Source: a virus
Virus record (IMG/VR): IMGVR_UViG_3300022205_000001
Span: 64,001-128,000 of that record
Strand: one strand, 5' to 3'
DNA length: 64,000 nucleotides
Numbering within the stretch: position 1 is the stretch's first letter; each line of letters starts with the position of its first letter. Below, in pieces: positions 1 through 64,000 of the stretch. The translations under genes were made by a program, and so were the position numbers. A model generated the notes under the pieces. That model searched no databases and was not told the origin of the DNA. It was given only the letters and a program-made list of their open reading frames with translations.

Positions 1-254
1 ATTTTTGTGCGAAAAGTATCAATTCCTGATTCATCCGACCCGTTGATCACCAGGTAGTCACATCCGATTTCATTGCACATAGCTTTGGCAATGGTCGTTT
101 TACCGACACCGGCACCACCAGTCAACAAGAGATTTGGAATAGTTTTCAAACGAACGTACTCAGCGAATGGATGCTTGAGACGTTCAGGGAGGATACAGTC
201 CTCAACTGTTTTCGGTCGATACTTTTCTGTCCACAAAATATGCTGCGTACTCAT
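1..254 (-). CDS. 44: Sliding clamp loader large subunit, gp44-like (partial, N-terminal 84 residues)
   Basis: This is the AAA+ ATPase subunit that loads the gp45 clamp onto primer-template DNA. The visible part starts LWTEKYRPKTVEDCI, the typical N-terminus of gp44/RFC/DnaX-type loaders, and contains a Walker A loop, GGAGVGKTT, near residues 47-55. The rest lies beyond the left window edge (T4 gp44 has 319 residues). The ATG at 252-254 has a GAGGTG ribosome site just upstream and follows the gp45 stop after 24 bases, so both are read from the promoter at 990-1018. Clamp followed by loader is the T4 order, which supports the assignment. The sensor and arginine-finger regions are not visible. 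Confidence 0.93.
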   Translation of the reverse strand, partial: MSTQHILWTEKYRPKTVEDCILPERLKHPFAEYVRLKTIPNLLLTGGAGVGKTTIAKAMCNEIGCDYLVINGSDESGIDTFRTK

Positions 255-278
255 AACACCTCACCCATGTCAAAAAGG

Positions 279-959
279 TTACGCTTTCTTAGCTTCCAGC
301 GCCACCCAATATTGAAGCTTTCTTTCTGCATGTTCAAAGAGAGAAATTCCCTTCGCGGAAATTGTCACTTTGTATGGACCCGGCAACATCTTCCAGTTTT
401 CGGTCTTGTAGACAAAGGATACTGGATCACCGGAATAGTTATCGATTTCGAGGTTGTTGGTGTGAGCGGAATCGTCAGCACTATCGGATGCTCCGATGAA
501 CAACTTTCCATCTTTTCCAGTGACCGCGATATTTGGGCTTGCCAAAACGGAAGCCGCTTTAAGCACCCAATTGAAATCATCTTCGGAGAGAAGGAAGGAC
601 ACAAGAGAGTTATCGTTCTTTGGAAGAGAGAGTTCTTTCCCTTCCGGTGGGGTCTTGATCATTTCTTCGTTGCAGCATCGATAGGTAATTTTGCTGCGGT
701 TGTTGTATCCCTGAATGATCAGATTGTTGCCATCCAAGTAGAGTTCCGGTGGAGTCTTATGGATAGAGAGAATGGAAAGAAGTTGGTTCAATTCGTAAAT
801 CCCAAACGTAGCGGGGATTTCTTCATCAATCGTTGCCTCGGCAACAACTTGCTTTCCTGGGTTGATTGTGCGAAGAATATTTCCCTTCCTGAACATAATA
901 CCTGTGTTCAATGAAGAGAAGTTCTTGAGAATTTCGAGTGTGTGTTCCGAAAGCTGCAT
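279..959 (-). CDS. 45: DNA polymerase sliding clamp, gp45-like
   Basis: A 226-residue protein matching T4 gp45 (228 residues) in length and N-terminus: the pattern LKNFSSLNTGIMFRKG corresponds to LKNFATINSGIMLKSG of T4. Near the C-terminus, GPYKVTISAKG and WVALEA match the last beta strands of the clamp. The trimeric ring tethers gp43 polymerase. In T4 it is also the mobile activator of late transcription with gp55 and gp33. The start has GAGGT five bases upstream of the ATG. It is first in its transcript, with its own promoter at 990-1018 lying over the end of the dNMP kinase gene, so it can be expressed independently of that unit. Confidence 0.95.
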   Translation of the reverse strand: MQLSEHTLEILKNFSSLNTGIMFRKGNILRTINPGKQVVAEATIDEEIPATFGIYELNQLLSILSIHKTPPELYLDGNNLIIQGYNNRSKITYRCCNEEMIKTPPEGKELSLPKNDNSLVSFLLSEDDFNWVLKAASVLASPNIAVTGKDGKLFIGASDSADDSAHTNNLEIDNYSGDPVSFVYKTENWKMLPGPYKVTISAKGISLFEHAERKLQYWVALEAKKA

Positions 960-989
960 GAGTCACCTCACAAGTTAATAATAATGAAT

Positions 990-1018
990 AGTATACACTA
1001 CTTCGCTGCAATTGTCAA
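990..1018 (-). promoter_or_regulatory. Sigma70-type promoter for gp45-gp44
   Basis: On the minus strand TTGACA (1013-1018), a 17-base spacer and TATACT (990-995). The predicted transcript start is about 30 bases before the gp45 ATG, leaving room for its GAGGT ribosome site. The -35 box and spacer lie inside the last codons of the dNMP kinase gene. Confidence 0.85.
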
Positions 1019-1624
1019 GTCATGCATCATGGTATGTACCATTGTCTTCAAATCGGTAAGTGTACCTCCATTGGTAATGATATAGTCCATCTCTTGACCA
1101 ATCCAGTCCCATTCAGACAAGTGAATGCCTGATTCTTTCATAGCTAATTCGGCACAGGGGTCACCTTGATTTGCATCTAATGCACATTGATACCAATCTG
1201 GTTCCGGTCCTCGTTTCACCCGAACAATGATACCTCCGTTCTTACGAACAAGTTCAACTTCATTCTTGAAGCGAACATCGGTAATCACAACATCTTTTCC
1301 TTGGGCCCGTTTGAGTAAGGAGACAACCCAAATATCTTTATGGAACACGTCTCTTCCCGCTTCTGTTCCCATCAATTGAAGCGCAAGACGAGGTGTAAAG
1401 GGATACCCAAATTTCTCTGACCAGAAAGGATCAGGGATTTCCCTCCATTCGCGGGATTCTTTTGTTGCCCCTTCTAACATCTGCCGGTCCCACCCAAAGA
1501 TTGCCGCGACAGCATCTTTGAGTGGGTTAGCAAATGCATCTCGCACGAATCTATAATTATCACGAAGTATGTCACCGACGGTACCTTTCCCACTGCCGAT
1601 GAACCCACATATTCCGATTAACAT
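998..1624 (-). CDS. 1: Deoxynucleoside monophosphate kinase (T4 gp1-like)
   Basis: A 208-residue P-loop kinase expected to phosphorylate dNMPs to dNDPs for phage DNA synthesis. The Walker A loop GFIGSGKGT lies at residues 6-14. PLKDAVAAIFGWD resembles PIKDALAYAWG of T4 gp1, and LQLMGTEAGRD, VVITDVRF and YIITNGGTL match the LMQALGTDL, VPDTR and LVITNDGSL blocks of that family. A longer reading frame extends upstream, but the ATG at 1622-1624 is preferred: it overlaps the glycosyltransferase stop as TAATG and has GGGAGG upstream. It is the last gene of a unit with dCMP deaminase and the glycosyltransferase. The substrate range among dNMPs cannot be read from the sequence. Confidence 0.88.
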   Translation of the reverse strand: MLIGICGFIGSGKGTVGDILRDNYRFVRDAFANPLKDAVAAIFGWDRQMLEGATKESREWREIPDPFWSEKFGYPFTPRLALQLMGTEAGRDVFHKDIWVVSLLKRAQGKDVVITDVRFKNEVELVRKNGGIIVRVKRGPEPDWYQCALDANQGDPCAELAMKESGIHLSEWDWIGQEMDYIITNGGTLTDLKTMVHTMMHDLTIAAK

Positions 1625-2418
1625 TAGAGCCTCCCTGTCAACTCTGCAATCTTCGGCATGTTTCCTGTGAAAGCGTAGGTGCCAACATGTTGGGTTTGAA
1701 TCCACGGACACAACCACACTTTTCCACCAATCGCCCTCCACCACTGACAGAACATGTAGTCTTCTGAGAGGTATCGTTCACTCTGAGGATCGATCACGGT
1801 GTCGAAGTAGGCATGGATGTACCGAGTACCATCAAAGTTTTTCTGTCCAACATGATCAGGCTTGTATTTCTTCTGTGGATACGCGGCCGCCCACTTCTCA
1901 AACACTTCACGTTTGATCATCATGTATCCGGTACCGATTTCCATAACTTCCAATGGCTCAGAGACTTGGAAAGTTTGGGTGCCCTTCACGACATTGAACA
2001 CATAATCCCCGACCAAGTTTTCAAGTTCTTTAGGATCAAGATTCGGATGGTTGCGAGCCGCTGTTGCGATATTATGCCAATTGATAGCTTTCTTAGGATA
2101 AGGGGCCCCAATAACATCCTTATCCAAAGCAAGCATGGCAATGATGTCTTGTGGATTGTAGTGAATGTCGGAGTCTAGAAACAGGAGATGGGTGAAATCT
2201 GATCGAAGGAATTCATCAACGAGGTAGTTACGGGCTCTAGTAATGAGTGATTCGTTGAAGATAAAAGAGAAACGGGATTGAATACCATAGTGTTGAAAAG
2301 CCGTCTGAAGATCAAGACTGCTTTTCATATACATACCATGGCACTGCCCTCCATACATCGGAGTGGCAATGAACACTTTGTATTGTCGTAGCACATTCAA
2401 GTCAATTTGTATTTCCAT
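1624..2418 (-). CDS. Glycosyltransferase-like protein (GT-A fold)
   Basis: A 264-residue protein with features of GT-A nucleotide-sugar transferases. The N-terminal strand KVFIATPMYGG is followed by ITRARNYLVDEFL, and LLFLDSDIHY near residues 78-87 contains the DxD-type metal-binding motif. A conserved-looking C-terminal block contains YLSEDYMFCQWW, where ED could be catalytic. Similar proteins occur in other T4-like phages, usually without known acceptors. Context is nucleotide metabolism: dCMP deaminase upstream and dNMP kinase downstream in the same unit. Glycosylation of modified DNA is therefore conceivable, but virion or host-surface glycosylation is equally possible. The ATG has GGAGGG nine bases upstream. 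Confidence 0.7.
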   Translation of the reverse strand: MEIQIDLNVLRQYKVFIATPMYGGQCHGMYMKSSLDLQTAFQHYGIQSRFSFIFNESLITRARNYLVDEFLRSDFTHLLFLDSDIHYNPQDIIAMLALDKDVIGAPYPKKAINWHNIATAARNHPNLDPKELENLVGDYVFNVVKGTQTFQVSEPLEVMEIGTGYMMIKREVFEKWAAAYPQKKYKPDHVGQKNFDGTRYIHAYFDTVIDPQSERYLSEDYMFCQWWRAIGGKVWLCPWIQTQHVGTYAFTGNMPKIAELTGRL

Positions 2419-2449
2419 AGAAACCCTCCATAAAATGTATTACCTACTC

Positions 2450-2944
2450 TTATGTATCTGATTTGATAGTTCGCATTCTTACGCGAGCCTCACATAACAT
2501 CGATCTACTTATCTCTGCCATAGCTTGCCAACGAGGGGATGTTGGGGCTTGCCAACATACAACTTCTTTGATCCCTGCTTGGATCACAGCTTTGCAACAT
2601 TCTGGGCATACAGCAGGAATCATGAGAGTGGGCCATACGTAGATGGTGCACCCCTGAAGAGGTTTATCAGCATTGAGGATAGCGTTTAGTTCTGCATGAA
2701 CGATAAATTTATATTTGGTTTCCCTGTCCTCATATCGTTCAGGAAGATCATCTACTCCTCTAGCAAACCCGTTATATCCCATACCGCGGACAATTCTGTG
2801 TTTGTCAACAATGACTGCACCGACTTTGGTGGAAGGGTCTTTCGATCCTGAGGCAACATACTCAGCGAGTCCCAAGAACCAGGAGTCCCAAAATCCTATT
2901 GGCCGATTGAAATTTTTTTGATCTGAATGGAATGCTTGAGACAT
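2450..2944 (-). CDS. cd: dCMP deaminase (cytidine/deoxycytidylate deaminase family)
   Basis: This 164-residue protein should convert dCMP to dUMP for dTMP synthesis. The zinc and catalytic motif HAELNAIL near residue 83 supplies the zinc His and the proton-shuttling Glu. The second zinc motif, CPECCKAVIQAGI, supplies the two Cys. The usual PCxxC begins here with Val-Cys (AVCPEC) rather than Pro-Cys. PSTKVGAVIVD near the N-terminus is also typical. A start 36 bases further up is possible, but the ATG at 2942-2944 has GAGGT at ideal spacing and avoids running through the terminator hairpin. No promoter fits between that terminator and the gene, so expression may rely on read-through. Confidence 0.92.
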   Translation of the reverse strand: MSQAFHSDQKNFNRPIGFWDSWFLGLAEYVASGSKDPSTKVGAVIVDKHRIVRGMGYNGFARGVDDLPERYEDRETKYKFIVHAELNAILNADKPLQGCTIYVWPTLMIPAVCPECCKAVIQAGIKEVVCWQAPTSPRWQAMAEISRSMLCEARVRMRTIKSDT

Positions 2945-2962
2945 GTGTACCTCACAAACGAG

Positions 2963-2995
2963 AAAACGGAGGCCTCCCATTGCAAGAGGCCTCCG
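2963..2995 (-). terminator. Rho-independent terminator after the helix-turn-helix gene
   Basis: Read on the minus strand, a perfect 10-bp stem (2986-2995 pairing with 2967-2976) with a 9-base loop is followed by TTTTCTC. It lies 40-70 bases after the stop at 3034 and immediately upstream of the dCMP deaminase ribosome site. Confidence 0.85.
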
Positions 2996-2998
2996 CCG

Positions 2999-3032
2999 TA
3001 AGACTGAAACGAACTAGGATGTTCGTGTCTTA
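2999..3032 (-). other. Imperfect stem-loop directly after the 3034 gene stop
   Basis: Two nested 6-bp arms, TAAGAC/GTCTTA (2999-3004 and 3027-3032) and ACGAAC/GTTCGT (3009-3014 and 3021-3026), are separated by a one-sided bulge. It sits between the stop codon and the strong terminator. It may protect the 3' end or help termination. No T tract follows. Confidence 0.4.
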
Positions 3033-3033
3033 A

Positions 3034-3303
3034 TTATGCCTGCACTTCGATGCCACGGGCATCACAACGTTCAATAAAAGACATTGAAGGAGTACCGAGA
3101 CGGTACACATTCACGGTGCTTCCGTCACTGCGCCGCTTGGTGTTCAAGTAAATAGCATATCCTTCATTGCGAAGGGCAGTCACGATGGGAGCGACATTTT
3201 TGACACCGAAATAGTTCTTTGCCTGAGCGGCACTGAACGTATTGCGACCACTGGTCTTTTGAAGGAATGAGAGAACCCGAGACTTAGCTGACGTTTTAGC
3301 CAT
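3034..3303 (-). CDS. Small basic protein, possible winged-helix/HTH DNA-binding protein
   Basis: An 89-residue protein, MAKTSAKSRVLSFLQ at the N-terminus. Its predicted helical half (residues 8-50) has a helix-turn-helix-like pattern: FSAAQAKNYFGV, then VAPIVTALRNEGY as the recognition-helix candidate. A short beta hairpin, AIYLNTKRR...TVNVYRLG, could form the wing. I do not recognise a named family. The ATG at 3301-3303 is chosen over one 12 bases upstream because GAGGTG sits correctly before it. The gene has its own promoter (3445-3473), a leader of about 135 bases and a dedicated terminator. It is thus a monocistronic unit, as expected for a regulator, but the function is inferred only. 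Confidence 0.6.
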   Translation of the reverse strand: MAKTSAKSRVLSFLQKTSGRNTFSAAQAKNYFGVKNVAPIVTALRNEGYAIYLNTKRRSDGSTVNVYRLGTPSMSFIERCDARGIEVQA

Positions 3304-3438
3304 AACACACCTCATAATACATCGGTCCAGGAAAAGGAGCGGACCTAACCTCCAACATTAGAAGCACTACACAATCAAAATGAATTGACCGTTACATAAA
3401 GCACCTCCTGACACTTTTCCCTGTTTTACAACAGAAGC
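3304..3438 (-). promoter_or_regulatory. Long 5' leader with a start-stop mini-ORF
   Basis: The predicted transcript start is near 3438, giving about 135 bases before the ATG at 3303, far longer than other leaders here. On the minus strand it holds a strong ribosome site CAGGAGGTG (3402-3410) followed after four bases by ATG-TAA (3397-3392). Further down GGTCC...GGACC can pair as a short hairpin. No other open reading frame was seen. Confidence 0.4.
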
Positions 3439-3444
3439 AACTAT

Positions 3445-3473
3445 ACTATAACACACTTAGCAATCAATGTCAA
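3445..3473 (-). promoter_or_regulatory. Sigma70-type promoter for the 3034 gene
   Basis: Minus strand: TTGACA (3468-3473), 17-base spacer, TATAGT (3445-3450) preceded by TGT, which gives an extended -10. The -35 box overlaps the stop codon of the AAA+ gene at 3470. Confidence 0.87.
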
Positions 3474-4627
3474 GAACTTTTTTGTGACTCCATCCTATTA
3501 TCCAATACCACACTGCTATCAAGCTTGCTATACAAATCCAAGAATGACTTTTTGGTATCATTGTCGAATCGATTGAGACAATAGGTGATTGCCTTGATTT
3601 TACTCTCAAAAATCGGGAAGGCAGTAATGATCTGTACCAATCTACGAGTAGATACCACTTCGTCACCCACTCCATCCTCAAATGCTTTTCGGATGGTATT
3701 TGCCCAGGTGACAAGATTAGAGACGAAATCATCGTCAATCTTTCCGGCAGACTCCAATTCTTTCTTGAGAATCCTCTTCTCAATATTAGCAGGAGGCCAT
3801 TCTTGTTCAAACATGATCGGAAACCGTTCAAGGAATGCTTCGTTGAGAATGTTGGTATACATGTACCGACCACTCTCCGAACCTTTCCCCTTTGTGTTTG
3901 CCGTCACAATGACATTGAACCCATGTGCCGGATGTACCACTTCACCTTTCTTCTTAAGAAGAAAAGGTTTTCCTTCCAAAACTCGTTGAAGTGTTGCAAG
4001 GTTCTGGGCACCGAAGTCGATTTCATCAATGCAGAGAATCGCGCCACGCCGAGCCGCAATGGTGACTGGTCCATCACGCCAGACCATATCATTGTTAATT
4101 AGGACATACCCGCCCAACAGATCGGTCTCGTCGGTTTCGGGGGTCATACTGTAGTGGATGTATTCTCTCCTGAGTTGAGCACACGCTTGTTCAGGAGCCA
4201 TGGATTTTCCGTTACCAGACAATCCGGTGATGAACACTGGACAGAACATCTTTGATTCAATGATGGTCTTCAAATCCTCAAAGTTTCCGAAGGGAACATA
4301 ATTCTTGTAATGTTCAGGAATAATGGACTGTTCCTCAAGTGTCGTCACCAATGAACGAATGACTGATCGAGGAGTCAATTCTGCTGTAGTGTTTACAGGA
4401 GCCGTAGCCTTAGGGGCGACTTGTTTATGAGTCTCGGTAGTGATGGTGGCGCCTGGTACTTTGAACACACCACGGCTCATGCGGTTCGTTTCGTCCTTTG
4501 TGAACCATTGGGGAATTTTGATACCATGCTTATTGCAAAGGTTTCTCAATTCCGGTTTTGTAATGGTAGCCTTTCCTGTTTTCTGCAACAGTTTCAGGAA
4601 ATGTTCTCTGGCTGCCTTGTAATCCAT
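3470..4627 (-). CDS. cobS-like: AAA+ ATPase, CobS/MoxR-like
   Basis: A 385-residue protein. Residues 1-60 form a small helical N-terminal region (ITKPELRNLCNKHG, then IPQWF). The AAA+ core follows: Walker A GLSGNGKSM near residue 137, Walker B ILCIDEIDF near residue 200, sensor-1 VIVTANT and a C-terminal helical domain with STRRLVQII. This is the MoxR/CobS class that works with VWA partners to remodel proteins or insert metals. Phage copies are often labelled CobS although no cobalamin role is shown. The CobT-like partner is the next gene upstream. The ATG at 4625-4627 has AAGGAGG nine bases before it; the longer frame would run through the promoter and is rejected. Confidence 0.85.
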   Translation of the reverse strand: MDYKAAREHFLKLLQKTGKATITKPELRNLCNKHGIKIPQWFTKDETNRMSRGVFKVPGATITTETHKQVAPKATAPVNTTAELTPRSVIRSLVTTLEEQSIIPEHYKNYVPFGNFEDLKTIIESKMFCPVFITGLSGNGKSMAPEQACAQLRREYIHYSMTPETDETDLLGGYVLINNDMVWRDGPVTIAARRGAILCIDEIDFGAQNLATLQRVLEGKPFLLKKKGEVVHPAHGFNVIVTANTKGKGSESGRYMYTNILNEAFLERFPIMFEQEWPPANIEKRILKKELESAGKIDDDFVSNLVTWANTIRKAFEDGVGDEVVSTRRLVQIITAFPIFESKIKAITYCLNRFDNDTKKSFLDLYSKLDSSVVLDNRMESQKSS

Positions 4628-4655
4628 GTCAGATGCCTCCTTATTGTTATTCATA

Positions 4656-4684
4656 AGTATAACAGTATCCGGTATATTTGTCAA
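4656..4684 (-). promoter_or_regulatory. Sigma70-type promoter for the AAA+ ATPase gene
   Basis: Minus strand: TTGACA (4679-4684), 17-base spacer, TATACT (4656-4661) with TGT directly before it (extended -10). It lies between the CobT-like stop (4706) and the AAA+ ATG, giving the ATPase a promoter separate from its presumed partner. Confidence 0.87.
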
Positions 4685-4705
4685 GTGTTAGTTTCCTCAA
4701 TATAA

Positions 4706-7111
4706 TCAATGAGTTTCGAGTTGTGAAATCATCTGAATGAAACGGCTTACGAGAATGCGACTCGTTGACTTCGTTTTCGATGCCTTTTTGTATGCATTCA
4801 ACAACCGACCTGGCGTCCATGCCCTTTCCTCTTCCATCGTAAATGCTTGCGCCTGAAGTTCCTTTTCTCCTGGAATGAAATAGAACCTATTGTACCCAGG
4901 GGTATACGATTCAATGAACTTGTTGCTTTTCAATTCTTCCTGTAAGGTCTTTTCTAATAAAATGGCGTCTTGGTTGTATCTAGAAAAAACTACACGTTTC
5001 CCATTCTTATCATGGTAGTATTTTTCAAGGGCACCCCCTAAAGAGTGGTGTCCTCGACCTCCAACAATAAAGAATCCAAACACACCACTTTTAGCCGTCA
5101 TCTGGAACCAACGCATAAGGGCTTCACGTAGATTATGGGAAACGTCACGATCATCAACTAGAATTGAGATTTTTTCTTTAGGATCAGTGATATACAATTT
5201 CCAGAATTTCAGACAGTCCCGGTGTCCTTTATCGTTATACATATATTCTATTCTGTTGGCATCCCCATCATGGACAAAGATGGTATTCACAATATCTAAC
5301 CGATGCTTCTCTCTGAATTGCTGCACGATCTCACGGGCCGCAATGATCGTTTCACATAACGGGGTGGAACCTGTGTGTGAAAGAGTCGGGAACTCCGTTG
5401 ATAAATGTTCTCGCGTTTCCATCATTTGAATCAGTAACAGATGGAGTGCGGCGGCTGATTTGAATTCCAAGGCAGACATTGAAGAGTTGAACATTTCTTG
5501 GAACCATATATCCTCAAGGACCAGGTCCTTTGCCTTTTTACTAAACTGTTTTTGTGTGTTGGTTTTTATAGGCAGATCCGTAAAGCTATACGCCGCAAAA
5601 GGGATGTTGACTTTCTTACAGAACATCGCAAGAATGAGAATTTGCTCCATTGCTCCCTTGAGGTGGGGATTCATTGATCCAGATCGATCTAGGATCAACA
5701 CCAACCCGTGGGACTTCCCTTTAGTGGACTTGACAACCTGACGAAAAATATTATCATCCAATCGATATCGAGCAATCTTCTTGATATCGATATCCCCGGT
5801 GTCGGATACTTTAGTGCGCCCGTATGTCTTTGCGGCCTTCCGCATTTCAAATTCTTTCACAAGCAGCATGATATAATCGTCATTCTTCTTATTGAAGTCC
5901 ACATATAACTTCAGGGCACGTTGCTTTTGATTGAGGTTCTTCAATAACGCTTGTGAAAGAATGGCGTTGGTTGTCTTTGCAGGAATAATAATTTCCTTAA
6001 GATTCGGGGTAGGGATCGTTGCATAAAACACATCCTTTTGCCCTGAAGAATCCACTAATCCTTCTTCCCTTGCGCGGAATTCTTCGTCAGTGAAAGAACG
6101 AGGGATAAACTCCTCATTCTCATGTGACCGAGGATCACTACCACACTGGTCACTATCCTCACCAGTTTCATCTTCCTCTTCTACATCATCATTGGAATCT
6201 TCTTCGCTTTCTTTTTGTTCCTTTGTAGAGTGAGAATCCTCTTCCCCCTCACCTTCTTCGTCGCCATCTTCCTCTTCGCCCTCTTCATCACTATCATTCT
6301 CCGTATCAGAAGTGGACGGTTCCCCGGCGTCTTCATCGTCGGATGAATCGGAACTATCGTCAGTATCTTCTGTTTTCTCGTTTTCTTCTGCTTTGGAGGT
6401 TTCCCCTTCCCCCTCAGTTGTTTCTTCCTCTCCTACATCATCAAACTCTTCGCCGCTTTCTTCTTGCTCCTCTTGTTGCTCTTGTTCCTCGTCTTCGGAC
6501 TGCATTGTTTCTAGCATGTCCTGCTTTTTCTGCGTCTGTTGTTCTGTTTTGGAGTATTCAAACAGCCGGGTAGCAAGATCAACTACTTGTTCCCATGTTT
6601 CAGTCTGCATCAGTTCATCATAGAACGGCTGTTCCTGTGGCGTAAATGTGATATCAAACGTCCCGGTGCCACATTTTGCAACAAGATTCAACTTATCGAT
6701 CAAATACATGTTTTTGATACGATTTTCCGTTATATGACCGAAAAACCGTCGTTTGACCAAATCTTGATAGCCCATGACCATGGGCTTACGAAGACCTGGG
6801 TATTTGCTCTTGATTAGACGTTCAATACGGGCATCTTCGACAACATTCAAAAATCCCTTGAATCGTTTCTTTTTCAGATCATGTGCATCAATCGCATCAT
6901 GCCATCCCTCAGGTGGGGTGTGTAGGGCATGACTGATTTCATGACCGAGAAGAAGGTCATAGAGATTTCCATCCATGTCCTTCCATGTAGGACAGGTGAG
7001 GATACGAGTTTGAAGATTGAAGTAAGCCGTGCGAGCATACCGATGTTCGACCGTGATATTTTCGGTCGCCATGAGTTTTGCGAGCATTGATTTTGTTTCG
7101 AGTGTAAACAT
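4706..7111 (-). CDS. cobT-like: CobT-like protein: metalloprotease-like N-terminus, acidic linker, VWA domain
   Basis: An 801-residue, three-part protein. Residues 1-200 contain GHEISHALHTP (HExxH at 57-61), a zinc-metallopeptidase signature; REGW-like PPEGWHDAI follows. Residues about 200-330 are an extremely acidic Glu/Asp/Ser linker. Residues about 465-640 are a von Willebrand A domain with the MIDAS motif LILDRSGSM and a later VHDGDAN that may be part of the metal site. CobT/MoxR-associated VWA proteins have the same acid-linker plus VWA design, and the AAA+ partner is the next gene down. The start overlaps the preceding stop as TAATG, with AAGGGGG as ribosome site. Target and activity are unknown; peptidase function is inferred from the motif. 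Confidence 0.8.
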   Translation of the reverse strand: MFTLETKSMLAKLMATENITVEHRYARTAYFNLQTRILTCPTWKDMDGNLYDLLLGHEISHALHTPPEGWHDAIDAHDLKKKRFKGFLNVVEDARIERLIKSKYPGLRKPMVMGYQDLVKRRFFGHITENRIKNMYLIDKLNLVAKCGTGTFDITFTPQEQPFYDELMQTETWEQVVDLATRLFEYSKTEQQTQKKQDMLETMQSEDEEQEQQEEQEESGEEFDDVGEEETTEGEGETSKAEENEKTEDTDDSSDSSDDEDAGEPSTSDTENDSDEEGEEEDGDEEGEGEEDSHSTKEQKESEEDSNDDVEEEDETGEDSDQCGSDPRSHENEEFIPRSFTDEEFRAREEGLVDSSGQKDVFYATIPTPNLKEIIIPAKTTNAILSQALLKNLNQKQRALKLYVDFNKKNDDYIMLLVKEFEMRKAAKTYGRTKVSDTGDIDIKKIARYRLDDNIFRQVVKSTKGKSHGLVLILDRSGSMNPHLKGAMEQILILAMFCKKVNIPFAAYSFTDLPIKTNTQKQFSKKAKDLVLEDIWFQEMFNSSMSALEFKSAAALHLLLIQMMETREHLSTEFPTLSHTGSTPLCETIIAAREIVQQFREKHRLDIVNTIFVHDGDANRIEYMYNDKGHRDCLKFWKLYITDPKEKISILVDDRDVSHNLREALMRWFQMTAKSGVFGFFIVGGRGHHSLGGALEKYYHDKNGKRVVFSRYNQDAILLEKTLQEELKSNKFIESYTPGYNRFYFIPGEKELQAQAFTMEEERAWTPGRLLNAYKKASKTKSTSRILVSRFIQMISQLETH

Positions 7112-7311
7112 TATACCCCCTTTAGGACGAATTCAGCAAATGATGTTTTGCAAGCTTGTTGTGTGTTGGGGTTAGTGTAGAGAATATCGAAGTATTGAAT
7201 TCCGTACTTCTTTCCAGCATCACCAATGACGATGCCCGTTTGGTGATACATCATGGAAGGGACGGTATGAGTGACACGAGAACCTATGGGGAATTTCGCT
7301 GTTTTCTTCAT
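7111..7311 (-). CDS. Small protein of unknown function, upstream of cobT-like
   Basis: A 66-residue basic protein, all-beta by appearance: FPIGSRVTHTVPS, TGIVIGDAGKKYGIQYFDI, then FAEFVLKG. The pattern resembles small SH3-like barrels, but I recognise no family. It is translationally coupled to the CobT-like gene by a TAATG overlap. Its ATG lies only 7 bases after the -10 box of the promoter at 7318-7346, so its message may have almost no leader; no ribosome site is visible. A role with the CobT-like protein is suggested only by the coupling. Confidence 0.65.
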   Translation of the reverse strand: MKKTAKFPIGSRVTHTVPSMMYHQTGIVIGDAGKKYGIQYFDILYTNPNTQQACKTSFAEFVLKGV

Positions 7312-7317
7312 AGTATA

Positions 7318-7346
7318 AGCATAACATAACGAGGTTCCCGTGTCAA
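7318..7346 (-). promoter_or_regulatory. Sigma70-type promoter for the 66-residue gene and cobT-like
   Basis: Minus strand: TTGACA (7341-7346), 17-base spacer, TATGCT (7318-7323) with TGT before it. The expected start is at about 7311, essentially at the ATG of the 66-residue gene. Confidence 0.8.
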
Positions 7347-7364
7347 GTGGGGATAAGTGATTGA

Positions 7365-8948
7365 TTATTTGGGTTTTTGGAAGATATAGATCGGCTCAAA
7401 CTTGCGCCATGATCTCTCAACGCGGCAGGAATTCTTGAATTTTGGTTTTCCGGTCGTTTCATCGACCCGATTGCCGCCCGGAGTCTGGGCGAGCGTCATT
7501 TTGAGCGTTTCCACATGTTTCATACCGAGTTGTTCTAAGATATCACAAGAATCCTTTTCAAGAGGAAGATTCTCCCCTGAGAAAACAGCATCGGCAATGT
7601 TCCATGCAAGATATCCCCCCGGTCTAAGCCACAAAACCGCCGTTTGGAGGGTCTTTTTTAAAAATCCGTCTCTCCATGCATCATATTGAGAAAACCGCCT
7701 ATATGACTGGTTAGGATCATTAGAGTATGCTTCCTTAGCGAAATATGGTGGACTAGTGAAGACGAGACTCAGCTTACCCTGGTATTTTTGAAATTCTGGA
7801 TCAAACTGCATCTCTTCTGATCCTTTTTGCCAGAATTGGAAACCGATATGATCAATTGGGCATACAAGTGAGCCTGGTTTGACATGTTCGCGGAAGAAGT
7901 CTACGATTTCATGGTATTTCGTTCTTCCTGGGGTTGTATTGTGGTCTGTGTTTGGATCATTTCCCAGGTACACGAGGTGCCTGGTATCCATGGTCGATAA
8001 CGCACCCAATAATCTCCCACCCCAACCAGAAGATGGGTCCCACACATAAATGTTCTCTTCGTTCTTCCATTCCTTTGTGTATGTCTCGTAGATGTATTTG
8101 GCAACGAGTGGAGGGAAGTTCACGGCATATTGACAGAACGATACTCGAAACGCTTTCAATCCAACCGGGAAGAGTTTTTGTCCCTTTGTGAAGACACGAA
8201 TTTCATAGACCTCTGATCGGTCCCAATCTACATTGGTCTTACACTGTTCAGGGATAAGAGGGCCGAGTGTTTCGATCTGAGAGCGAGTGATTCTCAAATT
8301 TGATTTCGTGCGGAGTTCTTCATTGTAACCAGAATAACCAGTATCTTCGGACACCGGGCAGAGCCAATACTCCACTTTCTTGCGGGTTCGATACTTCTCC
8401 GATTCAAATTTCACAATCCAATCGTTTCCGGTAGCAGCATAGGGGATGTGATCAACGGAGTTATCGGATGCTCGTACCGGGGTCGAATAGCTGTAGAAAC
8501 TATCACGCTTGAAATGTCGTGAGGCATAGGTGATGAATGTGTCGAGTAATTCATCTTGTGCAAAGTAATCATAGATGGATTTCCCCGCATTCACATCCTT
8601 AGTATAGTTGATCCGCGTCTTCATCATGGTGGGGAAGAATTGATTGACGGCATTCCCCACTACAAAGGTGTTGTGAAGCACATCATAGACCCCGGTATCC
8701 ATGTCTCGCGCAAGAATTTTTCCAGGAATGACTCTCTGGAGGTCATTGAACTGCTCGGCAATTTCACTCTTTGAAAATCCGACACGAGGGGGCTGACCGT
8801 GTTCATCCCATAGGCGAGTGACTTCTTTGCGAAGATCGATCACCCACTGACGAAATTCCTCTTTTGACATCCAAAGGACTTCTTCAAATGTCTTGTTGAC
8901 CGGAGAGCCTAGAAATTCAGTGTTCTTCTCATAGAACCATTGTGTCAT
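7365..8948 (-). CDS. Large DNA methyltransferase-like protein (amino-MTase, SPPY motif)
   Basis: A 527-residue protein. The C-terminal half is a Rossmann-type methyltransferase: a motif I-like block DPSSGWGGRLLGAL near residue 304, the catalytic motif IV TSPPYF near residue 400, and LRPGGYLAWNIAD after it. SPPY is typical of enzymes methylating exocyclic amino groups (N4-cytosine or N6-adenine). The first 250 residues have no recognisable domain and could bind DNA or a partner. It has a dedicated promoter (8974-9002) and TGAGGT before its ATG. No restriction endonuclease was seen next to it, so it is an orphan protecting or modifying phage DNA, or part of a more complex base-modification set with the genes at 9574-11468. 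Confidence 0.8.
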   Translation of the reverse strand: MTQWFYEKNTEFLGSPVNKTFEEVLWMSKEEFRQWVIDLRKEVTRLWDEHGQPPRVGFSKSEIAEQFNDLQRVIPGKILARDMDTGVYDVLHNTFVVGNAVNQFFPTMMKTRINYTKDVNAGKSIYDYFAQDELLDTFITYASRHFKRDSFYSYSTPVRASDNSVDHIPYAATGNDWIVKFESEKYRTRKKVEYWLCPVSEDTGYSGYNEELRTKSNLRITRSQIETLGPLIPEQCKTNVDWDRSEVYEIRVFTKGQKLFPVGLKAFRVSFCQYAVNFPPLVAKYIYETYTKEWKNEENIYVWDPSSGWGGRLLGALSTMDTRHLVYLGNDPNTDHNTTPGRTKYHEIVDFFREHVKPGSLVCPIDHIGFQFWQKGSEEMQFDPEFQKYQGKLSLVFTSPPYFAKEAYSNDPNQSYRRFSQYDAWRDGFLKKTLQTAVLWLRPGGYLAWNIADAVFSGENLPLEKDSCDILEQLGMKHVETLKMTLAQTPGGNRVDETTGKPKFKNSCRVERSWRKFEPIYIFQKPK

Positions 8949-8973
8949 GATTTTACCTCATAATCAAAATGAT

Positions 8974-9002
8974 ATTATCTCATATTTTAGGGATAAAGTC
9001 AA
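8974..9002 (-). promoter_or_regulatory. Sigma70-type promoter for the methyltransferase-like gene
   Basis: Minus strand: TTGACT (8997-9002), 17-base spacer, GATAAT (8974-8979) with TGA before it. The -35 box overlaps the stop of the HNH gene at 8999. The leader is about 20 bases and carries TGAGGT. Confidence 0.78.
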
Positions 9003-9571
9003 GCTGCCACACGTTCACAAATCCAACCTTTATGGTGGGGGAGTTTTCCTGAAGCTACCGCGGATAACTTTACTCTTAATAGATTGTTCTCTTTTGAAAA
9101 CTTAGAAAGATTTTTAATTATGAGTGTTTCTCCTACGGGAGATGTTAGTTTATATGTCATTGCCCTGTTAGTTTGTTTTTTGGCAGCCGCAGATAGTTTT
9201 TCTTTCCATTCTTCAGTGAAGGTTCTTCCCTTTAGGGAATCCGATATCTTCTTTCTTTCAGAATCTAACTGCATCCTTCTTCTATTGTTCATAATTACCT
9301 GTTCTGAGGCCGGAACTGAATATCCAGATTTTCCATAATTCCAAGGTTTTCTTCCTTTTGATTTATGTGACAGTAACAATCGTATCAATTCCGCTTTCGG
9401 GGCATAACCAGCTAATCCCTGCCATGCCACATAATCTTCTATTTTATTGTACGTTTCCCATAATATCTTATGGGCTCGCGCATGTTCCTCGACCGTTAAC
9501 GTCTGTATGTTAGAAGGATCATTATTTCCGCCCATATGTCTAGGAATAATGTGATGTTTGTGGATCACCAT
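8999..9571 (-). CDS. HNH homing-type endonuclease with NUMOD-like repeats
   Basis: A 190-residue protein. The N-terminus HKHHIIPRHMGG followed by NIQTLTVEEHARAH is an HNH nuclease core. Downstream, GRKPWNYGKSG and SDSLKGRTFTEEWKEKL resemble the NUMOD3-type DNA-binding repeats of free-standing homing endonucleases, and the C-terminal NLSKFSKENNLLRVKLSAVASG a NUMOD1-like helix-turn-helix. The gene looks more AT-rich than its neighbours, which suits recent acquisition. The ATG at 9569-9571 lies just after the stop of the PLP-fold gene; another in-frame ATG at 9601 would overlap that gene by 28 bases. It is the last gene of the long operon started at 17123. Confidence 0.85.
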   Translation of the reverse strand: MVIHKHHIIPRHMGGNNDPSNIQTLTVEEHARAHKILWETYNKIEDYVAWQGLAGYAPKAELIRLLLSHKSKGRKPWNYGKSGYSVPASEQVIMNNRRRMQLDSERKKISDSLKGRTFTEEWKEKLSAAAKKQTNRAMTYKLTSPVGETLIIKNLSKFSKENNLLRVKLSAVASGKLPHHKGWICERVAA

Positions 9572-9573
9572 GG

Positions 9574-10344
9574 TCAGTCTATATTTCCCGCTACATTCCA
9601 AAAAAGAACCTTTTCTGGTTTTGGATGAGTTTTATACCATTGGACCATTGGATGCCACCCTTTCGCATCATATGTTATTGCTGAATTGAATGGAGGTAAC
9701 TCTTCTTTTTTCACAGAACGATCAAACTTATAGGGAGAACGATGGAATATCGCGGTACCAATTTCCTGATGACTCATAGTATGCCCAACAGAAACTACAT
9801 GCACTCTCGCGTTTGGCCATGCTTTCTGTAATCCTCTAGATAGGGTGCCACTTGATCCTACTGACCACACATCATCAGGGGCAAAGGGAATTTGTTCATG
9901 ACACACTTTGACGATGCTATCTAATACAGTTGGATGCTCAAGTCCGATGGGTAGCACAAAACGATTTGTGGGGTCGGTTTCTGTATATTCTCGCGCTCTA
10001 GCCTTAGTGACATTTAACATTCCATTATCTATAAAATGGTAAATTGATCCGAGCTTCATGCCTTCTTTTTGAAACGGATGCAGCTTCGTCATGTCTCGTT
10101 TTGCCATAAACAAATGAACAGACTTTCCGTATCGCTTGGCAACGACCGGGAGACTGATTTGAGCGTAGCCTGTTGCGGGGCATGATCCGAAGACGATTTC
10201 TTTTTGAGGAATTGATTGGACCAGGAAGTCAACGAACCGCGCTTTGCTGCCGTATCCTAGCAGATCATCCCGAACGACCATGAATCCATCATGGTCTACA
10301 ATCTGAATAGGGGGATTGGGGTCTTTCCATTCATTAAAGTTCAT
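9574..10344 (-). CDS. PLP-dependent enzyme-like protein (ACC deaminase / tryptophan synthase beta fold)
   Basis: A 256-residue protein with the layout of fold-type II pyridoxal-phosphate enzymes. RDDLLGYGSKARFVDFL at residues 25-41 matches the GGNKxRKLEF block of D-cysteine desulfhydrase/ACC deaminase relatives, with Lys34 as the cofactor lysine. GSCPATGYAQISLPVVAKRYG resembles the Asn/Ser loop after it, and VGSSGTLSRGL near residue 162 is a phosphate-binding Gly/Ser loop. It is shorter than free-standing enzymes of 320-350 residues, so it may lack part of a domain. It overlaps the dioxygenase stop by ATGA. The reaction is unknown; amino-acid chemistry for host metabolism or base modification are both possible. 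Confidence 0.6.
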   Translation of the reverse strand: MNFNEWKDPNPPIQIVDHDGFMVVRDDLLGYGSKARFVDFLVQSIPQKEIVFGSCPATGYAQISLPVVAKRYGKSVHLFMAKRDMTKLHPFQKEGMKLGSIYHFIDNGMLNVTKARAREYTETDPTNRFVLPIGLEHPTVLDSIVKVCHEQIPFAPDDVWSVGSSGTLSRGLQKAWPNARVHVVSVGHTMSHQEIGTAIFHRSPYKFDRSVKKEELPPFNSAITYDAKGWHPMVQWYKTHPKPEKVLFWNVAGNID

Positions 10345-11468
10345 GATACAATCTTTTCGAGAAGTTTCGGGGTAACAATCACATCCACCACAAGATGGAT
10401 ACGCTCAATTGGAGCCCCATTGTAGACTTTATGAGGCATACGGGTATCAAGCATCCAACATTCCCCCACTTTCATATTCACATCTACACGCCGATCATTG
10501 GTGTTCCATGACGTGAAAATGACTTCAGGTGTCGTTGTAATAGGCCAGTGAAGACGAGCAATTTTCCCCAATCCATTTCCAGCATCAGGATCGACTTGAT
10601 CGGTATGTCGCTCAAGTTCCCCACCCCCAGGTGTCAGCTTCATGAAACGGATTCGGTGGATATCCCCATCGAGCCAGGCAATCAGTTCGTCCACTTCAGG
10701 GAAGAGTTTACGAAGTGGGGTGTCCTGCATAACGAAGACATCATCCTTATGTTCCTCTTTCCACTTGTCGCTCATTTCTATCGGCTTCGCAATGAAATGA
10801 GGATCGGCAGAATATCCTCGGAGTGAGAAAGCGGACCAGGACTTTTTGACATTGTATTTGGAGTAGTGATTCTCAAATGTATCCCCGAAGTCTTCCAATT
10901 TTTCACGAATGGAGTCAATGAGCTTCGTATCTACATCTGCTAACTTCTTAATGTTCACCAGGTCTTCGGATGGAACACCTAGTATCGCTCGTTTGTCGAA
11001 GTTGTATTTGTTGTCACGAAACCAAATAGAAAACACTTCCCCAAACGAGGTGATCTTGGAACACACATAACGAAATCCTGCTTCTTGGGCAAGTTGATGT
11101 TGTTCCATATCTGCTGCCCAGGTGTGTAGCCAAACATTCTCATTGTGGTAAGAATTGAGGAAGGTGAGTAAGGCAACATAGTCGCCGCAAAGATGCTTGA
11201 TGGTAAGATCCCCTGGTAACTTGATCGTCACCAGGGGTCCGTTGGAATACATGGATACCGGTGTGCGGACTTTGGACCGGGTTACTACCCCCATTGCTTC
11301 ACCATGGAGGTAGGATACCGTTTTCAACTGTTGTTTGTGTAGCGCCTCCGCAATGTTATTCTTTTTGAACTGGGCAAAGGGAGACGCTGCACGGTTATTG
11401 TACGGCTTATATTTCGCTTCAATCGATTTCAAGAAACTAATGTCGTATCCATGCTGCCATGATTTCAT
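10341..11468 (-). CDS. Fusion protein: GNAT-like domain plus aspartyl/asparaginyl hydroxylase-type dioxygenase
   Basis: A 375-residue protein. Residues about 1-165 have an acetyltransferase-like (GNAT) ending, WLHTWAADMEQHQLAQEAGF then GEVFSIWFRDN. Residues about 230-375 match the AspH class of Fe(II)/2-oxoglutarate oxygenases: ELERHTDQVDP gives the HxD metal pair near residue 287, GECWMLDTRMPHKVYN the distal His near 345, and RIHLVVDVIV the 2-oxoglutarate-binding Arg. Two adjacent ATGs exist; the second (11466-11468) has better spacing from AGAGGT. The gene overlaps the PLP-fold gene by ATGA and follows the VWA gene. The substrate, whether protein, small molecule or base, is not indicated. 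Confidence 0.68.
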   Translation of the reverse strand: MKSWQHGYDISFLKSIEAKYKPYNNRAASPFAQFKKNNIAEALHKQQLKTVSYLHGEAMGVVTRSKVRTPVSMYSNGPLVTIKLPGDLTIKHLCGDYVALLTFLNSYHNENVWLHTWAADMEQHQLAQEAGFRYVCSKITSFGEVFSIWFRDNKYNFDKRAILGVPSEDLVNIKKLADVDTKLIDSIREKLEDFGDTFENHYSKYNVKKSWSAFSLRGYSADPHFIAKPIEMSDKWKEEHKDDVFVMQDTPLRKLFPEVDELIAWLDGDIHRIRFMKLTPGGGELERHTDQVDPDAGNGLGKIARLHWPITTTPEVIFTSWNTNDRRVDVNMKVGECWMLDTRMPHKVYNGAPIERIHLVVDVIVTPKLLEKIVS

Positions 11469-11477
11469 CATATACCT

Positions 11478-12116
11478 CTATGTTGTCGGCTGCTCCTCTT
11501 TCTGTTGGACAGTTTCCTGAACATTCATACAACTGATTACCCCGGCGCGGTATGAAGTCAATGTATTAGTGACACAGGCATATGCATGAAGAGTGCCCTG
11601 CTTATCAGCCGTCCACTGAAGAGTATTAGTTGCGGCGAATCCATATAAACCGCCGGTCTGAAATGCATCAATGTTTGCCCCCAAGAACACAAACTGCCAC
11701 TTGTATGTGGTTTCTTGAGTTTTCACTCGTGATTTCACATCTTCAAGAGTATATGTGCGGGAGGAGTTTTCAAATCCGTCAGTGACCACAACTACCACAA
11801 CCTTATCAGGACGTTGAGACTCAGATAACCCAGCAAGCCAACGACCTTCTCCGTCAATTGCCTGGCAGATGGCATCATGGAGTGCAGTGCCCCCTCGTGG
11901 GGTGTAATTGATCTTGTTCAACGGTTCAAATGTTAGTCTATCATGAAATCCACCAACAAACGTAGAGAACTTATACACTGCTGTCGTAAAGTCTCCTGGT
12001 TGGAGTTTTTGTTGACGGACCAATTCGTTGACGCCTTCAATCGTTTGATCCCAAATCGAGCCCATAGAACCTGATTCATCGAGAATCAAGATGAAATGTG
12101 TGTAGTCTTTCTTCAT
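11478..12116 (-). CDS. Stand-alone von Willebrand A (VWA) domain protein
   Basis: A 212-residue protein made almost entirely of one VWA domain. The MIDAS motif FILILDESGSMGS is at residues 8-20; the conserved Thr follows in TPRGGTALHDAI, and VVVVVTDGFENSS gives the third metal-binding Asp. Such domains mediate metal-dependent protein binding, often in partnership with MoxR-type ATPases. A CobS/MoxR-like ATPase is encoded at 3470. The C-terminal tail is Gln/Glu-rich and probably disordered. The gene overlaps the peptide deformylase stop as ATGA, with GGGAGGT before the start. This is the second VWA protein in the window. Confidence 0.82.
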   Translation of the reverse strand: MKKDYTHFILILDESGSMGSIWDQTIEGVNELVRQQKLQPGDFTTAVYKFSTFVGGFHDRLTFEPLNKINYTPRGGTALHDAICQAIDGEGRWLAGLSESQRPDKVVVVVVTDGFENSSRTYTLEDVKSRVKTQETTYKWQFVFLGANIDAFQTGGLYGFAATNTLQWTADKQGTLHAYACVTNTLTSYRAGVISCMNVQETVQQKEEQPTT

Positions 12117-12712
12117 GTGCGACCTCCCAATTTACGCTTGAATTCCATGATACGTTCAATCTTCTTAAACATCTTCTGGCGCTTCTTCTTTGCCATCTGA
12201 AGGGTGAGACTCCCCACTTTACTAGTGAACACTTTCCCTTCTAGATGATCATATTCATGCTGGAATACCCGCGCCGTGGCACCAGTGTAAACTTCTTCCT
12301 TTCTTTCTCCAGTGAGGGTATAATATTCGACCTTGATGGTTTTCGGTCTGGTGACAGGTAATACTAACCCAGGGTATGTCAAGCATCCCTCTTTGTCCCG
12401 TACCACTTCCTCTGAGGTTTCGAGGATCTTTGGATTGATTACCACAATACCTCCAACCATCACGAACATTCGACACAAGACCCCACATTGATTGGCGGCG
12501 AGTCCTGCGCCTCCATATTTGTTCATTGTTGCAATGAGACGTTCAGCCAATTCCTCTAAATCCTTCGGAGGAGCCGTGAAGTCCACGTCCTTTGTCGCTT
12601 TGTGCAAAAAGGGATTACTATCATTATACAACGGCAGCAATTCAGCCGTTTTCTTGATGATTTTCGGTGCGGCATCTGTGTTGTATGTGAAAACTGGCGG
12701 CGTGGTTTCCAT
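12113..12712 (-). CDS. def: Peptide deformylase
   Basis: A 199-residue metalloenzyme that removes N-formyl groups from new proteins. All three family motifs are present: GAGLAANQCGV (motif 1, GxGLAAxQ), EGCLTYPG (motif 2, EGCLS-type with the metal-binding Cys), and QHEYDHLEGKVF (motif 3, HExxH with the catalytic Glu). The lysine/arginine-rich C-terminus (KKKRQKMFKK) resembles the ribosome-binding tail of bacterial enzymes. The ATG at 12710-12712 is preferred over a GTG two codons upstream, because that GTG is part of the TGAGGT ribosome site. Phage deformylases are known in environmental T4-like phages, where they may support production of capsid and other proteins. Confidence 0.95.
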   Translation of the reverse strand: METTPPVFTYNTDAAPKIIKKTAELLPLYNDSNPFLHKATKDVDFTAPPKDLEELAERLIATMNKYGGAGLAANQCGVLCRMFVMVGGIVVINPKILETSEEVVRDKEGCLTYPGLVLPVTRPKTIKVEYYTLTGERKEEVYTGATARVFQHEYDHLEGKVFTSKVGSLTLQMAKKKRQKMFKKIERIMEFKRKLGGRT

Positions 12713-12722
12713 GATCACCTCA

Positions 12723-14435
12723 TTATATTACAATACGTGAAAAGTTTTGTTGTTTCGTAAACTTCACTACATGACCAAATTTATCCTGAAGAATATCCCC
12801 GCGGTGTGAGATTACAAATACATTCGTTCCATCCAAGTGGTGAAGGATTTTCATAAGTTCTTCCGCACCCGTGTTGTCGAGTGACGAGTCAAACACTTCA
12901 TCCAAAATGAGCAGATTCGTATTTGCTGAGTTCTTCAGTTTTGCAACGGCTCTCCATGTCAACATAAGTGCCATGTCAATTCGTTGCTTTTCTCCTTCAG
13001 AGAATGATGCATAGGAGAAATCATCACGATACCGTGACTTGATCGTTTCTTTGAACGCTTCATCTAGATTGAAGTTCACGAAGAAATCCATTGAAGCGAG
13101 GTATTTATTCACCATCATATTGATGATTGGCAGGTATTGTCGGATGATCTTTGTCTTGATCCCCGTATCTTTCAGAAGTGCGCCTGCGGCGTCATAATAT
13201 GCAATCTGCTCAATGATCTTACGTTTAGCTTCTTCAAGAGCGTCCAATTCTTTCTTATGTTCTTCAAGTCTTTCCTGCTCTCGCCCAGTAGAATCGTGCT
13301 TCGTTTCCAATGAAGCAATTTTCTCCTCTAGTTTCTGGATGAATTTTGCAATTTGCGCCATAGAGGTTGAAAACTCTGCCAGGCGAACGGAATGTGTGGC
13401 AATGGTCTGTTCAATCCCCCGAATCTCCGCAATCCTCTCCTGATACGACTTGAATTTTTCTTCCAATTGAGTTAGACCCCCTTCACACTCTCCAATTTTT
13501 GAAGACAAGGAAGTCAACTGATCTGTCTTGAACGCTTCATTGATTTCCTGAATACAGGTCGGACAGGTCGTTTCTGTCTCGTAGAACTTTTTGGTCTTCT
13601 TGTGCTTCCCAAGATTCTGTTCAATTTGGGCTTCCAATTGAGTCATTTTCTTGAGTGTCTTTTCAATCTTATCCTTGTCACTGATCTTTGCTTTAAGATC
13701 GCTGACTGTTCGTTTCATGATAGCGGTTTCAGCATTCAACCGAGAAATCTCTTCCTGGTGTGTGTTGATTTCTTGAGTATATTCCTTCTTCAGATTTTCA
13801 GCATCCTGTTGGGCTTCGTTCATGTATCGGGTTTGCATCGCAATTTTCTCTTGCGCCCCATTGATCAATACCGTGTTCTCACCCTTTTGCTGCTGAAGAA
13901 GAGAAATCTTCGTCTTGACCAACCCATTCATGAGTGAGAAAATCTGAATGTCGAGTAAGTCTTCGATGATTGCCCGTCTATCAGAAGATGATAGCTGCAT
14001 AAACGGGGTAAAGGATGCAGAACCAAGAATGACAATCTGTGTAAAGGATTTGAAGTTCAACTTTAGAATAAACTTCTCTAGATGTTCCTGATAGTCTTTC
14101 GATTCAGCATTCTGGTTCAACAATGTTCCATCACGATAGATCTCAAAGATATTGGGCTTGATGCCACGAATAATCTTGAATGAGTGATTCTCAGTGCGGA
14201 ATTCGACCTCAACCAAAGTTTCCTTCTGATTGATCGAATTGATCAATGAGGCTTTGTTGATGTTCCTGAATGGACGGTTGTACAAGGCAAAACATAATGC
14301 ATCCAACATGGTCGATTTCCCTGACCCGTTTTCTCCGACAACCAATGTATTCTGGTTACGGTCCAGGGAGATTTCTAACCAATAGTTACCTGTTGAAAGA
14401 AAATTCTTCCAACGGAGGGTTGTGAAGTGTAGCAT
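12723..14435 (-). CDS. 46: Recombination endonuclease subunit gp46 (SbcC/Rad50-like)
   Basis: A 570-residue SMC-type ATPase; T4 gp46 has 560. It pairs with gp47 to resect DNA ends for recombination-dependent replication. The Walker A loop GENGSGKST lies at residues 34-42, followed by LDALCFALYNRPFRNINK. A long coiled coil (about residues 170-430) is interrupted by the zinc-hook motif CPTC near residue 290. The signature block SYASFSEGEKQRIDMALM lies near residue 478 and Walker B LLILDEVFD near 510. The start overlaps the gp47 stop as TAATG. The only odd point is its operon, shared with non-replicative enzymes downstream. Confidence 0.96.
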   Translation of the reverse strand: MLHFTTLRWKNFLSTGNYWLEISLDRNQNTLVVGENGSGKSTMLDALCFALYNRPFRNINKASLINSINQKETLVEVEFRTENHSFKIIRGIKPNIFEIYRDGTLLNQNAESKDYQEHLEKFILKLNFKSFTQIVILGSASFTPFMQLSSSDRRAIIEDLLDIQIFSLMNGLVKTKISLLQQQKGENTVLINGAQEKIAMQTRYMNEAQQDAENLKKEYTQEINTHQEEISRLNAETAIMKRTVSDLKAKISDKDKIEKTLKKMTQLEAQIEQNLGKHKKTKKFYETETTCPTCIQEINEAFKTDQLTSLSSKIGECEGGLTQLEEKFKSYQERIAEIRGIEQTIATHSVRLAEFSTSMAQIAKFIQKLEEKIASLETKHDSTGREQERLEEHKKELDALEEAKRKIIEQIAYYDAAGALLKDTGIKTKIIRQYLPIINMMVNKYLASMDFFVNFNLDEAFKETIKSRYRDDFSYASFSEGEKQRIDMALMLTWRAVAKLKNSANTNLLILDEVFDSSLDNTGAEELMKILHHLDGTNVFVISHRGDILQDKFGHVVKFTKQQNFSRIVI

Positions 14436-15508
14436 TATTGTGCCGCCATTTCATTCATCGCTTCAGTGTACAAATCCTGAAGCATTGATTTGAGTTTATC
14501 TGCATCCACGTTGCCTGGTAACTGCATCGCATCGACACACTTACGGATGATCGTCACGGTGTCTTCTGCTTGGTTGATTGTTGTAATCGAGTCTAGCTTA
14601 TTTTCAGTGTAATCCTCAACAATCGTCACATCCAATGGTCCGATCTTGTATAATCGATCCATTACGGTATCAAAGAGATACGGATTCTGTTTTCTGATCA
14701 CTACCACTTTGACATACGAATTCACATAGGGAACGAAATCCTGGTTCTTCCAGAATTCGTAGTTTTGGATACTATCATCATAGTCGAGCTTATAGAATAG
14801 TCTATACGGATTTTCGATAAAAGTCAACTGTTTTGTTTCGGTATCGAAAATATGAAATCCCCGTTGATCTTTATAATCTGCCCAAGTGATTTCGTACTGA
14901 TTGCCAAGATAGTAGATTACTCCATCACTTGATTTGTGATGGAAGTGACCACTAAGGACCAGATCGAATCGATCAAAAATAGATCGTGGGTGACCATCCA
15001 TACAAACATTACCCCGATCCATTTCAAATCCAGCAATTTCAAGGTGTCCGAACACTGTGAGGGCAGGAGTGTCCTTCAAAAACTGTATGGTGGAATCATA
15101 GTTGCCGCTGTTGATCCAGGGTACAAGTGCTACGTCTAACCCTCCATAGTTGACGGTTTCTGCTTCCTGGAAAATGCGAATATTTGGGTATCTGCCTAAC
15201 AGTTCACTCAATGCGTTGACTTTATTTGTGTTGCGGTAATAAACATCGTGATTACCACACAACATGTCAACCGGCATACCCATCATATCCAATTTGTCGA
15301 AAAAGTCTGTTTGCCACTTATGCCAGATGGCAAAGTTGATGAATTTCCGACGATCAACAACATCCCCTAGGTGGACGATTTTGTCTACACGGTGCTTTTC
15401 AAGTGCAGGAAAGAAGATATTGTCCCAAAACCGAAAAAAGAAATCGTTGATTTGGGGATTGTCACCGCGGGCCCCGGCATGAGTATCAGAAATAAGAGCT
15501 AACCTCAT
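14435..15508 (-). CDS. 47: Recombination endonuclease subunit gp47 (SbcD/Mre11-like)
   Basis: A 357-residue calcineurin-type phosphoesterase; T4 gp47 has 339. The metal-binding motifs appear in order: SDTHAG at the N-terminus, HLGDVVDRR, CGNHDVYY and VLSGHFHHKS. The remaining C-terminal part is the capping domain that binds gp46. Together they form the nuclease that processes double-strand ends during replication and repair. It overlaps the HNH gene upstream (ATGA) and gp46 downstream (TAATG), so translation is coupled. In T4 the two genes are also adjacent, with 47 before 46. Confidence 0.96.
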   Translation of the reverse strand: MRLALISDTHAGARGDNPQINDFFFRFWDNIFFPALEKHRVDKIVHLGDVVDRRKFINFAIWHKWQTDFFDKLDMMGMPVDMLCGNHDVYYRNTNKVNALSELLGRYPNIRIFQEAETVNYGGLDVALVPWINSGNYDSTIQFLKDTPALTVFGHLEIAGFEMDRGNVCMDGHPRSIFDRFDLVLSGHFHHKSSDGVIYYLGNQYEITWADYKDQRGFHIFDTETKQLTFIENPYRLFYKLDYDDSIQNYEFWKNQDFVPYVNSYVKVVVIRKQNPYLFDTVMDRLYKIGPLDVTIVEDYTENKLDSITTINQAEDTVTIIRKCVDAMQLPGNVDADKLKSMLQDLYTEAMNEMAAQ

Positions 15509-16020
15509 AATCTGCTGCCTTTCTGTCTATTTTCTCTTTGAGTAATAATCTGTAAGTTATCTTGATGGTGTAATCCTCCATGAACTATGGGGATTTTGTG
15601 ATCTACTTCATATGGGATTCCTGTCAGTTGAGTTAATTTTCTTGCCTCTTCATAAATCGATAGAATTATGATATTGTTGGCACCTGATGGTGTTTGATTT
15701 TTGATTTTGCTTCTTCTTCCGCTTTGGTATGCAGCTTGATATACTTCAACTCGTTTTCTCTGCATCGCTACCTTTTCTGGATTGTTTTTTCTCCAACGAG
15801 AAAGACGATTCTTTGATTTTTCTGGTGTATGATACTTATTGATGGTCCCATCATACAGATTGCGTTTACTTCTTTCAATGTGACACTTAACGCAACCAGA
15901 ATAAGTTACTGATTTGATTGTTGACCCGCAATTCCTACATGGGACACCATTATAAGTCTTATCTCCCTGCATCTTAGCAATGAGTTTATCCTTATGTGAG
16001 GGAGAATATTGATTAGGCAT
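15505..16020 (-). CDS. HNH endonuclease inserted between gp55 and gp47
   Basis: A 171-residue protein. Two CxxC-type pairs near residues 28-49 (CRNCGS and CVKCH) suggest a zinc ribbon. A basic middle section follows, and the C-terminal HNH core reads YEVDHKIPIVHGGLHHQDNL ending with an ENRQKGSR motif. This matches free-standing HNH endonucleases of phages. The gene fits exactly between gp55 (TAATG overlap) and gp47 (ATGA overlap) without disrupting either and appears AT-rich, consistent with a mobile homing-type gene. It may cut related phage genomes lacking the insertion. No intron boundaries were seen. Confidence 0.88.
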   Translation of the reverse strand: MPNQYSPSHKDKLIAKMQGDKTYNGVPCRNCGSTIKSVTYSGCVKCHIERSKRNLYDGTINKYHTPEKSKNRLSRWRKNNPEKVAMQRKRVEVYQAAYQSGRRSKIKNQTPSGANNIIILSIYEEARKLTQLTGIPYEVDHKIPIVHGGLHHQDNLQIITQRENRQKGSRL

Positions 16021-16580
16021 TACTTGTCACCTACGAACCGAAGGATGCTGCTTGCTGAGAGTCTTGTCTTTCGTTTGGCGTTCCCGATCTTATTCTTTTG
16101 CTGTTTACTATTCTCAAATGTGCGGATGAATTCCTCGATGTTCTCGTAGACTTTGAATTGGTGTTCCTCTTGACCAATTTCCGCTGCACTTTGATTGACC
16201 TCTTGGAGGAGTCCTAGTTGCTCCGTTGCTTTATACTTAGCGTAGAGTTGTTTCTTTTCAGTTCCAATTCGTCGCAAGAATGCAAAGTAGATGATCTGTG
16301 TAAAATACGCAAATGGGTTTTTTGATTTTGCTGGGTTGAAGTTATCAACCGAACGGAGGCAGTTTTCTACTGCATCAGAAACCATGTCTTCTCGAAATGT
16401 GTAACTCGCAAAATTGGGCTTTCGTGCCAAGTTTTCGGCAATCTTCAAAAAACAACTTCCGATATAATCATCGACAATGGGAACGGGGGCACGTTTCTTT
16501 TTAGATTGACGCACGAGTTCTTTGTACCCTATGAGGGCATTGAGAAATTCCTCGTTGTTGACATAATGATCTTGTGCCAT
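16020..16580 (-). CDS. 55: Late transcription sigma factor gp55
   Basis: A 186-residue protein matching T4 gp55 (185 residues). Shared blocks include YVNNEEFLNALI near the N-terminus, IAENLARKPNFASYTFREDM and VSDAVENCLRSVDNFNPAK, corresponding to the T4 segment with IAEGLSKRFNFSGYT and IEASIKGLHNFDETK, then NPFAYFTQIIYFAFLRRI. gp55 is a minimal sigma that recognises only the -10 element TATAAATA. Such motifs are present upstream of virion genes in this window. AAGGAGG precedes the start, and the gene is second in the operon from promoter 17095-17123. Confidence 0.93.
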   Translation of the reverse strand: MAQDHYVNNEEFLNALIGYKELVRQSKKKRAPVPIVDDYIGSCFLKIAENLARKPNFASYTFREDMVSDAVENCLRSVDNFNPAKSKNPFAYFTQIIYFAFLRRIGTEKKQLYAKYKATEQLGLLQEVNQSAAEIGQEEHQFKVYENIEEFIRTFENSKQQKNKIGNAKRKTRLSASSILRFVGDK

Positions 16581-16588
16581 AGTCCTCC

Positions 16589-17074
16589 TTAATTAGTCAC
16601 GGTAGGGTCGCCCCATTCATTATGAATGTCATCGAATAGTTCGACCAGTGCGTCTGTTAGCTGAGAGTCTAACGAACGCGGTGATTTCTGTTGGTGTTCT
16701 TTTGATGCTTGGATTCTTTTGTTGTATGATTTCTCAATCTCTTGCACTTGTTTATCGAAGATTTTTGAGAATGCCTCTTGTTTCTCAACTTCTCCCGCTG
16801 CCCAACTAGTATAGAACTTTTGCATGGCATCAGAAATCTGTATTTCTGCTAGGATATTCTTGGTATCCAACAGTACCGCAATACCATTCATAAGTTCAAA
16901 TGGCACCCATGGTTCCAACATAAACCCCAAGGGTCCATGATTTGATCGTTGATGGAAAAGACGAGCGGGCAAGAGAACTACCAGGTGACTGTTATGAATG
17001 ACGCCGTTTGTTCTGACAATCACAATATCATTTGTGGTCAACAAATATGTTCTAATTGTTTCCTTGTCGGACAT
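16589..17074 (-). CDS. Conserved-looking phage protein of unknown function
   Basis: A 161-residue protein I cannot assign. Residues 10-70 look beta-rich (TTNDIVIVRTNGVIHNS, HLVVLLPARLF), like a small barrel. Residues 80-161 are helical and charged, with a probable coiled coil (VEKQEAFSKIFDKQVQEIEK). It is first in the operon leading to gp55, eight bases from it, with GGAGGT before the ATG and a sigma70 promoter. The position next to gp55 makes a role in transcription possible, for example as an accessory factor like T4 gp33. No sequence feature proves that. Confidence 0.6.
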   Translation of the reverse strand: MSDKETIRTYLLTTNDIVIVRTNGVIHNSHLVVLLPARLFHQRSNHGPLGFMLEPWVPFELMNGIAVLLDTKNILAEIQISDAMQKFYTSWAAGEVEKQEAFSKIFDKQVQEIEKSYNKRIQASKEHQQKSPRSLDSQLTDALVELFDDIHNEWGDPTVTN

Positions 17075-17094
17075 ACTGTACCTCCATATCTTGT

Positions 17095-17123
17095 ATTATA
17101 CACGAGCCACTACCCCAAGTCAA
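17095..17123 (-). promoter_or_regulatory. Sigma70-type promoter for the gp55-gp47-gp46 operon
   Basis: Minus strand: TTGACT (17118-17123), 17-base spacer, TATAAT (17095-17100). It overlaps the 3' end of uvsW and starts a tightly packed series of ten genes reaching 8999 with no terminator seen inside. Confidence 0.85.
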
Positions 17124-18597
17124 TAAGATATTGTTTGAACAGTAATTTTTCTTCATTGTAGGTGGTGGCTCTAGCGGCAAAGTGTTGGAGAAGGAAGTTT
17201 TCACGCTTTCCAATTCTCAGGTCGTCTACGATATCGAATAGAGTGGCATGTGTTTTCCCTTCAGCTTTTCGGAGCCCTCTCCCGATGGATTGGAGGTTAC
17301 GAATTCTGGATTTTGAGGGTCCAGCGAAAATGACATTATGAAGATTTCTAATGTTGATACCTGTGCTGAATGTTCCATAGGATGCAACAATGATGGCATT
17401 CGTGCTTTGCTCAACAATTTTACGAATTCGTTCACGCTCCTCGGTATCAATCTCACCATGGACAAAGAATACACGATCTGCCCCGGCATGTTCTTTGAGG
17501 TCTTCGTAAATGACTTTCCCATGTTTCTCTACTAACTGGAAGAGAATAAGAGTGTTTCCTGGTATCGACAGTGTAAGATTGCGAATAAACTTAGTCCGTG
17601 GAGGATACGCAATCACCGCTTGATACTCTTCTTGATACGTGGCTTTTCTCTTTTTCCCACTAGGATCGGTGATAGTGAGTGCCGTTTTGCAGAATTCTTG
17701 TGGATACTTGAGTACCAGACATTTGATTTTAAGATCGGAGATGATGCCGGCATCCATAAGTTTTCTGGTTGTCGTTGCCTGGAATACATTTCCAAACATC
17801 CCCTCAAGGGCTAACTTATGTACCTTCCACCCATCTAATGTCCCGGTCGTTCCTATGCGGACACTTGCATTGGTCATTCGATTCATGAGTTGAGTCAGTG
17901 AGGTGGCCTTGAATTGGTGTGCTTCGTCACCAATCATGAAATCAAACTGTGTCATGTATTCAGGAGTCTGCATCCACATGGATTGCCAGGTAGAAATGGT
18001 CAAGTAGTGGTTGGTGAATTTCGCTTTTCCTGCATAGATTCGATGAACAAACTTCTCCACATTCCAACCATAGTCTTTCAAGTCACTGTAGAGTTGTTCA
18101 ACAAGGGATGTGGTGGGAACTATGATAAGACCCTTCTTGTGTGTTTGTTCTAGAAATCGTGAAATGAGATAGATCAGCAGGGATTTCCCCGATGACGTGG
18201 GTGACAGGACAAGCGCCCGGCGATTGCGGATTGCTTTAGCAAATGCTTCAATTTGATGATCATAAGGAGTGTGTGGTAACTGGAGACGTTGCGCGAATGC
18301 TTCAGCTTCAGTGATGGAAAAATTCGTTGTCAGTAGAATGTTATCGTCTATAGATAGCTGATACCCACGATCTGTGGCAAACTTTTGAAGATATGCAATC
18401 AGTCCATATGGCAACGTATAGAATCGACGGTCAAATAGACGGATTTTCCCATCCCATATTCCTGCCTTGAATTTCGGTTGATACTGATAGCCTGGAGTAA
18501 AGAAGGAGAAATAGTCTGAAAGTTCTTGTGCAACATCATCATCACAAGACACGTAGAGCATCGCTTCGTCTTTTTTCGTAGCAAGAATATGTGACAT
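17110..18597 (-). CDS. uvsW: DNA/RNA helicase UvsW
   Basis: A 495-residue SF2 helicase. In T4, UvsW unwinds R-loops and branched DNA and helps shift replication from origin-dependent to recombination-dependent mode. The N-terminal domain is recognisable: LSDYFSFFTPGYQ and GIWDGKIRLFD correspond to LRDFFSFEADGYR and GNWDGRIRLLD in T4. Helicase motifs follow: Walker A LSPTSSGKSLL near residue 136, DEAH box IGDEAHQF near 222, motif III-like IGTTGTLDG, and motifs V/VI with ASYGTFSTGINI and QSIGRGLRK. It is the last gene of the unit starting at 20573. Only a weak ribosome site is visible. Confidence 0.96.
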   Translation of the reverse strand: MSHILATKKDEAMLYVSCDDDVAQELSDYFSFFTPGYQYQPKFKAGIWDGKIRLFDRRFYTLPYGLIAYLQKFATDRGYQLSIDDNILLTTNFSITEAEAFAQRLQLPHTPYDHQIEAFAKAIRNRRALVLSPTSSGKSLLIYLISRFLEQTHKKGLIIVPTTSLVEQLYSDLKDYGWNVEKFVHRIYAGKAKFTNHYLTISTWQSMWMQTPEYMTQFDFMIGDEAHQFKATSLTQLMNRMTNASVRIGTTGTLDGWKVHKLALEGMFGNVFQATTTRKLMDAGIISDLKIKCLVLKYPQEFCKTALTITDPSGKKRKATYQEEYQAVIAYPPRTKFIRNLTLSIPGNTLILFQLVEKHGKVIYEDLKEHAGADRVFFVHGEIDTEERERIRKIVEQSTNAIIVASYGTFSTGINIRNLHNVIFAGPSKSRIRNLQSIGRGLRKAEGKTHATLFDIVDDLRIGKRENFLLQHFAARATTYNEEKLLFKQYLIDLG

Positions 18598-18600
18598 TGT

Positions 18601-19065
18601 TTAATGACTACCCGCAATAAATTTTTCCCATGACAACAGGTCACGGAGTTGATAGGTTCGTGCGCCTAATTCTTTAATGATGGATTGGCAGATCTCAACA
18701 ATCTCTTCGTGAATATCGAGAATCCGCTTGGCGCTGAGAATGTCTGGATCACTCTCCAAGTATGTAGCGAAGTCTCCTTTGAGGGTGTAGGGGAAAGGGG
18801 TCCAGTTATATTTCTTGAGGGCTTCTTGGTCAAGCCTTCCTGAGTAGTATTCATATTTGATTCGCTTGAGTTTAGCGAATACTCGATTTGCCTCTTTGAA
18901 TGCCCGACGATGAACAGAGAGAATTGTCATGTATTTGGAGTGAAGGGACCCCGTTACTGATAATGCTTTATCGAGGGCAACGGGGTCAAGCTTTGAATCC
19001 TTCTTCCACTCTTCTAAGAGGGCGTCAATCTGGGCTTGCGTCGGATTTTTTGTTTCGAGGATCAT
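18601..19065 (-). CDS. uvsY: Recombination mediator UvsY
   Basis: A 154-residue, mostly helical protein; T4 UvsY has 137. It helps UvsX recombinase displace the single-strand binding protein. The central YYSGRLDQEALKKY corresponds to YYSGRGDGDEF in T4, the preceding helix carries a basic stretch, and the C-terminal QLRDLLSWEKFIAG matches the T4 ending HIQDMRAFEAGK. It lies directly before uvsW, four bases apart, as in T4, and follows the tail-tube-fold gene by 11 bases. The ribosome site is poor (GTGAGA). Confidence 0.9.
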   Translation of the reverse strand: MILETKNPTQAQIDALLEEWKKDSKLDPVALDKALSVTGSLHSKYMTILSVHRRAFKEANRVFAKLKRIKYEYYSGRLDQEALKKYNWTPFPYTLKGDFATYLESDPDILSAKRILDIHEEIVEICQSIIKELGARTYQLRDLLSWEKFIAGSH

Positions 19066-19076
19066 GAGGTCTCACA

Positions 19077-19613
19077 TTATACAATAGGTTCAATGTCAAA
19101 GAAATCGTATCGAAACGTCACATCTGAAGTTAGGGTATCTTCCTGGTCATAGGTAGTGGAGAGCACAATATCACTGAGAGAAACTGGAAAACAGTTCACA
19201 AACTTGACTCTGAATTGGGGATTATTCTTAGTGTTGAGCACGGTCAATTGTAAGTCAGAGAATTGAGGCATTGGCTTCTTCCATGCACCATAACGTTGAT
19301 CGAGGTCTCGGTATTGGTTGAAATCCTTCGGGAACGTCAGTGAAGTCATCCACTTGAAGATGCTGAGCCATCCCTTAAAGTTTTCATCTATAATGAACGT
19401 AACGGAGAATGGGTTCAAGATCGCTTTATCACCAGGTGAATAGAGATCGATGAATGGGGTATTTCTTGGTGCTTCCCCAATTGAGATACCTGGGATATTG
19501 ACGGTCTGGCACCAATATTGAATGTCCGGCAAACATGACGCTTGTAGGACAAATTTATTCGATGGAAGAATATTTGGATTTGATGGGGTATCTGATATTG
19601 ATGGAATGCTCAT
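19077..19613 (-). CDS. Tail-tube-fold virion protein (gp19-like paralogue; possibly gp3/gp54 role)
   Basis: A 178-residue protein. LQASCLPDIQYWCQTVNIPG, LNPFSVTFIIDENF and LSDIVLSTT resemble the layout of T4-type tail tube proteins, where the matching gp19 segments are FMCKTASLPGSTIG, WNLSIINDEDF and SPIDVDWGSN. A separate true gp19 is at 27315, so this is a divergent paralogue. Tube-like proteins in T4 include the tube initiators gp48 and gp54. In several marine T4-like phages the gene after gp23 is annotated gp3, the tail terminator. The start overlaps the kinase stop as ATGA with AAGGAA upstream. Unusually for a structural gene it sits with uvsY and uvsW behind a sigma70 promoter. Confidence 0.65.
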   Translation of the reverse strand: MSIPSISDTPSNPNILPSNKFVLQASCLPDIQYWCQTVNIPGISIGEAPRNTPFIDLYSPGDKAILNPFSVTFIIDENFKGWLSIFKWMTSLTFPKDFNQYRDLDQRYGAWKKPMPQFSDLQLTVLNTKNNPQFRVKFVNCFPVSLSDIVLSTTYDQEDTLTSDVTFRYDFFDIEPIV

Positions 19614-20143
19614 TGTTGTTCTTCCTTTAGCCAATTAAATACAACTTGGTGGGCAGTATTGTCGCCCGCAACATGGAGGCAAGTGTTTATGGTCCCTATG
19701 GCGGATAACATATGTTCAATACGTTTATCAATCCCTTTCGCTTCTTCTTCTGTTTGATTTCTGCCGTATTCACGATATGGTTTTACACGAGTAATGATCA
19801 CTGAGCGATTGTCGTATCGTGTGAACAACTGAACCACAAGATCATGAAAGGATGCCGGCATTTTCGAGTCATATTGCATGGCATAGATCGAAGAGAGAAG
19901 GAGTGGGCTGTCAGTGATAACATAGTCTACTTTTTCTTTGAGCACGTGGAGCCGATGATGTTGCTTGGCAAGGATATAGAGTTGATCGTCTAATTCTCTA
20001 TGTCTCCCTGCCCAAACCATATCCTTTGCATATTCAGTTACCAGTTCTACTTTCATGCCAGCATTCTTCATGAGAAAGAAGAGTCCCGCTGCGGTAGTAG
20101 ATTTTCCTGCACCTGGCCCTCCAAACAAGTTAATCACGATCAT
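19610..20143 (-). CDS. P-loop nucleotide kinase-like ATPase
   Basis: A 177-residue protein with the Walker A loop FGGPGAGKSTTAAGL at residues 7-21 and a Walker B-like strand VDYVITDSPLLL near residue 75. The shape is that of small nucleoside/nucleotide or NadR-type kinases: ELVTEYAKDMVW after the P-loop, a lid-like RVKPYREYGRNQTEEEA, and a helical end. Such AAA-type ATP-binding proteins are common in phage genomes, mostly uncharacterised. It lies between the secreted-protein gene (TAATATG junction) and the tail-tube-fold gene (ATGA overlap). Substrate unknown. Confidence 0.7.
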   Translation of the reverse strand: MIVINLFGGPGAGKSTTAAGLFFLMKNAGMKVELVTEYAKDMVWAGRHRELDDQLYILAKQHHRLHVLKEKVDYVITDSPLLLSSIYAMQYDSKMPASFHDLVVQLFTRYDNRSVIITRVKPYREYGRNQTEEEAKGIDKRIEHMLSAIGTINTCLHVAGDNTAHQVVFNWLKEEQQ

Positions 20144-20144
20144 A

Positions 20145-20525
20145 TTAGGCGTCCCCCTCTGTCATTTCTTCATACCATAACCCATCATCATCCGAATCGA
20201 GTTCACGTAATGTGGTCATCAGTTTAGTTTTCTTGATGGTTCCATTAGGTGTCAAGATCATAAAGTGATACTCGATAACGATTTTGTTGTCCTGATAATA
20301 ACCCACTTCTATTGTGAAGTATCGTGTTCCGTCTTTATCACCTTCTGCCCGAGTGATTTTATGGACAGTAGGAATATCTTTGTGGATTGTGTTGATCCAT
20401 GTTTTGATCAATTCGGTATAATTGATCTGTCCTATGGTGGGGATTTCTTCGGCATGTGCAAGAAATCCAGGCACACATATGGTCATGAGTAACGCAAGTG
20501 TCAGAGAAATAATGGGTTTGGTCAT
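20145..20525 (-). CDS. Secreted (signal-peptide) protein of unknown function
   Basis: A 126-residue protein with a clear signal peptide: a Lys near the start, the hydrophobic core ISLTLALLMTICVPGFL and a likely signal peptidase I site after AHA, leaving EEIPTIGQ as mature N-terminus. No lipobox is seen. The mature 100 residues contain beta strands (TRYFTIEVGYYQDNKIVIEY) and end in an acidic tail (ELDSDDDGLWYEEM). Translation from the ATG at 20523-20525 is set by TTGGAG eight bases upstream; the longer frame would run through the promoter and terminator. It is first in the unit driven by the best promoter in the window. A role at the host envelope, such as superinfection exclusion, is plausible but unproven. 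Confidence 0.75.
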   Translation of the reverse strand: MTKPIISLTLALLMTICVPGFLAHAEEIPTIGQINYTELIKTWINTIHKDIPTVHKITRAEGDKDGTRYFTIEVGYYQDNKIVIEYHFMILTPNGTIKKTKLMTTLRELDSDDDGLWYEEMTEGDA

Positions 20526-20544
20526 ATTTGCAACTCCAATACAC

Positions 20545-20573
20545 ATTATACTATATGTAGGGGTGTTTGTCAA
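20545..20573 (-). promoter_or_regulatory. Perfect-consensus sigma70 promoter for the secreted protein-to-uvsW unit
   Basis: Minus strand: TTGACA (20568-20573), 17-base spacer, TATAAT (20545-20550), a full match to both hexamers. It lies just below the gp23 terminator and about 20 bases before the secreted-protein ATG. Confidence 0.92.
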
Positions 20574-20583
20574 GTGCTGGAAT

Positions 20584-20619
20584 AGAAAAAGAAATGGGGA
20601 CCCCTTGCGAGGTCCCCAT
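20584..20619 (-). terminator. Rho-independent terminator after the major capsid gene
   Basis: Minus strand: the 9-bp perfect stem ATGGGGACC/GGTCCCCAT (20611-20619 with 20594-20602), 8-base loop, then TTCTTTTTC. It ends the late virion block 28 bases after the gp23 stop and insulates the sigma70 promoter that follows. Confidence 0.92.
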
Positions 20620-20646
20620 CTTTGTGAGGCAGGTATCAACAATCTC

Positions 20647-21987
20647 TTATGAGATGTTGTTGATCTTGAATGCGCGGTAGTAGACGTTTGACTTTGCAGT
20701 CAAGTTACCTTCGCCCTGTGTCAAACCTTCTGCGAATGGGTTGGCAACGAGCCCGTAACGGGTCTTGAAACCAATCTTCGGCTGGAAGGTGTTGGTGTCG
20801 ATGGCGCGGACCATCTGGAGAGGAACGTATGGGCAGTAGAAGAGTCCTGCGTCAAAAGCGTTCTGTCCCTTGTAACCAACCACTGCAAATTCAGATGACT
20901 GAACTGCCGGGAAGTAAGGATCAATATAGACCTTGTAGCGACCGAGCAAGGTACCTGCGTAGGTGTTGCCTGTGTCATCTACATTCAAGGAAACATTGTC
21001 CTTCAATGCGCCAGCGTAGTCGAGGAGTCCTGCGAGCGCAAAGGCGCTGGCGACATCTGACGAGCAGATGACGATGTTGCCCTTGCCACGACGAGTCTGC
21101 TTTGCGATAGCGTTTGCTTCGCGCTCGATCTGGTAGCCGAGACCCTTGATCTTTTCCACCATCCAACGACCGTTTGAGTCAGTGTCGAGGTCGAAGGTAC
21201 CTGTTTTGGTGGTACCAACCTGACATCCGATCTTTGCAACAGTGTAGATGGTACGGATCACTTCACGGTTAATTTCAGACAACACTTCTGCGGAGAGAAT
21301 GTTGCTCAATTCCGTTTCAGCATCCAAGCCATGAACTGCCTTCAAATCCTGAGCCAATTCCAAGGTGTATTCTGCCTTCAAAGCACGAGTCTTTGCAGTA
21401 ACAGTTACCTTTTCAATGGAGAAGCCCATTTCGCTGAATGCCTGTCCACCGTTAGAACCCATACCTTCTGCTGTTGCTGTGGAAACACCTGCACCAGTAG
21501 TCATTGTGCTTGCAAAGACGTTCCCGTTACCAAGAGCCGTATCGGATGCCAATGAAATAGCGGTCTGTGCGCCCGTACCGGTCCAACCTGTGTTGGCTTC
21601 ATCGAAGAACGCTTCACCCAAACGGTTGGTTGCGTTGGCATAGTTGGAACGCATTGCGAAGATCAATCCCGTAGGACCGGTCATTGGCTGAACTCCGCAC
21701 ACATCATACGCAATCAAGTTTGGAAGTGAACGACGAACCAAGCTGATAAGGATAGGATCGTAACCAGCCATAGGACCCGTTGCTGTTGCGGAACCAGTCA
21801 AACCACCACCAGTGGAGTTCACTGGAGCAGCTTCGTGCAACATCTTTGCTTCTTCATGCAATGCTTTTGCCTGGTTTTCCAAGACAATAGCAGTGACCGC
21901 GCGGCGGTGCTTATCTGTGATCTTAGGTAGGTTCTCAACATCGAGAACCGCAGCCCATTTCTTTTCGAGTTGTTCTGATAAAAACAT
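20647..21987 (-). CDS. 23: Major capsid protein gp23
   Basis: A 446-residue precursor; T4 gp23 has 521. The conserved block GYDPILISLVRRSLPNLIAY, then GVQPMTGPTGLIFAMRSNY, is diagnostic of T4-like capsid proteins. FSIEKVTVTAKTRALKAEYT and ELAQDLKAVHGLDAETELS match the core, and KTRYGLVANPFAEG the C-terminus. The N-terminal 50 residues are helical and contain MLHE followed by AAPVNS, a likely gp21 cleavage site of the (L/I)xE type, so the mature form would start near residue 53. AAGGAG precedes the start. It is the last gene of the late block, with a strong terminator downstream. Confidence 0.97.
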   Translation of the reverse strand: MFLSEQLEKKWAAVLDVENLPKITDKHRRAVTAIVLENQAKALHEEAKMLHEAAPVNSTGGGLTGSATATGPMAGYDPILISLVRRSLPNLIAYDVCGVQPMTGPTGLIFAMRSNYANATNRLGEAFFDEANTGWTGTGAQTAISLASDTALGNGNVFASTMTTGAGVSTATAEGMGSNGGQAFSEMGFSIEKVTVTAKTRALKAEYTLELAQDLKAVHGLDAETELSNILSAEVLSEINREVIRTIYTVAKIGCQVGTTKTGTFDLDTDSNGRWMVEKIKGLGYQIEREANAIAKQTRRGKGNIVICSSDVASAFALAGLLDYAGALKDNVSLNVDDTGNTYAGTLLGRYKVYIDPYFPAVQSSEFAVVGYKGQNAFDAGLFYCPYVPLQMVRAIDTNTFQPKIGFKTRYGLVANPFAEGLTQGEGNLTAKSNVYYRAFKINNIS

Positions 21988-22019
21988 GGTTGAACTCCTT
22001 AGTTTGGTTTAGTTAACTA

Positions 22020-23105
22020 TTAGCGGAAATAACGCTTGATCGAATCTGCAACGGCAGCAACTTCCGGTTCAATGACTGGAGTTACTGTCTTCTTGTCTTC
22101 ATCAAGAGGTTCCTGAGCTTCGGTCAAGACTTTCGACTCAACCTTCTTCGGGGAACTCACTGGGAAGTAGTTTTCGCGGATTGTCTGTACCTTCTGAGTA
22201 TATTCACTCTCTGCGGTGAATTCTACACTCTCTGCGAGTGTCTTAACTTTCTCAGCTTGCGTCTGTGTCAATCCTTCACAGACGGACTTTAAAATATCGT
22301 CCTTCTTAGCTTCCATCAACTGCTTCTGCAAGTCAACATTCTTGCCGACCTGTTCGTTCAACTGACCAGTCAAGTCTTCGATCTTCGTGGCAAGTTCATC
22401 GACCAAATCCACCTTCTCAGAAGGGATGTCGATATAGTGTTCAGCGAACAAGTTGCGGAGGCCTTCGATAAATTCTTCGGTCAATTCGGAACGAATGCCC
22501 TTTTCAATGGCGAGTTCGTTTTCCTGCATCCACTGTTCAACCACATAGTTGAGGTAATCATTTACCGCAGTGGTCAATTCCGACTGAATACCCGTGACAG
22601 CTTCTTCTAGTGCCTGGTTATATTGTGCTTCAAGCCCCTCAACGATTGAGGCAACCTTATCGGAGACGCGAGCTTCATAAATCGTACCGACTTTTGATGC
22701 GAATTCCTTTGAGACGTTCGATTCGGAAGCGAGAATCTTTTCAACATCTTCCTTCAATGACTTCTTCCAGCTTTCGGACAAGTCACCAGCGGCAAGACCT
22801 GCTTCAATACGAGACTTGATTGTAGATGCTTCGCCTTCAACTTCGGCGCCCTGAGCGAGAGGATCAATTTCCGTTGCTCCCCCCTCAACCTTATGAAGAG
22901 GTTCCTTCTTATCGGAGCCAGGCTGCTTACCAGGAGGGGTAGCTTCCTTAGCATGTGGATCTAATGGGCCGGAAACGTTTGACTGAGGTGTAGTTCCTCC
23001 CAAATCCTGCACTTCGCCTGGTGCTTTGTGCATCTCTTCCTTGGGTGCGCTACCCTGGCTCTGCTTCAAAATTTCTGCGGCTGCTTCCAAGAGTGTCTTT
23101 TTCAT
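22020..23105 (-). CDS. 22: Prohead core scaffolding protein gp22
   Basis: A 361-residue acidic, helical protein between the protease gp21 and the capsid gp23, the T4 position of gp22. Residues 20-95 are low-complexity and Pro/Gly/Glu-rich; residues 95-300 are rich in coiled-coil helices (KSLKEDVEKILASES, LVDELATKIEDLTGQLNEQV). The ending EVAAVADSIKRYF resembles gp22 C-termini. Several LxE/IxE sites could be cut by gp21 when the core is degraded. AAGGAGA precedes the ATG. A TATAAATA late promoter is 30 bases upstream, so gp22 and gp23 can be made in excess of the upstream genes. Confidence 0.9.
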   Translation of the reverse strand: MKKTLLEAAAEILKQSQGSAPKEEMHKAPGEVQDLGGTTPQSNVSGPLDPHAKEATPPGKQPGSDKKEPLHKVEGGATEIDPLAQGAEVEGEASTIKSRIEAGLAAGDLSESWKKSLKEDVEKILASESNVSKEFASKVGTIYEARVSDKVASIVEGLEAQYNQALEEAVTGIQSELTTAVNDYLNYVVEQWMQENELAIEKGIRSELTEEFIEGLRNLFAEHYIDIPSEKVDLVDELATKIEDLTGQLNEQVGKNVDLQKQLMEAKKDDILKSVCEGLTQTQAEKVKTLAESVEFTAESEYTQKVQTIRENYFPVSSPKKVESKVLTEAQEPLDEDKKTVTPVIEPEVAAVADSIKRYFR

Positions 23106-23134
23106 GTAGAATCTCCTTAACTGAACGTGAAAGT

Positions 23135-23142
23135 TATTTATA
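23135..23142 (-). promoter_or_regulatory. T4-type late promoter (TATAAATA) before gp22-gp23
   Basis: An exact TATAAATA on the minus strand in the 63-base gap between gp21 and gp22, 30 bases before the gp22 ATG. No -35 box is needed for gp55-directed polymerase. Confidence 0.75.
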
Positions 23143-23168
23143 AAAATTGAGATTTTGACCTGCCGACA

Positions 23169-23819
23169 TTACAGTTTTCTCATGAACTGTTCAAACAACT
23201 GCACCGCAACTGCTTCAATTTCCCTGCTGCTTGCTTTTGTGATCGCTTTCTTTGCTGCTGCAACATCCTGTTCAACATACCTACCGTCAATGAACATCCA
23301 TTCACGTCCTTCCATGATACCCTGGACAAATGCATCAGGCGCAGAAGGATCGGCAACAATGTCTGCCGCAGTAGCAAGCTGGAAATCATCTTCCACGAGG
23401 CTGACTCCATTAGGACCAGAGGAAACAGAACCCAACCCACGAGTGGATACGCCAATCTGAGCGCCTTCGTCTAGAAGGTTCTGAACGATTTTTCCATAGG
23501 GGGTGTCGAGAATCTTCGCTTTTCCGTAGAAGTTTGTTCCTTCAGGACGAAGGATCTTGATCATGTGGGAGACACGTTCCAAGTTGATCGTGGGAGAATT
23601 TGGGTGACCCAATTCGCCGAATGCACGATTTTCCTTAATGTACTCCTTATTGTAGCGTTCTGATTCACGCAACAAGGTATCAAACTTATACTGGCGACGA
23701 TTCTTGTTCGGAATGTCAGCCTGCATAAAGATACCCTCGATGAAGTATCTCTTCTTTCCTGTTGAGTCAGATTCCGTAAGGAATTTGACTTCTGTAACCA
23801 TTTCTTTTATAAGTTTCAT
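23169..23819 (-). CDS. 21: Prohead core protein protease gp21
   Basis: A 216-residue serine protease; T4 gp21 has 212. It cleaves core and capsid proteins during head maturation. GIFMQADIPNKNRRQY near the N-terminus, FGELGHPNSPTINLERVSH containing the catalytic His, and GVSTRGLGS with the catalytic Ser follow the order of the herpesvirus/T4 prohead protease family. The last 40 residues are helical with basic ends. AAGGAT lies before the start. The position between head genes of unknown function and gp22 agrees with T4 order. Confidence 0.95.
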   Translation of the reverse strand: MKLIKEMVTEVKFLTESDSTGKKRYFIEGIFMQADIPNKNRRQYKFDTLLRESERYNKEYIKENRAFGELGHPNSPTINLERVSHMIKILRPEGTNFYGKAKILDTPYGKIVQNLLDEGAQIGVSTRGLGSVSSGPNGVSLVEDDFQLATAADIVADPSAPDAFVQGIMEGREWMFIDGRYVEQDVAAAKKAITKASSREIEAVAVQLFEQFMRKL

Positions 23820-23826
23820 GGTATCC

Positions 23827-24183
23827 TTATAGTGTTTCAGTGTCTAGGGTATATGTGGCGATCTTCTTACAACTAATTAGTGCCGTTCCACCATTTGTAA
23901 TAGTGACCAGCACATTGGCAGCAGCACTATTCGCAATGGCCAATTCATCATGGCTCCAAAAACCGCTTTGTGAAACGTTCAGCACTACCACACCATCTCG
24001 GCTGATTGTGAGTGAACCAATTGTCGGCTGAACACTCCACTTCACGGATGTGATAACAATACCGGTGACCGTTTCTCTGGAGGTGTTCGCAGAGAATGCT
24101 GTCAATGCGAGATTTGGTGTCGCGCCGTCAACAACGCGAAGTTCCGAAGGCTGTCTGAGTCTGTTGATTAGTTCGTATGCCAT
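23827..24183 (-). CDS. Head-cluster protein of unknown function (beta-rich)
   Basis: A 118-residue protein that appears to be one beta sandwich: after a basic start (ELINRLRQPSELRVVDG) come strands such as GIVITSVKWSVQ, SLTISRDGVVVLNVS and NVLVTITNGGTALISC. I recognise no family. It sits eight bases before gp21 and ten bases after the gp68-like gene, with AAGGGGA as ribosome site. It may be a small virion or decoration protein of the head, which is inferred only from position and fold. Confidence 0.6.
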   Translation of the reverse strand: MAYELINRLRQPSELRVVDGATPNLALTAFSANTSRETVTGIVITSVKWSVQPTIGSLTISRDGVVVLNVSQSGFWSHDELAIANSAAANVLVTITNGGTALISCKKIATYTLDTETL

Positions 24184-24192
24184 ATGTTCCCC

Positions 24193-24597
24193 TTACTTGA
24201 TCCCCATAGCCTTGCGCTTCCTCATGGAGAGTTTGCGCTTTCTGAGTGTTTGCTGCAAATGTGCTCGTCTTTTTCGTGCTGCCCTACGCTGCACGATTCG
24301 TGCGCGGATACGTTTCGCAACTGGAATTCTCTTGAGTTTCCCTCTGCGAAGAGTGAATCCCTTTACGGCGGACTTGCGAATGTTTCGTTGCACTTTCCCC
24401 TTGCGGATACGACGACGAATCAACATCGTGCGTCCCTGTCGCATGACATTCGCTTCAGCAAGTGGACCGTAAAGCTTTTGTGCAAGTTCTACCCGAAATG
24501 CCGTTATTCTATCTTCTACCAGCTTATTTAGAGCCTTGCGTACCAGGCTTTCAGCGAGCACAAAATCTTTATGAGCAATGCTGGAAACCAGTTCCAT
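24193..24597 (-). CDS. 68: Very basic prohead core protein, gp68-like
   Basis: A 134-residue protein. Residues 1-45 are helical (HKDFVLAESLVRKALNKLVE, then FRVELAQKLYG), a pattern also seen at the N-terminus of T4 gp67. Residues 55-134 are extremely rich in Arg and Lys. A strongly basic small protein beside a strongly acidic one, both between portal and protease, is the T4 arrangement of core proteins gp67 and gp68. The basic tail may bind DNA or the acidic core. The ATG at 24595-24597 is chosen because it overlaps the previous stop as TAATG. Confidence 0.6.
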   Translation of the reverse strand: MELVSSIAHKDFVLAESLVRKALNKLVEDRITAFRVELAQKLYGPLAEANVMRQGRTMLIRRRIRKGKVQRNIRKSAVKGFTLRRGKLKRIPVAKRIRARIVQRRAARKRRAHLQQTLRKRKLSMRKRKAMGIK

Positions 24598-25079
24598 TAC
24601 TTTACCTGCTTCCAAGCAAAGTCCACCATCTTGTGAAACTTCTCTTTGGAATGTTCTAGATGATCGGAAAATTTCTTCTTGTTCTCATCATTCAATGCGC
24701 CGTGAACCGTGAGCAATGCTTTTGCAGTCGTTGGATCTACCTTTGTCTGCTGTCCGTTCTTGTGACGCAATGGTTTAGTTGTTTGGAATTCCTTGACTGA
24801 ATGAAGATGACTGATCGCATCTTCATGAAGCTGTTCAGGTTCTTCTTTTAGAGATGTGGGCGTGATGGTATCAGTGTGCCCGGCACCATAAGGGATACTG
24901 AAATATTGATCCAACTTATCGTTGTAATACAACGCCACATAGGTATGATTCGGAAACTGACGAATAGATTGTCGGCGCAATACAAGGATGTTCGGAGGCA
25001 TACCCACCGAAACGTTCTCGTTGATGGGTGATTCCGTAGCTTCACTTAATGTTGCGCGGAGATCCTTAAACTCTTTCAT
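24597..25079 (-). CDS. Head-cluster protein of unknown function
   Basis: A 160-residue protein. Residues 28-75 look like a small beta domain (NILVLRRQSIRQF, TYVALYYNDKLDQYFSIPYG). Residues 85-160 are helical and charged with many His (EDAISHLHSVKEF, DHLEHSKEKFHKMVDFAWK). I do not recognise it. It is coupled to the gp68-like gene (TAATG) and lies six bases after the acidic gp67-like gene, so it is probably made with the prohead core. The ribosome site is weak. Confidence 0.55.
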   Translation of the reverse strand: MKEFKDLRATLSEATESPINENVSVGMPPNILVLRRQSIRQFPNHTYVALYYNDKLDQYFSIPYGAGHTDTITPTSLKEEPEQLHEDAISHLHSVKEFQTTKPLRHKNGQQTKVDPTTAKALLTVHGALNDENKKKFSDHLEHSKEKFHKMVDFAWKQVK

Positions 25080-25084
25080 TTCTA

Positions 25085-25507
25085 TTACTTCTTCTTATCT
25101 TCTTCTTCGTCCTTCTCGTCCTCATCATCTTCTTCGTCCTTCTCGTCCTCGTCTTCTTCATCCTTCTTATCTTCTTTGTCCTTATCTTCCGTTTCTTCAG
25201 ACAATTCAACCGAAGGGGAGAAGATGTTCTGGGCGATGAACTGCTTGTATTCATCTAGTGCGACTACAACACGCTGATTGAGAAGATCGTTGACAAGGTT
25301 CGTGGCATCAGCAAAATTCTGGTCCGCCACCATTGCAACAACACTATTGATATAGGGTTCTTGTTCTTCATGGACGCTAGCCAACTGACGCTTAGGAGCT
25401 ATTGACATTGAGCGTTTGGTAACTTTCTTTGCCGCTGCGGCAGCACCTAATGCTTTCTTTGCGGCTTCTGAACGGGCTTTTACGGCTTCTGGTGAAAAGA
25501 ATGACAT
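25085..25507 (-). CDS. 67: Acidic prohead core protein, gp67-like
   Basis: A 140-residue protein in two parts. The N-terminal part is Ala/Lys-rich, followed by a helical segment (INSVVAMVADQNFADATNLV, then LNQRVVVALDEYKQFIAQNI). The last 35 residues are an almost pure Asp/Glu/Lys tail. T4 gp67 has the same design, a short helical part and an acidic repetitive tail, and the same place directly after the portal gene. It is expected to be cleaved by gp21 to an internal peptide. CGGAGG precedes the start. A late-promoter-like GATAAATA lies 31 bases upstream. Confidence 0.72.
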   Translation of the reverse strand: MSFFSPEAVKARSEAAKKALGAAAAAKKVTKRSMSIAPKRQLASVHEEQEPYINSVVAMVADQNFADATNLVNDLLNQRVVVALDEYKQFIAQNIFSPSVELSEETEDKDKEDKKDEEDEDEKDEEDDEDEKDEEEDKKK

Positions 25508-25537
25508 GGTGTTTCCTCCGGTTATGTCTGATGAATC

Positions 25538-25545
25538 TATTTATC
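25538..25545 (-). promoter_or_regulatory. Late-promoter-like motif (GATAAATA) before the prohead core genes
   Basis: Minus-strand GATAAATA, one mismatch from TATAAATA, 31 bases before the gp67-like ATG and overlapping the portal stop codon. Spacing matches the exact motifs elsewhere. Confidence 0.4.
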
Positions 25546-27235
25546 GTTTCGGCGTCTTTGTTGTTGTTTTTGCTACTTGTTTATCCAACCCAGGGGTCAA
25601 GGATTCGGTGCCTTCCTCTTGTGAATCTACGGTATTATCGAATGGTTGTGGAGCAGGTAATTGCTGTTGACCATCCTGCCCAGGAGGTAAGGGTTGACCG
25701 TCTGGTCCCATTGCAGGTAATGGTAATTCTCCGCTCTCCTTTTCTTCATCGATTTCCTTCTGCATCTGTTGGATTTCTTCTTCAGAAAGATGTAAGACAT
25801 TGCGTTTGACCCAGGAATTTGAATAGTATAACCCAATGTAAGGTTGCACTTGAGTCAATAATGTGGTACGCTCGCGGAGCAATTCGGCATCCCGCATTTC
25901 GGAGAAATTGTTGTCATTCTTGTATGTGTAGGAAATATGTTCGCGGAACTTCTCCCAATCTTCTTTAGAACACACCCCTGTCAACACCAACTCTTGCCCG
26001 AGTGCATCACTGAACAAACGGCTAAATTTGGATCGGAGTCTATGAATGAACTTGAAAAATTTGACTTCATCACGAGTGATTTCTGCAACACGGCCGAGTC
26101 CAACAATACCCCCACCCTGCTGTTGACTGTCAAGACGACCAATCGGAACATTCAATGACTTATAGAGTTTCTTTTGGAAATACTCCACGTCTTCCAACTT
26201 ACCGAGATTTTCTCCACCAGGCAATGTCGTAATTTCTGTTCCCTTGGACCCTTCACGGCGAGGGAGCCAGAAGTCCTCCAACATGGACAAGTGCTTACGT
26301 TCATCACGAAGTTCACCAGTATTTGCGTCATAGACCAATTTGTTACGATATTTGGACATGACATCTTTGAGATACTGTTCCGCTTTCGCTTTTGGAAGAC
26401 TGCCCACGTCAATGTAGAATATGCGGCGTTCAGGCGCACGAGAGAGACGATAGATCACAATCGCGTCTTCGATCATGCGTAGCTGATTGAGGGGCTTAAT
26501 AGCTTTGTGCAGCCATCCGATCACCATGGTGCATTTTGCATCCAGCAACCCAGATGGAACGAATGCAATAGAATCAGGGGAAATGCGAGTCCCTTGGTTG
26601 ACGGATGCAGTATACGATTGTGCCGTCAATCCGCGGTCATTGTAGACATAGTATTCAGTTGTGGCCTTGATGAATTCCACGCCGCTCTTAGGTTCTCGAT
26701 CCTTCAATACTTCACGAACTTTGCGAATTTTGCGAGGATCAATGTAGCGGAGTTCTTGAATTCCTTCTTTCGGCTTATTTTTATCGACAACGATTTGGAA
26801 ATACAACCGTCCGTCAATGTACCAACGCTTGAAAATATCTTCCCCAAGGTCTCGAAAGGAGAGCATGGTTTTGATTTTATCAAACGCGATTTGGATCTTT
26901 TTCTTGATGGCGTCGGAGACTTGGAGTTGTGAAAGATTGATATCGACAATATTACCATCCTCATCCTGGGTGATTGCTTCGGTGACGATTTCTTCAATCG
27001 CTTCGGAGCATTCAGAGTGTAGGGACATTTCCCGATATCGAGTAATGAGTTCTAGTTCGTTACGGACGGAACCTTCAAGGTCAACATAGGTGCCGTAATA
27101 CGAACCTTGGGTAATAGTTATCGCGCCATCTTCCACGTCCTTTTGCGGGAGAACAAGAACGGGTTGAGAAGGCTTTTCGACCTTGGTAACGTCAGGAGTT
27201 TTGCCGATGGAGTAACCGAATAGTGTCCAGGCCAT
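25541..27235 (-). CDS. 20: Portal vertex protein gp20
   Basis: A 564-residue protein; T4 gp20 has 524. The dodecameric portal starts head assembly and is the DNA channel. Diagnostic blocks are YREMSLHSECSEAIEEIVTE, RWYIDGRLYFQIVVD, ELRYIDPRKIRKVREV and RAPERRIFYIDVGSLPK, all strongly conserved in T4-like portals, followed by LPGGENLGKLEDVEYFQKKL. The C-terminal 60 residues are Pro/Gln-rich and probably disordered. The ATG at 27233-27235 is preferred, with AAAGGA upstream. The order gp18, gp19, gp20, gp67, gp21, gp22, gp23 is kept from T4. Confidence 0.97.
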   Translation of the reverse strand: MAWTLFGYSIGKTPDVTKVEKPSQPVLVLPQKDVEDGAITITQGSYYGTYVDLEGSVRNELELITRYREMSLHSECSEAIEEIVTEAITQDEDGNIVDINLSQLQVSDAIKKKIQIAFDKIKTMLSFRDLGEDIFKRWYIDGRLYFQIVVDKNKPKEGIQELRYIDPRKIRKVREVLKDREPKSGVEFIKATTEYYVYNDRGLTAQSYTASVNQGTRISPDSIAFVPSGLLDAKCTMVIGWLHKAIKPLNQLRMIEDAIVIYRLSRAPERRIFYIDVGSLPKAKAEQYLKDVMSKYRNKLVYDANTGELRDERKHLSMLEDFWLPRREGSKGTEITTLPGGENLGKLEDVEYFQKKLYKSLNVPIGRLDSQQQGGGIVGLGRVAEITRDEVKFFKFIHRLRSKFSRLFSDALGQELVLTGVCSKEDWEKFREHISYTYKNDNNFSEMRDAELLRERTTLLTQVQPYIGLYYSNSWVKRNVLHLSEEEIQQMQKEIDEEKESGELPLPAMGPDGQPLPPGQDGQQQLPAPQPFDNTVDSQEEGTESLTPGLDKQVAKTTTKTPKR

Positions 27236-27266
27236 GAATATCCTTTGTTTCACATGAGATGAGACG

Positions 27267-27296
27267 GTGCGGAGAATACTGAACGATTCTCCGCAC
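27267..27296 (-). other. Perfect stem-loop between gp19 and gp20
   Basis: An 11-bp perfect stem (27286-27296 pairing with 27267-27277, GTGCGGAGAAT arms) with an 8-base loop. No T tract follows on the minus strand, so it is a poor intrinsic terminator. It could adjust read-through or protect the 3' end of the abundant gp19 message. Confidence 0.6.
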
Positions 27297-27314
27297 TACT
27301 ATCTCTACTTATCA

Positions 27315-27869
27315 TTACAGAATCACGGTGTTGTCTTTTGCAACACTTGTCCACGTCTGGTAGGCCAGCGTGACATTGAATTCTTCAATGGTGTCGTTTG
27401 ATCCCCAATCCACATCGATTGGGCTTACGTCAACGGGGAAACAACCGGAGAATGTATATTCCTTGAGTACCCCACCGGTCTTTGCGTATTGTCTTACGCG
27501 AGCGTCAGTGGTATATCCGAGCGAGTTTCCTGCCCAGAGATCACGAATGTTGCTGACGTGTCGGTTGATACCGTTCATCCACTTCTCGAAAGCATTGCGG
27601 ACTGAGAAGTCTTCGTCATTGATGATAGAGAGGTTCCATTCGGGGAATGTTCTGTTTCCGGCAAGCTTCGTTTCACGACCAAAGTAGAACACCGGAACCT
27701 GTCCGATGGTCGACCCAGGCAATGACGCGGTCTTACACATGAACGTCAATTTACGTTGAGCGTTCCCTGGATTGATAGCGAATGGGAATACCATTGACAC
27801 TTCAAACAGATTCGGACGGGCACCGTCACCTTGTAATTCTGATCTGAAAGCAAATACATTGAATGGCAT
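27315..27869 (-). CDS. 19: Tail tube protein gp19
   Basis: A 184-residue protein; T4 gp19 has 163. The match is clear along the length: ARPNLFEVSMVF, LTFMCKTASLPGSTIGQVPV, AGNRTFPEWNLSIINDEDF, ARVRQYAKTGGVLKEYTFSG, and SPIDVDWGSNDTIEEFNVTL correspond to T4 gp19 segments such as ARPNLFQVEISYL and AGDRTFDDWTVTVMNDE. It forms the inner tube of the contractile tail. A short extra segment (RHVSNIRDLWAGNSLGY) replaces a T4 loop. AAGGAG precedes the start; gp18 ends 31 bases upstream in the usual order. Confidence 0.97.
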   Translation of the reverse strand: MPFNVFAFRSELQGDGARPNLFEVSMVFPFAINPGNAQRKLTFMCKTASLPGSTIGQVPVFYFGRETKLAGNRTFPEWNLSIINDEDFSVRNAFEKWMNGINRHVSNIRDLWAGNSLGYTTDARVRQYAKTGGVLKEYTFSGCFPVDVSPIDVDWGSNDTIEEFNVTLAYQTWTSVAKDNTVIL

Positions 27870-27899
27870 AGTAGCTCCTTATAATTCGTACACTATCCC

Positions 27900-29795
27900 T
27901 TAGAATTTTCCGACAATTTCGTCAAACGAAACGCCAGTTCTGACTGCAACGAAATTCAACTGGATGAAGTTGATGCTTCGTGCAGGCTTGATGTAGATGT
28001 CTCCAACGAAACGGTTGCTATCAATGACTTCAGGAGTGTTGTTTGTGGTGTCACAGACAACACGGAAATCATAGATACCGCGACGACCCTGCACATCACG
28101 AAGGAACGGCTCAACTACGGCTACGAACTGGGCTCGCGTGAATTCATCGTTGAATTCAAAGAGACTGAACTTCGATGCACGAGCGATTGCTTTTTCGAGC
28201 ACAATGAACAAACGACGAACGTTGATTCTATCGAATGCGCTCGGCTTGCTGTACAAGGTCTTATCCCCATAGAGGACTGTTCCATCGCCAGGGAAGCTGA
28301 CCACTGGGTTGATTCCATTCTTGTAAAGTGTGTCACGGTCCGACTTGGTCGGGTTCCATGCCAACTTCACTACGTTCTTGATCTGTCCGCGCTCATATCC
28401 TGCAATCGAGAACCATGGATCGCGGGTTGTGTCGGTACGAACCGCGCATCCTGCCACATCACCGTTGAGTGGTAAGTAGCGGTACGTGTCGTTGTACTTG
28501 TCATACTGGTACTTCCAGTTTCCATCAAGGAATGCAAAGCTGGAAGATGGTAACAAGTTGCGGAATGTCACAATAGAATCAGTTTCGCTGCCGGCATTGT
28601 TGACGGCCGAAGCGCGAGACGGAGACAAGAACACAATACAATCCTTACGAACTTCTGCAATATTGGTGATCAAATAGATTCCAACTGTTGAGGAAACTTC
28701 TCCTGCGACGAGCAAGGATACGTCAACCACTTCAGCGTTGACATACAAGTCCCAGGCACGTTGCAAGTCGCCATCGGAAACTGCGGCATCCACTCCACCA
28801 CCGAGTGACAAGCTACGTCTGAGCACAACGTTGGTGAACGTTGTACCTGTTGCGGTGTTCCCCCAGTTTGTTCCGAGGGCATCATGGTCACCCCAGTAGA
28901 TGTAGCGTGACTTGTTGAATAGGACCGTTGGATAGTAGATGGATGATCCATCATTGCTCTTGGCGTCAGAGGCCTTAGAAACAAATGGGTATTTTTCCAA
29001 AACGGTTCCCGGTACACCGGAAATGAGTCCGTCTTCATCGATAACGATAACGTGCAATTCGTCACCAGAACCAAGCTTCGTGCTGACGTAGCTTGACGTA
29101 CCAGGTGCTGAATCAAACTGATCGGCATACTCCCACTTGCGGAGGATCGCTGTGCCACCCGTAACGGCATAGGTCAATGCGGTGTTGACGACGATTGCTG
29201 TGGCGTTGACTGAAGATACCTGGAGATATGGGTTGCTTCCGACCTTTACATAATCTCCCTGCACCACATAGTTTTCTGCACTGCCTGTAGTGTTGATCGT
29301 CAAATCCCCAATGGATGCGGCGTTGGCTGTTGCTGCATTCTGGAAGGTGACGTTGCTTGCGAACACGTTTGCACTTCCACAGACGCCGACTTTCAAGCTG
29401 TTTCCGAGTGCGCCTGGGTAACGAGCAGCGAATTCTCCGAAGGTACCCTGACCAGCAGCATACGAGTTTTCATACACAACACTGTTCTTGATCTGAAGTG
29501 CTGCGAGAGAATTTGCTGTTGCGTTGAGTGTGCCAGTGTTTGCTGCACGAGTCACGCGAAGGTTATTACCATAGGACAAGAAGTTTGCTGCGGTAAAGAA
29601 CGAGGTATAGGTGTTTGAGTCCGGCTTTCCGAATCGATCCACCAATTGCACTTCGTTATCAATCAGGACACGTTCTTCGACTGGCCCCCAAACAAATTGA
29701 CCAACAGTGGCTCCGGCCGTTGTCGAAACGGTAGGAATAGCTGTTGTAAGATCGACTTCCGATACATTAACGCCAGGTGATAGCTGAAAGCTCAT
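27900..29795 (-). CDS. 18: Tail sheath protein gp18
   Basis: A 631-residue protein; T4 gp18 has 659. It forms the contractile sheath. Typical segments are the N-terminal SPGVNVSEVDLTTAIP and GPVEERVLIDNEVQLVDRFG, DTYRYLPLNGDVAGCAVRTD, PWFSIAGYERGQIKNVVKLA, and in the C-terminal domain FDRINVRRLFIVLEKAIARA and FEFNDEFTRAQFVAVVEPFL. Residues about 162-222 form a beta-rich insert (GDYVKVGSNPYLQVSS) resembling modules in gp13 and the gp7-like protein. A TATAAATA late promoter lies 52 bases upstream, and AAGGAG sets the start. Confidence 0.97.
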   Translation of the reverse strand: MSFQLSPGVNVSEVDLTTAIPTVSTTAGATVGQFVWGPVEERVLIDNEVQLVDRFGKPDSNTYTSFFTAANFLSYGNNLRVTRAANTGTLNATANSLAALQIKNSVVYENSYAAGQGTFGEFAARYPGALGNSLKVGVCGSANVFASNVTFQNAATANAASIGDLTINTTGSAENYVVQGDYVKVGSNPYLQVSSVNATAIVVNTALTYAVTGGTAILRKWEYADQFDSAPGTSSYVSTKLGSGDELHVIVIDEDGLISGVPGTVLEKYPFVSKASDAKSNDGSSIYYPTVLFNKSRYIYWGDHDALGTNWGNTATGTTFTNVVLRRSLSLGGGVDAAVSDGDLQRAWDLYVNAEVVDVSLLVAGEVSSTVGIYLITNIAEVRKDCIVFLSPSRASAVNNAGSETDSIVTFRNLLPSSSFAFLDGNWKYQYDKYNDTYRYLPLNGDVAGCAVRTDTTRDPWFSIAGYERGQIKNVVKLAWNPTKSDRDTLYKNGINPVVSFPGDGTVLYGDKTLYSKPSAFDRINVRRLFIVLEKAIARASKFSLFEFNDEFTRAQFVAVVEPFLRDVQGRRGIYDFRVVCDTTNNTPEVIDSNRFVGDIYIKPARSINFIQLNFVAVRTGVSFDEIVGKF

Positions 29796-29846
29796 GTTTT
29801 GACTCCTTAAAATGGGTAGGCGAGGGCATTCAAGTATTTACTTGGT

Positions 29847-29854
29847 TATTTATA
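29847..29854 (-). promoter_or_regulatory. T4-type late promoter (TATAAATA) before gp18-gp19
   Basis: Exact TATAAATA on the minus strand in the 63-base gap after gp17, 52 bases before the gp18 ATG. It would boost sheath and tube relative to the terminase upstream. Confidence 0.75.
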
Positions 29855-29858
29855 ATTT

Positions 29859-31586
29859 TCAGGTGTTATACCCTCGACTAGAGTATTGTTCCAACATCCA
29901 GTCCAGTTCTTCTCGTGATGACCCTTTTGCCGGAACCCAAATGTCACCATCTTGAACAGAGAACTTTTCTTCTAATCCGGTATCTATGATCCCCACTGGC
30001 ACTAAATCATCTTCCACCATCTGGTTTTGTTCTTTTTCGAGGATTTTCCTAAGGTTATTTTGATCCGGCTGACTGTCCCTAATATACTTTTGGGTCATGA
30101 GCCAGCCGAACATCACAAGACACATCACCAGATCGTCATGCTTCCCTTCTTCCGCTTTGTATGTTTGAAGCTGTTGGGTAAATGTAGAGAATTCTGAGAT
30201 AGTGGTGAAATCGTTTATGATCAATTTGTCCTGTTCTATCAATAACTTGAGGTTCTGACACCCAATGCGTTTTACCGATTCAGTCATGCGAAGACCGAGA
30301 CGCATTTGCTTTTTGAAGCCTCCGGTCACCTTTGCCCCCTGCTTGGTGGACGTTTCAATCTTGAACACATTTTCATACTCTAGATCATGGTGTAACATGT
30401 CTACGATCTGCTGTCCGTTATCGTTGATTTCCACTAACACAAACGCATGGTTGTAACGAACCGCCGCATTGTAAATGATATTAGGATAAATGATCGGGGC
30501 AACTGTATGACTATGATACACTGCCACTCCAGTATACGGAACAGTTGTTACGTCAATGACCCAAAACGCCGAAGCATCTCCTCCGATTCCTCGTGCAGGG
30601 TCCACACAAATCACATAGGCATGTTCATCTTTAGGATGCTCGTATACTTTCCATCCTTCTTCTTCAGCTATAGGTTTCTTCATGACTAATTTGCCGAGTT
30701 TTGCTCCGTCAATGAGAGTATTACTCGATCCAAGGAAGTCACAGAGCACTTCTTGTCGGAACTTGACTGAACCTAGGGCTCGTTCTTGTTCCTTCAGCCA
30801 GGCACCATCGCGTCCAGGCATACGGAACCATTCGTAGAAGAGTGGTATAAAGTCATTATTTTTATTGACGGCATCAGTCCAGAACTCATAGTAATGGTTC
30901 AACCCAAGAGGGGTCGATGCAATGAGAATCTTTGTTTCCTTTCCAGATGAAATCGTTGGATAGATGGATGTGAAGAAGTCTTCAGCAATGTTGTTTGGAA
31001 CGTGAGCAAACTCGTCCAAAAACACAAGAGACAAGGAGAAACCACGGATGGCGCTAGAACTTGTTGCCGCCGCAAGAATACGGGAACCGTTCTCAAGAGT
31101 AATGGAGCGTTTGTTCCACTCAAGAATACCTTGCTGTATCCAGAGGGGTAGATTTTCATACATGAGTTTGATGCGCCCAAGAATTTCTTGAGCAATAGGC
31201 GCCTTATTCGCCATGATCGCACATACTTTATTATCATGGAACAGGACATACCAAAGGAAGAATCCTGCGGTCGTGGCAGTCTTTCCCATCTGACGAGGAA
31301 GGCGGACGATAACTTTTCGATGGGCTTGGTAAAAACGGATGATATCTTCTTGATAATCGAATAGTTCAAAGTCAATCATACCACGATCAACATGAATGAT
31401 CTTACAGTAGTGCTTGATGAAATAGACCGGGTCTATCGAGCACCTGACCCACTCGTTGACTTGATCTTGTGTGAAGGAATATTGAACACCGACCGCTTTA
31501 AGACGAGGGTTCTTGAGGTAGAACTTCTCCCCCACCGGCTTGATCTTGAACGATTCGGTCTTCTTTTTCTTTGGTGTTGTTGGCAT
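29859..31586 (-). CDS. 17: Terminase large subunit gp17
   Basis: A 575-residue packaging motor; T4 gp17 has 610. The N-terminal ATPase shows Walker A VRLPRQMGKTAT near residue 93, Walker B LVFLDEFAHV and the coupling motif LIASTPLG. The C-terminal RNase H-type nuclease shows CVDPARGIGGDASAFWV, VLVEINDNGQQIV and the acidic EGKHDDLVMCLVM, supplying the metal-binding acids. The start overlaps the gp16 gene by 89 bases with AGAAGG upstream; no later Met fits before the conserved region. The final 50 residues are variable and acidic. Confidence 0.97.
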   Translation of the reverse strand: MPTTPKKKKTESFKIKPVGEKFYLKNPRLKAVGVQYSFTQDQVNEWVRCSIDPVYFIKHYCKIIHVDRGMIDFELFDYQEDIIRFYQAHRKVIVRLPRQMGKTATTAGFFLWYVLFHDNKVCAIMANKAPIAQEILGRIKLMYENLPLWIQQGILEWNKRSITLENGSRILAAATSSSAIRGFSLSLVFLDEFAHVPNNIAEDFFTSIYPTISSGKETKILIASTPLGLNHYYEFWTDAVNKNNDFIPLFYEWFRMPGRDGAWLKEQERALGSVKFRQEVLCDFLGSSNTLIDGAKLGKLVMKKPIAEEEGWKVYEHPKDEHAYVICVDPARGIGGDASAFWVIDVTTVPYTGVAVYHSHTVAPIIYPNIIYNAAVRYNHAFVLVEINDNGQQIVDMLHHDLEYENVFKIETSTKQGAKVTGGFKKQMRLGLRMTESVKRIGCQNLKLLIEQDKLIINDFTTISEFSTFTQQLQTYKAEEGKHDDLVMCLVMFGWLMTQKYIRDSQPDQNNLRKILEKEQNQMVEDDLVPVGIIDTGLEEKFSVQDGDIWVPAKGSSREELDWMLEQYSSRGYNT

Positions 31587-32010
31587 TCAGTTGTGCCTTC
31601 TGTTGTTTCATCATCTCCTGTAATTCTGTGGTTGATCCCACGAATACAGCTTTTTCAATATGGTTGTGAACCTCACCGCCCTCAGTCGGTTCCCCAGTCA
31701 ATCCCCGTTCACTTTCATGAACTTTCATAAGGTCATGATTCAGTTCGGCGACGGTCTTCAGTAAATTTGCGAGCACTTCGTACGATCTTGGGGTTTGCAC
31801 GGCGCTTGTTACAGTAATCAACTGTTCAACTGCCCTGGCTCCTTGTGCAATAAGAACCCGAATATTATTTCGGGCTTCTAATCCATCATCCGCCACAGTA
31901 TTGTGTGTTTGTGCCGAAAGATTTGGTGCAGTGATCGCCGGCGGCAAAATGGCAGTATTTGCATTAGAGAAAGGAAGGTCATCTTTCAAGATTTGGAGGA
32001 TGTTGTTCAT
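31498..32010 (-). CDS. 16: Terminase small subunit gp16
   Basis: A 170-residue protein; T4 gp16 has 164. It recognises DNA and regulates gp17. The central helical pair is present (ARNNIRVLIAQGARAVEQLI and TPRSYEVLANLLKTVAELNH), as in T4-like small terminases that assemble into rings; the pattern PRSYEVLxxLLKTxxExN is well conserved. The flanks are Asn/Ala-rich and Gln/Glu-rich, probably disordered. The gene overlaps gp17 in another frame by 89 bases and begins three bases after the gp15 stop. Confidence 0.92.
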   Translation of the reverse strand: MNNILQILKDDLPFSNANTAILPPAITAPNLSAQTHNTVADDGLEARNNIRVLIAQGARAVEQLITVTSAVQTPRSYEVLANLLKTVAELNHDLMKVHESERGLTGEPTEGGEVHNHIEKAVFVGSTTELQEMMKQQKAQLNANNTKEKEDRIVQDQAGGGEVLPQEPSS

Positions 32011-32013
32011 AAT

Positions 32014-33048
32014 TTAAGCCACAGTATCAGGGTATTCTGTTATGTATGTAGTGTAACCATAATCCGTATTCGCATTTGCGGTAATTGGATTCTGATAGAT
32101 CCAGATTTCGGCATCTTTCTGAGGAACAAGTTCTGTTGATTGAACGGTCCAATGGGCTCCAGTTTCCAGACCCCATATGTTATTGTTCACCAGAAGCGTT
32201 CCGGTTGATTGTGTCAAGTATAAGGTATTGGTTGATGGCACCCACGCATACACCTTGCCTGTTATTCCGAGATTTGGTTCACGGATGATTTCAGATTCTT
32301 TGAAATCAATGGACCCACCGGTTACAACAATTTTCTGGATAAGTGGATTGGTACTATCAGTATACAAATTGACGTAGATTCCACCTGTAATGGCTGCATT
32401 GGGATCTTGTGTATTTGCGGAGACGCCCATGATGATTGTGGTATTTGACGTTGGTCCGAAGAGATAGGTTTTTGCAGTGAACTGGAAATCCCAGGTGATC
32501 ATTCTGGTCCCATCTTCAAATGATCCTTGGTAATTGTTTTCTTCATGCACACTCGTAAGAATGATCGGAATATCCTTCACGATGCCCAGTTCTTCAGAGA
32601 GTGTCGCACTGATGGTATAATCAGGGGTGAAGAATGGTAATATTTGTTCAACGACCTGAAGTCCATCTTCGATGTTTCTGACATACAATGAAAGACCAAA
32701 ATCAATGTTGTATGGTATACCCACATACTGTGCAACAGGAATTCCGTTCCTCATGACACGATGCTTGATGGAAGACTGCTGCTTTCGTGCCGAATCATAA
32801 TTCATTGATAGAATCTCAAATGACAAACGGGGCAATGTAGTCGCAATCGACTTCGTGAGGGTTGGGTCAGAGAATAGTTTCGTGACGAATTTCTCTTTCG
32901 GCGCATATGCCAATGGGCACTTGATACGCTCTTTCTTTGTCAACCCATCGACCGTTTCACGTTCAATGAAAATGTCATTGAAGAGTGACCCGAAGAGGGA
33001 GACATGCTTTCTGATAATTCTGTGATAAAACGGGTTATGTCCAAGCAT
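32014..33048 (-). CDS. 15: Tail sheath stabilizer / tail completion protein gp15
   Basis: A 344-residue protein; T4 gp15 has 272. The first 220 residues follow T4 gp15: FYHRIIRKHVSLFGSLFNDI, KCPLAYAPKEKFVTKL, TLPRLSFEILSMNYD, LSLYVRNIEDGLQVVEQILPFFTPDY, WDFQFTAKTYLFGP (cut here into pieces of the same order). It caps the tail as a hexamer and joins it to the neck. Residues about 225-305 are a beta-rich addition (GKVYAWVPSTNTLYL, GAHWTVQST) resembling one in gp14. The start overlaps the gp14 stop as TAATG. Confidence 0.93.
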   Translation of the reverse strand: MLGHNPFYHRIIRKHVSLFGSLFNDIFIERETVDGLTKKERIKCPLAYAPKEKFVTKLFSDPTLTKSIATTLPRLSFEILSMNYDSARKQQSSIKHRVMRNGIPVAQYVGIPYNIDFGLSLYVRNIEDGLQVVEQILPFFTPDYTISATLSEELGIVKDIPIILTSVHEENNYQGSFEDGTRMITWDFQFTAKTYLFGPTSNTTIIMGVSANTQDPNAAITGGIYVNLYTDSTNPLIQKIVVTGGSIDFKESEIIREPNLGITGKVYAWVPSTNTLYLTQSTGTLLVNNNIWGLETGAHWTVQSTELVPQKDAEIWIYQNPITANANTDYGYTTYITEYPDTVA

Positions 33049-33947
33049 TATGGATTACCAAATGGGTTAGTTTCAGTGAAGTCCAGGATATCATTCGATT
33101 CCGTTTCAATGACTTTGTTGTCGGCACTATCATCATTCTGTTGACCAAGTGGAGTATTGGTATCAATGGATGAAACTGCCCATGATGCCCCACTGTTTGC
33201 GCCGTTGACGTTTGCGGTATTTGAAAATGCTCCATTGACCATTGCGACACCTAGTGTGGTATTGGAGGAATACCAGACAACAGCTTTTCCGAATGCATTA
33301 GCCGTTACAAGCGTGCTACCCTGATACACAATTTCCGTGTTAACGGTGTCAAAAGACCCTGTTCCTCCCGCAGTTAGTACCAAATGCGTAAGCTGCAAAT
33401 CATCGAGAATTTGACTGTCCACGGCTTCAACTCCAGTGGAAATTTCTTCATGTGAGAACACATACTGTTTCAACTTCAATGCATAGACATAGACATTACC
33501 CCCACGACCACGACCTAATGTATAAAACATCGCCTGGTTATTTTCGTGTTCGACATGTGTGATCTCAAAGAAATTTTGCATCATCGGCACAAACACAAGA
33601 TCCCCTTCTCGTGGTCGTACCAATGAGGGAATTGTGAAATTGAACCGTCTGCGTGAAACGAGTAACGACATGTCATCTCGTATTTCCAGCCCAAACTTTG
33701 TGATAAGATCCTGTTCCCCTTCCATTGCAGTGGTATTTTCCAAATACATCTCAATAGGATAAGCAGAGGTAAATTGTTTGAGTTGTTCTTCCCCCATCAG
33801 TTTATCGATTTGATCCCTCGATTCACGCGGCAGATAATACACATCCATTGAGTGTATTTTCAGTGCCTCGATAACCAGATCCTCAATAAGCAACTGCTCT
33901 TGTGTGATCCGATCTGGAAAGAAATTGAAATAATGATTTGTTGGCAT
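33048..33947 (-). CDS. 14: Neck protein gp14
   Basis: A 299-residue protein; T4 gp14 has 256. The T4-like part includes TNHYFNFFPDRITQEQLL, DLVIEALKIHSMDVYYLPRE, DLITKFGLEIRDDMSLLVSR and RPREGDLVFVPMMQNFFEI, then FSHEEISTGVEAVDSQI. Residues about 185-260 are an inserted beta module (GKAVVWYSSNTTLG, SGASWAVSS) that also occurs in gp15. The C-terminal NDILDFTETNPFGNP is the usual gp14 ending. It acts with gp13 to form the neck joining head and tail. Confidence 0.94.
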   Translation of the reverse strand: MPTNHYFNFFPDRITQEQLLIEDLVIEALKIHSMDVYYLPRESRDQIDKLMGEEQLKQFTSAYPIEMYLENTTAMEGEQDLITKFGLEIRDDMSLLVSRRRFNFTIPSLVRPREGDLVFVPMMQNFFEITHVEHENNQAMFYTLGRGRGGNVYVYALKLKQYVFSHEEISTGVEAVDSQILDDLQLTHLVLTAGGTGSFDTVNTEIVYQGSTLVTANAFGKAVVWYSSNTTLGVAMVNGAFSNTANVNGANSGASWAVSSIDTNTPLGQQNDDSADNKVIETESNDILDFTETNPFGNP

Positions 33948-33956
33948 AGATTACTC

Positions 33957-35120
33957 TTAGTGTATCAGAAGGTATGTTCCAAGAACATCGCGTCGGTTCG
34001 CGGCTTCATCGCCGTGTCCTGGCCACACAAGCACATTCCAGTGTGGTGCAGTGCCGACAGGCTTTTTCATCATTTCATCATATGTGATGATGGTATCAGT
34101 TGCAATACTATACTTATGGGCAACCCGGCGCTTGAATTCGTCTAATGCATGGGTGTCCTTGAATTGCATACGACCGTGAACATCTTTCAACAACTTCTTC
34201 CCATCACGAGCAACAAGATCAGTAAACATTTCTTTCGGAATGACCTTGCTGTGCTTGGTACGGGTGATATCAATCAAACGTTCCTGTGAGGGCTGTGCGC
34301 CTTGACTGAAATTGATCAAGAAGTTTGCTGGCTTCTGTGAATGAGCAACACTGGCAATCTTCGTGTAGGCATAGAATTCGATATCAGGGAATGCTCGTGC
34401 TACGTCATACGCTAAGTCAAGATATTGTGGACTGAAGAAATCTCCAGCATCATGCCATCGAACAACGATCTTTGTGCCCTTCTTGGCAGCTTTGCGATGG
34501 GCATCCGCTAATTCCTTTTCGAGTGCATGTTTGAAACCATCTGGATCATTGAGTAAGAAATTGAGGACGCGAGACGCCCCCAAACTAGAAGCTTTCCACT
34601 GCACGTATCCGCCCTTCATGGCATAACAGAATACTTTACATGCACCTGCTCCAGGACAGGTATCTACAACGACAAACTCTCCTGCTTTTTCATCGACCGC
34701 TAGCCCCTTGAGTGCCGGAAGACCCACGTTGAAGTAGATGCTGCTGGTACCATCACTGTGCTGCATCTTTTCGTTTTGCTTCATAATGACTTTGGGACGA
34801 GTCATGATGGAGTGCTTTAGCTTCTCGGTATCGTAGTCTTCCCCGGCTTCCCCTTTGACTTGAACGTTTCCGGCGTGAATGTAGGGAAGTTCATATTTGT
34901 CCTTTGGTCCCTTTTCTTTCTTGACGACACGACCAAGATACGCTTGCAATTCATCATGTTTCAAGGTGCGTACTGTAGCGCCCAAAAATGGAGCATAGGC
35001 CTCCTCAAGTTCCGCAAGATAGCTCTCCTTGAGGAATTCAGGTAGCGACATGATCGTGAGACCATTCTTTTTCTTAGTTTGCTTAGTGGTTTCGACAATA
35101 AATCCAGCGAATGAGTACAT
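33957..35120 (-). CDS. GP88-like protein of unknown function inside the neck gene cluster
   Basis: A 387-residue protein. DTCPGAGACKVFCYAMKGGY (three Cys near residues 180-190) and VRWHDAGDFFSPQYLDLA, then FYAYTKIASVAHS, match the hallmark blocks of the GP88 family first named in mycobacteriophages and found in diverse phages and plasmids. The biochemical function of that family is unknown; the Cys cluster could bind a metal or Fe-S centre. Residues 1-100 and the C-terminal 80, with a Lys/Asp-rich portion, are extra. AAAGGAG precedes the ATG. It interrupts the otherwise fixed gp13-gp14 order and would be transcribed with late genes. Confidence 0.75.
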   Translation of the reverse strand: MYSFAGFIVETTKQTKKKNGLTIMSLPEFLKESYLAELEEAYAPFLGATVRTLKHDELQAYLGRVVKKEKGPKDKYELPYIHAGNVQVKGEAGEDYDTEKLKHSIMTRPKVIMKQNEKMQHSDGTSSIYFNVGLPALKGLAVDEKAGEFVVVDTCPGAGACKVFCYAMKGGYVQWKASSLGASRVLNFLLNDPDGFKHALEKELADAHRKAAKKGTKIVVRWHDAGDFFSPQYLDLAYDVARAFPDIEFYAYTKIASVAHSQKPANFLINFSQGAQPSQERLIDITRTKHSKVIPKEMFTDLVARDGKKLLKDVHGRMQFKDTHALDEFKRRVAHKYSIATDTIITYDEMMKKPVGTAPHWNVLVWPGHGDEAANRRDVLGTYLLIH

Positions 35121-35130
35121 GGTAGCTCCT

Positions 35131-36096
35131 TTATCCGATCATGAAATCGTTTGGTAAGGTATTGAATTCGATAAACTGTTCTCGTAGCTTCTCAATTTCC
35201 GCAGTCGCTTCATCGTAGATCTGCTGTCCGTTCAATAATACGCCACCAGGCATTTGGATGCCCCCGAACTTCTTCATGTTCTCTCCCCACTGCTTTTTGA
35301 TGAAGAGATACCCCAAATCTTTGAGCACACGGTCATTCCAGACATCTTCATTCGCGTCAATGTATGCACTGGTAACTGCTTCCGTAGTTGCCCAGGTGGT
35401 TGAGACATTCATGCCTGTGTTGGCATGGATACCTGTTATCGTAGTCGCATAGGTCCCATTGGCGGTTTCAAAATGTACTTCATCACCTTTTATGAGTTGT
35501 GAGTCAAATGAGGTACCGGTACCACTAATCGTATTCGCACCCCCATTCAATGTAATGGACCCACTCAAAGTAATACGGTCTGGATTGATGATTCCGTAAC
35601 ATTCGATGAGAATGTATGTCCCAACTGCTAAGTTTCCATCCCAATTCACATCCAGCATGAGACGATTCTTATGACGATGAAACCGCATTTGTGGGCTACC
35701 GGAGAATAAGAGATTCAAGGTACGAAGATGTTGCATGGTGATGGTGTATGGAACATAAGAAACGGAAGTGAAATCATACAGGTCATGCAAACGCAATTGA
35801 TAGCGTAAATCGAACATGTTCACAGAAGCCGATGATCCATCGAAATCTAGTACACCTGTCACACCCCAAATTCGGTCAGGAATGAGGATGTAGCGTCGGT
35901 CTCGATCCTGTTGAGTGATCTGGTGTTTGAGATAGAGTTTTTCCATTCCATCATAATGATAGTCTTGCCAAAATTCCAATGCTTCGTCTACACGGTCATC
36001 CACCTGATCATCGTCAACGTTAATTTCAATGACCGGGTGACCGAGTTTACGCTTGCAGTAATCGATAAATTGTGCTCTAGTATGTGGATGTGCCAT
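35131..36096 (-). CDS. 13: Neck protein gp13
   Basis: A 321-residue protein; T4 gp13 has 309. T4-type blocks are the N-terminal QFIDYCKRKLGHPVIEINVD, VDEALEFWQDYHYDGMEK, YILIPDRIWGVTGVLDF and, after the insert, VWNDRVLKDLGYLFIKKQWG and KFGGIQMPGGVLLNGQQIYD. Residues about 176-246 are a beta-rich insert (GTGTSFDSQLIKGDEVHF) that resembles a segment of the gp7-like wedge protein. AGGGG lies before the start. It forms the neck with gp14, from which it is separated here by the GP88-like gene. Confidence 0.94.
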   Translation of the reverse strand: MAHPHTRAQFIDYCKRKLGHPVIEINVDDDQVDDRVDEALEFWQDYHYDGMEKLYLKHQITQQDRDRRYILIPDRIWGVTGVLDFDGSSASVNMFDLRYQLRLHDLYDFTSVSYVPYTITMQHLRTLNLLFSGSPQMRFHRHKNRLMLDVNWDGNLAVGTYILIECYGIINPDRITLSGSITLNGGANTISGTGTSFDSQLIKGDEVHFETANGTYATTITGIHANTGMNVSTTWATTEAVTSAYIDANEDVWNDRVLKDLGYLFIKKQWGENMKKFGGIQMPGGVLLNGQQIYDEATAEIEKLREQFIEFNTLPNDFMIG

Positions 36097-36107
36097 AATA
36101 CCCCTAT

Positions 36108-36272
36108 TTATGTGATAATCATAATTCGTCGTCTAGTAGCTGGAGGTTCGGTTTGAACTGAGGTTGTCACATAATCCTCAGCCCACCACCCTTCTTCTAC
36201 AATCTGTATATCAAACCAAGTGTTAGATACCACAGATGGATCAAACCATCCGTCTCCAATTGAATTTGCCAT
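36108..36272 (-). CDS. Small Trp-rich protein (54 residues)
   Basis: An open frame of 54 codons that fills the gap between gp13 and the fibre-like gene at 36274, joined to the latter as TAATATG. It is acidic and aromatic in the middle (SNTWFDIQIVEEGWWAEDY) and ends with a basic stretch (ATRRRIMIIT). The repeated Trp-Trp and Trp-Phe pairs suggest a small structural piece packing against a larger protein. I know no family. Support is the exact fit between genes, the absence of other coding potential and the late-operon position. Confidence 0.6.
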   Translation of the reverse strand: MANSIGDGWFDPSVVSNTWFDIQIVEEGWWAEDYVTTSVQTEPPATRRRIMIIT

Positions 36273-36273
36273 A

Positions 36274-37236
36274 TTAGTAGGTAACCTGCGCGGCTAAGAA
36301 AAATGACCCATTACGTAATGAGGATCTACTTGACGCAACTTCCGATGCGTGCATGAGTTGGATGCTGTATACATTATGAGGAATTCCACTTGTAACGGTA
36401 AATGGGGAGGCAGTTCCTCCTGCTAAAAATCCAATCCCATATGAGGTAATTGCTGGATTCGTGCCTTGAGCAATGATGAATCCACTTGACCCAACTCTTC
36501 CCCCGGCAGCTTTTGCGGCTCCAGTGACACTTTGTGTAACTGTGGTAATTGCCGACGAACTCATTGTTAAAGCCCATGAGGTATCTCCTCCGGGCATATT
36601 AACATCAAACCCAAAAATTGACCCCGTTGTGGTTGCCACACTTTGAAAAAATGGTATAGAAAAAAATATGACAGGGGGATACGCACTTCCTGTTTTTCCG
36701 TACAGTTTTCCTCCACCCGGTAATATTAGTGACGCCCCATCCACCCCCTGTAGACTTTGAGTATACAAGCATGAATTATTCGTCATACCCTTTAGCACTA
36801 CTGTTTGTATTATTCGTGGGCGACCGGTGGTTTTAAATCCATTTTTCCCATTGTATTCAATATAGTCCCCCCACCATGTTCTAGCGGAATAGAGTCTATA
36901 CGTAGTGCCATCAGCATTATAGAGGACTTGCAAGTTCGCAAATGATTCGGCCACTGGCACGGTTCCGGTAGTTAATAGATGAGTCTCGTCACCATTTCTG
37001 ATATGCAGATGATTAATATTACGCTGGATGCCGGTACCAGGAGCACTGACAATCGTGGTGTTTGCACTAGTTTTGATGGTGGTATTACTGTAATACGTTT
37101 GTCCGACTACCCCATTAGCGGCATATCGGTCAGTATATTCCACCTGTACCACTACGTTTCCTTGATAGCCTAAAGCTTCCCAAGGAAAGGAAACGGATAA
37201 TACTAAAGTGTCTGTGGTATTTGCTAGAATAATCAT
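36274..37236 (-). CDS. Tandem paralogue 1, probable tail/fibre-associated virion protein
   Basis: A 320-residue, beta-rich protein without recognised domain. The N-terminal 90 residues (ILANTTDTLVLSV, VVVQVEYTDRYAANGVVGQ, RNINHLHIRNGD) align with the proteins at 37238 and 38132. The central part has a Gly-rich loop (LILPGGGKLYGKTG) and a Thr/Ser/Ala-rich segment typical of fibre or adhesin surfaces. It ends with SSRSSLRNGSFFLAAQ. AAAAGG precedes the start. All three paralogues are packed within two to four bases of each other. Exposure on the virion is inferred from position between fibre and neck genes. Confidence 0.62.
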   Translation of the reverse strand: MIILANTTDTLVLSVSFPWEALGYQGNVVVQVEYTDRYAANGVVGQTYYSNTTIKTSANTTIVSAPGTGIQRNINHLHIRNGDETHLLTTGTVPVAESFANLQVLYNADGTTYRLYSARTWWGDYIEYNGKNGFKTTGRPRIIQTVVLKGMTNNSCLYTQSLQGVDGASLILPGGGKLYGKTGSAYPPVIFFSIPFFQSVATTTGSIFGFDVNMPGGDTSWALTMSSSAITTVTQSVTGAAKAAGGRVGSSGFIIAQGTNPAITSYGIGFLAGGTASPFTVTSGIPHNVYSIQLMHASEVASSRSSLRNGSFFLAAQVTY

Positions 37237-37237
37237 A

Positions 37238-38128
37238 TTACCTTTTTATATGAGTCCATCCCTGAGCGTTTACTTCTTTCCAAATTCGTAACCATGATCC
37301 TTTGTATACTACGAGAGCATTGGCTACAGTTACTTCCGGCATAGCCATCATATAGAAATCCTCTTCCACATATTCTGTTTGAATAAATCCCGCCGTAAAT
37401 CCTGGGGAAATAGTAGTTCCTGGTCCAGTGGTTTGTGCGGTGATCGCGGTGTTTGTGTTGAGTTGAAATCCCATTGAAACGGCTGCTGCGGTAGGGCTTG
37501 ACGTGACCGTATCCATATTAGCGACTGCCACATCATACCATACCCCTTTACTCATCCCGACAGCAAATTGTGCTCCTGTGGTCGTTGCATTGGTAGAATA
37601 TAAACCATAGAACAAAAAGAAATATTTTGAACGAGCTTCAAGGGTACACCGTAAATTTGGTATCGGTGTCCAAGTGCCTGTTGTTGCATAGGTACTATTT
37701 TGTTGGGTAATGAATGCCCGTGGTTTATAGATTTGACGGTTGAACTCAGTAAATCCCTTATCTTCATGATACATTACTCCACACCCAGCATCTAATTTAG
37801 TGGCATAAAGAGTAATGGGCCAAGCTCCAGTATTTTTATTAAGAATTACAACTGAAGTATTTCCATCTACAAAAGTATCGTTGTACAATAAATCGCTAGA
37901 AATCATGTTAATATGTTTGATATTTCTAATGGTATTTGCAGGTGGAGGCGAACATACGTTTGCCGTAGTTTCACTCGTCCCTCTAAAAATGGACAGTTCT
38001 CGGTCTACGTTACTAATACTCCCTGTAGATAAATTTTTATCCACATATGTGACCATACAATGCACATTGTATGCGACTATAGAACCAACCGTTAATGAAA
38101 GGTATTCATTTGCTTGTAAGATGATCAT
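37238..38128 (-). CDS. Tandem paralogue 2, probable tail/fibre-associated virion protein
   Basis: A 296-residue member of the three-gene family. The N-terminus (MIILQANEYLSLTVGS, VHCMVTYVDKNLSTGSIS, IRNIKHINMISSD) keeps the family pattern of a first strand, then YVD followed by a Ser/Thr-Gly turn, then RxI. A shared middle feature is TNATTTGAQFAVGMSKG, matching TTAATTTGARFAIGASPA in the 38132 protein. The C-terminus (VYKGSWLRIWKEVNAQGW) also resembles the GSWFNIF ending of that protein. The ribosome site is CAGGAT. Family function is unknown; receptor-binding or decoration is a guess from context. Confidence 0.62.
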   Translation of the reverse strand: MIILQANEYLSLTVGSIVAYNVHCMVTYVDKNLSTGSISNVDRELSIFRGTSETTANVCSPPPANTIRNIKHINMISSDLLYNDTFVDGNTSVVILNKNTGAWPITLYATKLDAGCGVMYHEDKGFTEFNRQIYKPRAFITQQNSTYATTGTWTPIPNLRCTLEARSKYFFLFYGLYSTNATTTGAQFAVGMSKGVWYDVAVANMDTVTSSPTAAAVSMGFQLNTNTAITAQTTGPGTTISPGFTAGFIQTEYVEEDFYMMAMPEVTVANALVVYKGSWLRIWKEVNAQGWTHIKR

Positions 38129-38131
38129 TGT

Positions 38132-38962
38132 CTATCCTGTCGGGTGAAAAATATTGAACCATGACCCAAAGACTGTGGTAGCTGCCGATGCCGCAACTTC
38201 AGTTGCCGATTGCACGATAACATATGTCGGAGAGGTTCCGCTGATTATTGTACCCGCAATTAGCCCAAGTCCTGCTGCCAATCCTACTCCTGTTGTTTGT
38301 AGTCCCAACATCCCATTAGATGAATCAGATGTTCCTGTAGATAATGCGGCAGCGGTTGCGGATACCGTTACCGTATCAATCATTCCAACACGAATAAATG
38401 TAGGAGCGGGAGATGCCCCAATTGCAAATCGTGCTCCGGTTGTGGTTGCTGCCGTTGTATGAGTTATTGCTCCTAAAAATCCAACTATAGTGTTAGGACT
38501 CACTGGCATACCAAGTCCGGTGTCTCCTAATGTATTCGCTGCTGTTTGGACACTATTAGTAGTAATCGTAGAAAACCGGTCATTCGTAATAGTATTTTCT
38601 GCAACTTTAAACCCCTCATCTTCCGTATAGACTAAGGATTCCCCCACCAATAACAGTGGGCGATAGAGCATATAGGTATTGGCACTGGTTGAATATTTCA
38701 AGGTAACTTCAACTGATTGGTAAGCATTCGCATTTGTGATACAAAGAGATTGAATGCTTCGGACATTTCCTGACGTGGGCGCATTCACAATTGTTGTTTC
38801 GGTGACTGTATCAATTTTCGTTAATTGACGATCTGCAACCCCCACTACACCTGTAGAAGTACTACGGTCCACATAAGACGCCACTACCTCAAGATTTGCG
38901 GTTGAGGTGAATGATGAAGGAATAACAATAAGAGTGTCAGTAGTGTTTGCAAGTATAAGCAT
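38132..38962 (-). CDS. Tandem paralogue 3, probable tail/fibre-associated virion protein
   Basis: A 276-residue member of the same family, the shortest and cleanest copy. The N-terminal half shows LILANTTDTLIVIPSSFTS, VVASYVDRSTSTGVVGVADR and NVRSIQSLCITNANAYQ; the second half shows ATTTGARFAIGASPAPTF and a Gly/Ala-rich region (GLAAGLGLIAGTI). It directly follows the 1084-residue fibre with an 8-base gap. No clear ribosome site is present except AGGGA about a dozen bases up. It lacks the extra segments of paralogue 1, so it may be near the ancestral form. Confidence 0.62.
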   Translation of the reverse strand: MLILANTTDTLIVIPSSFTSTANLEVVASYVDRSTSTGVVGVADRQLTKIDTVTETTIVNAPTSGNVRSIQSLCITNANAYQSVEVTLKYSTSANTYMLYRPLLLVGESLVYTEDEGFKVAENTITNDRFSTITTNSVQTAANTLGDTGLGMPVSPNTIVGFLGAITHTTAATTTGARFAIGASPAPTFIRVGMIDTVTVSATAAALSTGTSDSSNGMLGLQTTGVGLAAGLGLIAGTIISGTSPTYVIVQSATEVAASAATTVFGSWFNIFHPTG

Positions 38963-38970
38963 ATGCGTAT

Positions 38971-41900
38971 TTATCCCTGAGTATATTCTATTGTTAACGC
39001 AAACTGATCGGCTGACGATGTAATAGTTGGGAACCGAAGTGTTACATAATTATTGGCTAGAACTACCGCATCAGAAAATGTTGTGGTAAACACTCCGTTC
39101 GTGGTATTTGCACACACTACATCTCCAGTGATAGCTGTTCCAAGAATACCTGTAGCACGAGTATTTGCGTAATTAAGCGCATAGGTCACATTTGGAGTGG
39201 TTCCTTGAACGTGGGATATCACTCGTGTCACCGTCAATTGTTTACTCGTCCAAAAGAATGTGATGTTATCTGTCACTGCCGGTGAAAACACAGAAATACT
39301 TTTTGACTGGGTATTAGCTGTGGTATAGGCACCATTGGCATGATCCCTAGCGGTCTGGGCTAATGTGGCCCCAGTGTTCGCCTGGTTGAAGGCACCATTC
39401 GCATGAGCATACGCACCATTTGCCGTGTCTCTGGCGAATTGGTCAATTGCCGACCCTCCTGTCGCCACAATTTCAATAGAGCCTTTATCATTGTTGACAA
39501 GGATTCCGGTTCCTGCGGTGATTCGGTTGATATCATATCCGCCAGATACAGTGTTGGAAATGAGGATAGCCCCATTCAATCCAATCGCGGTTTGTCCGGT
39601 TCCTCCGCGAGCGATAGCAAGGGTTCCAGAAGTCACTTGCGAGGCGGCAATGGCAATGGCAGTATTGGTGACACTGGTGACATGACCACTCGTATTGACC
39701 ACAAATACAGGAATGGTTGCAGCATCTCCATAGCCGGTTGCGGTAACACCCGATGCGGCATGGGACACAATACCGGTAGTCGGGTCGTAATTAATCGGAG
39801 CGGTGTTGCTAATGTTGGCTCGGATTTGTGTTGCCGTATAGATCGCCGTATTCGCATTGGCATAAGCGGCATTGGCTCGTGCAAAGGCAGCATCCGCATT
39901 GGTGGTCGCTATGTTTGCCTGGGCATAGGCACTTGCGGCAACGGTGTTTGCGGTATTGGCTTGATTGAACGCGCCATTCGCATGATCTCTAGCGGTCTGT
40001 GCTAGAGTTCCCGCTGTGTTAGCTTGAACAAAGGCGGCATCAGCGTTTGCCGTTGCAATGTTCGCTTGTGTATAGGCACTTGCGGCTACTGTGTTTGCGG
40101 TATTGGCTTGATTGAACGCAGCATTCGCATGATCTCGCGCTGTTTGGGCAAGTGTTTGATCAACCGTGACATTGGATGCACTGGTAATATGCCCTCGTGC
40201 ATCAATCGTTATCTGTGGAATTGAGGTTGTAGTACCATAGGTTGTAGCTGTGACGCCTGAAGTGGCATGACTAATGATACCGGTAATTGGATCATAATTA
40301 ATCGGAGCGGTGTTGCTAATGTTGGCTCGGATTTGTGTTGCCGTATAGATTGCGGTGTTGGCATTGGCATACGCGGCATTGGCTCGTGTAAACGCTGCAT
40401 CCGCATTGATGGTTGCAATATTGGCTTGAGCATATGCTGAAGCGGCTACTGTGTTTGCAGTATTGGCTTGGTTGAAGGCACCGTTGGCATGAGCATATGC
40501 TCCATTCGCCGTATCACGCGCAAATTGGTCAAGCGCCGAACCGCCAGTTGCCGCAATCGTAATAGTCCCTCGGTCATTTGTAATGGCAATTCCTGATCCT
40601 TGAGTTAAGGGACGAAGATCAAACCCACCTGAGACCGTATTACCGATGAGGACTGCCCCATTTGTTGTGACCCCAGTATTTGCTACAGCGGTATTGGCTT
40701 GATTGAAGGCACCGTTGGCATGATCTCGTGCTGTTTGCGCCAATACAGTTCCAACATTCGCTTGTGTAAATGCACCGTTGGCATGATCTCTAGCAGTTTG
40801 GGCTAATGTGGTCCCAGTGTTCGCTTGTGTAAACGCGCCATTCGCATGATCTCTAGCAGTTTGCGCCAATACAGTTCCAACATTCGCTTGAACAAAGGCA
40901 GCATCCGCATTGGTGGTTGCGATATTGGCTTGATTGTATGCAGAGGCGGCTACTATATTAGCAGTGTTGGCTTGATTGAAGGCAGCATTCGCTTGATCTC
41001 GTGCAAATTGATCTGTGCCACTTCCCCCAGTAGAGGCAATAGTAATAGTATCATTTGGGGCATCGGTAGTAATGACGATTCCCGATCCTGCAACAAGTGT
41101 TAATGTATCAACATTAGAGTCTGCTACGACATTGGCTTGTCCTGCAACATTGATTGTCACGAATGCATTTTGAGCAACGGAATTGGCTTTTGTGTATGCC
41201 GCATTCGCTTGATCTCGTGCCCATGCATCAGTGGCTCCCGCCCCAGTTTCAATAGCTACATTACTGACTGATACAATATGTCCTTTATCATCCACTACGA
41301 ATACTGGTATGTGGGAGGAATCCCCATAGCCTGTTGCCGTGACTCCAGAGACGGCGTGACTGATTACTCCAGTAGTAGAGTCATATCGGATGGGGGTGGT
41401 ATTGGAAATGTTGGCGCGGATTTGTGTTGCCGTATAAATGGCGGTATTGGCATTCGCATAGGCAGCATTCGCTCGTGTAAACGCAGCATCGGCATTGGTG
41501 GTTGCGATGTTTGCCTGAGCATAGGCAGACGCCGCTATAATGTTGGCAGTATTCGCCTGGTTGAAGGCAGCATTCGCTTGATCTCGTGCGAATTGATCCT
41601 GCCCGGAGGGTAGTGCAATTGCCGTATTCGTGATTGCGGTGACATGTCCCTTTGCGTCAACCGTAACAACTGGAATATGTGTAGTGTTACCATACGTAGT
41701 CGCTGCAATTCCAGAATTCGCATGGGAAATGACGCCAGTGGTCGAATCATAGTTGATTGGTGTTGTATTGGAAAGATTTGCCCGAATTTGACTAGCAGTA
41801 TAGATCGCCGTGTTCGCATTACTAAACGCAGCATCGGCATTGGTGGTTGCGATGTTCGCTTTACTGAATGCGGCATTCGCTTGATCTCGCGCAAATTGAT

Positions 41901-42225
41901 CGGTGGCTGATCCTCCGGTAGCTGCGATATCTATTAAATTATTTGCAGGATCGGTGGTGAGTACAATCCCCGTTCCTTGACGAAACCGAACAATATCTGA
42001 AGTCGTTGTGGCAACAACATTAGCTTGTCCAGCAATATTGACAACCCCAAATGCATTCGCACTTGATCCCCCTCCTCCACCTGTAGCCAAAAATACAATG
42101 GTCCCATTGGCGTGTTTATAGAATAACCGTCCATCGGCACGATTAATTGCCAATTCTCCATTGGCCAAAGTGGTTGGAGTATTTCCTGACGTGGCGCTAT
42201 TTTTAATTTGTACGGTGACGTTCAT
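38971..42225 (-). CDS. Long tail fibre protein built of repeated modules
   Basis: A 1084-residue protein. The N-terminus (PTTLANGELAINRADGRLFYKH) is the phage structural-protein domain that resembles the Mtd N-terminal domain and anchors fibre or tail proteins. The shaft contains many copies of short helical repeats of the type FARDQANAAFNQAN and AQTARDHANGAF. Between them recur a roughly 80-residue beta module, with TQIRANISNTAPINYD and VTATxYG followed by a VDAKGHVT-like strand, and a shorter one (GSGIVITTD). The last 110 residues are a distinct beta domain (ISVFSPAVTDNITFF). It is probably a trimeric fibre shaft. The start overlaps the stop of the 42225 gene as TAATG. Confidence 0.78.
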   Translation of the reverse strand: MNVTVQIKNSATSGNTPTTLANGELAINRADGRLFYKHANGTIVFLATGGGGGSSANAFGVVNIAGQANVVATTTSDIVRFRQGTGIVLTTDPANNLIDIAATGGSATDQFARDQANAAFSKANIATTNADAAFSNANTAIYTASQIRANLSNTTPINYDSTTGVISHANSGIAATTYGNTTHIPVVTVDAKGHVTAITNTAIALPSGQDQFARDQANAAFNQANTANIIAASAYAQANIATTNADAAFTRANAAYANANTAIYTATQIRANISNTTPIRYDSTTGVISHAVSGVTATGYGDSSHIPVFVVDDKGHIVSVSNVAIETGAGATDAWARDQANAAYTKANSVAQNAFVTINVAGQANVVADSNVDTLTLVAGSGIVITTDAPNDTITIASTGGSGTDQFARDQANAAFNQANTANIVAASAYNQANIATTNADAAFVQANVGTVLAQTARDHANGAFTQANTGTTLAQTARDHANGAFTQANVGTVLAQTARDHANGAFNQANTAVANTGVTTNGAVLIGNTVSGGFDLRPLTQGSGIAITNDRGTITIAATGGSALDQFARDTANGAYAHANGAFNQANTANTVAASAYAQANIATINADAAFTRANAAYANANTAIYTATQIRANISNTAPINYDPITGIISHATSGVTATTYGTTTSIPQITIDARGHITSASNVTVDQTLAQTARDHANAAFNQANTANTVAASAYTQANIATANADAAFVQANTAGTLAQTARDHANGAFNQANTANTVAASAYAQANIATTNADAAFARANAAYANANTAIYTATQIRANISNTAPINYDPTTGIVSHAASGVTATGYGDAATIPVFVVNTSGHVTSVTNTAIAIAASQVTSGTLAIARGGTGQTAIGLNGAILISNTVSGGYDINRITAGTGILVNNDKGSIEIVATGGSAIDQFARDTANGAYAHANGAFNQANTGATLAQTARDHANGAYTTANTQSKSISVFSPAVTDNITFFWTSKQLTVTRVISHVQGTTPNVTYALNYANTRATGILGTAITGDVVCANTTNGVFTTTFSDAVVLANNYVTLRFPTITSSADQFALTIEYTQG
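39750..41900 (-). repeat. Imperfect direct repeats within the fibre shaft gene
   Basis: A unit of roughly 0.5 kb recurs. The best pair, near 39791 and 40298 (507 bases apart), keeps long identical stretches across the TQIRANISNT coding block. More diverged copies lie near 41385 and 41750. Shorter units of 60-75 bases coding for AQTARDHANGAFNQAN occur in rows at about 40690-40920. The repeats favour unequal recombination and length variation of the fibre. Confidence 0.75.
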
Positions 42226-42437
42226 TAGAATGTCCCCGCATCGATTTGGACAGTTTCAAACTGTCCGTTTGTGGACGAGTACGCAAGAACAAACCCATCT
42301 TGCACCCCTTGGATACTCACATCTACCAAATCTGATAACCTGGTAACTGAAGTAGCCGGTTGGACGACGGCAGTAGATTTTCCCCCCTTGACTTGAGCAA
42401 CGATAGGAGCGGGAGATGTAACGATGACAGTAGACAT
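42225..42437 (-). CDS. Small virion-associated protein (70 residues)
   Basis: A 70-residue protein: a Thr/Val/Ala-rich start (VIVTSPAPIVAQVKGG), then TRLSDLVDVSIQGVQDGFVL and AYSSTNGQFETVQI. The LSDLxDV...DGxVLxYxxxxGxFE pattern is common in phage fibre and structural proteins as a short beta module joining larger parts. It overlaps its neighbours on both sides as TAATG, so its translation is locked to the 1084-residue fibre and the 110-residue protein. It may be a fibre connector or chaperone; that is an inference. Confidence 0.65.
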   Translation of the reverse strand: MSTVIVTSPAPIVAQVKGGKSTAVVQPATSVTRLSDLVDVSIQGVQDGFVLAYSSTNGQFETVQIDAGTF

Positions 42438-42769
42438 TATCTCGTAACTCCTGGATTTACAACAATAATTCCTTCAATAACTCGTTGAACAGTTCCGGTA
42501 TTCCCTGTGAGAGTCACATCATAGACATAACGCCCCGGTGTCAAGTTTCCTGTGTTTGCAGCGGTCATAGAGAGAGACAGAGTACCATTGGGACCATCAG
42601 TAATCGTAGTGGTAATGGTATTGGATCGTGTGGAATAGAAGGATTTCCGCATGACAGTGTTTGCGGTTGACCCAACGAGGTTTTGAGGTGTGCCGGACGA
42701 TCCTTTGACGGTAATCGTGCGGGAAAATGTAGCGTATTGTTCGATTTCTAATGGGACATAGCCTGCCAT
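42437..42769 (-). CDS. Small Ig-like virion protein (110 residues)
   Basis: A 110-residue all-beta protein: YVPLEIEQYATFSRTITVKG, NLVGSTANTVMRKSFYST, then NLTPGRYVYDVTLTGNTG and VIEGIIVVNPGVT. The layout, with a first strand pair, a membrane-free middle and a GxYxYDVxxT strand, resembles the Ig-like BppU-type domain used in baseplates and fibre adaptors. GGAGAG precedes the ATG and a TATAAATA late promoter lies 32 bases upstream. The gene begins the transcript that continues through the long fibre and the three paralogues. Confidence 0.68.
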   Translation of the reverse strand: MAGYVPLEIEQYATFSRTITVKGSSGTPQNLVGSTANTVMRKSFYSTRSNTITTTITDGPNGTLSLSMTAANTGNLTPGRYVYDVTLTGNTGTVQRVIEGIIVVNPGVTR

Positions 42770-42800
42770 GATACTCTCCTCGTAGGTAGACGATAGAGAG

Positions 42801-42808
42801 TATTTATA
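42801..42808 (-). promoter_or_regulatory. T4-type late promoter (TATAAATA) before the 42437-38971 fibre genes
   Basis: Exact TATAAATA on the minus strand in the 42-base gap between the 42812 and 42437 genes, 32 bases before the ATG at 42769. Confidence 0.75.
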
Positions 42809-42811
42809 TGA

Positions 42812-44746
42812 TTAGAATGTGATGGACGTTACATAGAGGTCGGTAGAGGTATCAGCTTGATAGGCAACAATTCGTTGTGTGTCCCCCAATTCTATTGGCG
42901 TCATTGGATAAATTTGACCATTTCTGGATTGGTTATGTATTACTCCCCTTGGAGTAAATGATGGGTTCGTAAAGTTGGTGACCGATGTAATTGCGGAGGT
43001 ATATGTTCCTGATCCACCAAACGCACTAATGCGTTGTACCGCAAGAAATTGGGCTGTACATTTAATAGGAGGAACAACATATGATAAGTCTACATATACC
43101 TCTCCTTGAGGAGAGGTATTGCTAGTCCATGCCCACCAATCAGAATCAGTCCCGATTATTATGGTTTTATCTACTTGTTTATAAGATTTGAACCGACTTT
43201 GTGCATTGGTGACGGCGTAACTGATTAATGCCTTTTGTGTGTATCCACTTGGAAGAGTTATCCCATCCCCATACTGATCACAATAAATCTTAAAGAACAA
43301 ATCTGCGGGTCCAGGTCCCCCACCACCTCCAATATTTGCCGTAACTGACCAATGTTGGGCAACCGCATTCCAACTATGACATTGACCATACCCCAAATAA
43401 ATACTTAGGTCTTGGGAGGCATTATACCCAACAGAGTCCATCCAGTTTCGTTGATTTGCATCAGTCAATGGGGCAGTATTTCCATAGATAAGAAATGCAT
43501 TTGCATTGAGTGTAACTTCAGGCTGTCTATCAGTATTCACCACAAAATGATACCGTCCTCCTTGTGTTAGAGTGGCACGGGTATCAAAAATAAACAACAC
43601 ATCCCCTGCACTAGAAGACCCTCCAATAATCCCTCGTTCAAGTGAAGCGAGGGTTCTACTTGTGGCAAGTACTGCCCCACTAGCATTTCCCGTTCCATCA
43701 TCAGGTTCAAGGGTAATCCAACAATTCCCTGTTGGAATTAATTGTGTTCCAATTCGGAGTTGTACGCCATAGACTTTAGCTGTGAGTGAAGGGATAAAAC
43801 TTTGTGATATTTTGGTGATATACCGAGTGAATGGATTGGTGCCACTTGTCGCATTAAATCCAAGAAAAGCAATTTCAGTATCCAATGCTTCATCCCAATG
43901 TTGGTCCAGAACCCGTTGCTTCATCCGATATAGAAGTAAAGCTTTATTTCCATTAGTAGGATTATAGATCGCGTATACGGCATACCAGGTATTTGCTGAT
44001 AAGGCGCTGGAAGCGTCGATTCCTCCAGCCCCACTACTCATCAGATTCGCGGTAAGATTACTCCATCCAGAGATGTAATCCCCATTCTCCATGACAATAA
44101 CATTCGCGTGTTTGAGGAGTAATGTCGTAGCCGATTTATAGGGGTGATAATGCGTCCCAATCACGAGCCCCGATGTTTCCTGTGGCGTTGGAGCATCTTC
44201 CCAGGACACCTTGATATTAGAAGATGTATTGACGGTCAACACTTGCCCATTGCTACCTCCCGCTAACCGATGAGCGGTGTTTGGACTAAATCCCACCAAT
44301 AAATCCCCTTGTTGTAGGAACAAGTTTGCTGTCGTATCAAATCCACTTCCGCCAGAAATTGAAGTAATCGCATTATCCACATATTCTTTTGTGACGACTC
44401 CGGAGTTAGAATCCGGGCTCCCCGTTATGATTCCATAGGTGACCGTTGCTAGATTGATCGTACCATTCCCAATCGTAGTGGTATTCGCGGTAAGAACATT
44501 TGCAATCAGATTATTGATCGTCGCCGTATCGCAAAACGCATTATCAATGTTCATGGTTGTTGCGTTCAATGAGGGGAATTCATAGACCACATCATATGAT
44601 TGATTTGCGGTGTTATACCGAACTTCTCCACCCCAATCCACCATATTAGCCACTACGTCTACTTTATAGCTGACTTCAGATTCACCGATAGGTTCGGGTA
44701 CATTGGGAGAAGGAAGCTGTGGTGTGGGAACCCAAGTAAATGGCAT
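42812..44746 (-). CDS. Tail fibre/adhesin paralogue A
   Basis: A 644-residue protein, one of four tandem relatives. Shared parts in order are the N-terminal MPFTWVPTPQ; a spacer with Asn/Thr-rich repeats (ATINNLIANVLTANTTTIGN); GVVTKEYVDNAI; QGDLLVGFSPNTAHRLAGGS then GQVLTV; NTWYAVYAIYNPTNGNKALL; and a jelly-roll-like part, QSFIPSLTAKVYGVQLRIG, PTGNCWITLEPDDGTGNASG and GGRYHFVVNTD. It ends in a variable domain. The jelly-roll resembles choice-of-anchor or carbohydrate-binding modules, so host binding is likely. AGGTAAG lies before the start. Confidence 0.72.
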   Translation of the reverse strand: MPFTWVPTPQLPSPNVPEPIGESEVSYKVDVVANMVDWGGEVRYNTANQSYDVVYEFPSLNATTMNIDNAFCDTATINNLIANVLTANTTTIGNGTINLATVTYGIITGSPDSNSGVVTKEYVDNAITSISGGSGFDTTANLFLQQGDLLVGFSPNTAHRLAGGSNGQVLTVNTSSNIKVSWEDAPTPQETSGLVIGTHYHPYKSATTLLLKHANVIVMENGDYISGWSNLTANLMSSGAGGIDASSALSANTWYAVYAIYNPTNGNKALLLYRMKQRVLDQHWDEALDTEIAFLGFNATSGTNPFTRYITKISQSFIPSLTAKVYGVQLRIGTQLIPTGNCWITLEPDDGTGNASGAVLATSRTLASLERGIIGGSSSAGDVLFIFDTRATLTQGGRYHFVVNTDRQPEVTLNANAFLIYGNTAPLTDANQRNWMDSVGYNASQDLSIYLGYGQCHSWNAVAQHWSVTANIGGGGGPGPADLFFKIYCDQYGDGITLPSGYTQKALISYAVTNAQSRFKSYKQVDKTIIIGTDSDWWAWTSNTSPQGEVYVDLSYVVPPIKCTAQFLAVQRISAFGGSGTYTSAITSVTNFTNPSFTPRGVIHNQSRNGQIYPMTPIELGDTQRIVAYQADTSTDLYVTSITF

Positions 44747-44754
44747 ATTCTTAC

Positions 44755-46557
44755 CTAGAATTGAAAATCGGTGATGTATACATTAGACCCTGCGACATTG
44801 GAACGAATAAGAAGTACTTGATGTTCAAGTACTATGGGGGCATATAGCCGTACTCCATACCCTCCTGGCACTGATCCAATTCCATGTGTATTTGCTGTCG
44901 TGTACCCTTTCGTTGGGACAAAAGTGATGGGCATATCCGTACAGTCAAATCCCCCAATCGGAAGATGAAGACAGGAAGAATCAACATGACGCACTTCTAT
45001 TTTTGCGACCCCATCACGAGGCGGAATACATCGTGACATGTCCACGGCTTCTATTCGTCCGGTTTCTGTGGAACCGGCTCTCCATTCTGATGCAATAGAT
45101 GTGATAATATGACGATCTTTTTGAAGAAAATATTGAAGATTTCCCTCAGCATCCCGTCTCACATATCCAAGCAAACAGTACTTATCATATCCTCCAGGCA
45201 GAACAAGATCCGTAGCTGAAATATTTTCTATAAACACTTTGAACCATAAATCATCAGGTCCGCCGACTGACGGAGGAAGTCTCCACGAACTGGTATTGAC
45301 ATAATACTCCACAGCATACCCACTCCCATATGTATTCGCTGTTATTCCACGAATGGTAATATAGTTTGAATCACTATAGACATAATCTCCAGTGAGAACG
45401 ATATGGTATAGTGTTTGTGCGGTGACTGATACGGAATCGGGAAATATGAATCGGATTCGTGATTGATCGGTTGCAATTCTTCCCGCATCAAATGGGTAGG
45501 TGGTTGCTAGGGTTGACCCAGGAAATCCATTATCATCTGATCGGAGTTCCGCCCAAATAATTCCTGACGGTGAACCTGTTGCAAAAATTTCAAACTCCAC
45601 GGAATGAATCGGTCCACTATTGGCAGAGACAAAGGATTGCCCGATATAATCAAGTGGGGTCGTTGCTCGTCGGAGTTGGCGATTCTGATCTGACGTGGTG
45701 GTACAGTTTGCTTCTTGAGTAATATTGGTAGACTGGTGAAAAATAAGATTGTCCAAATCATTCACTTCATCCCGAATTGCATATAATTCATACCATTGAG
45801 AGTTTCGTGGGGTCCCGGTATCTAAGCCCCCGGCTCCTGATACCGTGATATCACAGACCATATTGCTCCACCCTCGTCCATGACTCCCATCATTAAAAAG
45901 AATATCATCACATCTGCGTAACCATACTTGGGTGTTTTGTTGATTCCGGTCCCGATGTGTTTGAAGCCACAATCCACTAAAATACTCTGCCCCTGTTGTT
46001 GATCCAATAGTTTTCCATCGCAATCCTGTTGAGTCAGAATAATCTACTGTCAATACTTGTCCTGCTGATCCTATAGGCAACCGTGTCGCAGTATTAGCAG
46101 AAATTCCTACGAGAAGGTCTCCTGCGGCATCAATAATATTTTGCAAATCACTTCCACTGGCAGGCACATTTGCGACCATGGTATCAAGATACTCTTTTGT
46201 CGCAATTTCACTATTTGAAGTGGGATTCCCGCCCATTGTGCCATATTCAATCGTGAGCGTATTACTAATCACATTTCCGATAGTTGCGGTGTTGATTGTT
46301 GCAACATTGACGTTTGCACTAATAGTGATCGTCAAATGACCTATCATAGCATTTGTCAATGTGATAGTGTTCACATTCATTTCAGGAACAACATACACCA
46401 CATTGTATTGGGTATTGGGGGTATAGTAAATGAGCGACCCACCAGCATTCACGGTATTCGCTACCTTGTCTACAAGCGTAGAGGTGGCGTCTTCCCCGTA
46501 GGATAGGGGAGGTGTTGGGGGAGGAGTTTGTGGTTCATTGACCCAGACAAATGGCAT
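44755..46557 (-). CDS. Tail fibre/adhesin paralogue B
   Basis: A 600-residue paralogue, the shortest. It starts MPFVWVNEPQTPPP, as does paralogue C, then has the Asn/Thr repeat spacer, IATKEYLDTMVA, AGDLLVGISANTATRLPIGS, the VSGAGGLDTG turn, WYELYAIRDEVNDLDNLIFH, and the jelly-roll segment IGQSFVSANSGPIHSVEFEI, GSPSGIIWAELRSDDNG and TLYHIVLTGDYV. The C-terminal domain (CIPPRDGVAKIEVRHVDSSC) differs from the others. The identical start motif suggests attachment to the same baseplate site or heteromeric fibres. The ribosome site is weak; translation may be coupled to the upstream gene three bases away. Confidence 0.72.
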   Translation of the reverse strand: MPFVWVNEPQTPPPTPPLSYGEDATSTLVDKVANTVNAGGSLIYYTPNTQYNVVYVVPEMNVNTITLTNAMIGHLTITISANVNVATINTATIGNVISNTLTIEYGTMGGNPTSNSEIATKEYLDTMVANVPASGSDLQNIIDAAGDLLVGISANTATRLPIGSAGQVLTVDYSDSTGLRWKTIGSTTGAEYFSGLWLQTHRDRNQQNTQVWLRRCDDILFNDGSHGRGWSNMVCDITVSGAGGLDTGTPRNSQWYELYAIRDEVNDLDNLIFHQSTNITQEANCTTTSDQNRQLRRATTPLDYIGQSFVSANSGPIHSVEFEIFATGSPSGIIWAELRSDDNGFPGSTLATTYPFDAGRIATDQSRIRFIFPDSVSVTAQTLYHIVLTGDYVYSDSNYITIRGITANTYGSGYAVEYYVNTSSWRLPPSVGGPDDLWFKVFIENISATDLVLPGGYDKYCLLGYVRRDAEGNLQYFLQKDRHIITSIASEWRAGSTETGRIEAVDMSRCIPPRDGVAKIEVRHVDSSCLHLPIGGFDCTDMPITFVPTKGYTTANTHGIGSVPGGYGVRLYAPIVLEHQVLLIRSNVAGSNVYITDFQF

Positions 46558-46560
46558 AGG

Positions 46561-48459
46561 CTAAAACTCTATGGTTGCAGGCATTAGTTGAATTAACGTC
46601 GTGGCTAGAACCGCTGAAACAGCTTGTTCCTCAGCAAGTATCGGATTGGTAAAATAAAATCCCGTTCCTGGAGGATTGTTGGCGTAAATAACTCCATCAG
46701 TCTCTACTGTTCCGAGTGTGTCAGCCCCCGCCCCCTCATAGGTATTTGCCGTCAATGCTGGGGCATTTAATTCACCAAATATATTGAAGGGAGATCTTGC
46801 CCCCGTACATAGATAACTGATTTGCACGAGACAGGGAACTGGAGGTACCCCAATTCCTAGATGAAGGGTGAACATACGAGTTACAGGGATACTATATGGT
46901 TGGTCAAATCTCACATATCCGCTCCCTGACACATAATCAATAAATCTCCAATCCCAATGATGTAAGGTGATAATTTTCCGATTACGTTGGGTGTATTCGC
47001 GGAATGTTCCAAAGTGCCCGGTGGACACATAACTAATCAGACACTTTTGGGTATACCCCGTTGGCATCACCACTGGAGTGTTGTTGGCTTCAATGAATAC
47101 ACGAAAACCAACATCAATCATACTTATTGTTGGCCTCCAGCTATTGGTATTTGCACTAAAACTTCTTGCGTTTCCTCCAGTGTATGCCTCAGTTGCAGTC
47201 CCATAGATTACCGTATGATGGGCAGCATTGGCTCCATTCGCAATTGGATAATCGGAGTGATACACAAGGCAGTAGTTACCGTTTGCGGTGACGGTATAGG
47301 GATCACGGAAAACAAATCGTAATCGTCCAGGTGCGGTAGATCTTGGTAATTCTCTCGTCATCCTATAATTAGTTGCAGAAAGAATGACTCCATCCGCATT
47401 TCCTGTCCCATCCTGAGCCTGAAGTGTTAGCCAACAATTTCCGGTGGGATCACCAGAACGAGCAATGGCCATTTCCGCACTGGTTACTTTTCCGGTAATG
47501 GGGGCAACAAATTGCTGTGCGACAAATAATGTGGTATCATCACCAAGAAATGCACGTCTTACTACTTCTGGTGTTGTTGAAGGAACTGAGTCAGTAATGT
47601 ATACCCATGGGCGACGATCTAGTGCTTGATGAAATAATAGCCCTCGGCTTTTGGTAGTCGGATTCCGAATGGCATAGACTTCATACCAGGTATTCGCAGT
47701 AACCGTTCCGGTATCGAGCCCATTGACGCCATTGACGAGAATATCAGCCGTAGTGAGGTCCCAATTTCGTGTGACCTTGCCATCATCCATTACAATTTCA
47801 TCGGCTTGGTGTAATTGTACTCGTGTGTTGCAGAGAGGGTAATCGGTATGCGTCCTGACAAATATATTTTTGAATGAGGATTTGTCTCCCGTCCCTCCCA
47901 CAGACGACCATCGAACTTTTGTGTTGGGGGTTGGAGACATCACTAATATTTGTCCGTCGGTTCCTACGGCTACACGATTTGCCGTATTATCGGATACCCC
48001 CAGTATCAAGTCCCCTGCGGCTTGAATGAGGAGTTGGAGGTTACCTCCTTCGGGAGTAGAATTTGCAATCAACGCATCCACATACCCCTTCGTGACCATG
48101 TGCAGATTCGCCGTACTATTCCCGGTCATATACAGCATCACAGTATTGAGAGAGTTTATGGATGCATTTCCGATTGCTGCGGTATTGATAGTGAGAGAAT
48201 TGGCGGTCACAAGATTGGCAGTAATATTTCCTCCCGTCAAATGATCGGTGTGAAGATTACTGACATTCAGAGGAGTATACCGATAGAGTACATCATACCC
48301 TACATTCAGGGTATTGTAGGAGAGAACCCCCATTGGAGGGGGATGGACTTCAACCGTATTCGCTACGAGTCCAACTTGGTTTGAGACCGTGTTGGACCCG
48401 TAGAAGAGAGGATCTACTTGAGGTGGTGTTTGTGGTTCATTGACCCAGACAAATGGCAT
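46561..48459 (-). CDS. Tail fibre/adhesin paralogue C
   Basis: A 632-residue paralogue. After MPFVWVNEPQTPPQ come GVLSYNTLNVGYDVLYRYTP, the Asn/Thr spacer, MVTKGYVDALIAN, AGDLILGVSDNTANRVAVGT, the MDDGKVTRNWDLTTADILVN segment, NGLDTGTVTANTWYEVYAIR, and the jelly-roll with QFVAPITGKVTSAEMAI, GDPTGNCWLTLQAQDGTGN and RLRFVFRDPYTVTANGNYC. Its middle and jelly-roll are closest to paralogue D, its N-terminus to B, so it looks like a mosaic. It ends with LATTLIQLMPATIEF. Confidence 0.72.
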   Translation of the reverse strand: MPFVWVNEPQTPPQVDPLFYGSNTVSNQVGLVANTVEVHPPPMGVLSYNTLNVGYDVLYRYTPLNVSNLHTDHLTGGNITANLVTANSLTINTAAIGNASINSLNTVMLYMTGNSTANLHMVTKGYVDALIANSTPEGGNLQLLIQAAGDLILGVSDNTANRVAVGTDGQILVMSPTPNTKVRWSSVGGTGDKSSFKNIFVRTHTDYPLCNTRVQLHQADEIVMDDGKVTRNWDLTTADILVNGVNGLDTGTVTANTWYEVYAIRNPTTKSRGLLFHQALDRRPWVYITDSVPSTTPEVVRRAFLGDDTTLFVAQQFVAPITGKVTSAEMAIARSGDPTGNCWLTLQAQDGTGNADGVILSATNYRMTRELPRSTAPGRLRFVFRDPYTVTANGNYCLVYHSDYPIANGANAAHHTVIYGTATEAYTGGNARSFSANTNSWRPTISMIDVGFRVFIEANNTPVVMPTGYTQKCLISYVSTGHFGTFREYTQRNRKIITLHHWDWRFIDYVSGSGYVRFDQPYSIPVTRMFTLHLGIGVPPVPCLVQISYLCTGARSPFNIFGELNAPALTANTYEGAGADTLGTVETDGVIYANNPPGTGFYFTNPILAEEQAVSAVLATTLIQLMPATIEF

Positions 48460-48480
48460 AATGACATATTTAGAGTCACA

Positions 48481-50820
48481 TTAGAAACTAATCGCTATCG
48501 GATACAGTTTAAGGTTTTGTGCCGGTACTTTTACGACAACCGCTTGGTGTTCCACGAAAAGTGGGGCAATTGGAGTTGTAGTTGTGCCTCCACTGGTTGA
48601 GGCTTGAATACCTCCCCCAAGGTTTTCACTAAAAGTGGTGGTAAGATCCAGAGCATGAAATCGTCCAATAGCCATTTGCTGGATTGCCGTTGATCCTTCA
48701 ATGAAGACCACACTGCAAGTAATGGGAGGAACGAAGGAATTCAATTCAACAATATCAATCCAACTTGGGGTTGTTCCATAGATAGAATGCATGGCCCCCC
48801 ATTTTTGAGAAATAGAGGCATGGATGGTTCGCTCAAATTGACTACTCTCTTTCAATTTGGATACATCATCAGTAAACACATACCCCAACAAGCATTTTTG
48901 ATCGTATCCAGTCGGCATAGTCACCGTGACGTTGTTCGCTTCCATCTGTGTGCGATAAAAGAATGTATTCAGAGCGAGGGTTTGACCTGGTTGTGTGGTT
49001 CCCTGAATATTCACCCACGAAGCACCAGTATTTCCATATGGCACACCACGGTTGACGCCGTTTGCTCCAATATTCGTGTTTGCGCCAGAGTAAGCAACGT
49101 TAATAAATGCAGTGGTACTTCCCGCGTAATCTGAATTGAAAATCCAGAAGTATGACGTTCCTGCGGTAAGAGAAGTAGTATTGTCAAAGACGAACCGAAC
49201 GTTTGCCCCCGTTGATGGACAACGAGATACATCCATTTTTCTACTGGTTACTAAAGTCGTTCCGGCTGGAACTTCTGCGGTATTTGCTTCAAGTGTTACC
49301 CACATATTTCCTGTTGGGGTTCCTGTCTTCATTAGCTTGAGATCAATGCTTGCAATGTTTCCTGTGACATTCGGGGTGAAACTCTGAGCAAGTTTGATAT
49401 ACAAGTTAGATGTATTGTTCGCTCCCAATGAATTTAATGCCGTAGTTGCGCTTGCCATAGGCCAGAACGTATTCACAAAGGTATTCTGATCTGGTTTACG
49501 ATCTAGGGCACGATGGAGAATGAACCCTTGTATTCCCGTTGACCGTTGACGAATAGCATAGACTTCATACACGGTGTTGGCATTCGCAGACCCACCATCT
49601 AATCCATTCACTCCAGAGGCAGTGATATCAATTGTTGAGGGAACTGTCCAGTTAGACACTATTTCTCCATCATCCATCGTAACTTCATCTAGACGATAGA
49701 CGATGAGTTGTGTACCATTTGCTGATTTATCTGCAAGAGAGGTGGTCATAGTAAAACCACGGAATCTTCCCGCTGCACGATTTGCCCAACGTAACCCTGT
49801 GGTTTGATTGGTATCAACGATCAACGTCTGTCCGTTAGATCCTGTTGACAGCACCCCAAAAGTATTTGCCCCAGTACCAGGAATCAAGTCACCTTTTGCG
49901 GCATAGGTGATCTTATTGACAAGATTCCCACCCGCCCCAGTATCCGCATAATTCTTGGTTGCAATACCCAAATTGGTTGTTGGATTTGCTGCCATGGTTC
50001 CTGTCGTCAAGTTTGCCGATGATGCATTCAACGTGGCTGCGGTCAAATTAGAAATATTAGCCGTGGAAGTATTCAAGGTAATAATATTCGCTAATACTGC
50101 ATTAGCAAATGGGGTGTGCAATACCGATCCGACATTAAGAGTCGTGACATTGGACAACGAAAGATTCATCGCTCCAACATTGAACGAGGTGACATTGGCA
50201 TGGGACACATTGAGGGTTCCTACTGTCGCTCCAGTAATATTCGCAGTAGATGAATTCAATAATGTCACATTGGCATTTGTTACGGTAGTAAGAGTTGCCG
50301 TCAAGCTAGTTGCTTGGAATGTTCCAGTCACCGTTGCGTCAGTGATATTTGCAAATGAGGTATTCAATACTGGAACTGTGAGACTGGTTACTGATAAGGT
50401 TGTGATAGCCAGAGTTCCAATATTAGCAGACTGAGCATTCAATGAGTACACATTTGCTCGATCATCCACTTGGATGAAATTGACATTCGCATTTGTCGTG
50501 GTTACTCGTGTCGCAGAAATATTACCGATGGTAGCTCCACCGATGTTGGCGACGGTAAGGTTAGCGACTGACGCATTAGCCGTGGCTATCGTGATATTGG
50601 ATACATTACCCGTTGAGAGGTTCAACGTTCCAACATTCGCCGTGGTAATCAACGCCGTGTTCCCGACATTGATCCCTACATCAGGATTGGAGAATGTCCA
50701 ATTCGCATTGGAGACAACCGCCGGTCCATCCGTAAAATTATTGGCAACCGCAACAAGACCGGAAACGGTAGTTACTAATTGTCCGAATGTATTAGCCAAA
50801 GAAATCTGTTCTATTGCCAT
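48481..50820 (-). CDS. Tail fibre/adhesin paralogue D with a different N-terminus
   Basis: A 779-residue protein. The N-terminus (MAIEQISLANTFGQLVTTVS, then VANNFTDGPAVVSNANWTFS) differs from paralogues A-C and resembles a fibre attachment domain seen in other T4-like phages. Residues about 55-290 are a run of short repeats such as VSNITIATANASVANLTVAN and STANITGATVGTLNVSHANV, a likely beta-helix or triple-stranded shaft. The rest matches the family: GDLIPGTGANTFGVLSTGSN, MDDGEIVSNW, VNGLDGGSANANTVYEVYAI, QSFTPNVTGNIASIDLKLMK, GTPTGNMWVTLEANTAE. The start overlaps the coiled-coil gene stop as TAATG. Confidence 0.75.
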   Translation of the reverse strand: MAIEQISLANTFGQLVTTVSGLVAVANNFTDGPAVVSNANWTFSNPDVGINVGNTALITTANVGTLNLSTGNVSNITIATANASVANLTVANIGGATIGNISATRVTTTNANVNFIQVDDRANVYSLNAQSANIGTLAITTLSVTSLTVPVLNTSFANITDATVTGTFQATSLTATLTTVTNANVTLLNSSTANITGATVGTLNVSHANVTSFNVGAMNLSLSNVTTLNVGSVLHTPFANAVLANIITLNTSTANISNLTAATLNASSANLTTGTMAANPTTNLGIATKNYADTGAGGNLVNKITYAAKGDLIPGTGANTFGVLSTGSNGQTLIVDTNQTTGLRWANRAAGRFRGFTMTTSLADKSANGTQLIVYRLDEVTMDDGEIVSNWTVPSTIDITASGVNGLDGGSANANTVYEVYAIRQRSTGIQGFILHRALDRKPDQNTFVNTFWPMASATTALNSLGANNTSNLYIKLAQSFTPNVTGNIASIDLKLMKTGTPTGNMWVTLEANTAEVPAGTTLVTSRKMDVSRCPSTGANVRFVFDNTTSLTAGTSYFWIFNSDYAGSTTAFINVAYSGANTNIGANGVNRGVPYGNTGASWVNIQGTTQPGQTLALNTFFYRTQMEANNVTVTMPTGYDQKCLLGYVFTDDVSKLKESSQFERTIHASISQKWGAMHSIYGTTPSWIDIVELNSFVPPITCSVVFIEGSTAIQQMAIGRFHALDLTTTFSENLGGGIQASTSGGTTTTPIAPLFVEHQAVVVKVPAQNLKLYPIAISF

Positions 50821-51059
50821 TAGTGTTTACCTTTAAGAGACGTAATCTCACCGATAAGTTTCTTGAGTGATTCAATTTCACTTTCTAAAAAAGTGAGACG
50901 TGATTTTGTTTCTTGTGCTTCACGTTTAGCCTGGATAGTCCTACGCCGACCTTCTTTGTATTTTCGCAGTCCATCGGTATCCGTACTGAGGACTGCGTTG
51001 GTTCCCATATCACGCACTAAATCGGTATTTTTGATCTGAACTGTATTTATAGCACCCAT
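50820..51059 (-). CDS. Small coiled-coil protein upstream of the fibre genes
   Basis: A 79-residue protein: a short beta start (GAINTVQIKNTDLVRDMGTN), then one long charged helix (GLRKYKEGRRRTIQAKREAQ, SRLTFLESEIESLKKLIGEI) with heptad spacing of Leu/Ile, so a dimeric or trimeric coiled coil is likely. The ATG at 51057-51059 is preferred over a frame extending 12 codons into the next gene. It is coupled to fibre paralogue D (TAATG). Position suggests a fibre attachment or assembly helper, which is an inference. Confidence 0.65.
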   Translation of the reverse strand: MGAINTVQIKNTDLVRDMGTNAVLSTDTDGLRKYKEGRRRTIQAKREAQETKSRLTFLESEIESLKKLIGEITSLKGKH

Positions 51060-51069
51060 TGGGTACCTC

Positions 51070-54000
51070 TTATGATAGGGACGGGATTGCGACAACCCGG
51101 AAGTCCCTAATTCGCGGTACGCGAGTTGTATCCGTGGTTGTCATGACGATCTTGATTGCAAAGTACTTGAACGAGGTGAACGATCCGTACTGCACCCGAT
51201 CATCGGCCACATTGTCTGATCCAGGAGCATACACATATTCTTTGATATCTTCCTGGTTCAAGGAGACGTTGTTCTGCCCCTTCACGATTGTCATAAGCTG
51301 ATAACCCTTGTTATCAAACGTATCAGAGTCATCGGCTGACAAGATCTTGTAGTATACGTAGATGTTTGCAACGGATGGCTTGTATGCCCCGAAGTATACG
51401 CGGAAGTCTCCGGCATCCATTCCATCGGCTAACGTCACCATACGAGTGATGTATCGCGCTTCTGCCGGTCCCCCTGCTGGCTGATCTTCTCCCATCACCA
51501 CGATGTTTGCGGAAAGCGCAGTGTTTCCACTCAAGGTGATCGTTGGAGTTGTTGTATATCCTGATCCCTCAACATCCACAACAACGTTTGCGAGAATGCT
51601 ATTGTTGCTGTCGATCTGAGTGTTTGCAATGTAGGCATTTGCTCCACTTCCACCCCCACCACTAATGGTCAGTGTCAAGTTGGCAGCGGTTGCCCAGTTG
51701 GTGCTTGAGCTAATAACAACGGCGGAAGAGTTATCCAATCCCAAGTTGTTACACAAGTTCTCAATTGCCAATACAGAAAGACGATCCATGTCTACAATCG
51801 GAGATACGTCACGACTTTCGGAAGACAAGAAAATACGCAACTTGAATGACGATACATCGCTTGTAGCCACACGGCGACCCAACGTATCATCGAAGTAGAC
51901 GTTTTCCTGCAACGGAATTGATCTGTTTTCCTGTTTGACTCCTGTGGCCAACGTTGTAGCAGCTTCCGAGTCAATTGATGTGTTCGGTAGCAACAAGTTT
52001 CCAGCAGTCACATAGTAACAATCCAGTGGCACGTTTGCGCTGATTGGATTTGCTGACGACAACTGGAATTCCAAGTTAGCTTCAACAGTCGAATCAAAGG
52101 TTGCCTTGATCAAACGGAATGTCAAGTCTTCTTCCTGGATCGGGTTCCAGGTTGTCGAGTTCTGTGATTTGAAGAAGACTCCCAAGTATGGCTGTGACGA
52201 AATCAATCGGTCAGTTCCGAGGATCTTGTCTCCCATACGAGAGATATAGACTTCATACTTGACCGAATTGGCCATGAGGACGATGCAATATTCTGCCCCC
52301 TGCTGCAAGTATACTGGACCACTGAAACGAACTTCAGTATAGATTGTTGCGTCATCGAGTGGGTTGTTTCCTGCGGCATAGACGGCAGCCAATTCATCCT
52401 CAGAGACCACGTTGCAGTCTTCTGCATTGATTACGATGTCTGATCCAGGGATAACCTGTGAAGAGTGTGGGAATCCATTCACAACAGGTCGCAATTGCAA
52501 TCCCATTGGAATGTTCGGGTCCACGCTCTTGATCAACAAACGCACCCCGGTCAACATGATACCTGATGGATATTTTTCCTGGTCCACCAAGAAGGTTTGT
52601 GCGAGTGGGTCCCAGTATCCAATCAAACGCTTTCCAACCACCGTATCAGTGACCTTTGTGGTATGGACTGTACGAGTGTCTTCCAACAAGGTGCGCTGAA
52701 TGGTTGGGACACGGGTTGAAATCAACGTGTTTTCTTGTGTCTGCATCATTCCCTGAGCCACATACTTCACGGTTCCGTTTGTACCTGAACCCTCCACACT
52801 TCCATTGAGAGAATCCACAAGTGTGAATGGACGTTCACCTGTACGGAAACTTAACGTATTGCTAGATGGGATGATGAATACGCCGACAGTTTCTCCACGA
52901 TGATCGGTGCGGAATGCACCGATAGAGTATGTCGTTGCAGTATTCGGGGTCGTTGTGAGTGCTGGGCTAAATGTCACATTGCGAGTGACATAATCGAATG
53001 CCGTGATTGTGGATTCTTGACCCAATCCAGCACCAGAGGTGAAGTAGATCTTCTCACCAACGAGGTTCGTATTTGCAATCCCGTTGTTAGCGTTTGCCAT
53101 GTCATGCTGAAGAATGATGCTGCTCAAATTCGGGGCAGTCACGAATCCAGAGAAGTGGTAGTATCCAGAGATACGTGAGTTGGCTCCGCTAGTTTCTCCG
53201 ATTAAGAATGTGGAGTTGGTTGAGTGAACAATGTAGGAGTTGGCCACATTGTCATCATCTCCACCTTGGACTGACACAACTGTTACGTTGCTGTATCCAT
53301 TTTCGTTACGGCTCAATACAACTTGAGCGAAGGCAGTGTTTGCGCCACGAGCCGGGTCGTATACACGAACCGTTTCAGAATCCTGATAATCGTCCTTATA
53401 ACGGACTGTTGGGTTGTTGACTTTGATCACGTTTGGACGGTTGCAGTATGTGGTCACTGCTGTTTCATCGAAGAATGCATAGAGTTGTGTATTCGGGGCG
53501 AACATCTTTCCAAGGAACAGGACGCCGCGTGAACGAATCGTTGGGATAATTGATACGTCAACGACACGGTTTCCGATGGACTGAGTGATCGTCTGAGGAA
53601 CGAATTGAGTTCTTACACCAGTACGCACCTGCTTCTGTGTCACTTCGTCAACTGAACGTTTGACAACGTTTCCGTAGACATTGACGCGGTGCCCCAAGTG
53701 TCCGAGATATCCTCTCCAGCCCGGATTAATGATCTGGTCACTCTTGTGAGTTACACCAGTCCATGTGGTCTGCCATGAATTCCAGACTGTTCCAAATCCA
53801 CTGTTCGGGTTCGATTCAACAGCTTTCGTGATAGCATCCCATGCGTCATTGTCCCCTTCCATGTTTACATGGACATCAGGCAACTGGTTCGTGTCAATCC
53901 AGGTATCGGAAGATGGGTCCAACTTGATGTTTCCAATGAACGATACCGTGTTGAATGGGTTGACATTCACTGCGGCGGATGCAATAGATTGATCCAAGAA

Positions 54001-57000
54001 TGTAGATTCAGTGAACGGTAGAGAGACAAATGCTCCTACACGATCATAGTTCTCTGATCCCGATGGATTGAATTCCAATGCAAGAGATTCAGTTCTGAAT
54101 GGAGGACGTAATTCCTGGTTTTCCTGATCGATTGAGCACTTATAGTCAGTGTTCAATACGTCACCCACACCGTGACCAGTGAATGCATCTACGAGGATAC
54201 CGTTCTTGAAGCGGTTGGCACCAGTATCGTCAGTGATTTCCTGGTTCTTGGCCGCTTGTTCCAAAAGGGTCAAAGAGGTGTAGTATTCAAGTGTGCTGAT
54301 ACGCTGTTCCAATGTTCCGATATCGCGCATCGTGTAGCGGCGGTTATCAGTGTACTTCTGGCGGATATCACGTAACGATGCTGTGTACGGAGGCAATACC
54401 AACGTATACAAGGTCATCGCATTGTCTTTATCCGAAGGAGCAATAGGATTCAATGATGGAAGACCGCGGAGTACTTCAAATACTCGATCACGAGTCAAGA
54501 CAATCTTGTCAACACGAGCCAAGTAGTAGGAGAAGTCTGTTTCAAATGCTTGTCCTGGAATACCAAGGATACATTCGTCATAGATCCCCAAGAAATCTCC
54601 ATCCTGGCGACGAGGACGAAAATCAATACAGTCACGCAACTGATATTCAAATCCTGTGGTCGGTGATGTGTAGGATGGGATATTGGCATAGGTGATGTTG
54701 GCGGACTGGTACGAGTCCACTGTCAAATACCCTTGACCAGAGTGTGCGAGATAGTCTACGTAGACCACCACGTTTCCGGTTGGTCCCGCAACCCCAGGCT
54801 TCAAACGGATAGATGCATGATCGTAGACGTTATCCCTTTGTCCATTATCTAATACGTAGCTGCTGGTCATATCGGCAGCGATTGACACGTTTCCATCGGT
54901 GATGGCATTTCGCCCCGTATCATAGACCTTACGTAAACGAAGAACGTCAGACGTGAAGATGGACTGAGACTTAGATGGATCTTTGAGATTCAACCAGGCT
55001 GCTGAGTTAGCGTAGAATGTGATCTGTGCACCGTTTGCTCCCGATGCCTGAGAGTACCACTGCACCAATCCGTTGTTCGCATCTGGAATCTGGATACCAC
55101 CACTGTTCAATCCACTTGCTACGTTTGCGACTCGTTGGGTCTTGCTACGAATCAAATTGCCGAGCGAGTGTGAGTATGGAAGCTTGACTTTTGCGTAGAC
55201 ATCCGCAGACGAAGCACTGAACATATTGGGAACAGTGATCTGCCATGTCGATGTGTTACTTGTCGTGGTAACGGATACTGAGTTTCCATCTGGATTACCG
55301 GACGAAAAGTTAATGACCTGGTTGTTGGCAATTGGAGATCCAGTGTTGTTACGAACAACGACAAGAAGATTATCCATTGCGTCAGACCCAGACAACGGAG
55401 CACCGTTGACCGCAGAGGTAATACCTGCTGCGCTTGTGATTGTTGCTACGTTCTGAGTGAACTGTACACCAGTGTAGGCTTTGAATCCATAGTATTCACT
55501 ATTCGTAAGAGGAGTTCCGCCAACCACATCTTGTGGTGCAATGAAGGCATACGGAAGTTCCAATATTGCTCGGTTGAATCCTGTATCAGAGAGATAGGCT
55601 CCACGGTATGCGTCTTCCGCCAATGAATACTTGCTGCTAGTTGCAACATCCATCTTTGTCGAAAAGACGTGCTGGTTTGTGGTCGTGTTTGCATAGACGA
55701 TAGATTCTGCATCCTTGAATTCGTAGTCAAGGCGGAATCGAGTCATGGTACCAGGGATACCGAATGAGAATTCATCTCCTGCTTCCAACGTAGCTTTGTT
55801 GTTCGGTCCATCATAGGAACCGATAACGTGTGTTTCTGAAAGAGAGGAGCCAGCGTTTGTGGTGATAGTAAGTTTGACACCAACATACGCATTAGACACA
55901 ACGGAGAAGTTCGGTGCCAAGTATATGGTATTTGCTGTTCCTGTTGCAGAACAGTTGCAGACTAAACTTTCTCCAATGTTCGCATCGATGGTATAGGCTC
56001 TCCAAACACCAGTCGAAATGGAGGTTGCATTTGCGCCAGTTTGATAATCCAATGCACGAATCTTGACAGTTCCAATGACGGTATTCGTAGCTGCGGCCGC
56101 ATTGGATACATTGATATCAGCGTGAGCCACACAATGGATTGTACCAACCTGGAGGGTCTTAAATGGGATTGGACCTGCCATGTTCGTGACTTCAAGCCAA
56201 TTCTGATAATCGATAGTCGTATTGTAGTTCGTGACGTTTGCGACATCGCGGGCTCGTTCTGCCTTAATGTAATATGGAGCGAGCGTTTCAAATTCATATC
56301 CCTGGACATAGGCTTTTCCAGGCTCAACAACGATGTTGAATGCGTTAGCATACGTCTCGTGAGGTTCTGTAGCAATCTTGAATGGACGAACCGTGAATGA
56401 TCCAGATTGGTCATTCGTGCGACGAGCAAGAGTATCTTCCAAGACTGAATAGGTTGGATAGACAATCTTCTTTGTCAGGTTACCATCTTCAACCCGAAGC
56501 AATTCAATGAATTTGGCATCATCATCAGACGTGAGTGAACGTTTTGTAAGCGTGAGGGAGATCTTATAGCGATCTGCTCCAGGTGCCTGATAATTCGTAG
56601 CCCCCAATGCAGGGTCAAGGAGGGTTGTGTCGTCAATAGCGGTAACGATGGATTCTTCCTTTTCCAATCCGATACGATAGGAAGGAGTGGTTCTGTATGC
56701 ATCGAGGATTACCGTTTGTGGGGAAACTTGAACGAAGTATCCATCAACAAAGAAAACTCCAGTGTCAATACTGCAAATAGAGGAGTTCCCAACAATCGTG
56801 TTACTGGTGACCCCAGTGAGCCCAGACAAACTACCAAGGATACTGACAGATGCCGTATTATCATCGGTAGAGATTGGGTTGACAGCAGCAATATTGAAGG
56901 TCTGTCCCGATGTGTACTTAATAACCAGGGTGACTGGTGTGGTCAACGTAGCTTCTTGGGCGGCGATAACATAAGCGCGGACACCTTCTCCATCACCGTC

Positions 57001-57297
57001 CACAATGAATTTTCCAATATAATCATTGATATCAACAGATTCGCCATTTGGGTCAGTGGATTCAACACAGACATACTTGGTCTTGCTTGTTTCCAACATG
57101 GTCTGGCCACCAGTGACGATGGAACCATTCTGGAAAACGTTACGAGCGAATTTGGCGACTTGATCCTGAAGGATTGTCTGACTTTGCGTTAATTCACGAG
57201 CCTGAACAGGAAAACTTGGACGATACAGGATTTTGTGGAAGTTCTTTGATTCGTCAAAATCGTCGTAGTAAGGGCTCTGAGAGATATCGATTGCCAT
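51070..57297 (-). CDS. Very large tail structural protein, DUF4815-type (2075 residues)
   Basis: The largest gene in the window. The N-terminal block SPYYDDFDESKNFHKILYRP, then FPVQARELTQSQTILQDQVA and FARNVFQNGSIVTGGQ, is the DUF4815 domain found in environmental T4-like phages. IAYNFSG-like parts are absent; instead GYEFETLAPYYIKAERARDV and DCIDFRPRRQDGDFLG follow the family. The middle contains many beta segments. A GSGYTTTPTITLSG module lies near residues 1877-1935, similar to segments in gp6 and gp8. Lying between gp8 and the fibres, it probably occupies the place of T4 gp9/gp10, linking baseplate and fibres. A TATAAATA late promoter is 33 bases upstream. Confidence 0.85.
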   Translation of the reverse strand: MAIDISQSPYYDDFDESKNFHKILYRPSFPVQARELTQSQTILQDQVAKFARNVFQNGSIVTGGQTMLETSKTKYVCVESTDPNGESVDINDYIGKFIVDGDGEGVRAYVIAAQEATLTTPVTLVIKYTSGQTFNIAAVNPISTDDNTASVSILGSLSGLTGVTSNTIVGNSSICSIDTGVFFVDGYFVQVSPQTVILDAYRTTPSYRIGLEKEESIVTAIDDTTLLDPALGATNYQAPGADRYKISLTLTKRSLTSDDDAKFIELLRVEDGNLTKKIVYPTYSVLEDTLARRTNDQSGSFTVRPFKIATEPHETYANAFNIVVEPGKAYVQGYEFETLAPYYIKAERARDVANVTNYNTTIDYQNWLEVTNMAGPIPFKTLQVGTIHCVAHADINVSNAAAATNTVIGTVKIRALDYQTGANATSISTGVWRAYTIDANIGESLVCNCSATGTANTIYLAPNFSVVSNAYVGVKLTITTNAGSSLSETHVIGSYDGPNNKATLEAGDEFSFGIPGTMTRFRLDYEFKDAESIVYANTTTNQHVFSTKMDVATSSKYSLAEDAYRGAYLSDTGFNRAILELPYAFIAPQDVVGGTPLTNSEYYGFKAYTGVQFTQNVATITSAAGITSAVNGAPLSGSDAMDNLLVVVRNNTGSPIANNQVINFSSGNPDGNSVSVTTTSNTSTWQITVPNMFSASSADVYAKVKLPYSHSLGNLIRSKTQRVANVASGLNSGGIQIPDANNGLVQWYSQASGANGAQITFYANSAAWLNLKDPSKSQSIFTSDVLRLRKVYDTGRNAITDGNVSIAADMTSSYVLDNGQRDNVYDHASIRLKPGVAGPTGNVVVYVDYLAHSGQGYLTVDSYQSANITYANIPSYTSPTTGFEYQLRDCIDFRPRRQDGDFLGIYDECILGIPGQAFETDFSYYLARVDKIVLTRDRVFEVLRGLPSLNPIAPSDKDNAMTLYTLVLPPYTASLRDIRQKYTDNRRYTMRDIGTLEQRISTLEYYTSLTLLEQAAKNQEITDDTGANRFKNGILVDAFTGHGVGDVLNTDYKCSIDQENQELRPPFRTESLALEFNPSGSENYDRVGAFVSLPFTESTFLDQSIASAAVNVNPFNTVSFIGNIKLDPSSDTWIDTNQLPDVHVNMEGDNDAWDAITKAVESNPNSGFGTVWNSWQTTWTGVTHKSDQIINPGWRGYLGHLGHRVNVYGNVVKRSVDEVTQKQVRTGVRTQFVPQTITQSIGNRVVDVSIIPTIRSRGVLFLGKMFAPNTQLYAFFDETAVTTYCNRPNVIKVNNPTVRYKDDYQDSETVRVYDPARGANTAFAQVVLSRNENGYSNVTVVSVQGGDDDNVANSYIVHSTNSTFLIGETSGANSRISGYYHFSGFVTAPNLSSIILQHDMANANNGIANTNLVGEKIYFTSGAGLGQESTITAFDYVTRNVTFSPALTTTPNTATTYSIGAFRTDHRGETVGVFIIPSSNTLSFRTGERPFTLVDSLNGSVEGSGTNGTVKYVAQGMMQTQENTLISTRVPTIQRTLLEDTRTVHTTKVTDTVVGKRLIGYWDPLAQTFLVDQEKYPSGIMLTGVRLLIKSVDPNIPMGLQLRPVVNGFPHSSQVIPGSDIVINAEDCNVVSEDELAAVYAAGNNPLDDATIYTEVRFSGPVYLQQGAEYCIVLMANSVKYEVYISRMGDKILGTDRLISSQPYLGVFFKSQNSTTWNPIQEEDLTFRLIKATFDSTVEANLEFQLSSANPISANVPLDCYYVTAGNLLLPNTSIDSEAATTLATGVKQENRSIPLQENVYFDDTLGRRVATSDVSSFKLRIFLSSESRDVSPIVDMDRLSVLAIENLCNNLGLDNSSAVVISSSTNWATAANLTLTISGGGGSGANAYIANTQIDSNNSILANVVVDVEGSGYTTTPTITLSGNTALSANIVVMGEDQPAGGPAEARYITRMVTLADGMDAGDFRVYFGAYKPSVANIYVYYKILSADDSDTFDNKGYQLMTIVKGQNNVSLNQEDIKEYVYAPGSDNVADDRVQYGSFTSFKYFAIKIVMTTTDTTRVPRIRDFRVVAIPSLS

Positions 57298-57329
57298 GTG
57301 TTAGTCCATCTCCTATAAAGTAATAAAAC

Positions 57330-57337
57330 TATTTATA
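57330..57337 (-). promoter_or_regulatory. T4-type late promoter (TATAAATA) before the DUF4815 gene
   Basis: Exact TATAAATA on the minus strand in the 44-base gap after gp8, 33 bases before the ATG at 57297. Confidence 0.75.
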
Positions 57338-57341
57338 TGTG

Positions 57342-58688
57342 TTATTGAAATCCTATGACCAGCTTAACTGACTCTGCTTGTCCTGTTACTCGTATAACCG
57401 GGGCTCGATTTTCGACGTAAATGATATCTCCCGTTTCACATTCCAAATCTGGGTCAGTGTATGAAATTACTGTCCGTGAAATACCAGACGATGCTCCAAT
57501 GAGCAATGCTCCCGTTACCGGAGTTCCCTGACGATTCACACATTCAACGGCATTTGTCATGATATCCAATACATTTGCGGAGAATGTGGAATTAGATGCC
57601 GCATTGCCCTGGTATATCAGTTCGTCTTTTGTATATGAGGGTCCAGACGTGAGAATAATCTGGGTTGACATCGAAACTGCAATATTTGCGTTTGCGTGAG
57701 ATACCGCACTGCTTTCCCCATATTTATGTGGTCTCAATAGGACTGCAACTTGACGGAAATCGTTGTTTGCATTGATTTTCCCACCCTCTGTTGAGTCAGT
57801 TTCCCCAATCTTCACAGCAATCATAATTGTGTTTGCGCCCAATTCTCTTGCTGGATTGAATCCATGCCCACCATACGGCGACAAGACCATGCGAACATTT
57901 GCGCCCGATCCCGATCCAGCAATTGTAGTACGTGCGTTCTGGCGGGTATACCCTGATCCACGGTTTGTCAATGAAATAGAAGAAATGTTTCCATTAGCAT
58001 GAACATTGACACTTGCATTGCCGCTTGACCCTGATCCTGTGATCGTAATTGTTGTATTGGTATTGGAATACCCCGACCCTTCTGATACGAGCACTAAGCG
58101 CGAAATTGCCCCTGCGACTAAGTTATTTGCGTATCCAAAGTAAGATGCTGACTGTGAAAATGGAACTGGAATCCAGTCTGTTGTTAAAAATTTACTCGTT
58201 GCTGGAACCTTATAGAGATACTTCCAAGTGTATCCATCGCCCGTTGTGGTAAACCCATTAGCTACCGTGTAGTTATTCGCAGGCTCGATAGTCGAGAGTG
58301 CACCATTCGCATTATCGATACACTTGTACACATTCCCACTTGACGTATACACATACAACGAATTGGCGGCGTACAGTTGCGACTGGGTATTCTGGGCATC
58401 ATCATATTGGGTATAGACGATATTGGCTGCCCAGTTTCTTCGTGGAATAACAAGAAAAATATCGTTCCCTGTGATCTTTTTTCCACCGATAAAATCGTTA
58501 TGAGTGACAAAACGTGATACTTCAGTATCATCGATAGCTATCGCATTGTCTCCGTTTGCCCATGCTTCAGGTTTACCGAGCATGATGTACCCAACGGAAG
58601 CACCGTTTGCAGTGGTCACGAAACTATCGTAGAAAATGAAAGCTTTTTCGTATCCTAGTGTATATGACACATTTGAGTAATTCGGCAT
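57342..58688 (-). CDS. 8: Baseplate wedge protein gp8
   Basis: A 448-residue protein; T4 gp8 has 334. Despite low overall similarity, key segments agree in order: YEKAFIFYDSFVTTANGASV with KPEAWANGDNAIAID, FLVIPRRNWA (T4 AVIPRRDWG), SLYVYTSSGNVYKCID, GDGYTWKYLYKVP (T4 GDGYVWEYLFEIP) and the C-terminal GDIIYVENRAPVI (T4 GEMIYMENRPPII). Residues about 194-267 are an insert of two Gly-rich units (EGSGYSNTNTTITITG and NRGSGYTRQNARTTIAG), which explains most of the extra length. GTGAGGA sets the start; a late promoter motif is 21 bases upstream. Confidence 0.92.
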   Translation of the reverse strand: MPNYSNVSYTLGYEKAFIFYDSFVTTANGASVGYIMLGKPEAWANGDNAIAIDDTEVSRFVTHNDFIGGKKITGNDIFLVIPRRNWAANIVYTQYDDAQNTQSQLYAANSLYVYTSSGNVYKCIDNANGALSTIEPANNYTVANGFTTTGDGYTWKYLYKVPATSKFLTTDWIPVPFSQSASYFGYANNLVAGAISRLVLVSEGSGYSNTNTTITITGSGSSGNASVNVHANGNISSISLTNRGSGYTRQNARTTIAGSGSGANVRMVLSPYGGHGFNPARELGANTIMIAVKIGETDSTEGGKINANNDFRQVAVLLRPHKYGESSAVSHANANIAVSMSTQIILTSGPSYTKDELIYQGNAASNSTFSANVLDIMTNAVECVNRQGTPVTGALLIGASSGISRTVISYTDPDLECETGDIIYVENRAPVIRVTGQAESVKLVIGFQ

Positions 58689-58708
58689 AGTTCCTCACCC
58701 GTTAAGGG

Positions 58709-58716
58709 TATTTATA
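58709..58716 (-). promoter_or_regulatory. T4-type late promoter (TATAAATA) before gp8
   Basis: Exact TATAAATA on the minus strand in the 33-base gap after the gp7-like gene, about 20 bases before the gp8 ATG. Confidence 0.72.
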
Positions 58717-58721
58717 CGTGG

Positions 58722-61073
58722 TTAAGAAGAGGATTGATAGGTATTTGCTATGTTCACCTGTGGTGGAGTACCTGTAACCGATATCTCTTCGTTGATCAGA
58801 TATTCTCCGCGCAATTGCATACCAGCAGGGTGCAATAAGTCTTTCAAAATTGACTTATACTTACTGAGTTCTGTTTCAGATCGAATAATGTAGGAGTAGG
58901 TGCTGTAGTACCCACCACTCTCCAACCGCTGGTCTGAACTTAAAAATCCTTCTGTTGTTGAGAAACGTCCAGGAGCCGTAAATAGATTGCTCAACATGAT
59001 CGCAACCGCAGTGGCTTTTCCGTTCCCCTTCGTTGAGAGATCGATTGTTGGAGCAGACTGATACCCATATCCATGACTAGTGATACGGATGGAACGAATC
59101 TTCCCTACAGGTTCTTGCGTCTGTGATGATAATTCAAACTCAGCCCCACCGGACAACACCAATTCTGCTAAAATATTTGCTCCTGAGGCAAATGGATTGT
59201 TCGATGTAACATGCACAGTCGGTAGCGCATTTTGACGGTAATTCATCCCTCCGATAAAGTATCGACCATACACTCCCATCTTTCGATTTGTGGAGGTTCG
59301 CGTGAGCGCCGTATTAACAATCAAATGGGTATCATTGGTGATCGATGTGACATAGCTCGATTCACTGTTGATTTCGATTCGGTCATTCGCAAACAATTCT
59401 GTGGTAAAGTATGTTCCCGTACCAATAACTTCCGTGTTGGAGACAGAAGGAGTTACATTCACTGTTCCGGTGACACGAGAGGGTCTAAAATTGACAGTCT
59501 TGATCCCACTATTCGCAACATGGAGGCTTGTAACTTCCGCAGCCGCACCAATCCCAATTCCTACACCAGGAATGTTCTCAAAGGAGACTTCATCCCCAAC
59601 TTGATAGTTAACGCCCCCATTTGTTACATTCATCTTTCCAAGAATGCCGAACCAGTTTAATGTGACATTCGCAGTAGCAACGTTTCCGTTTGCAGTATTA
59701 CCAGTCACCGTGACAACTAAAGGATCAACAGCTAAAGTTGGTGCAGTATTGAACACGGCGGTGCTGCTAGTGATGATCAACTCTGTAATTGGACCCAAAC
59801 GCTCAACTGAATATTTTCCGAGAATGAAATCAGTAAATGCGGTGCTCATAACAGTGTTCGCATTCTCAGACAGCCCAGGTGGGAAATAGTAATTGCTATC
59901 AGACATTGTGGTGTTCGCCCACAGCGATAACACATCCTGGACAATCGGATATGAATTTGGATGCACCGCTTCCGAGGTATCCACACTCAAGACGTAGGCA
60001 TTCAATCCTGTATTTGGCAGTGATGTGATGTATGCGGGTTGACCAATTTGATATCCCACTCCACCAGTTACGACACGAATATTTGAAATCAGTGCAGTGA
60101 ATACGGAGTCAACAATAGCAGTCGCAGAATTCTGTGGAAATCCTCCGGTAATCGTGACCACATCACCGACGTTGTAGGATTGTCCCCCGTTCGTGATTTC
60201 AATGTCGATCAAATATGATATCAGTCGAGCGTAAATATCCACATATAGACCATTGTCTACATCATAGGTCCATCGCCCACGGAGCACTTCTGATTGTGAA
60301 AATGTGCCAAGGGGATTGCTAACCAAAAGGTCTAATTGAGTAACTTCATCAGCAATGATTTCCTGTAATGATTCTGTGACAGCAGATGCCCCTGATGTTT
60401 GTCCGTTGAAACGAACAATGATTTCGCGGTTTGCAAACAGATCAATGAGGTCCGATCCACTGTATGTGACTTTTATAACCACATTGGAAGCAGGCGCACT
60501 ATCGAAAATGATGTACGGTTCATTGGGGGAATGTCGATATCCTGATGATTGTAAGACTCCATCCAAATACACAGTCGCATCGGCACCACGCGAGTCATCT
60601 AATGCCCGAAAACGTGTTGTTGTGCCATCCCCCGTTTGAATCGTCCACATCGTCGGATCAAGACGAAGAGAAGTCATATTGACCCATCCACTACTCGATG
60701 CACGAAGCACACTGGTGTGCGGGTAATACACTTCGATATTCTGCCCATACAAAAGACGGAACAAGAGTTTTATGGATTTCTCCGTACCCTTTGACCGATA
60801 GAGTTCTTTTGCATGTTGAATGAAGAACGTTGGGTTACTGAGTTGAGCAGACGAGAACAATGGAAGGAACTGGTTGATGAAATAACTTTCAAAGTCATCT
60901 AATGTTTCATCGAGGTCAATAGCATCAGGAAGAGACTTACTCAAGTTCATCACTTGCCCAGACGAATCCATCCATGCGTAGTAGGCTTCTACGAATGCAA
61001 CAAAGGTGTCATAGTTGCTTCTGATAAATTCAGGAAGCTGTTGTCGAATGAGTAATGAGACTGTATTAGCCAT
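58722..61073 (-). CDS. Baseplate wedge protein, gp7-like by position
   Basis: A 783-residue protein between gp6 and gp8, where T4 has gp7 (1032 residues). The N-terminal 120 residues (QLPEFIRSNYDTFVAFVEAY, then FLPLFSSAQLSNPTFFIQHA and LYRSKGTEKSIKLLFRLLYG) are a recurrent block of environmental T4-like baseplate proteins. The rest is beta-rich and modular: GGQSYNVGDVVTITGG near 290, GGVGYQIGQPAYITS near 345, GGVNYQVGDEVSF near 482, a GTGTYFTTELFANDRIEIN module near 533-600, and HGYGYQSAPTIDLS near 665. Direct similarity to T4 gp7 is not visible, so the name rests on synteny. Confidence 0.68.
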   Translation of the reverse strand: MANTVSLLIRQQLPEFIRSNYDTFVAFVEAYYAWMDSSGQVMNLSKSLPDAIDLDETLDDFESYFINQFLPLFSSAQLSNPTFFIQHAKELYRSKGTEKSIKLLFRLLYGQNIEVYYPHTSVLRASSSGWVNMTSLRLDPTMWTIQTGDGTTTRFRALDDSRGADATVYLDGVLQSSGYRHSPNEPYIIFDSAPASNVVIKVTYSGSDLIDLFANREIIVRFNGQTSGASAVTESLQEIIADEVTQLDLLVSNPLGTFSQSEVLRGRWTYDVDNGLYVDIYARLISYLIDIEITNGGQSYNVGDVVTITGGFPQNSATAIVDSVFTALISNIRVVTGGVGYQIGQPAYITSLPNTGLNAYVLSVDTSEAVHPNSYPIVQDVLSLWANTTMSDSNYYFPPGLSENANTVMSTAFTDFILGKYSVERLGPITELIITSSTAVFNTAPTLAVDPLVVTVTGNTANGNVATANVTLNWFGILGKMNVTNGGVNYQVGDEVSFENIPGVGIGIGAAAEVTSLHVANSGIKTVNFRPSRVTGTVNVTPSVSNTEVIGTGTYFTTELFANDRIEINSESSYVTSITNDTHLIVNTALTRTSTNRKMGVYGRYFIGGMNYRQNALPTVHVTSNNPFASGANILAELVLSGGAEFELSSQTQEPVGKIRSIRITSHGYGYQSAPTIDLSTKGNGKATAVAIMLSNLFTAPGRFSTTEGFLSSDQRLESGGYYSTYSYIIRSETELSKYKSILKDLLHPAGMQLRGEYLINEEISVTGTPPQVNIANTYQSSS

Positions 61074-61075
61074 AG

Positions 61076-63112
61076 TTATCGTATCGAGACTGAAATTCCG
61101 ATAGCCGTTGGGTCATCAGAATCAAGAATGAGTAATTGGTTGCGTTGCGTTTCAATAATTGATGAATCTGGCTGCACACTGATACGAACATCCCCTTCAT
61201 CAGTGAGGGATTCAAGCACTGCAAGGTTATTGATAATTACTTCCCCCGTATGATAATCAATCGTTCCGATTTCTGGATCGATATCAATTTTCTCCGAGAA
61301 TGTGTTGTAGTAGAACAGCCGGATTGTTCCATACTTTGACTGCAAGACTGCCGATGCGGCTCCCTCTGATCCATCTCCAGTAATGGTCACAATGGCAGAA
61401 GTATATCCACTTCCACGTTTTGTGACGGTGATTGACTCAATCTTGCCGTTTACAATCTTCGCTTCTGCGGTCGCTCCTGATCCATCACCTGTGATCATGA
61501 CCGTTGGAGCCACGGTATAATTGTAGCCTGGATTTGTGACGGTGATTGAATCGATACCAGTTGACGAATTGAACACTTCTTCAAGGTATGCTGTTCTTTG
61601 AGTACCGGTATTGTCGTTGACCACAAATGCTGTAGACTTCAAGGCATGTTGAATTGGTGCGTATCGCAATGCGGTTCCGAAGTTTATCGCATAGGTAACA
61701 CGAGTGTTTAGTGTTGGAGTAAAACGCTTCTCCAATCGAACCGTCGTGTCTGATCCAATAATCGCGGTAAGAGAATCGTCAACGGCCCGTCCAAATTTAG
61801 AAATAACAAAACTTGCTCCGAACTGATTGAACGTATCATCACAATATGTAATGATAGCATCACGCACAGTCGAAGCGATTTGTGTTGATGTGAGAAGAGT
61901 TTCTTTTCCATCCACTTCAACATTCGTTTCAAACTTTAGATACACATAGTCTGGATCAACTAACACTGGGGTAATCGTCAAGATGGTGAGCGGGGAGAGA
62001 GTTGTTTCGATGATACGGGACTTCTCCGCATTATTCAATACCACCCCTTCCTTCGGAGCAATGGAGATATACACTTTTCCGTATACTGGAGGAATGTTAT
62101 CTTCTCCACCCCACACGAACACACTCTGGATGTATGGATATCGTGCCTTTAGAAGGACTTCATAATCTTTCTGTGTGACTGCACGGTTCTGTGCGGTATA
62201 TGCTAATGGGGCATTTGCACGAATATCATCATCTGTTTCCCGATCTGCTCCACCTGATGCCGCAGAGACGGATGAAACAATAACGTTAGAGAAACCGCCG
62301 ATTGCGCCTGTAGCAAACGAATTCGCTTTGTTTGCGAGTTCCCCGACCGTTGTCAAATACGAAACAAGAACAATGTTTCCGTTCGATAATGCTTTCGAGA
62401 TTGCCCCGTCACCGAACGTGACTTTGTATTTGTTGTCTGCGGTTGGAGACAAATAATACACAGCAGAATTGGCAGTCGTCTCGGTAATATCAGTTGACAG
62501 GGTATACACTTCAGATGAAGTATTCACGTCAGACACCTGGACGGTCACGAGCATGGTATCCGTATCAATATCGTCATTTGGAAGATCAAACTGTGATTTT
62601 GGATTTGTCAATGCATTATATGTGAACGTAGCAAGTTGCGGGGTACCTGCTTTGAGTTCAAGATCTGAAAAGGTAAAGACTCCAGCTTCCTTATAGACGG
62701 TTTGTGCGCCAGCGTTCACGAATGTGTAGTTGACGCCATCGATAGATTCAGATTGAAATTCCGTGAATCGTTCTAATGTCAACACTGATTGTGTATTCCC
62801 ACCAGGAGGAGTGACTACGACATCTACGATAGCAGTAGGCGCTCGTCTCGATACTGGCAGATAGTTGAGTGATTTAGCATGAGAGAGGATAGAATTTCTC
62901 AACTGTGCGGAATCCATAAACAACTCATTTGCCATCATGTTATAGTACACAGAGTTGTAGTATGTGTTATACGCAAGGAGATTGATAAGAATAGAAAGGG
63001 CTGAACCTTCAAAGTTGTAATCAGTGAATGTGGATTGCGAATTCAAATAGTTTTTGAGGTTCGTCTTGATATTCTCAAACTCAAGTTCTGAGATAATCAG
63101 CTTTTCTGGCAT
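61076..63112 (-). CDS. 6: Baseplate wedge protein gp6
   Basis: A 678-residue protein; T4 gp6 has 660. The N-terminal FENIKTNLKNYLNSQSTFTD and NFEGSALSILINLLAYNTYY match T4 IKQNLIEWLNGQNEFLDYDF. LRNSILSHAKSLNYLPVSRR matches LRSSVVQAAQDNGYLPTSKS. In the gpJ-like core, APLAYTAQNRAVTQKDYEVL is the conserved turn (T4 QQRCVTATDYDTF), then GKVYISIAPKEGVVL. Residues about 519-590 hold two Gly-rich units (NPGYNYTVAPTVMITGDGSG, KRGSGYTSAIVTITGDGS) not in T4. gp6 dimers form the ring of the baseplate wedges. AAGGTAAC precedes the start. Confidence 0.94.
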   Translation of the reverse strand: MPEKLIISELEFENIKTNLKNYLNSQSTFTDYNFEGSALSILINLLAYNTYYNSVYYNMMANELFMDSAQLRNSILSHAKSLNYLPVSRRAPTAIVDVVVTPPGGNTQSVLTLERFTEFQSESIDGVNYTFVNAGAQTVYKEAGVFTFSDLELKAGTPQLATFTYNALTNPKSQFDLPNDDIDTDTMLVTVQVSDVNTSSEVYTLSTDITETTANSAVYYLSPTADNKYKVTFGDGAISKALSNGNIVLVSYLTTVGELANKANSFATGAIGGFSNVIVSSVSAASGGADRETDDDIRANAPLAYTAQNRAVTQKDYEVLLKARYPYIQSVFVWGGEDNIPPVYGKVYISIAPKEGVVLNNAEKSRIIETTLSPLTILTITPVLVDPDYVYLKFETNVEVDGKETLLTSTQIASTVRDAIITYCDDTFNQFGASFVISKFGRAVDDSLTAIIGSDTTVRLEKRFTPTLNTRVTYAINFGTALRYAPIQHALKSTAFVVNDNTGTQRTAYLEEVFNSSTGIDSITVTNPGYNYTVAPTVMITGDGSGATAEAKIVNGKIESITVTKRGSGYTSAIVTITGDGSEGAASAVLQSKYGTIRLFYYNTFSEKIDIDPEIGTIDYHTGEVIINNLAVLESLTDEGDVRISVQPDSSIIETQRNQLLILDSDDPTAIGISVSIR

Positions 63113-63113
63113 G

Positions 63114-63503
63114 TTACCTTACCTTTTGGAGAATGAAGTCCACTTTGAATGGATCTGGAAACGTTGAAATGAATACACGAAGCATGACATTATACTGATT
63201 TTCGTCTTCATCAGGAGTCACGATCAAAGACTGAATGGTTGCTCTCGGTTCAAAGTTTTCAATTGTTTCTTGAATGAAACGAGAAATGTCACGGGCCGTG
63301 AATTCTGACACATTCTCAAACAATAATCGCCGCAAATTGCTTCCTACATCAGGTTGAAAGGGTGACTCGTAGTGATTCATTTGAAGCAGGTGCATAATTG
63401 ATTGCACAACAGCATTTGCATCCGTCTTTAGGACAAGATCCTTTCTGACAGGATGTATTCCGAAATCCAATGAAAAATCTTGGTAAATGATCGTGTTTGC
63501 CAT
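63114..63503 (-). CDS. 25: Baseplate wedge protein gp25 (GPW/gp25 family)
   Basis: A 129-residue protein; T4 gp25 has 132. DFSLDFGIHPVRKDLVLKTD, VVQSIMHLLQMNHYESPFQP then DVGSNLRRLLFENVS, and ISRFIQETIENFEPRATIQS carry the family signature, including the EPR motif (FEPR) of gp25-type wedge proteins. It sits in the inner baseplate and nucleates sheath assembly with gp6 and gp53. It is joined to gp6 by a single intervening base. A TATAAATA motif is just six bases before its ATG, which is unusually close. Confidence 0.96.
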   Translation of the reverse strand: MANTIIYQDFSLDFGIHPVRKDLVLKTDANAVVQSIMHLLQMNHYESPFQPDVGSNLRRLLFENVSEFTARDISRFIQETIENFEPRATIQSLIVTPDEDENQYNVMLRVFISTFPDPFKVDFILQKVR

Positions 63504-63509
63504 AATGGT

Positions 63510-63517
63510 TATTTATA
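63510..63517 (-). promoter_or_regulatory. Late-promoter motif (TATAAATA) at the gp25 start
   Basis: Exact TATAAATA on the minus strand, overlapping the stop codon of the upstream gene. The ATG of gp25 lies only six bases below it, so a transcript starting here would be leaderless for gp25, or would serve gp6 and later genes. Confidence 0.45.
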
Positions 63518-64000
63518 TGGTCTTCTTTCCTAGAAGATTCAAAAATCCTCCAGGATTGGTATTGCTGATTGTATCAAAAACAAAGTGGGCGCAAGCATTT
63601 TCGTTCAAGGCTTCCAGTGCTAACCCTAATGCGGCATTCTGTAGCTGATTGACGCAGTTATGAAGAAATTGGGAGTCTTTATTCATGATCCCGCGCACCC
63701 CATTCGCTATCTGTGACATAAGATCGGCAATATCTGTCACAGTCGCCGCTCCACGCTCAAGCCTCTGTAGCAAACTGGCAACTGACGCTGAATAGGAGTT
63801 GAATGTATCCTGGGAGAATAATCCAGTAGCACCCCCGATTACGGCGAGACAATCGGAACCTGCATTCATGATTGTCATCATATTCTGCATCTGTAGTCCA
63901 ATGGACAAAATTTGTTGCAGACCAGGTGCCTCGATCCCCTGACTTTTCAGGATGCCGGATAGCCGTCCGGTGTGCATAAGAAAGTTTCCAAGAGAAGTCC
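63513..64000 (-). CDS. Baseplate-region protein of unknown function (partial, 5' end outside the window)
   Basis: At least 154 residues are visible, and the frame stays open to the window edge, so the true start is probably beyond 64000. The visible part is helical with small residues: SGILKSQGIEAPGLQQILSI, GLQMQNMMTIMNAGSDCLAV, IADLMSQIANGVRGIMNKD, ALGLALEALNENACAHFVFD, ending in PGGFLNLLGKKTI. It is neither gp25- nor gp5-like as far as seen. Proteins of unknown function are commonly found upstream of gp25 in environmental T4-like phages, and a baseplate or hub role is inferred only from position. Confidence 0.55.
   Translation of the reverse strand, partial: TSLGNFLMHTGRLSGILKSQGIEAPGLQQILSIGLQMQNMMTIMNAGSDCLAVIGGATGLFSQDTFNSYSASVASLLQRLERGAATVTDIADLMSQIANGVRGIMNKDSQFLHNCVNQLQNAALGLALEALNENACAHFVFDTISNTNPGGFLNLLGKKTI

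Follow-up and report, generated by a model that had tools for sequence, protein, structure and literature searches.

A methyltransferase-anchored gene module of T4-like viruses with a probable role in nucleobase hypermodification

The window analyzed here is a stretch of 64,000 nucleotides (positions 64,001 to 128,000 of IMG/VR record IMGVR_UViG_3300022205_000001) from an uncultured T4-like virus, with a gp46/gp47/gp55 block as T4-like operon context. A first-pass annotation had grouped four of its genes as a possible joint enzyme set: a SPPY methyltransferase (MT), a short PLP-fold protein, a two-domain protein joining GNAT-like and AspH-type oxygenase parts, and a VWA protein. All four open reading frames were found in the window where they had been placed, on the minus strand, and their family matches agree with that reading. 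The features are:

7365..8948, minus strand: SPPY amino-methyltransferase (MT), the anchor gene; 527 aa, PF01555, with a novel N-terminal domain of ~250 aa
8999..9601, minus strand: HNH homing-endonuclease-like gene between PLP and MT; PF01844 (E 9.3e-6), phrog_655 (E 8.2e-18)
9574..10344, minus strand: putative PLP fold-type-II (PALP-like) protein; 256 aa, phrog_7093, Lys34 in GSKxR, phosphate-loop-like SSGT
10341..11471, minus strand: fusion of a GNAT-like domain and an AspH-type Fe(II)/2OG oxygenase; 376 aa, assigned by PF05118, AlphaFold and Foldseek
10974..11471, minus strand: GNAT-like N-terminal domain of the fusion, residues ~1-166; assigned by hhalign and from split AspH + GNAT + MT operons
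11478..12116, minus strand: VWA-domain protein, a passenger in the same operon; phrog_7371 (E 7.6e-49)
12113..12718, minus strand: peptide deformylase, a frequent upstream neighbor; PF01327 (E 1.5e-38)
12723..16580, minus strand: gp46, gp47, an endonuclease-VII-like insert and the gp55 late sigma factor; phrog_77, phrog_100, phrog_1035, phrog_234

The genes are tightly packed. The PLP and AspH reading frames share 4 nt, 6 nt separate AspH from VWA, and VWA overlaps the peptide deformylase by 4 nt, in line with the earlier description of PLP, AspH and VWA as overlapping or nearly touching; the identities of gp55, gp46 and gp47, with which they were said to share an operon, are confirmed by phrog matches. 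Membership of the peptide deformylase in a pathway is not evident. The HNH gene, which does intervene between PLP and MT in the window and might instead begin at an ATG near 9571, has no counterpart at this position in the loci of relatives; it is a homing insert and lies outside the module. The promoter of its own that had been proposed for MT (TTGACT-17-GATAAT at 9002-8974) is indistinguishable from chance, 18 promoter-like sites being observed in the region where 20.1 are expected.

The MT carries the motif FTSPPYF and matches PF01555 at residues 394-527 (E 9.9e-6), scoring 26.1 bits against a cut-off of 26.7 in hmmscan and 29.8 bits, above the cut-off, in the genome search. SPPY, E406, YS and D304/D331 are invariant in all 51 aligned sequences. 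Profile, SPPY and the SAM-motif residue D304 together class it as a predicted N4C/N6A-type amino-methyltransferase. No Pfam family matched the N-terminal 266 aa, which fits the extra N-terminus of about 250 residues noted at first pass. A search of PDB profiles returned nothing useful. Structure prediction had been suggested for each protein; a model of MT was obtained, but its Foldseek matches were no more specific than Rossmann methyltransferases in general, with low TM-scores, among them Trm11, NSUN4 and m1A58 enzymes.

The PLP protein matches phrog_7093, labeled “threonine dehydratase” (E 8.7e-32). Lys34, placed by the first reading in GYGSKARF, is invariant in 42 of 42 sequences; S165 and G166 are invariant too. 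The window protein is short, lacks the usual SGNH-type loop and matched no Pfam family; in the PDB profile search it gave weak TrpB matches only. Its homolog in Erythrobacter phage ZS04 (P0001) scores 40.1 bits against PF00291 (cut-off 35). Scanning viral contigs with the single PLP sequence found no relatives, and scanning with an alignment confirmed more than 500 among the matches listed.

AspH-family enzymes are best known as hydroxylases of proteins or free amino acids. The C-terminal domain of the fusion matches PF05118 (E 9.8e-10; 38.9 bits, cut-off 22.6), and H289-x-D291, H347 and R357 are invariant in 81 of 81 sequences. With a predicted DSBH fold, an HxD...H motif and a 2OG-binding arginine, it qualifies on sequence and model as an AspH-type Fe(II)/2OG oxygenase. 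The AlphaFold model of the fusion (pLDDT 93.3) has L-proline cis-4-hydroxylase as its nearest solved relative in Foldseek (4p7w, E 1.5e-11); other structural matches include human AspH and a prolyl hydroxylase whose structure was determined together with EF-Tu. The GNAT-like character of the N-terminal domain, as first proposed, is supported by the order of strands and helices in the model and by alignment to a stand-alone GNAT (hhalign Prob 88.7, E 2.5e-6, 133 columns). That stand-alone protein matches PF00583 and has an acyl-CoA-type loop, QGSGNA; the fused domain itself matched no GNAT profile, and the acyl-CoA loop (Q/RxxGxG/A) is not recognizable in it.

Do these genes belong together? 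The neighborhood search that had been put forward as a check found PLP and AspH recurring with methyltransferases beyond close relatives, so that the first outcome named as counting against a joint set did not arise. AspH, PLP and MT occur together across diverse T4-like contigs, and in settings away from gp46 other viruses show different gene orders and neighbors; the three form a conserved module whose genes are kept together in hundreds of related virus contigs. Where an AspH locus extends 3 kb or more downstream, MT is present in 44 of 47 cases; AspH and PLP lie within 50 nt of each other in 38 of 41 loci, and where no PLP match exists AspH overlaps MT by 4-8 nt (21 of 25). Large records with PLP or the two-domain AspH also have MT, and records with MT only have neither. 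In uncultured T4-like viruses MT is the anchor, beside which AspH, PLP or a free-standing GNAT varies, often with 4-nt overlaps; split forms include AspH-GNAT-MT loci (L185 and L192-L194, as AspH + GNAT + MT operons) and GNAT-MT loci. When the states none, A, P and AP (A, AspH; P, PLP) are placed on a tree of MT from 53 loci, they change 14 times, against a shuffled mean of 28.5. Some loci pair MT with AspH alone and others with PLP alone, which does not imply a linear pathway of fixed composition. The joint set suggested at the outset survives in part: MT, PLP and GNAT-AspH recur together, but VWA, although its domain identity holds, is rejected as a pathway member, lying near AspH in only 4 of 80 AspH loci and belonging to a family carried by 215 phage records of other kinds.

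Further evidence comes from exchanges of partners. PLP and MT are adjacent or fused in unrelated siphophages and probable prophages. In Erythrobacter phages the PLP domain sits inside a methyltransferase, in ZS04 dividing a ParB-associated MT into two parts; in Microcystis phage Mae-JY30 ParB, MT and PLP are consecutive, and in probable alphaproteobacterial prophages PLP directly follows ParB-linked CPPY methyltransferases. MT is followed by PLP in 8 of 18 loci from bacterial genomes, and a further PLP homolog has a dCMP-hydroxymethylase-like gene as an operon partner. Mycobacterium phage LilMcDreamy gp4 is a full-length two-domain AspH relative, the sole one found in a named phage, and adjoins TET-like, ADDT (PF18724, 47.4 bits) and ParB-like genes, the TET-like neighbor scoring below the Pfam cut-off. 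LilMcDreamy has no PF01555 match, and when viral contigs were searched for close relatives of gp4, the sole match was gp4 itself. At locus L266, two neighboring proteins (345 and 319 aa) were considered as ADDT relatives and are unsupported (hhalign Prob <1%). The placement of PLP in or after MT, and of the AspH relative in a TET-like/ADDT operon, ties the cassette to nucleic-acid modification.

Comparison with known systems brings out both likenesses and differences. The ParB-MT-PLP proteins (Erythrobacter R6L and ZS04, Mae-JY30, probable alphaproteobacterial prophages) share the PLP family (33-38% identity), its position inside or next to a PPY methyltransferase, and a PPYxxxExYSxDP stretch common with the window MT; they differ in that ParB replaces the 250-aa N-terminus, CPPY stands for SPPY, and no AspH was seen adjacent. 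These proteins are annotated as DNA modification methylase. Among TET/JBP-ADDT (aGPT-Pplase) thymidine hypermodification operons, that of LilMcDreamy resembles the window in having a full-length two-domain GNAT-AspH homolog. However, the 168-kb record, which may be incomplete, gave no match to PF12851 (Tet_JBP), PF00303 or PF18724 (ADDT), the last being positive in LilMcDreamy as comparison, and has a SPPY MT as anchor instead. T4 itself, with glucosyl-hydroxymethylcytosine, likewise mixes modification genes among replication genes, but the search found no dCMP-hydroxymethylase-family gene in the window genome, which has ThyX in its place. With no TET, ADDT or dCMP hydroxymethylase gene found in the record, this genome is unlikely to use a known hydroxymethyl route. 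Phage Mu Mom is a GNAT-fold adenine-modifying protein of phage DNA modification, and a likeness would lie in the GNAT-like fold; Mom is not known to have an AspH, PLP or PPY-methyltransferase partner. Similar in logic is the 5-carboxymethylcytosine (5cxmC) system CmoA/CmoX/CmoY of Synechococcus phage S-B43, in which a methyltransferase-fold enzyme sets a handle and a second enzyme attaches an amino acid, glycine. Its CmoX is a C5-methyltransferase homolog partnered by a Cx-SAM synthase and an asparagine-synthetase-like ligase, unlike the PPY-type window MT, and the main text of that paper makes no mention of PLP, a hydroxylase or an oxygenase (PMC12783734).

Conserved linkage, together with pairing with known DNA-modifying enzymes in unrelated phages, suggests that MT, PLP and GNAT-AspH probably form a nucleobase-hypermodification pathway building a novel chemical decoration, most likely on the bases of the phage's own DNA. 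The analysis shows directly to which families the genes belong, that their catalytic residues are conserved, how they are coupled in operons, and where they co-occur, fuse and exchange partners; from this we infer DNA as substrate, the order of steps, the group added and the benefit to the phage, which would be anti-restriction. The extra N-terminus of MT would recognize DNA, and MT would move a SAM-derived group onto cytosine or adenine, at an exocyclic amine. On the MT-marked base, the PLP protein may install or remodel an amino-acid-like substituent through beta-elimination or beta-replacement of the serine/threonine-dehydratase type, the oxygenase may hydroxylate this substituent, and the GNAT domain could act as an acyltransferase or, in a derived role, bind substrate. 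A bolder version, possible though doubtful, dispenses with the hydroxymethyl-pyrimidine handle: the SPPY transferase or the PLP protein would load the exocyclic amine directly (with a SAM-derived aminocarboxypropyl, or with alanyl by PLP beta-replacement), AspH would hydroxylate and GNAT acylate, giving an amino-acid-bearing base not seen before.

Some findings count against hypermodification of DNA, namely the protein or free-amino-acid substrates for which AspH-family enzymes are best known, the L-proline hydroxylase as nearest solved relative, an AspH-ADDT link drawn from one phage, co-occurrence that falls largely within one syntenic T4-like block, and the atypical window PLP protein. An alternative is that MT performs simple protective methylation (m4C or m6A), with AspH and PLP as separate accessory genes, for example of amino-acid metabolism, in a slot that tolerates insertions, flanked by gp46 and the MoxR/VWA pair. 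That slot also gathers genes for HNH, dCMP deaminase, glycosyltransferase-like and other proteins, and of 53 complete intervals 17 have MT with neither AspH nor PLP. We consider this unlikely, as outside the slot, in other gene orders and with other neighbors, AspH and PLP still accompany MT, unrelated phages carry PLP within MT or immediately after it, and overlaps of 4-8 nt are typical. Still less probable is modification of a protein (for instance the host's RNA polymerase, the ribosome or one of the phage's own proteins) for host takeover, AspH hydroxylating a residue that GNAT acylates: human AspH and the EF-Tu-bound enzyme are among the structural matches and the cassette sits inside the gp55 late-sigma operon, with no T4-late promoter found upstream, but this leaves unexplained why a PPY methyltransferase is the anchor, why PLP and MT are fused, and why the AspH relative has ADDT/TET-like neighbors. 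Modification of tRNA or rRNA, tuning translation during infection, is equally improbable: RNA methyltransferases also have PPY motifs and appear among the MT-model matches, but those matches have low TM-scores, PF01555 is a DNA methylase family, and the ParB-MT-PLP proteins and the ADDT and dCMP-hydroxymethylase-like neighbors favor DNA.

If nucleobase hypermodification is correct, the pathway would bring AspH hydroxylation and PLP fold-II chemistry onto a base, neither of which has to our knowledge been shown on DNA. The results also suggest that the phrog_7093 label and some phage “beta-hydroxylase” labels misname function. A fixed MT, modular gain and loss of AspH, PLP and GNAT, and small free-standing genes would allow the steps of the pathway to be tested one at a time. 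With hundreds of carrier contigs, including more than 550 confirmed viral relatives of MT and more than 500 of PLP among the matches listed, this may be among the commoner unrecognized base-modification systems of T4-like viruses.

The window comprises bases 64001-128000 of a virus record totalling 168,076 bases, whose gp23-like protein is nearest to the gp23 proteins of T4-like cyanophages (61-63%). The open reading frames of the cassette listed in the first-pass annotation are present, and in transcription order the region reads:

gp55 late sigma factor, - strand
15505-16020, - strand, endonuclease VII-like gene
gp47, gp46 and peptide deformylase (PDF), - strand
11478-12116, - strand, VWA-domain protein
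10341-11471, - strand, GNAT-like domain fused to an AspH-type oxygenase (AspH)
9574-10344, - strand, fold-type-II PLP protein (PLP)
8999-9601, - strand, HNH gene
7365-8948, - strand, SPPY methyltransferase-like gene (MT)
4706-7111 and 3470-4684, - strand, large VWA-type 'peptidase' and MoxR/CobS-type AAA protein respectively, farther downstream

AspH and PLP overlap by 4 nt. The HNH gene, scored as a homing endonuclease by family profile matches, and the endonuclease VII-like gene are two homing-type nuclease genes inside the gp55-MT operon. The 'peptidase' and AAA genes also lie downstream of MT in many relatives from the T4-like group.

Scanning IMG/VR with the AspH protein recovered 150 relatives, and among the best 80 of these the order gp55-gp47-gp46-PDF-AspH-(PLP)-MT recurs. 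Where at least 3 kb of sequence follows AspH, MT is present in 44 of 47 loci. AspH and PLP overlap or lie within 50 nt in 38 of 41 loci; of the 25 loci with no PLP match, 21 have AspH overlapping MT by 4-8 nt. Scans with PLP and MT alignments yielded at least 500 and at least 550 relatives, respectively; the best 80 loci were kept per scan, which over-represents close relatives, and their ORFs were called mechanically. Among the PLP matches listed, other arrangements are MT-AspH-(154 aa)-PLP beside different genes and AspH-(156 aa)-PLP-MT(-MT), and in some loci PLP is separated from MT. Among the MT matches listed, MT is constant while its neighbours vary as AspH with PLP, either alone, or neither. 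The VWA gene, initially counted in the enzyme set, occurs in 4 of the best 80 AspH loci and is widespread among unrelated phages, and is therefore excluded as a passenger.

Whole-record searches covered 19 large MT-bearing records, several picked because they bear MT. Ten of them contain PLP and 14 an AspH match, one of which (G004) is weak and remote; strong matches map to the cassette, and neither gene was found in G003, G005, G006 or G007. Where PLP lies apart from MT (records of 53-95 kb), MT is elsewhere in the record in G019, G020, G023 and G024, the exception being the 84-kb G027, in which none was found. An MT tree was built for 53 loci whose gp46-MT interval is complete (17 with neither gene, 16 with both, 11 with PLP alone, 9 with AspH alone); across it the four states switch 14 times, compared with 28.5 under shuffled labels. 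Gain or loss of AspH and PLP has thus occurred repeatedly next to an MT that stays in place.

The PLP family has methyltransferase partners elsewhere, one of several links to DNA modification. Three relatives were found among 50,697 phage records. The Erythrobacter phages R6L and ZS04 have the PLP domain embedded in an annotated DNA methyltransferase, and in ZS04 PF00291 (40.1 bits, cut-off 35) falls between the two halves of a PF01555 match; in Microcystis phage Mae-JY30, the genes for ParB, a CPPY methyltransferase and PLP follow one another directly. A CPPY methyltransferase directly precedes PLP, mostly overlapping it, in 8 of 18 bacterial-genome loci (Rhizobium, Devosia, Sinorhizobium, Rhodobacteraceae, Flavobacteriaceae, Methylocystaceae and an alphaproteobacterium), which are probably prophages. 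The CPPY and window-type SPPY proteins share a PPYxxxExYSxDP stretch. In contigs L263-L266, whose gene content includes T4-like genes, a protein of the thymidylate synthase family is encoded close to PLP (PF00303 match for L266); it is about 50% identical to T4-like phage proteins, some annotated dCMP hydroxymethylase.

Several neighbours of PLP were also recorded. In L266:386-4880, L264 and L263, which were binned as bacterial, the dCMP-hydroxymethylase-like gene stands in line with uncharacterised proteins (345 and 319 aa in L266), PLP and a further uncharacterised protein (phrog_13881). A protein of about 154 aa (L162:5447-5917 and 15 further loci), which in many loci away from gp46 is encoded between AspH and PLP, has invariant Cys (CY..E), His (HR...WPD) and Asp-Leu, appears papain/transglutaminase-like by eye, and matches no Pfam or PHROG family above cut-off. 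Glycosyltransferase-like genes (PF13524/PF00534, weak) begin right at the PLP gene end in L132:6678-7754, L128:6741-8114 and L258:2636-3664, which may mean that some viruses glycosylate the modified group. L164:5058-7439 carries, in a single run, AspH, a GalE-like epimerase, PLP, a member of the PAPS reductase family (PF01507, E 7e-42) and MT. R6L and ZS04 also have a PAPS reductase gene close to their PLP-MT gene, a hint of sulfur chemistry.

In BFVD, GNAT-AspH has a single close structural relative over its full length, gp4 of phage LilMcDreamy (TM 0.78/0.80, E 7e-35; hhalign 99.8%); the next match (E 5e-13) covers the oxygenase part only. There, gp3 is an amino acid:DNA transferase (ADDT; PF18724, 47.3 bits), gp2 is TET/JBP-like with a score below cut-off, gp1 is ParB-like, and no PF01555 match was found in the phage. 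On the evidence of this one genome, AspH therefore swaps partners, pairing with MT in the window and with TET-like and ADDT genes in that phage. The annotation of gp2 (L004:855-1787; also phrog_6059) as a queuine tRNA-ribosyltransferase is probably wrong, given its weak TET/JBP match and HxD...H pattern.

The proposed GNAT-AspH fusion is supported by loci in which the parts are split: L185 and L192-L194 encode a stand-alone AspH (200 aa), a GNAT (about 145 aa) and MT with short overlaps. In some loci lacking the fused gene, a free-standing GNAT (143-147 aa; PF00583, 21.4 bits, cut-off 20.7) fills the slot before MT. The fused N-terminal domain aligns with it (hhalign 88.7%, E 2.5e-6, 133 columns), and in its structural model the elements run in an order that agrees with GNAT. 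The acyl-CoA loop, QGSGNA in the free-standing form, is not recognisable in the fused one, making acyltransferase activity there doubtful.

Base hypermodification by an enzyme set is, as a kind, already known in phages. The closest precedents are the CmoX/CmoY carboxymethylcytosine system (PMC12783734) and TET/ADDT operons. Earlier papers describe phage AspH genes as encoding protein hydroxylases or as core genes, with no link to base modification (PMC12195039, PMC7029224), and no description of the MT, PLP and GNAT-AspH set was found in the literature searched. The window genome encodes ThyX. No ADDT, PF00303 or Tet_JBP match was found in its possibly incomplete 168,076-base record, within the limits of which known hydroxymethyl-based routes are unlikely.

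The window contains seven exact T4-late boxes where 1.6 would be expected, and all of them are on the coding strand:

23135, 29847, 42801, 51044, 57330, 58709 and 63510, - strand, exact TATAAATA

None was found upstream of the cassette. Expression before the late genes fits a role in DNA modification, without proving it.

Residues required for catalysis do not vary: all 81 AspH proteins have HxD...H and R, all 42 PLP proteins Lys34 and all 51 MT proteins SPPY. The nearest solved AspH relatives are amino-acid hydroxylases, namely L-proline cis-4-hydroxylase and a beta-hydroxylase from a nucleoside-antibiotic pathway. For the relatives of PLP, the named PLP families that come nearest are serine/threonine dehydratases, below cut-off; phrog_7093, the PLP family of window 9574-10344, is probably misnamed 'threonine dehydratase'. 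Fold-type-II PLP enzymes use beta-substituted amino acids, willardiine-type synthases joining an alanyl group to a ring nitrogen, and certain methyltransferase-fold enzymes transfer aminocarboxypropyl from SAM. Together, these chemistries suggest that the proposed modified base would bear an amino-acid-like substituent for AspH and PLP to work on, and their gain and loss beside MT is the pattern expected of tailoring enzymes.
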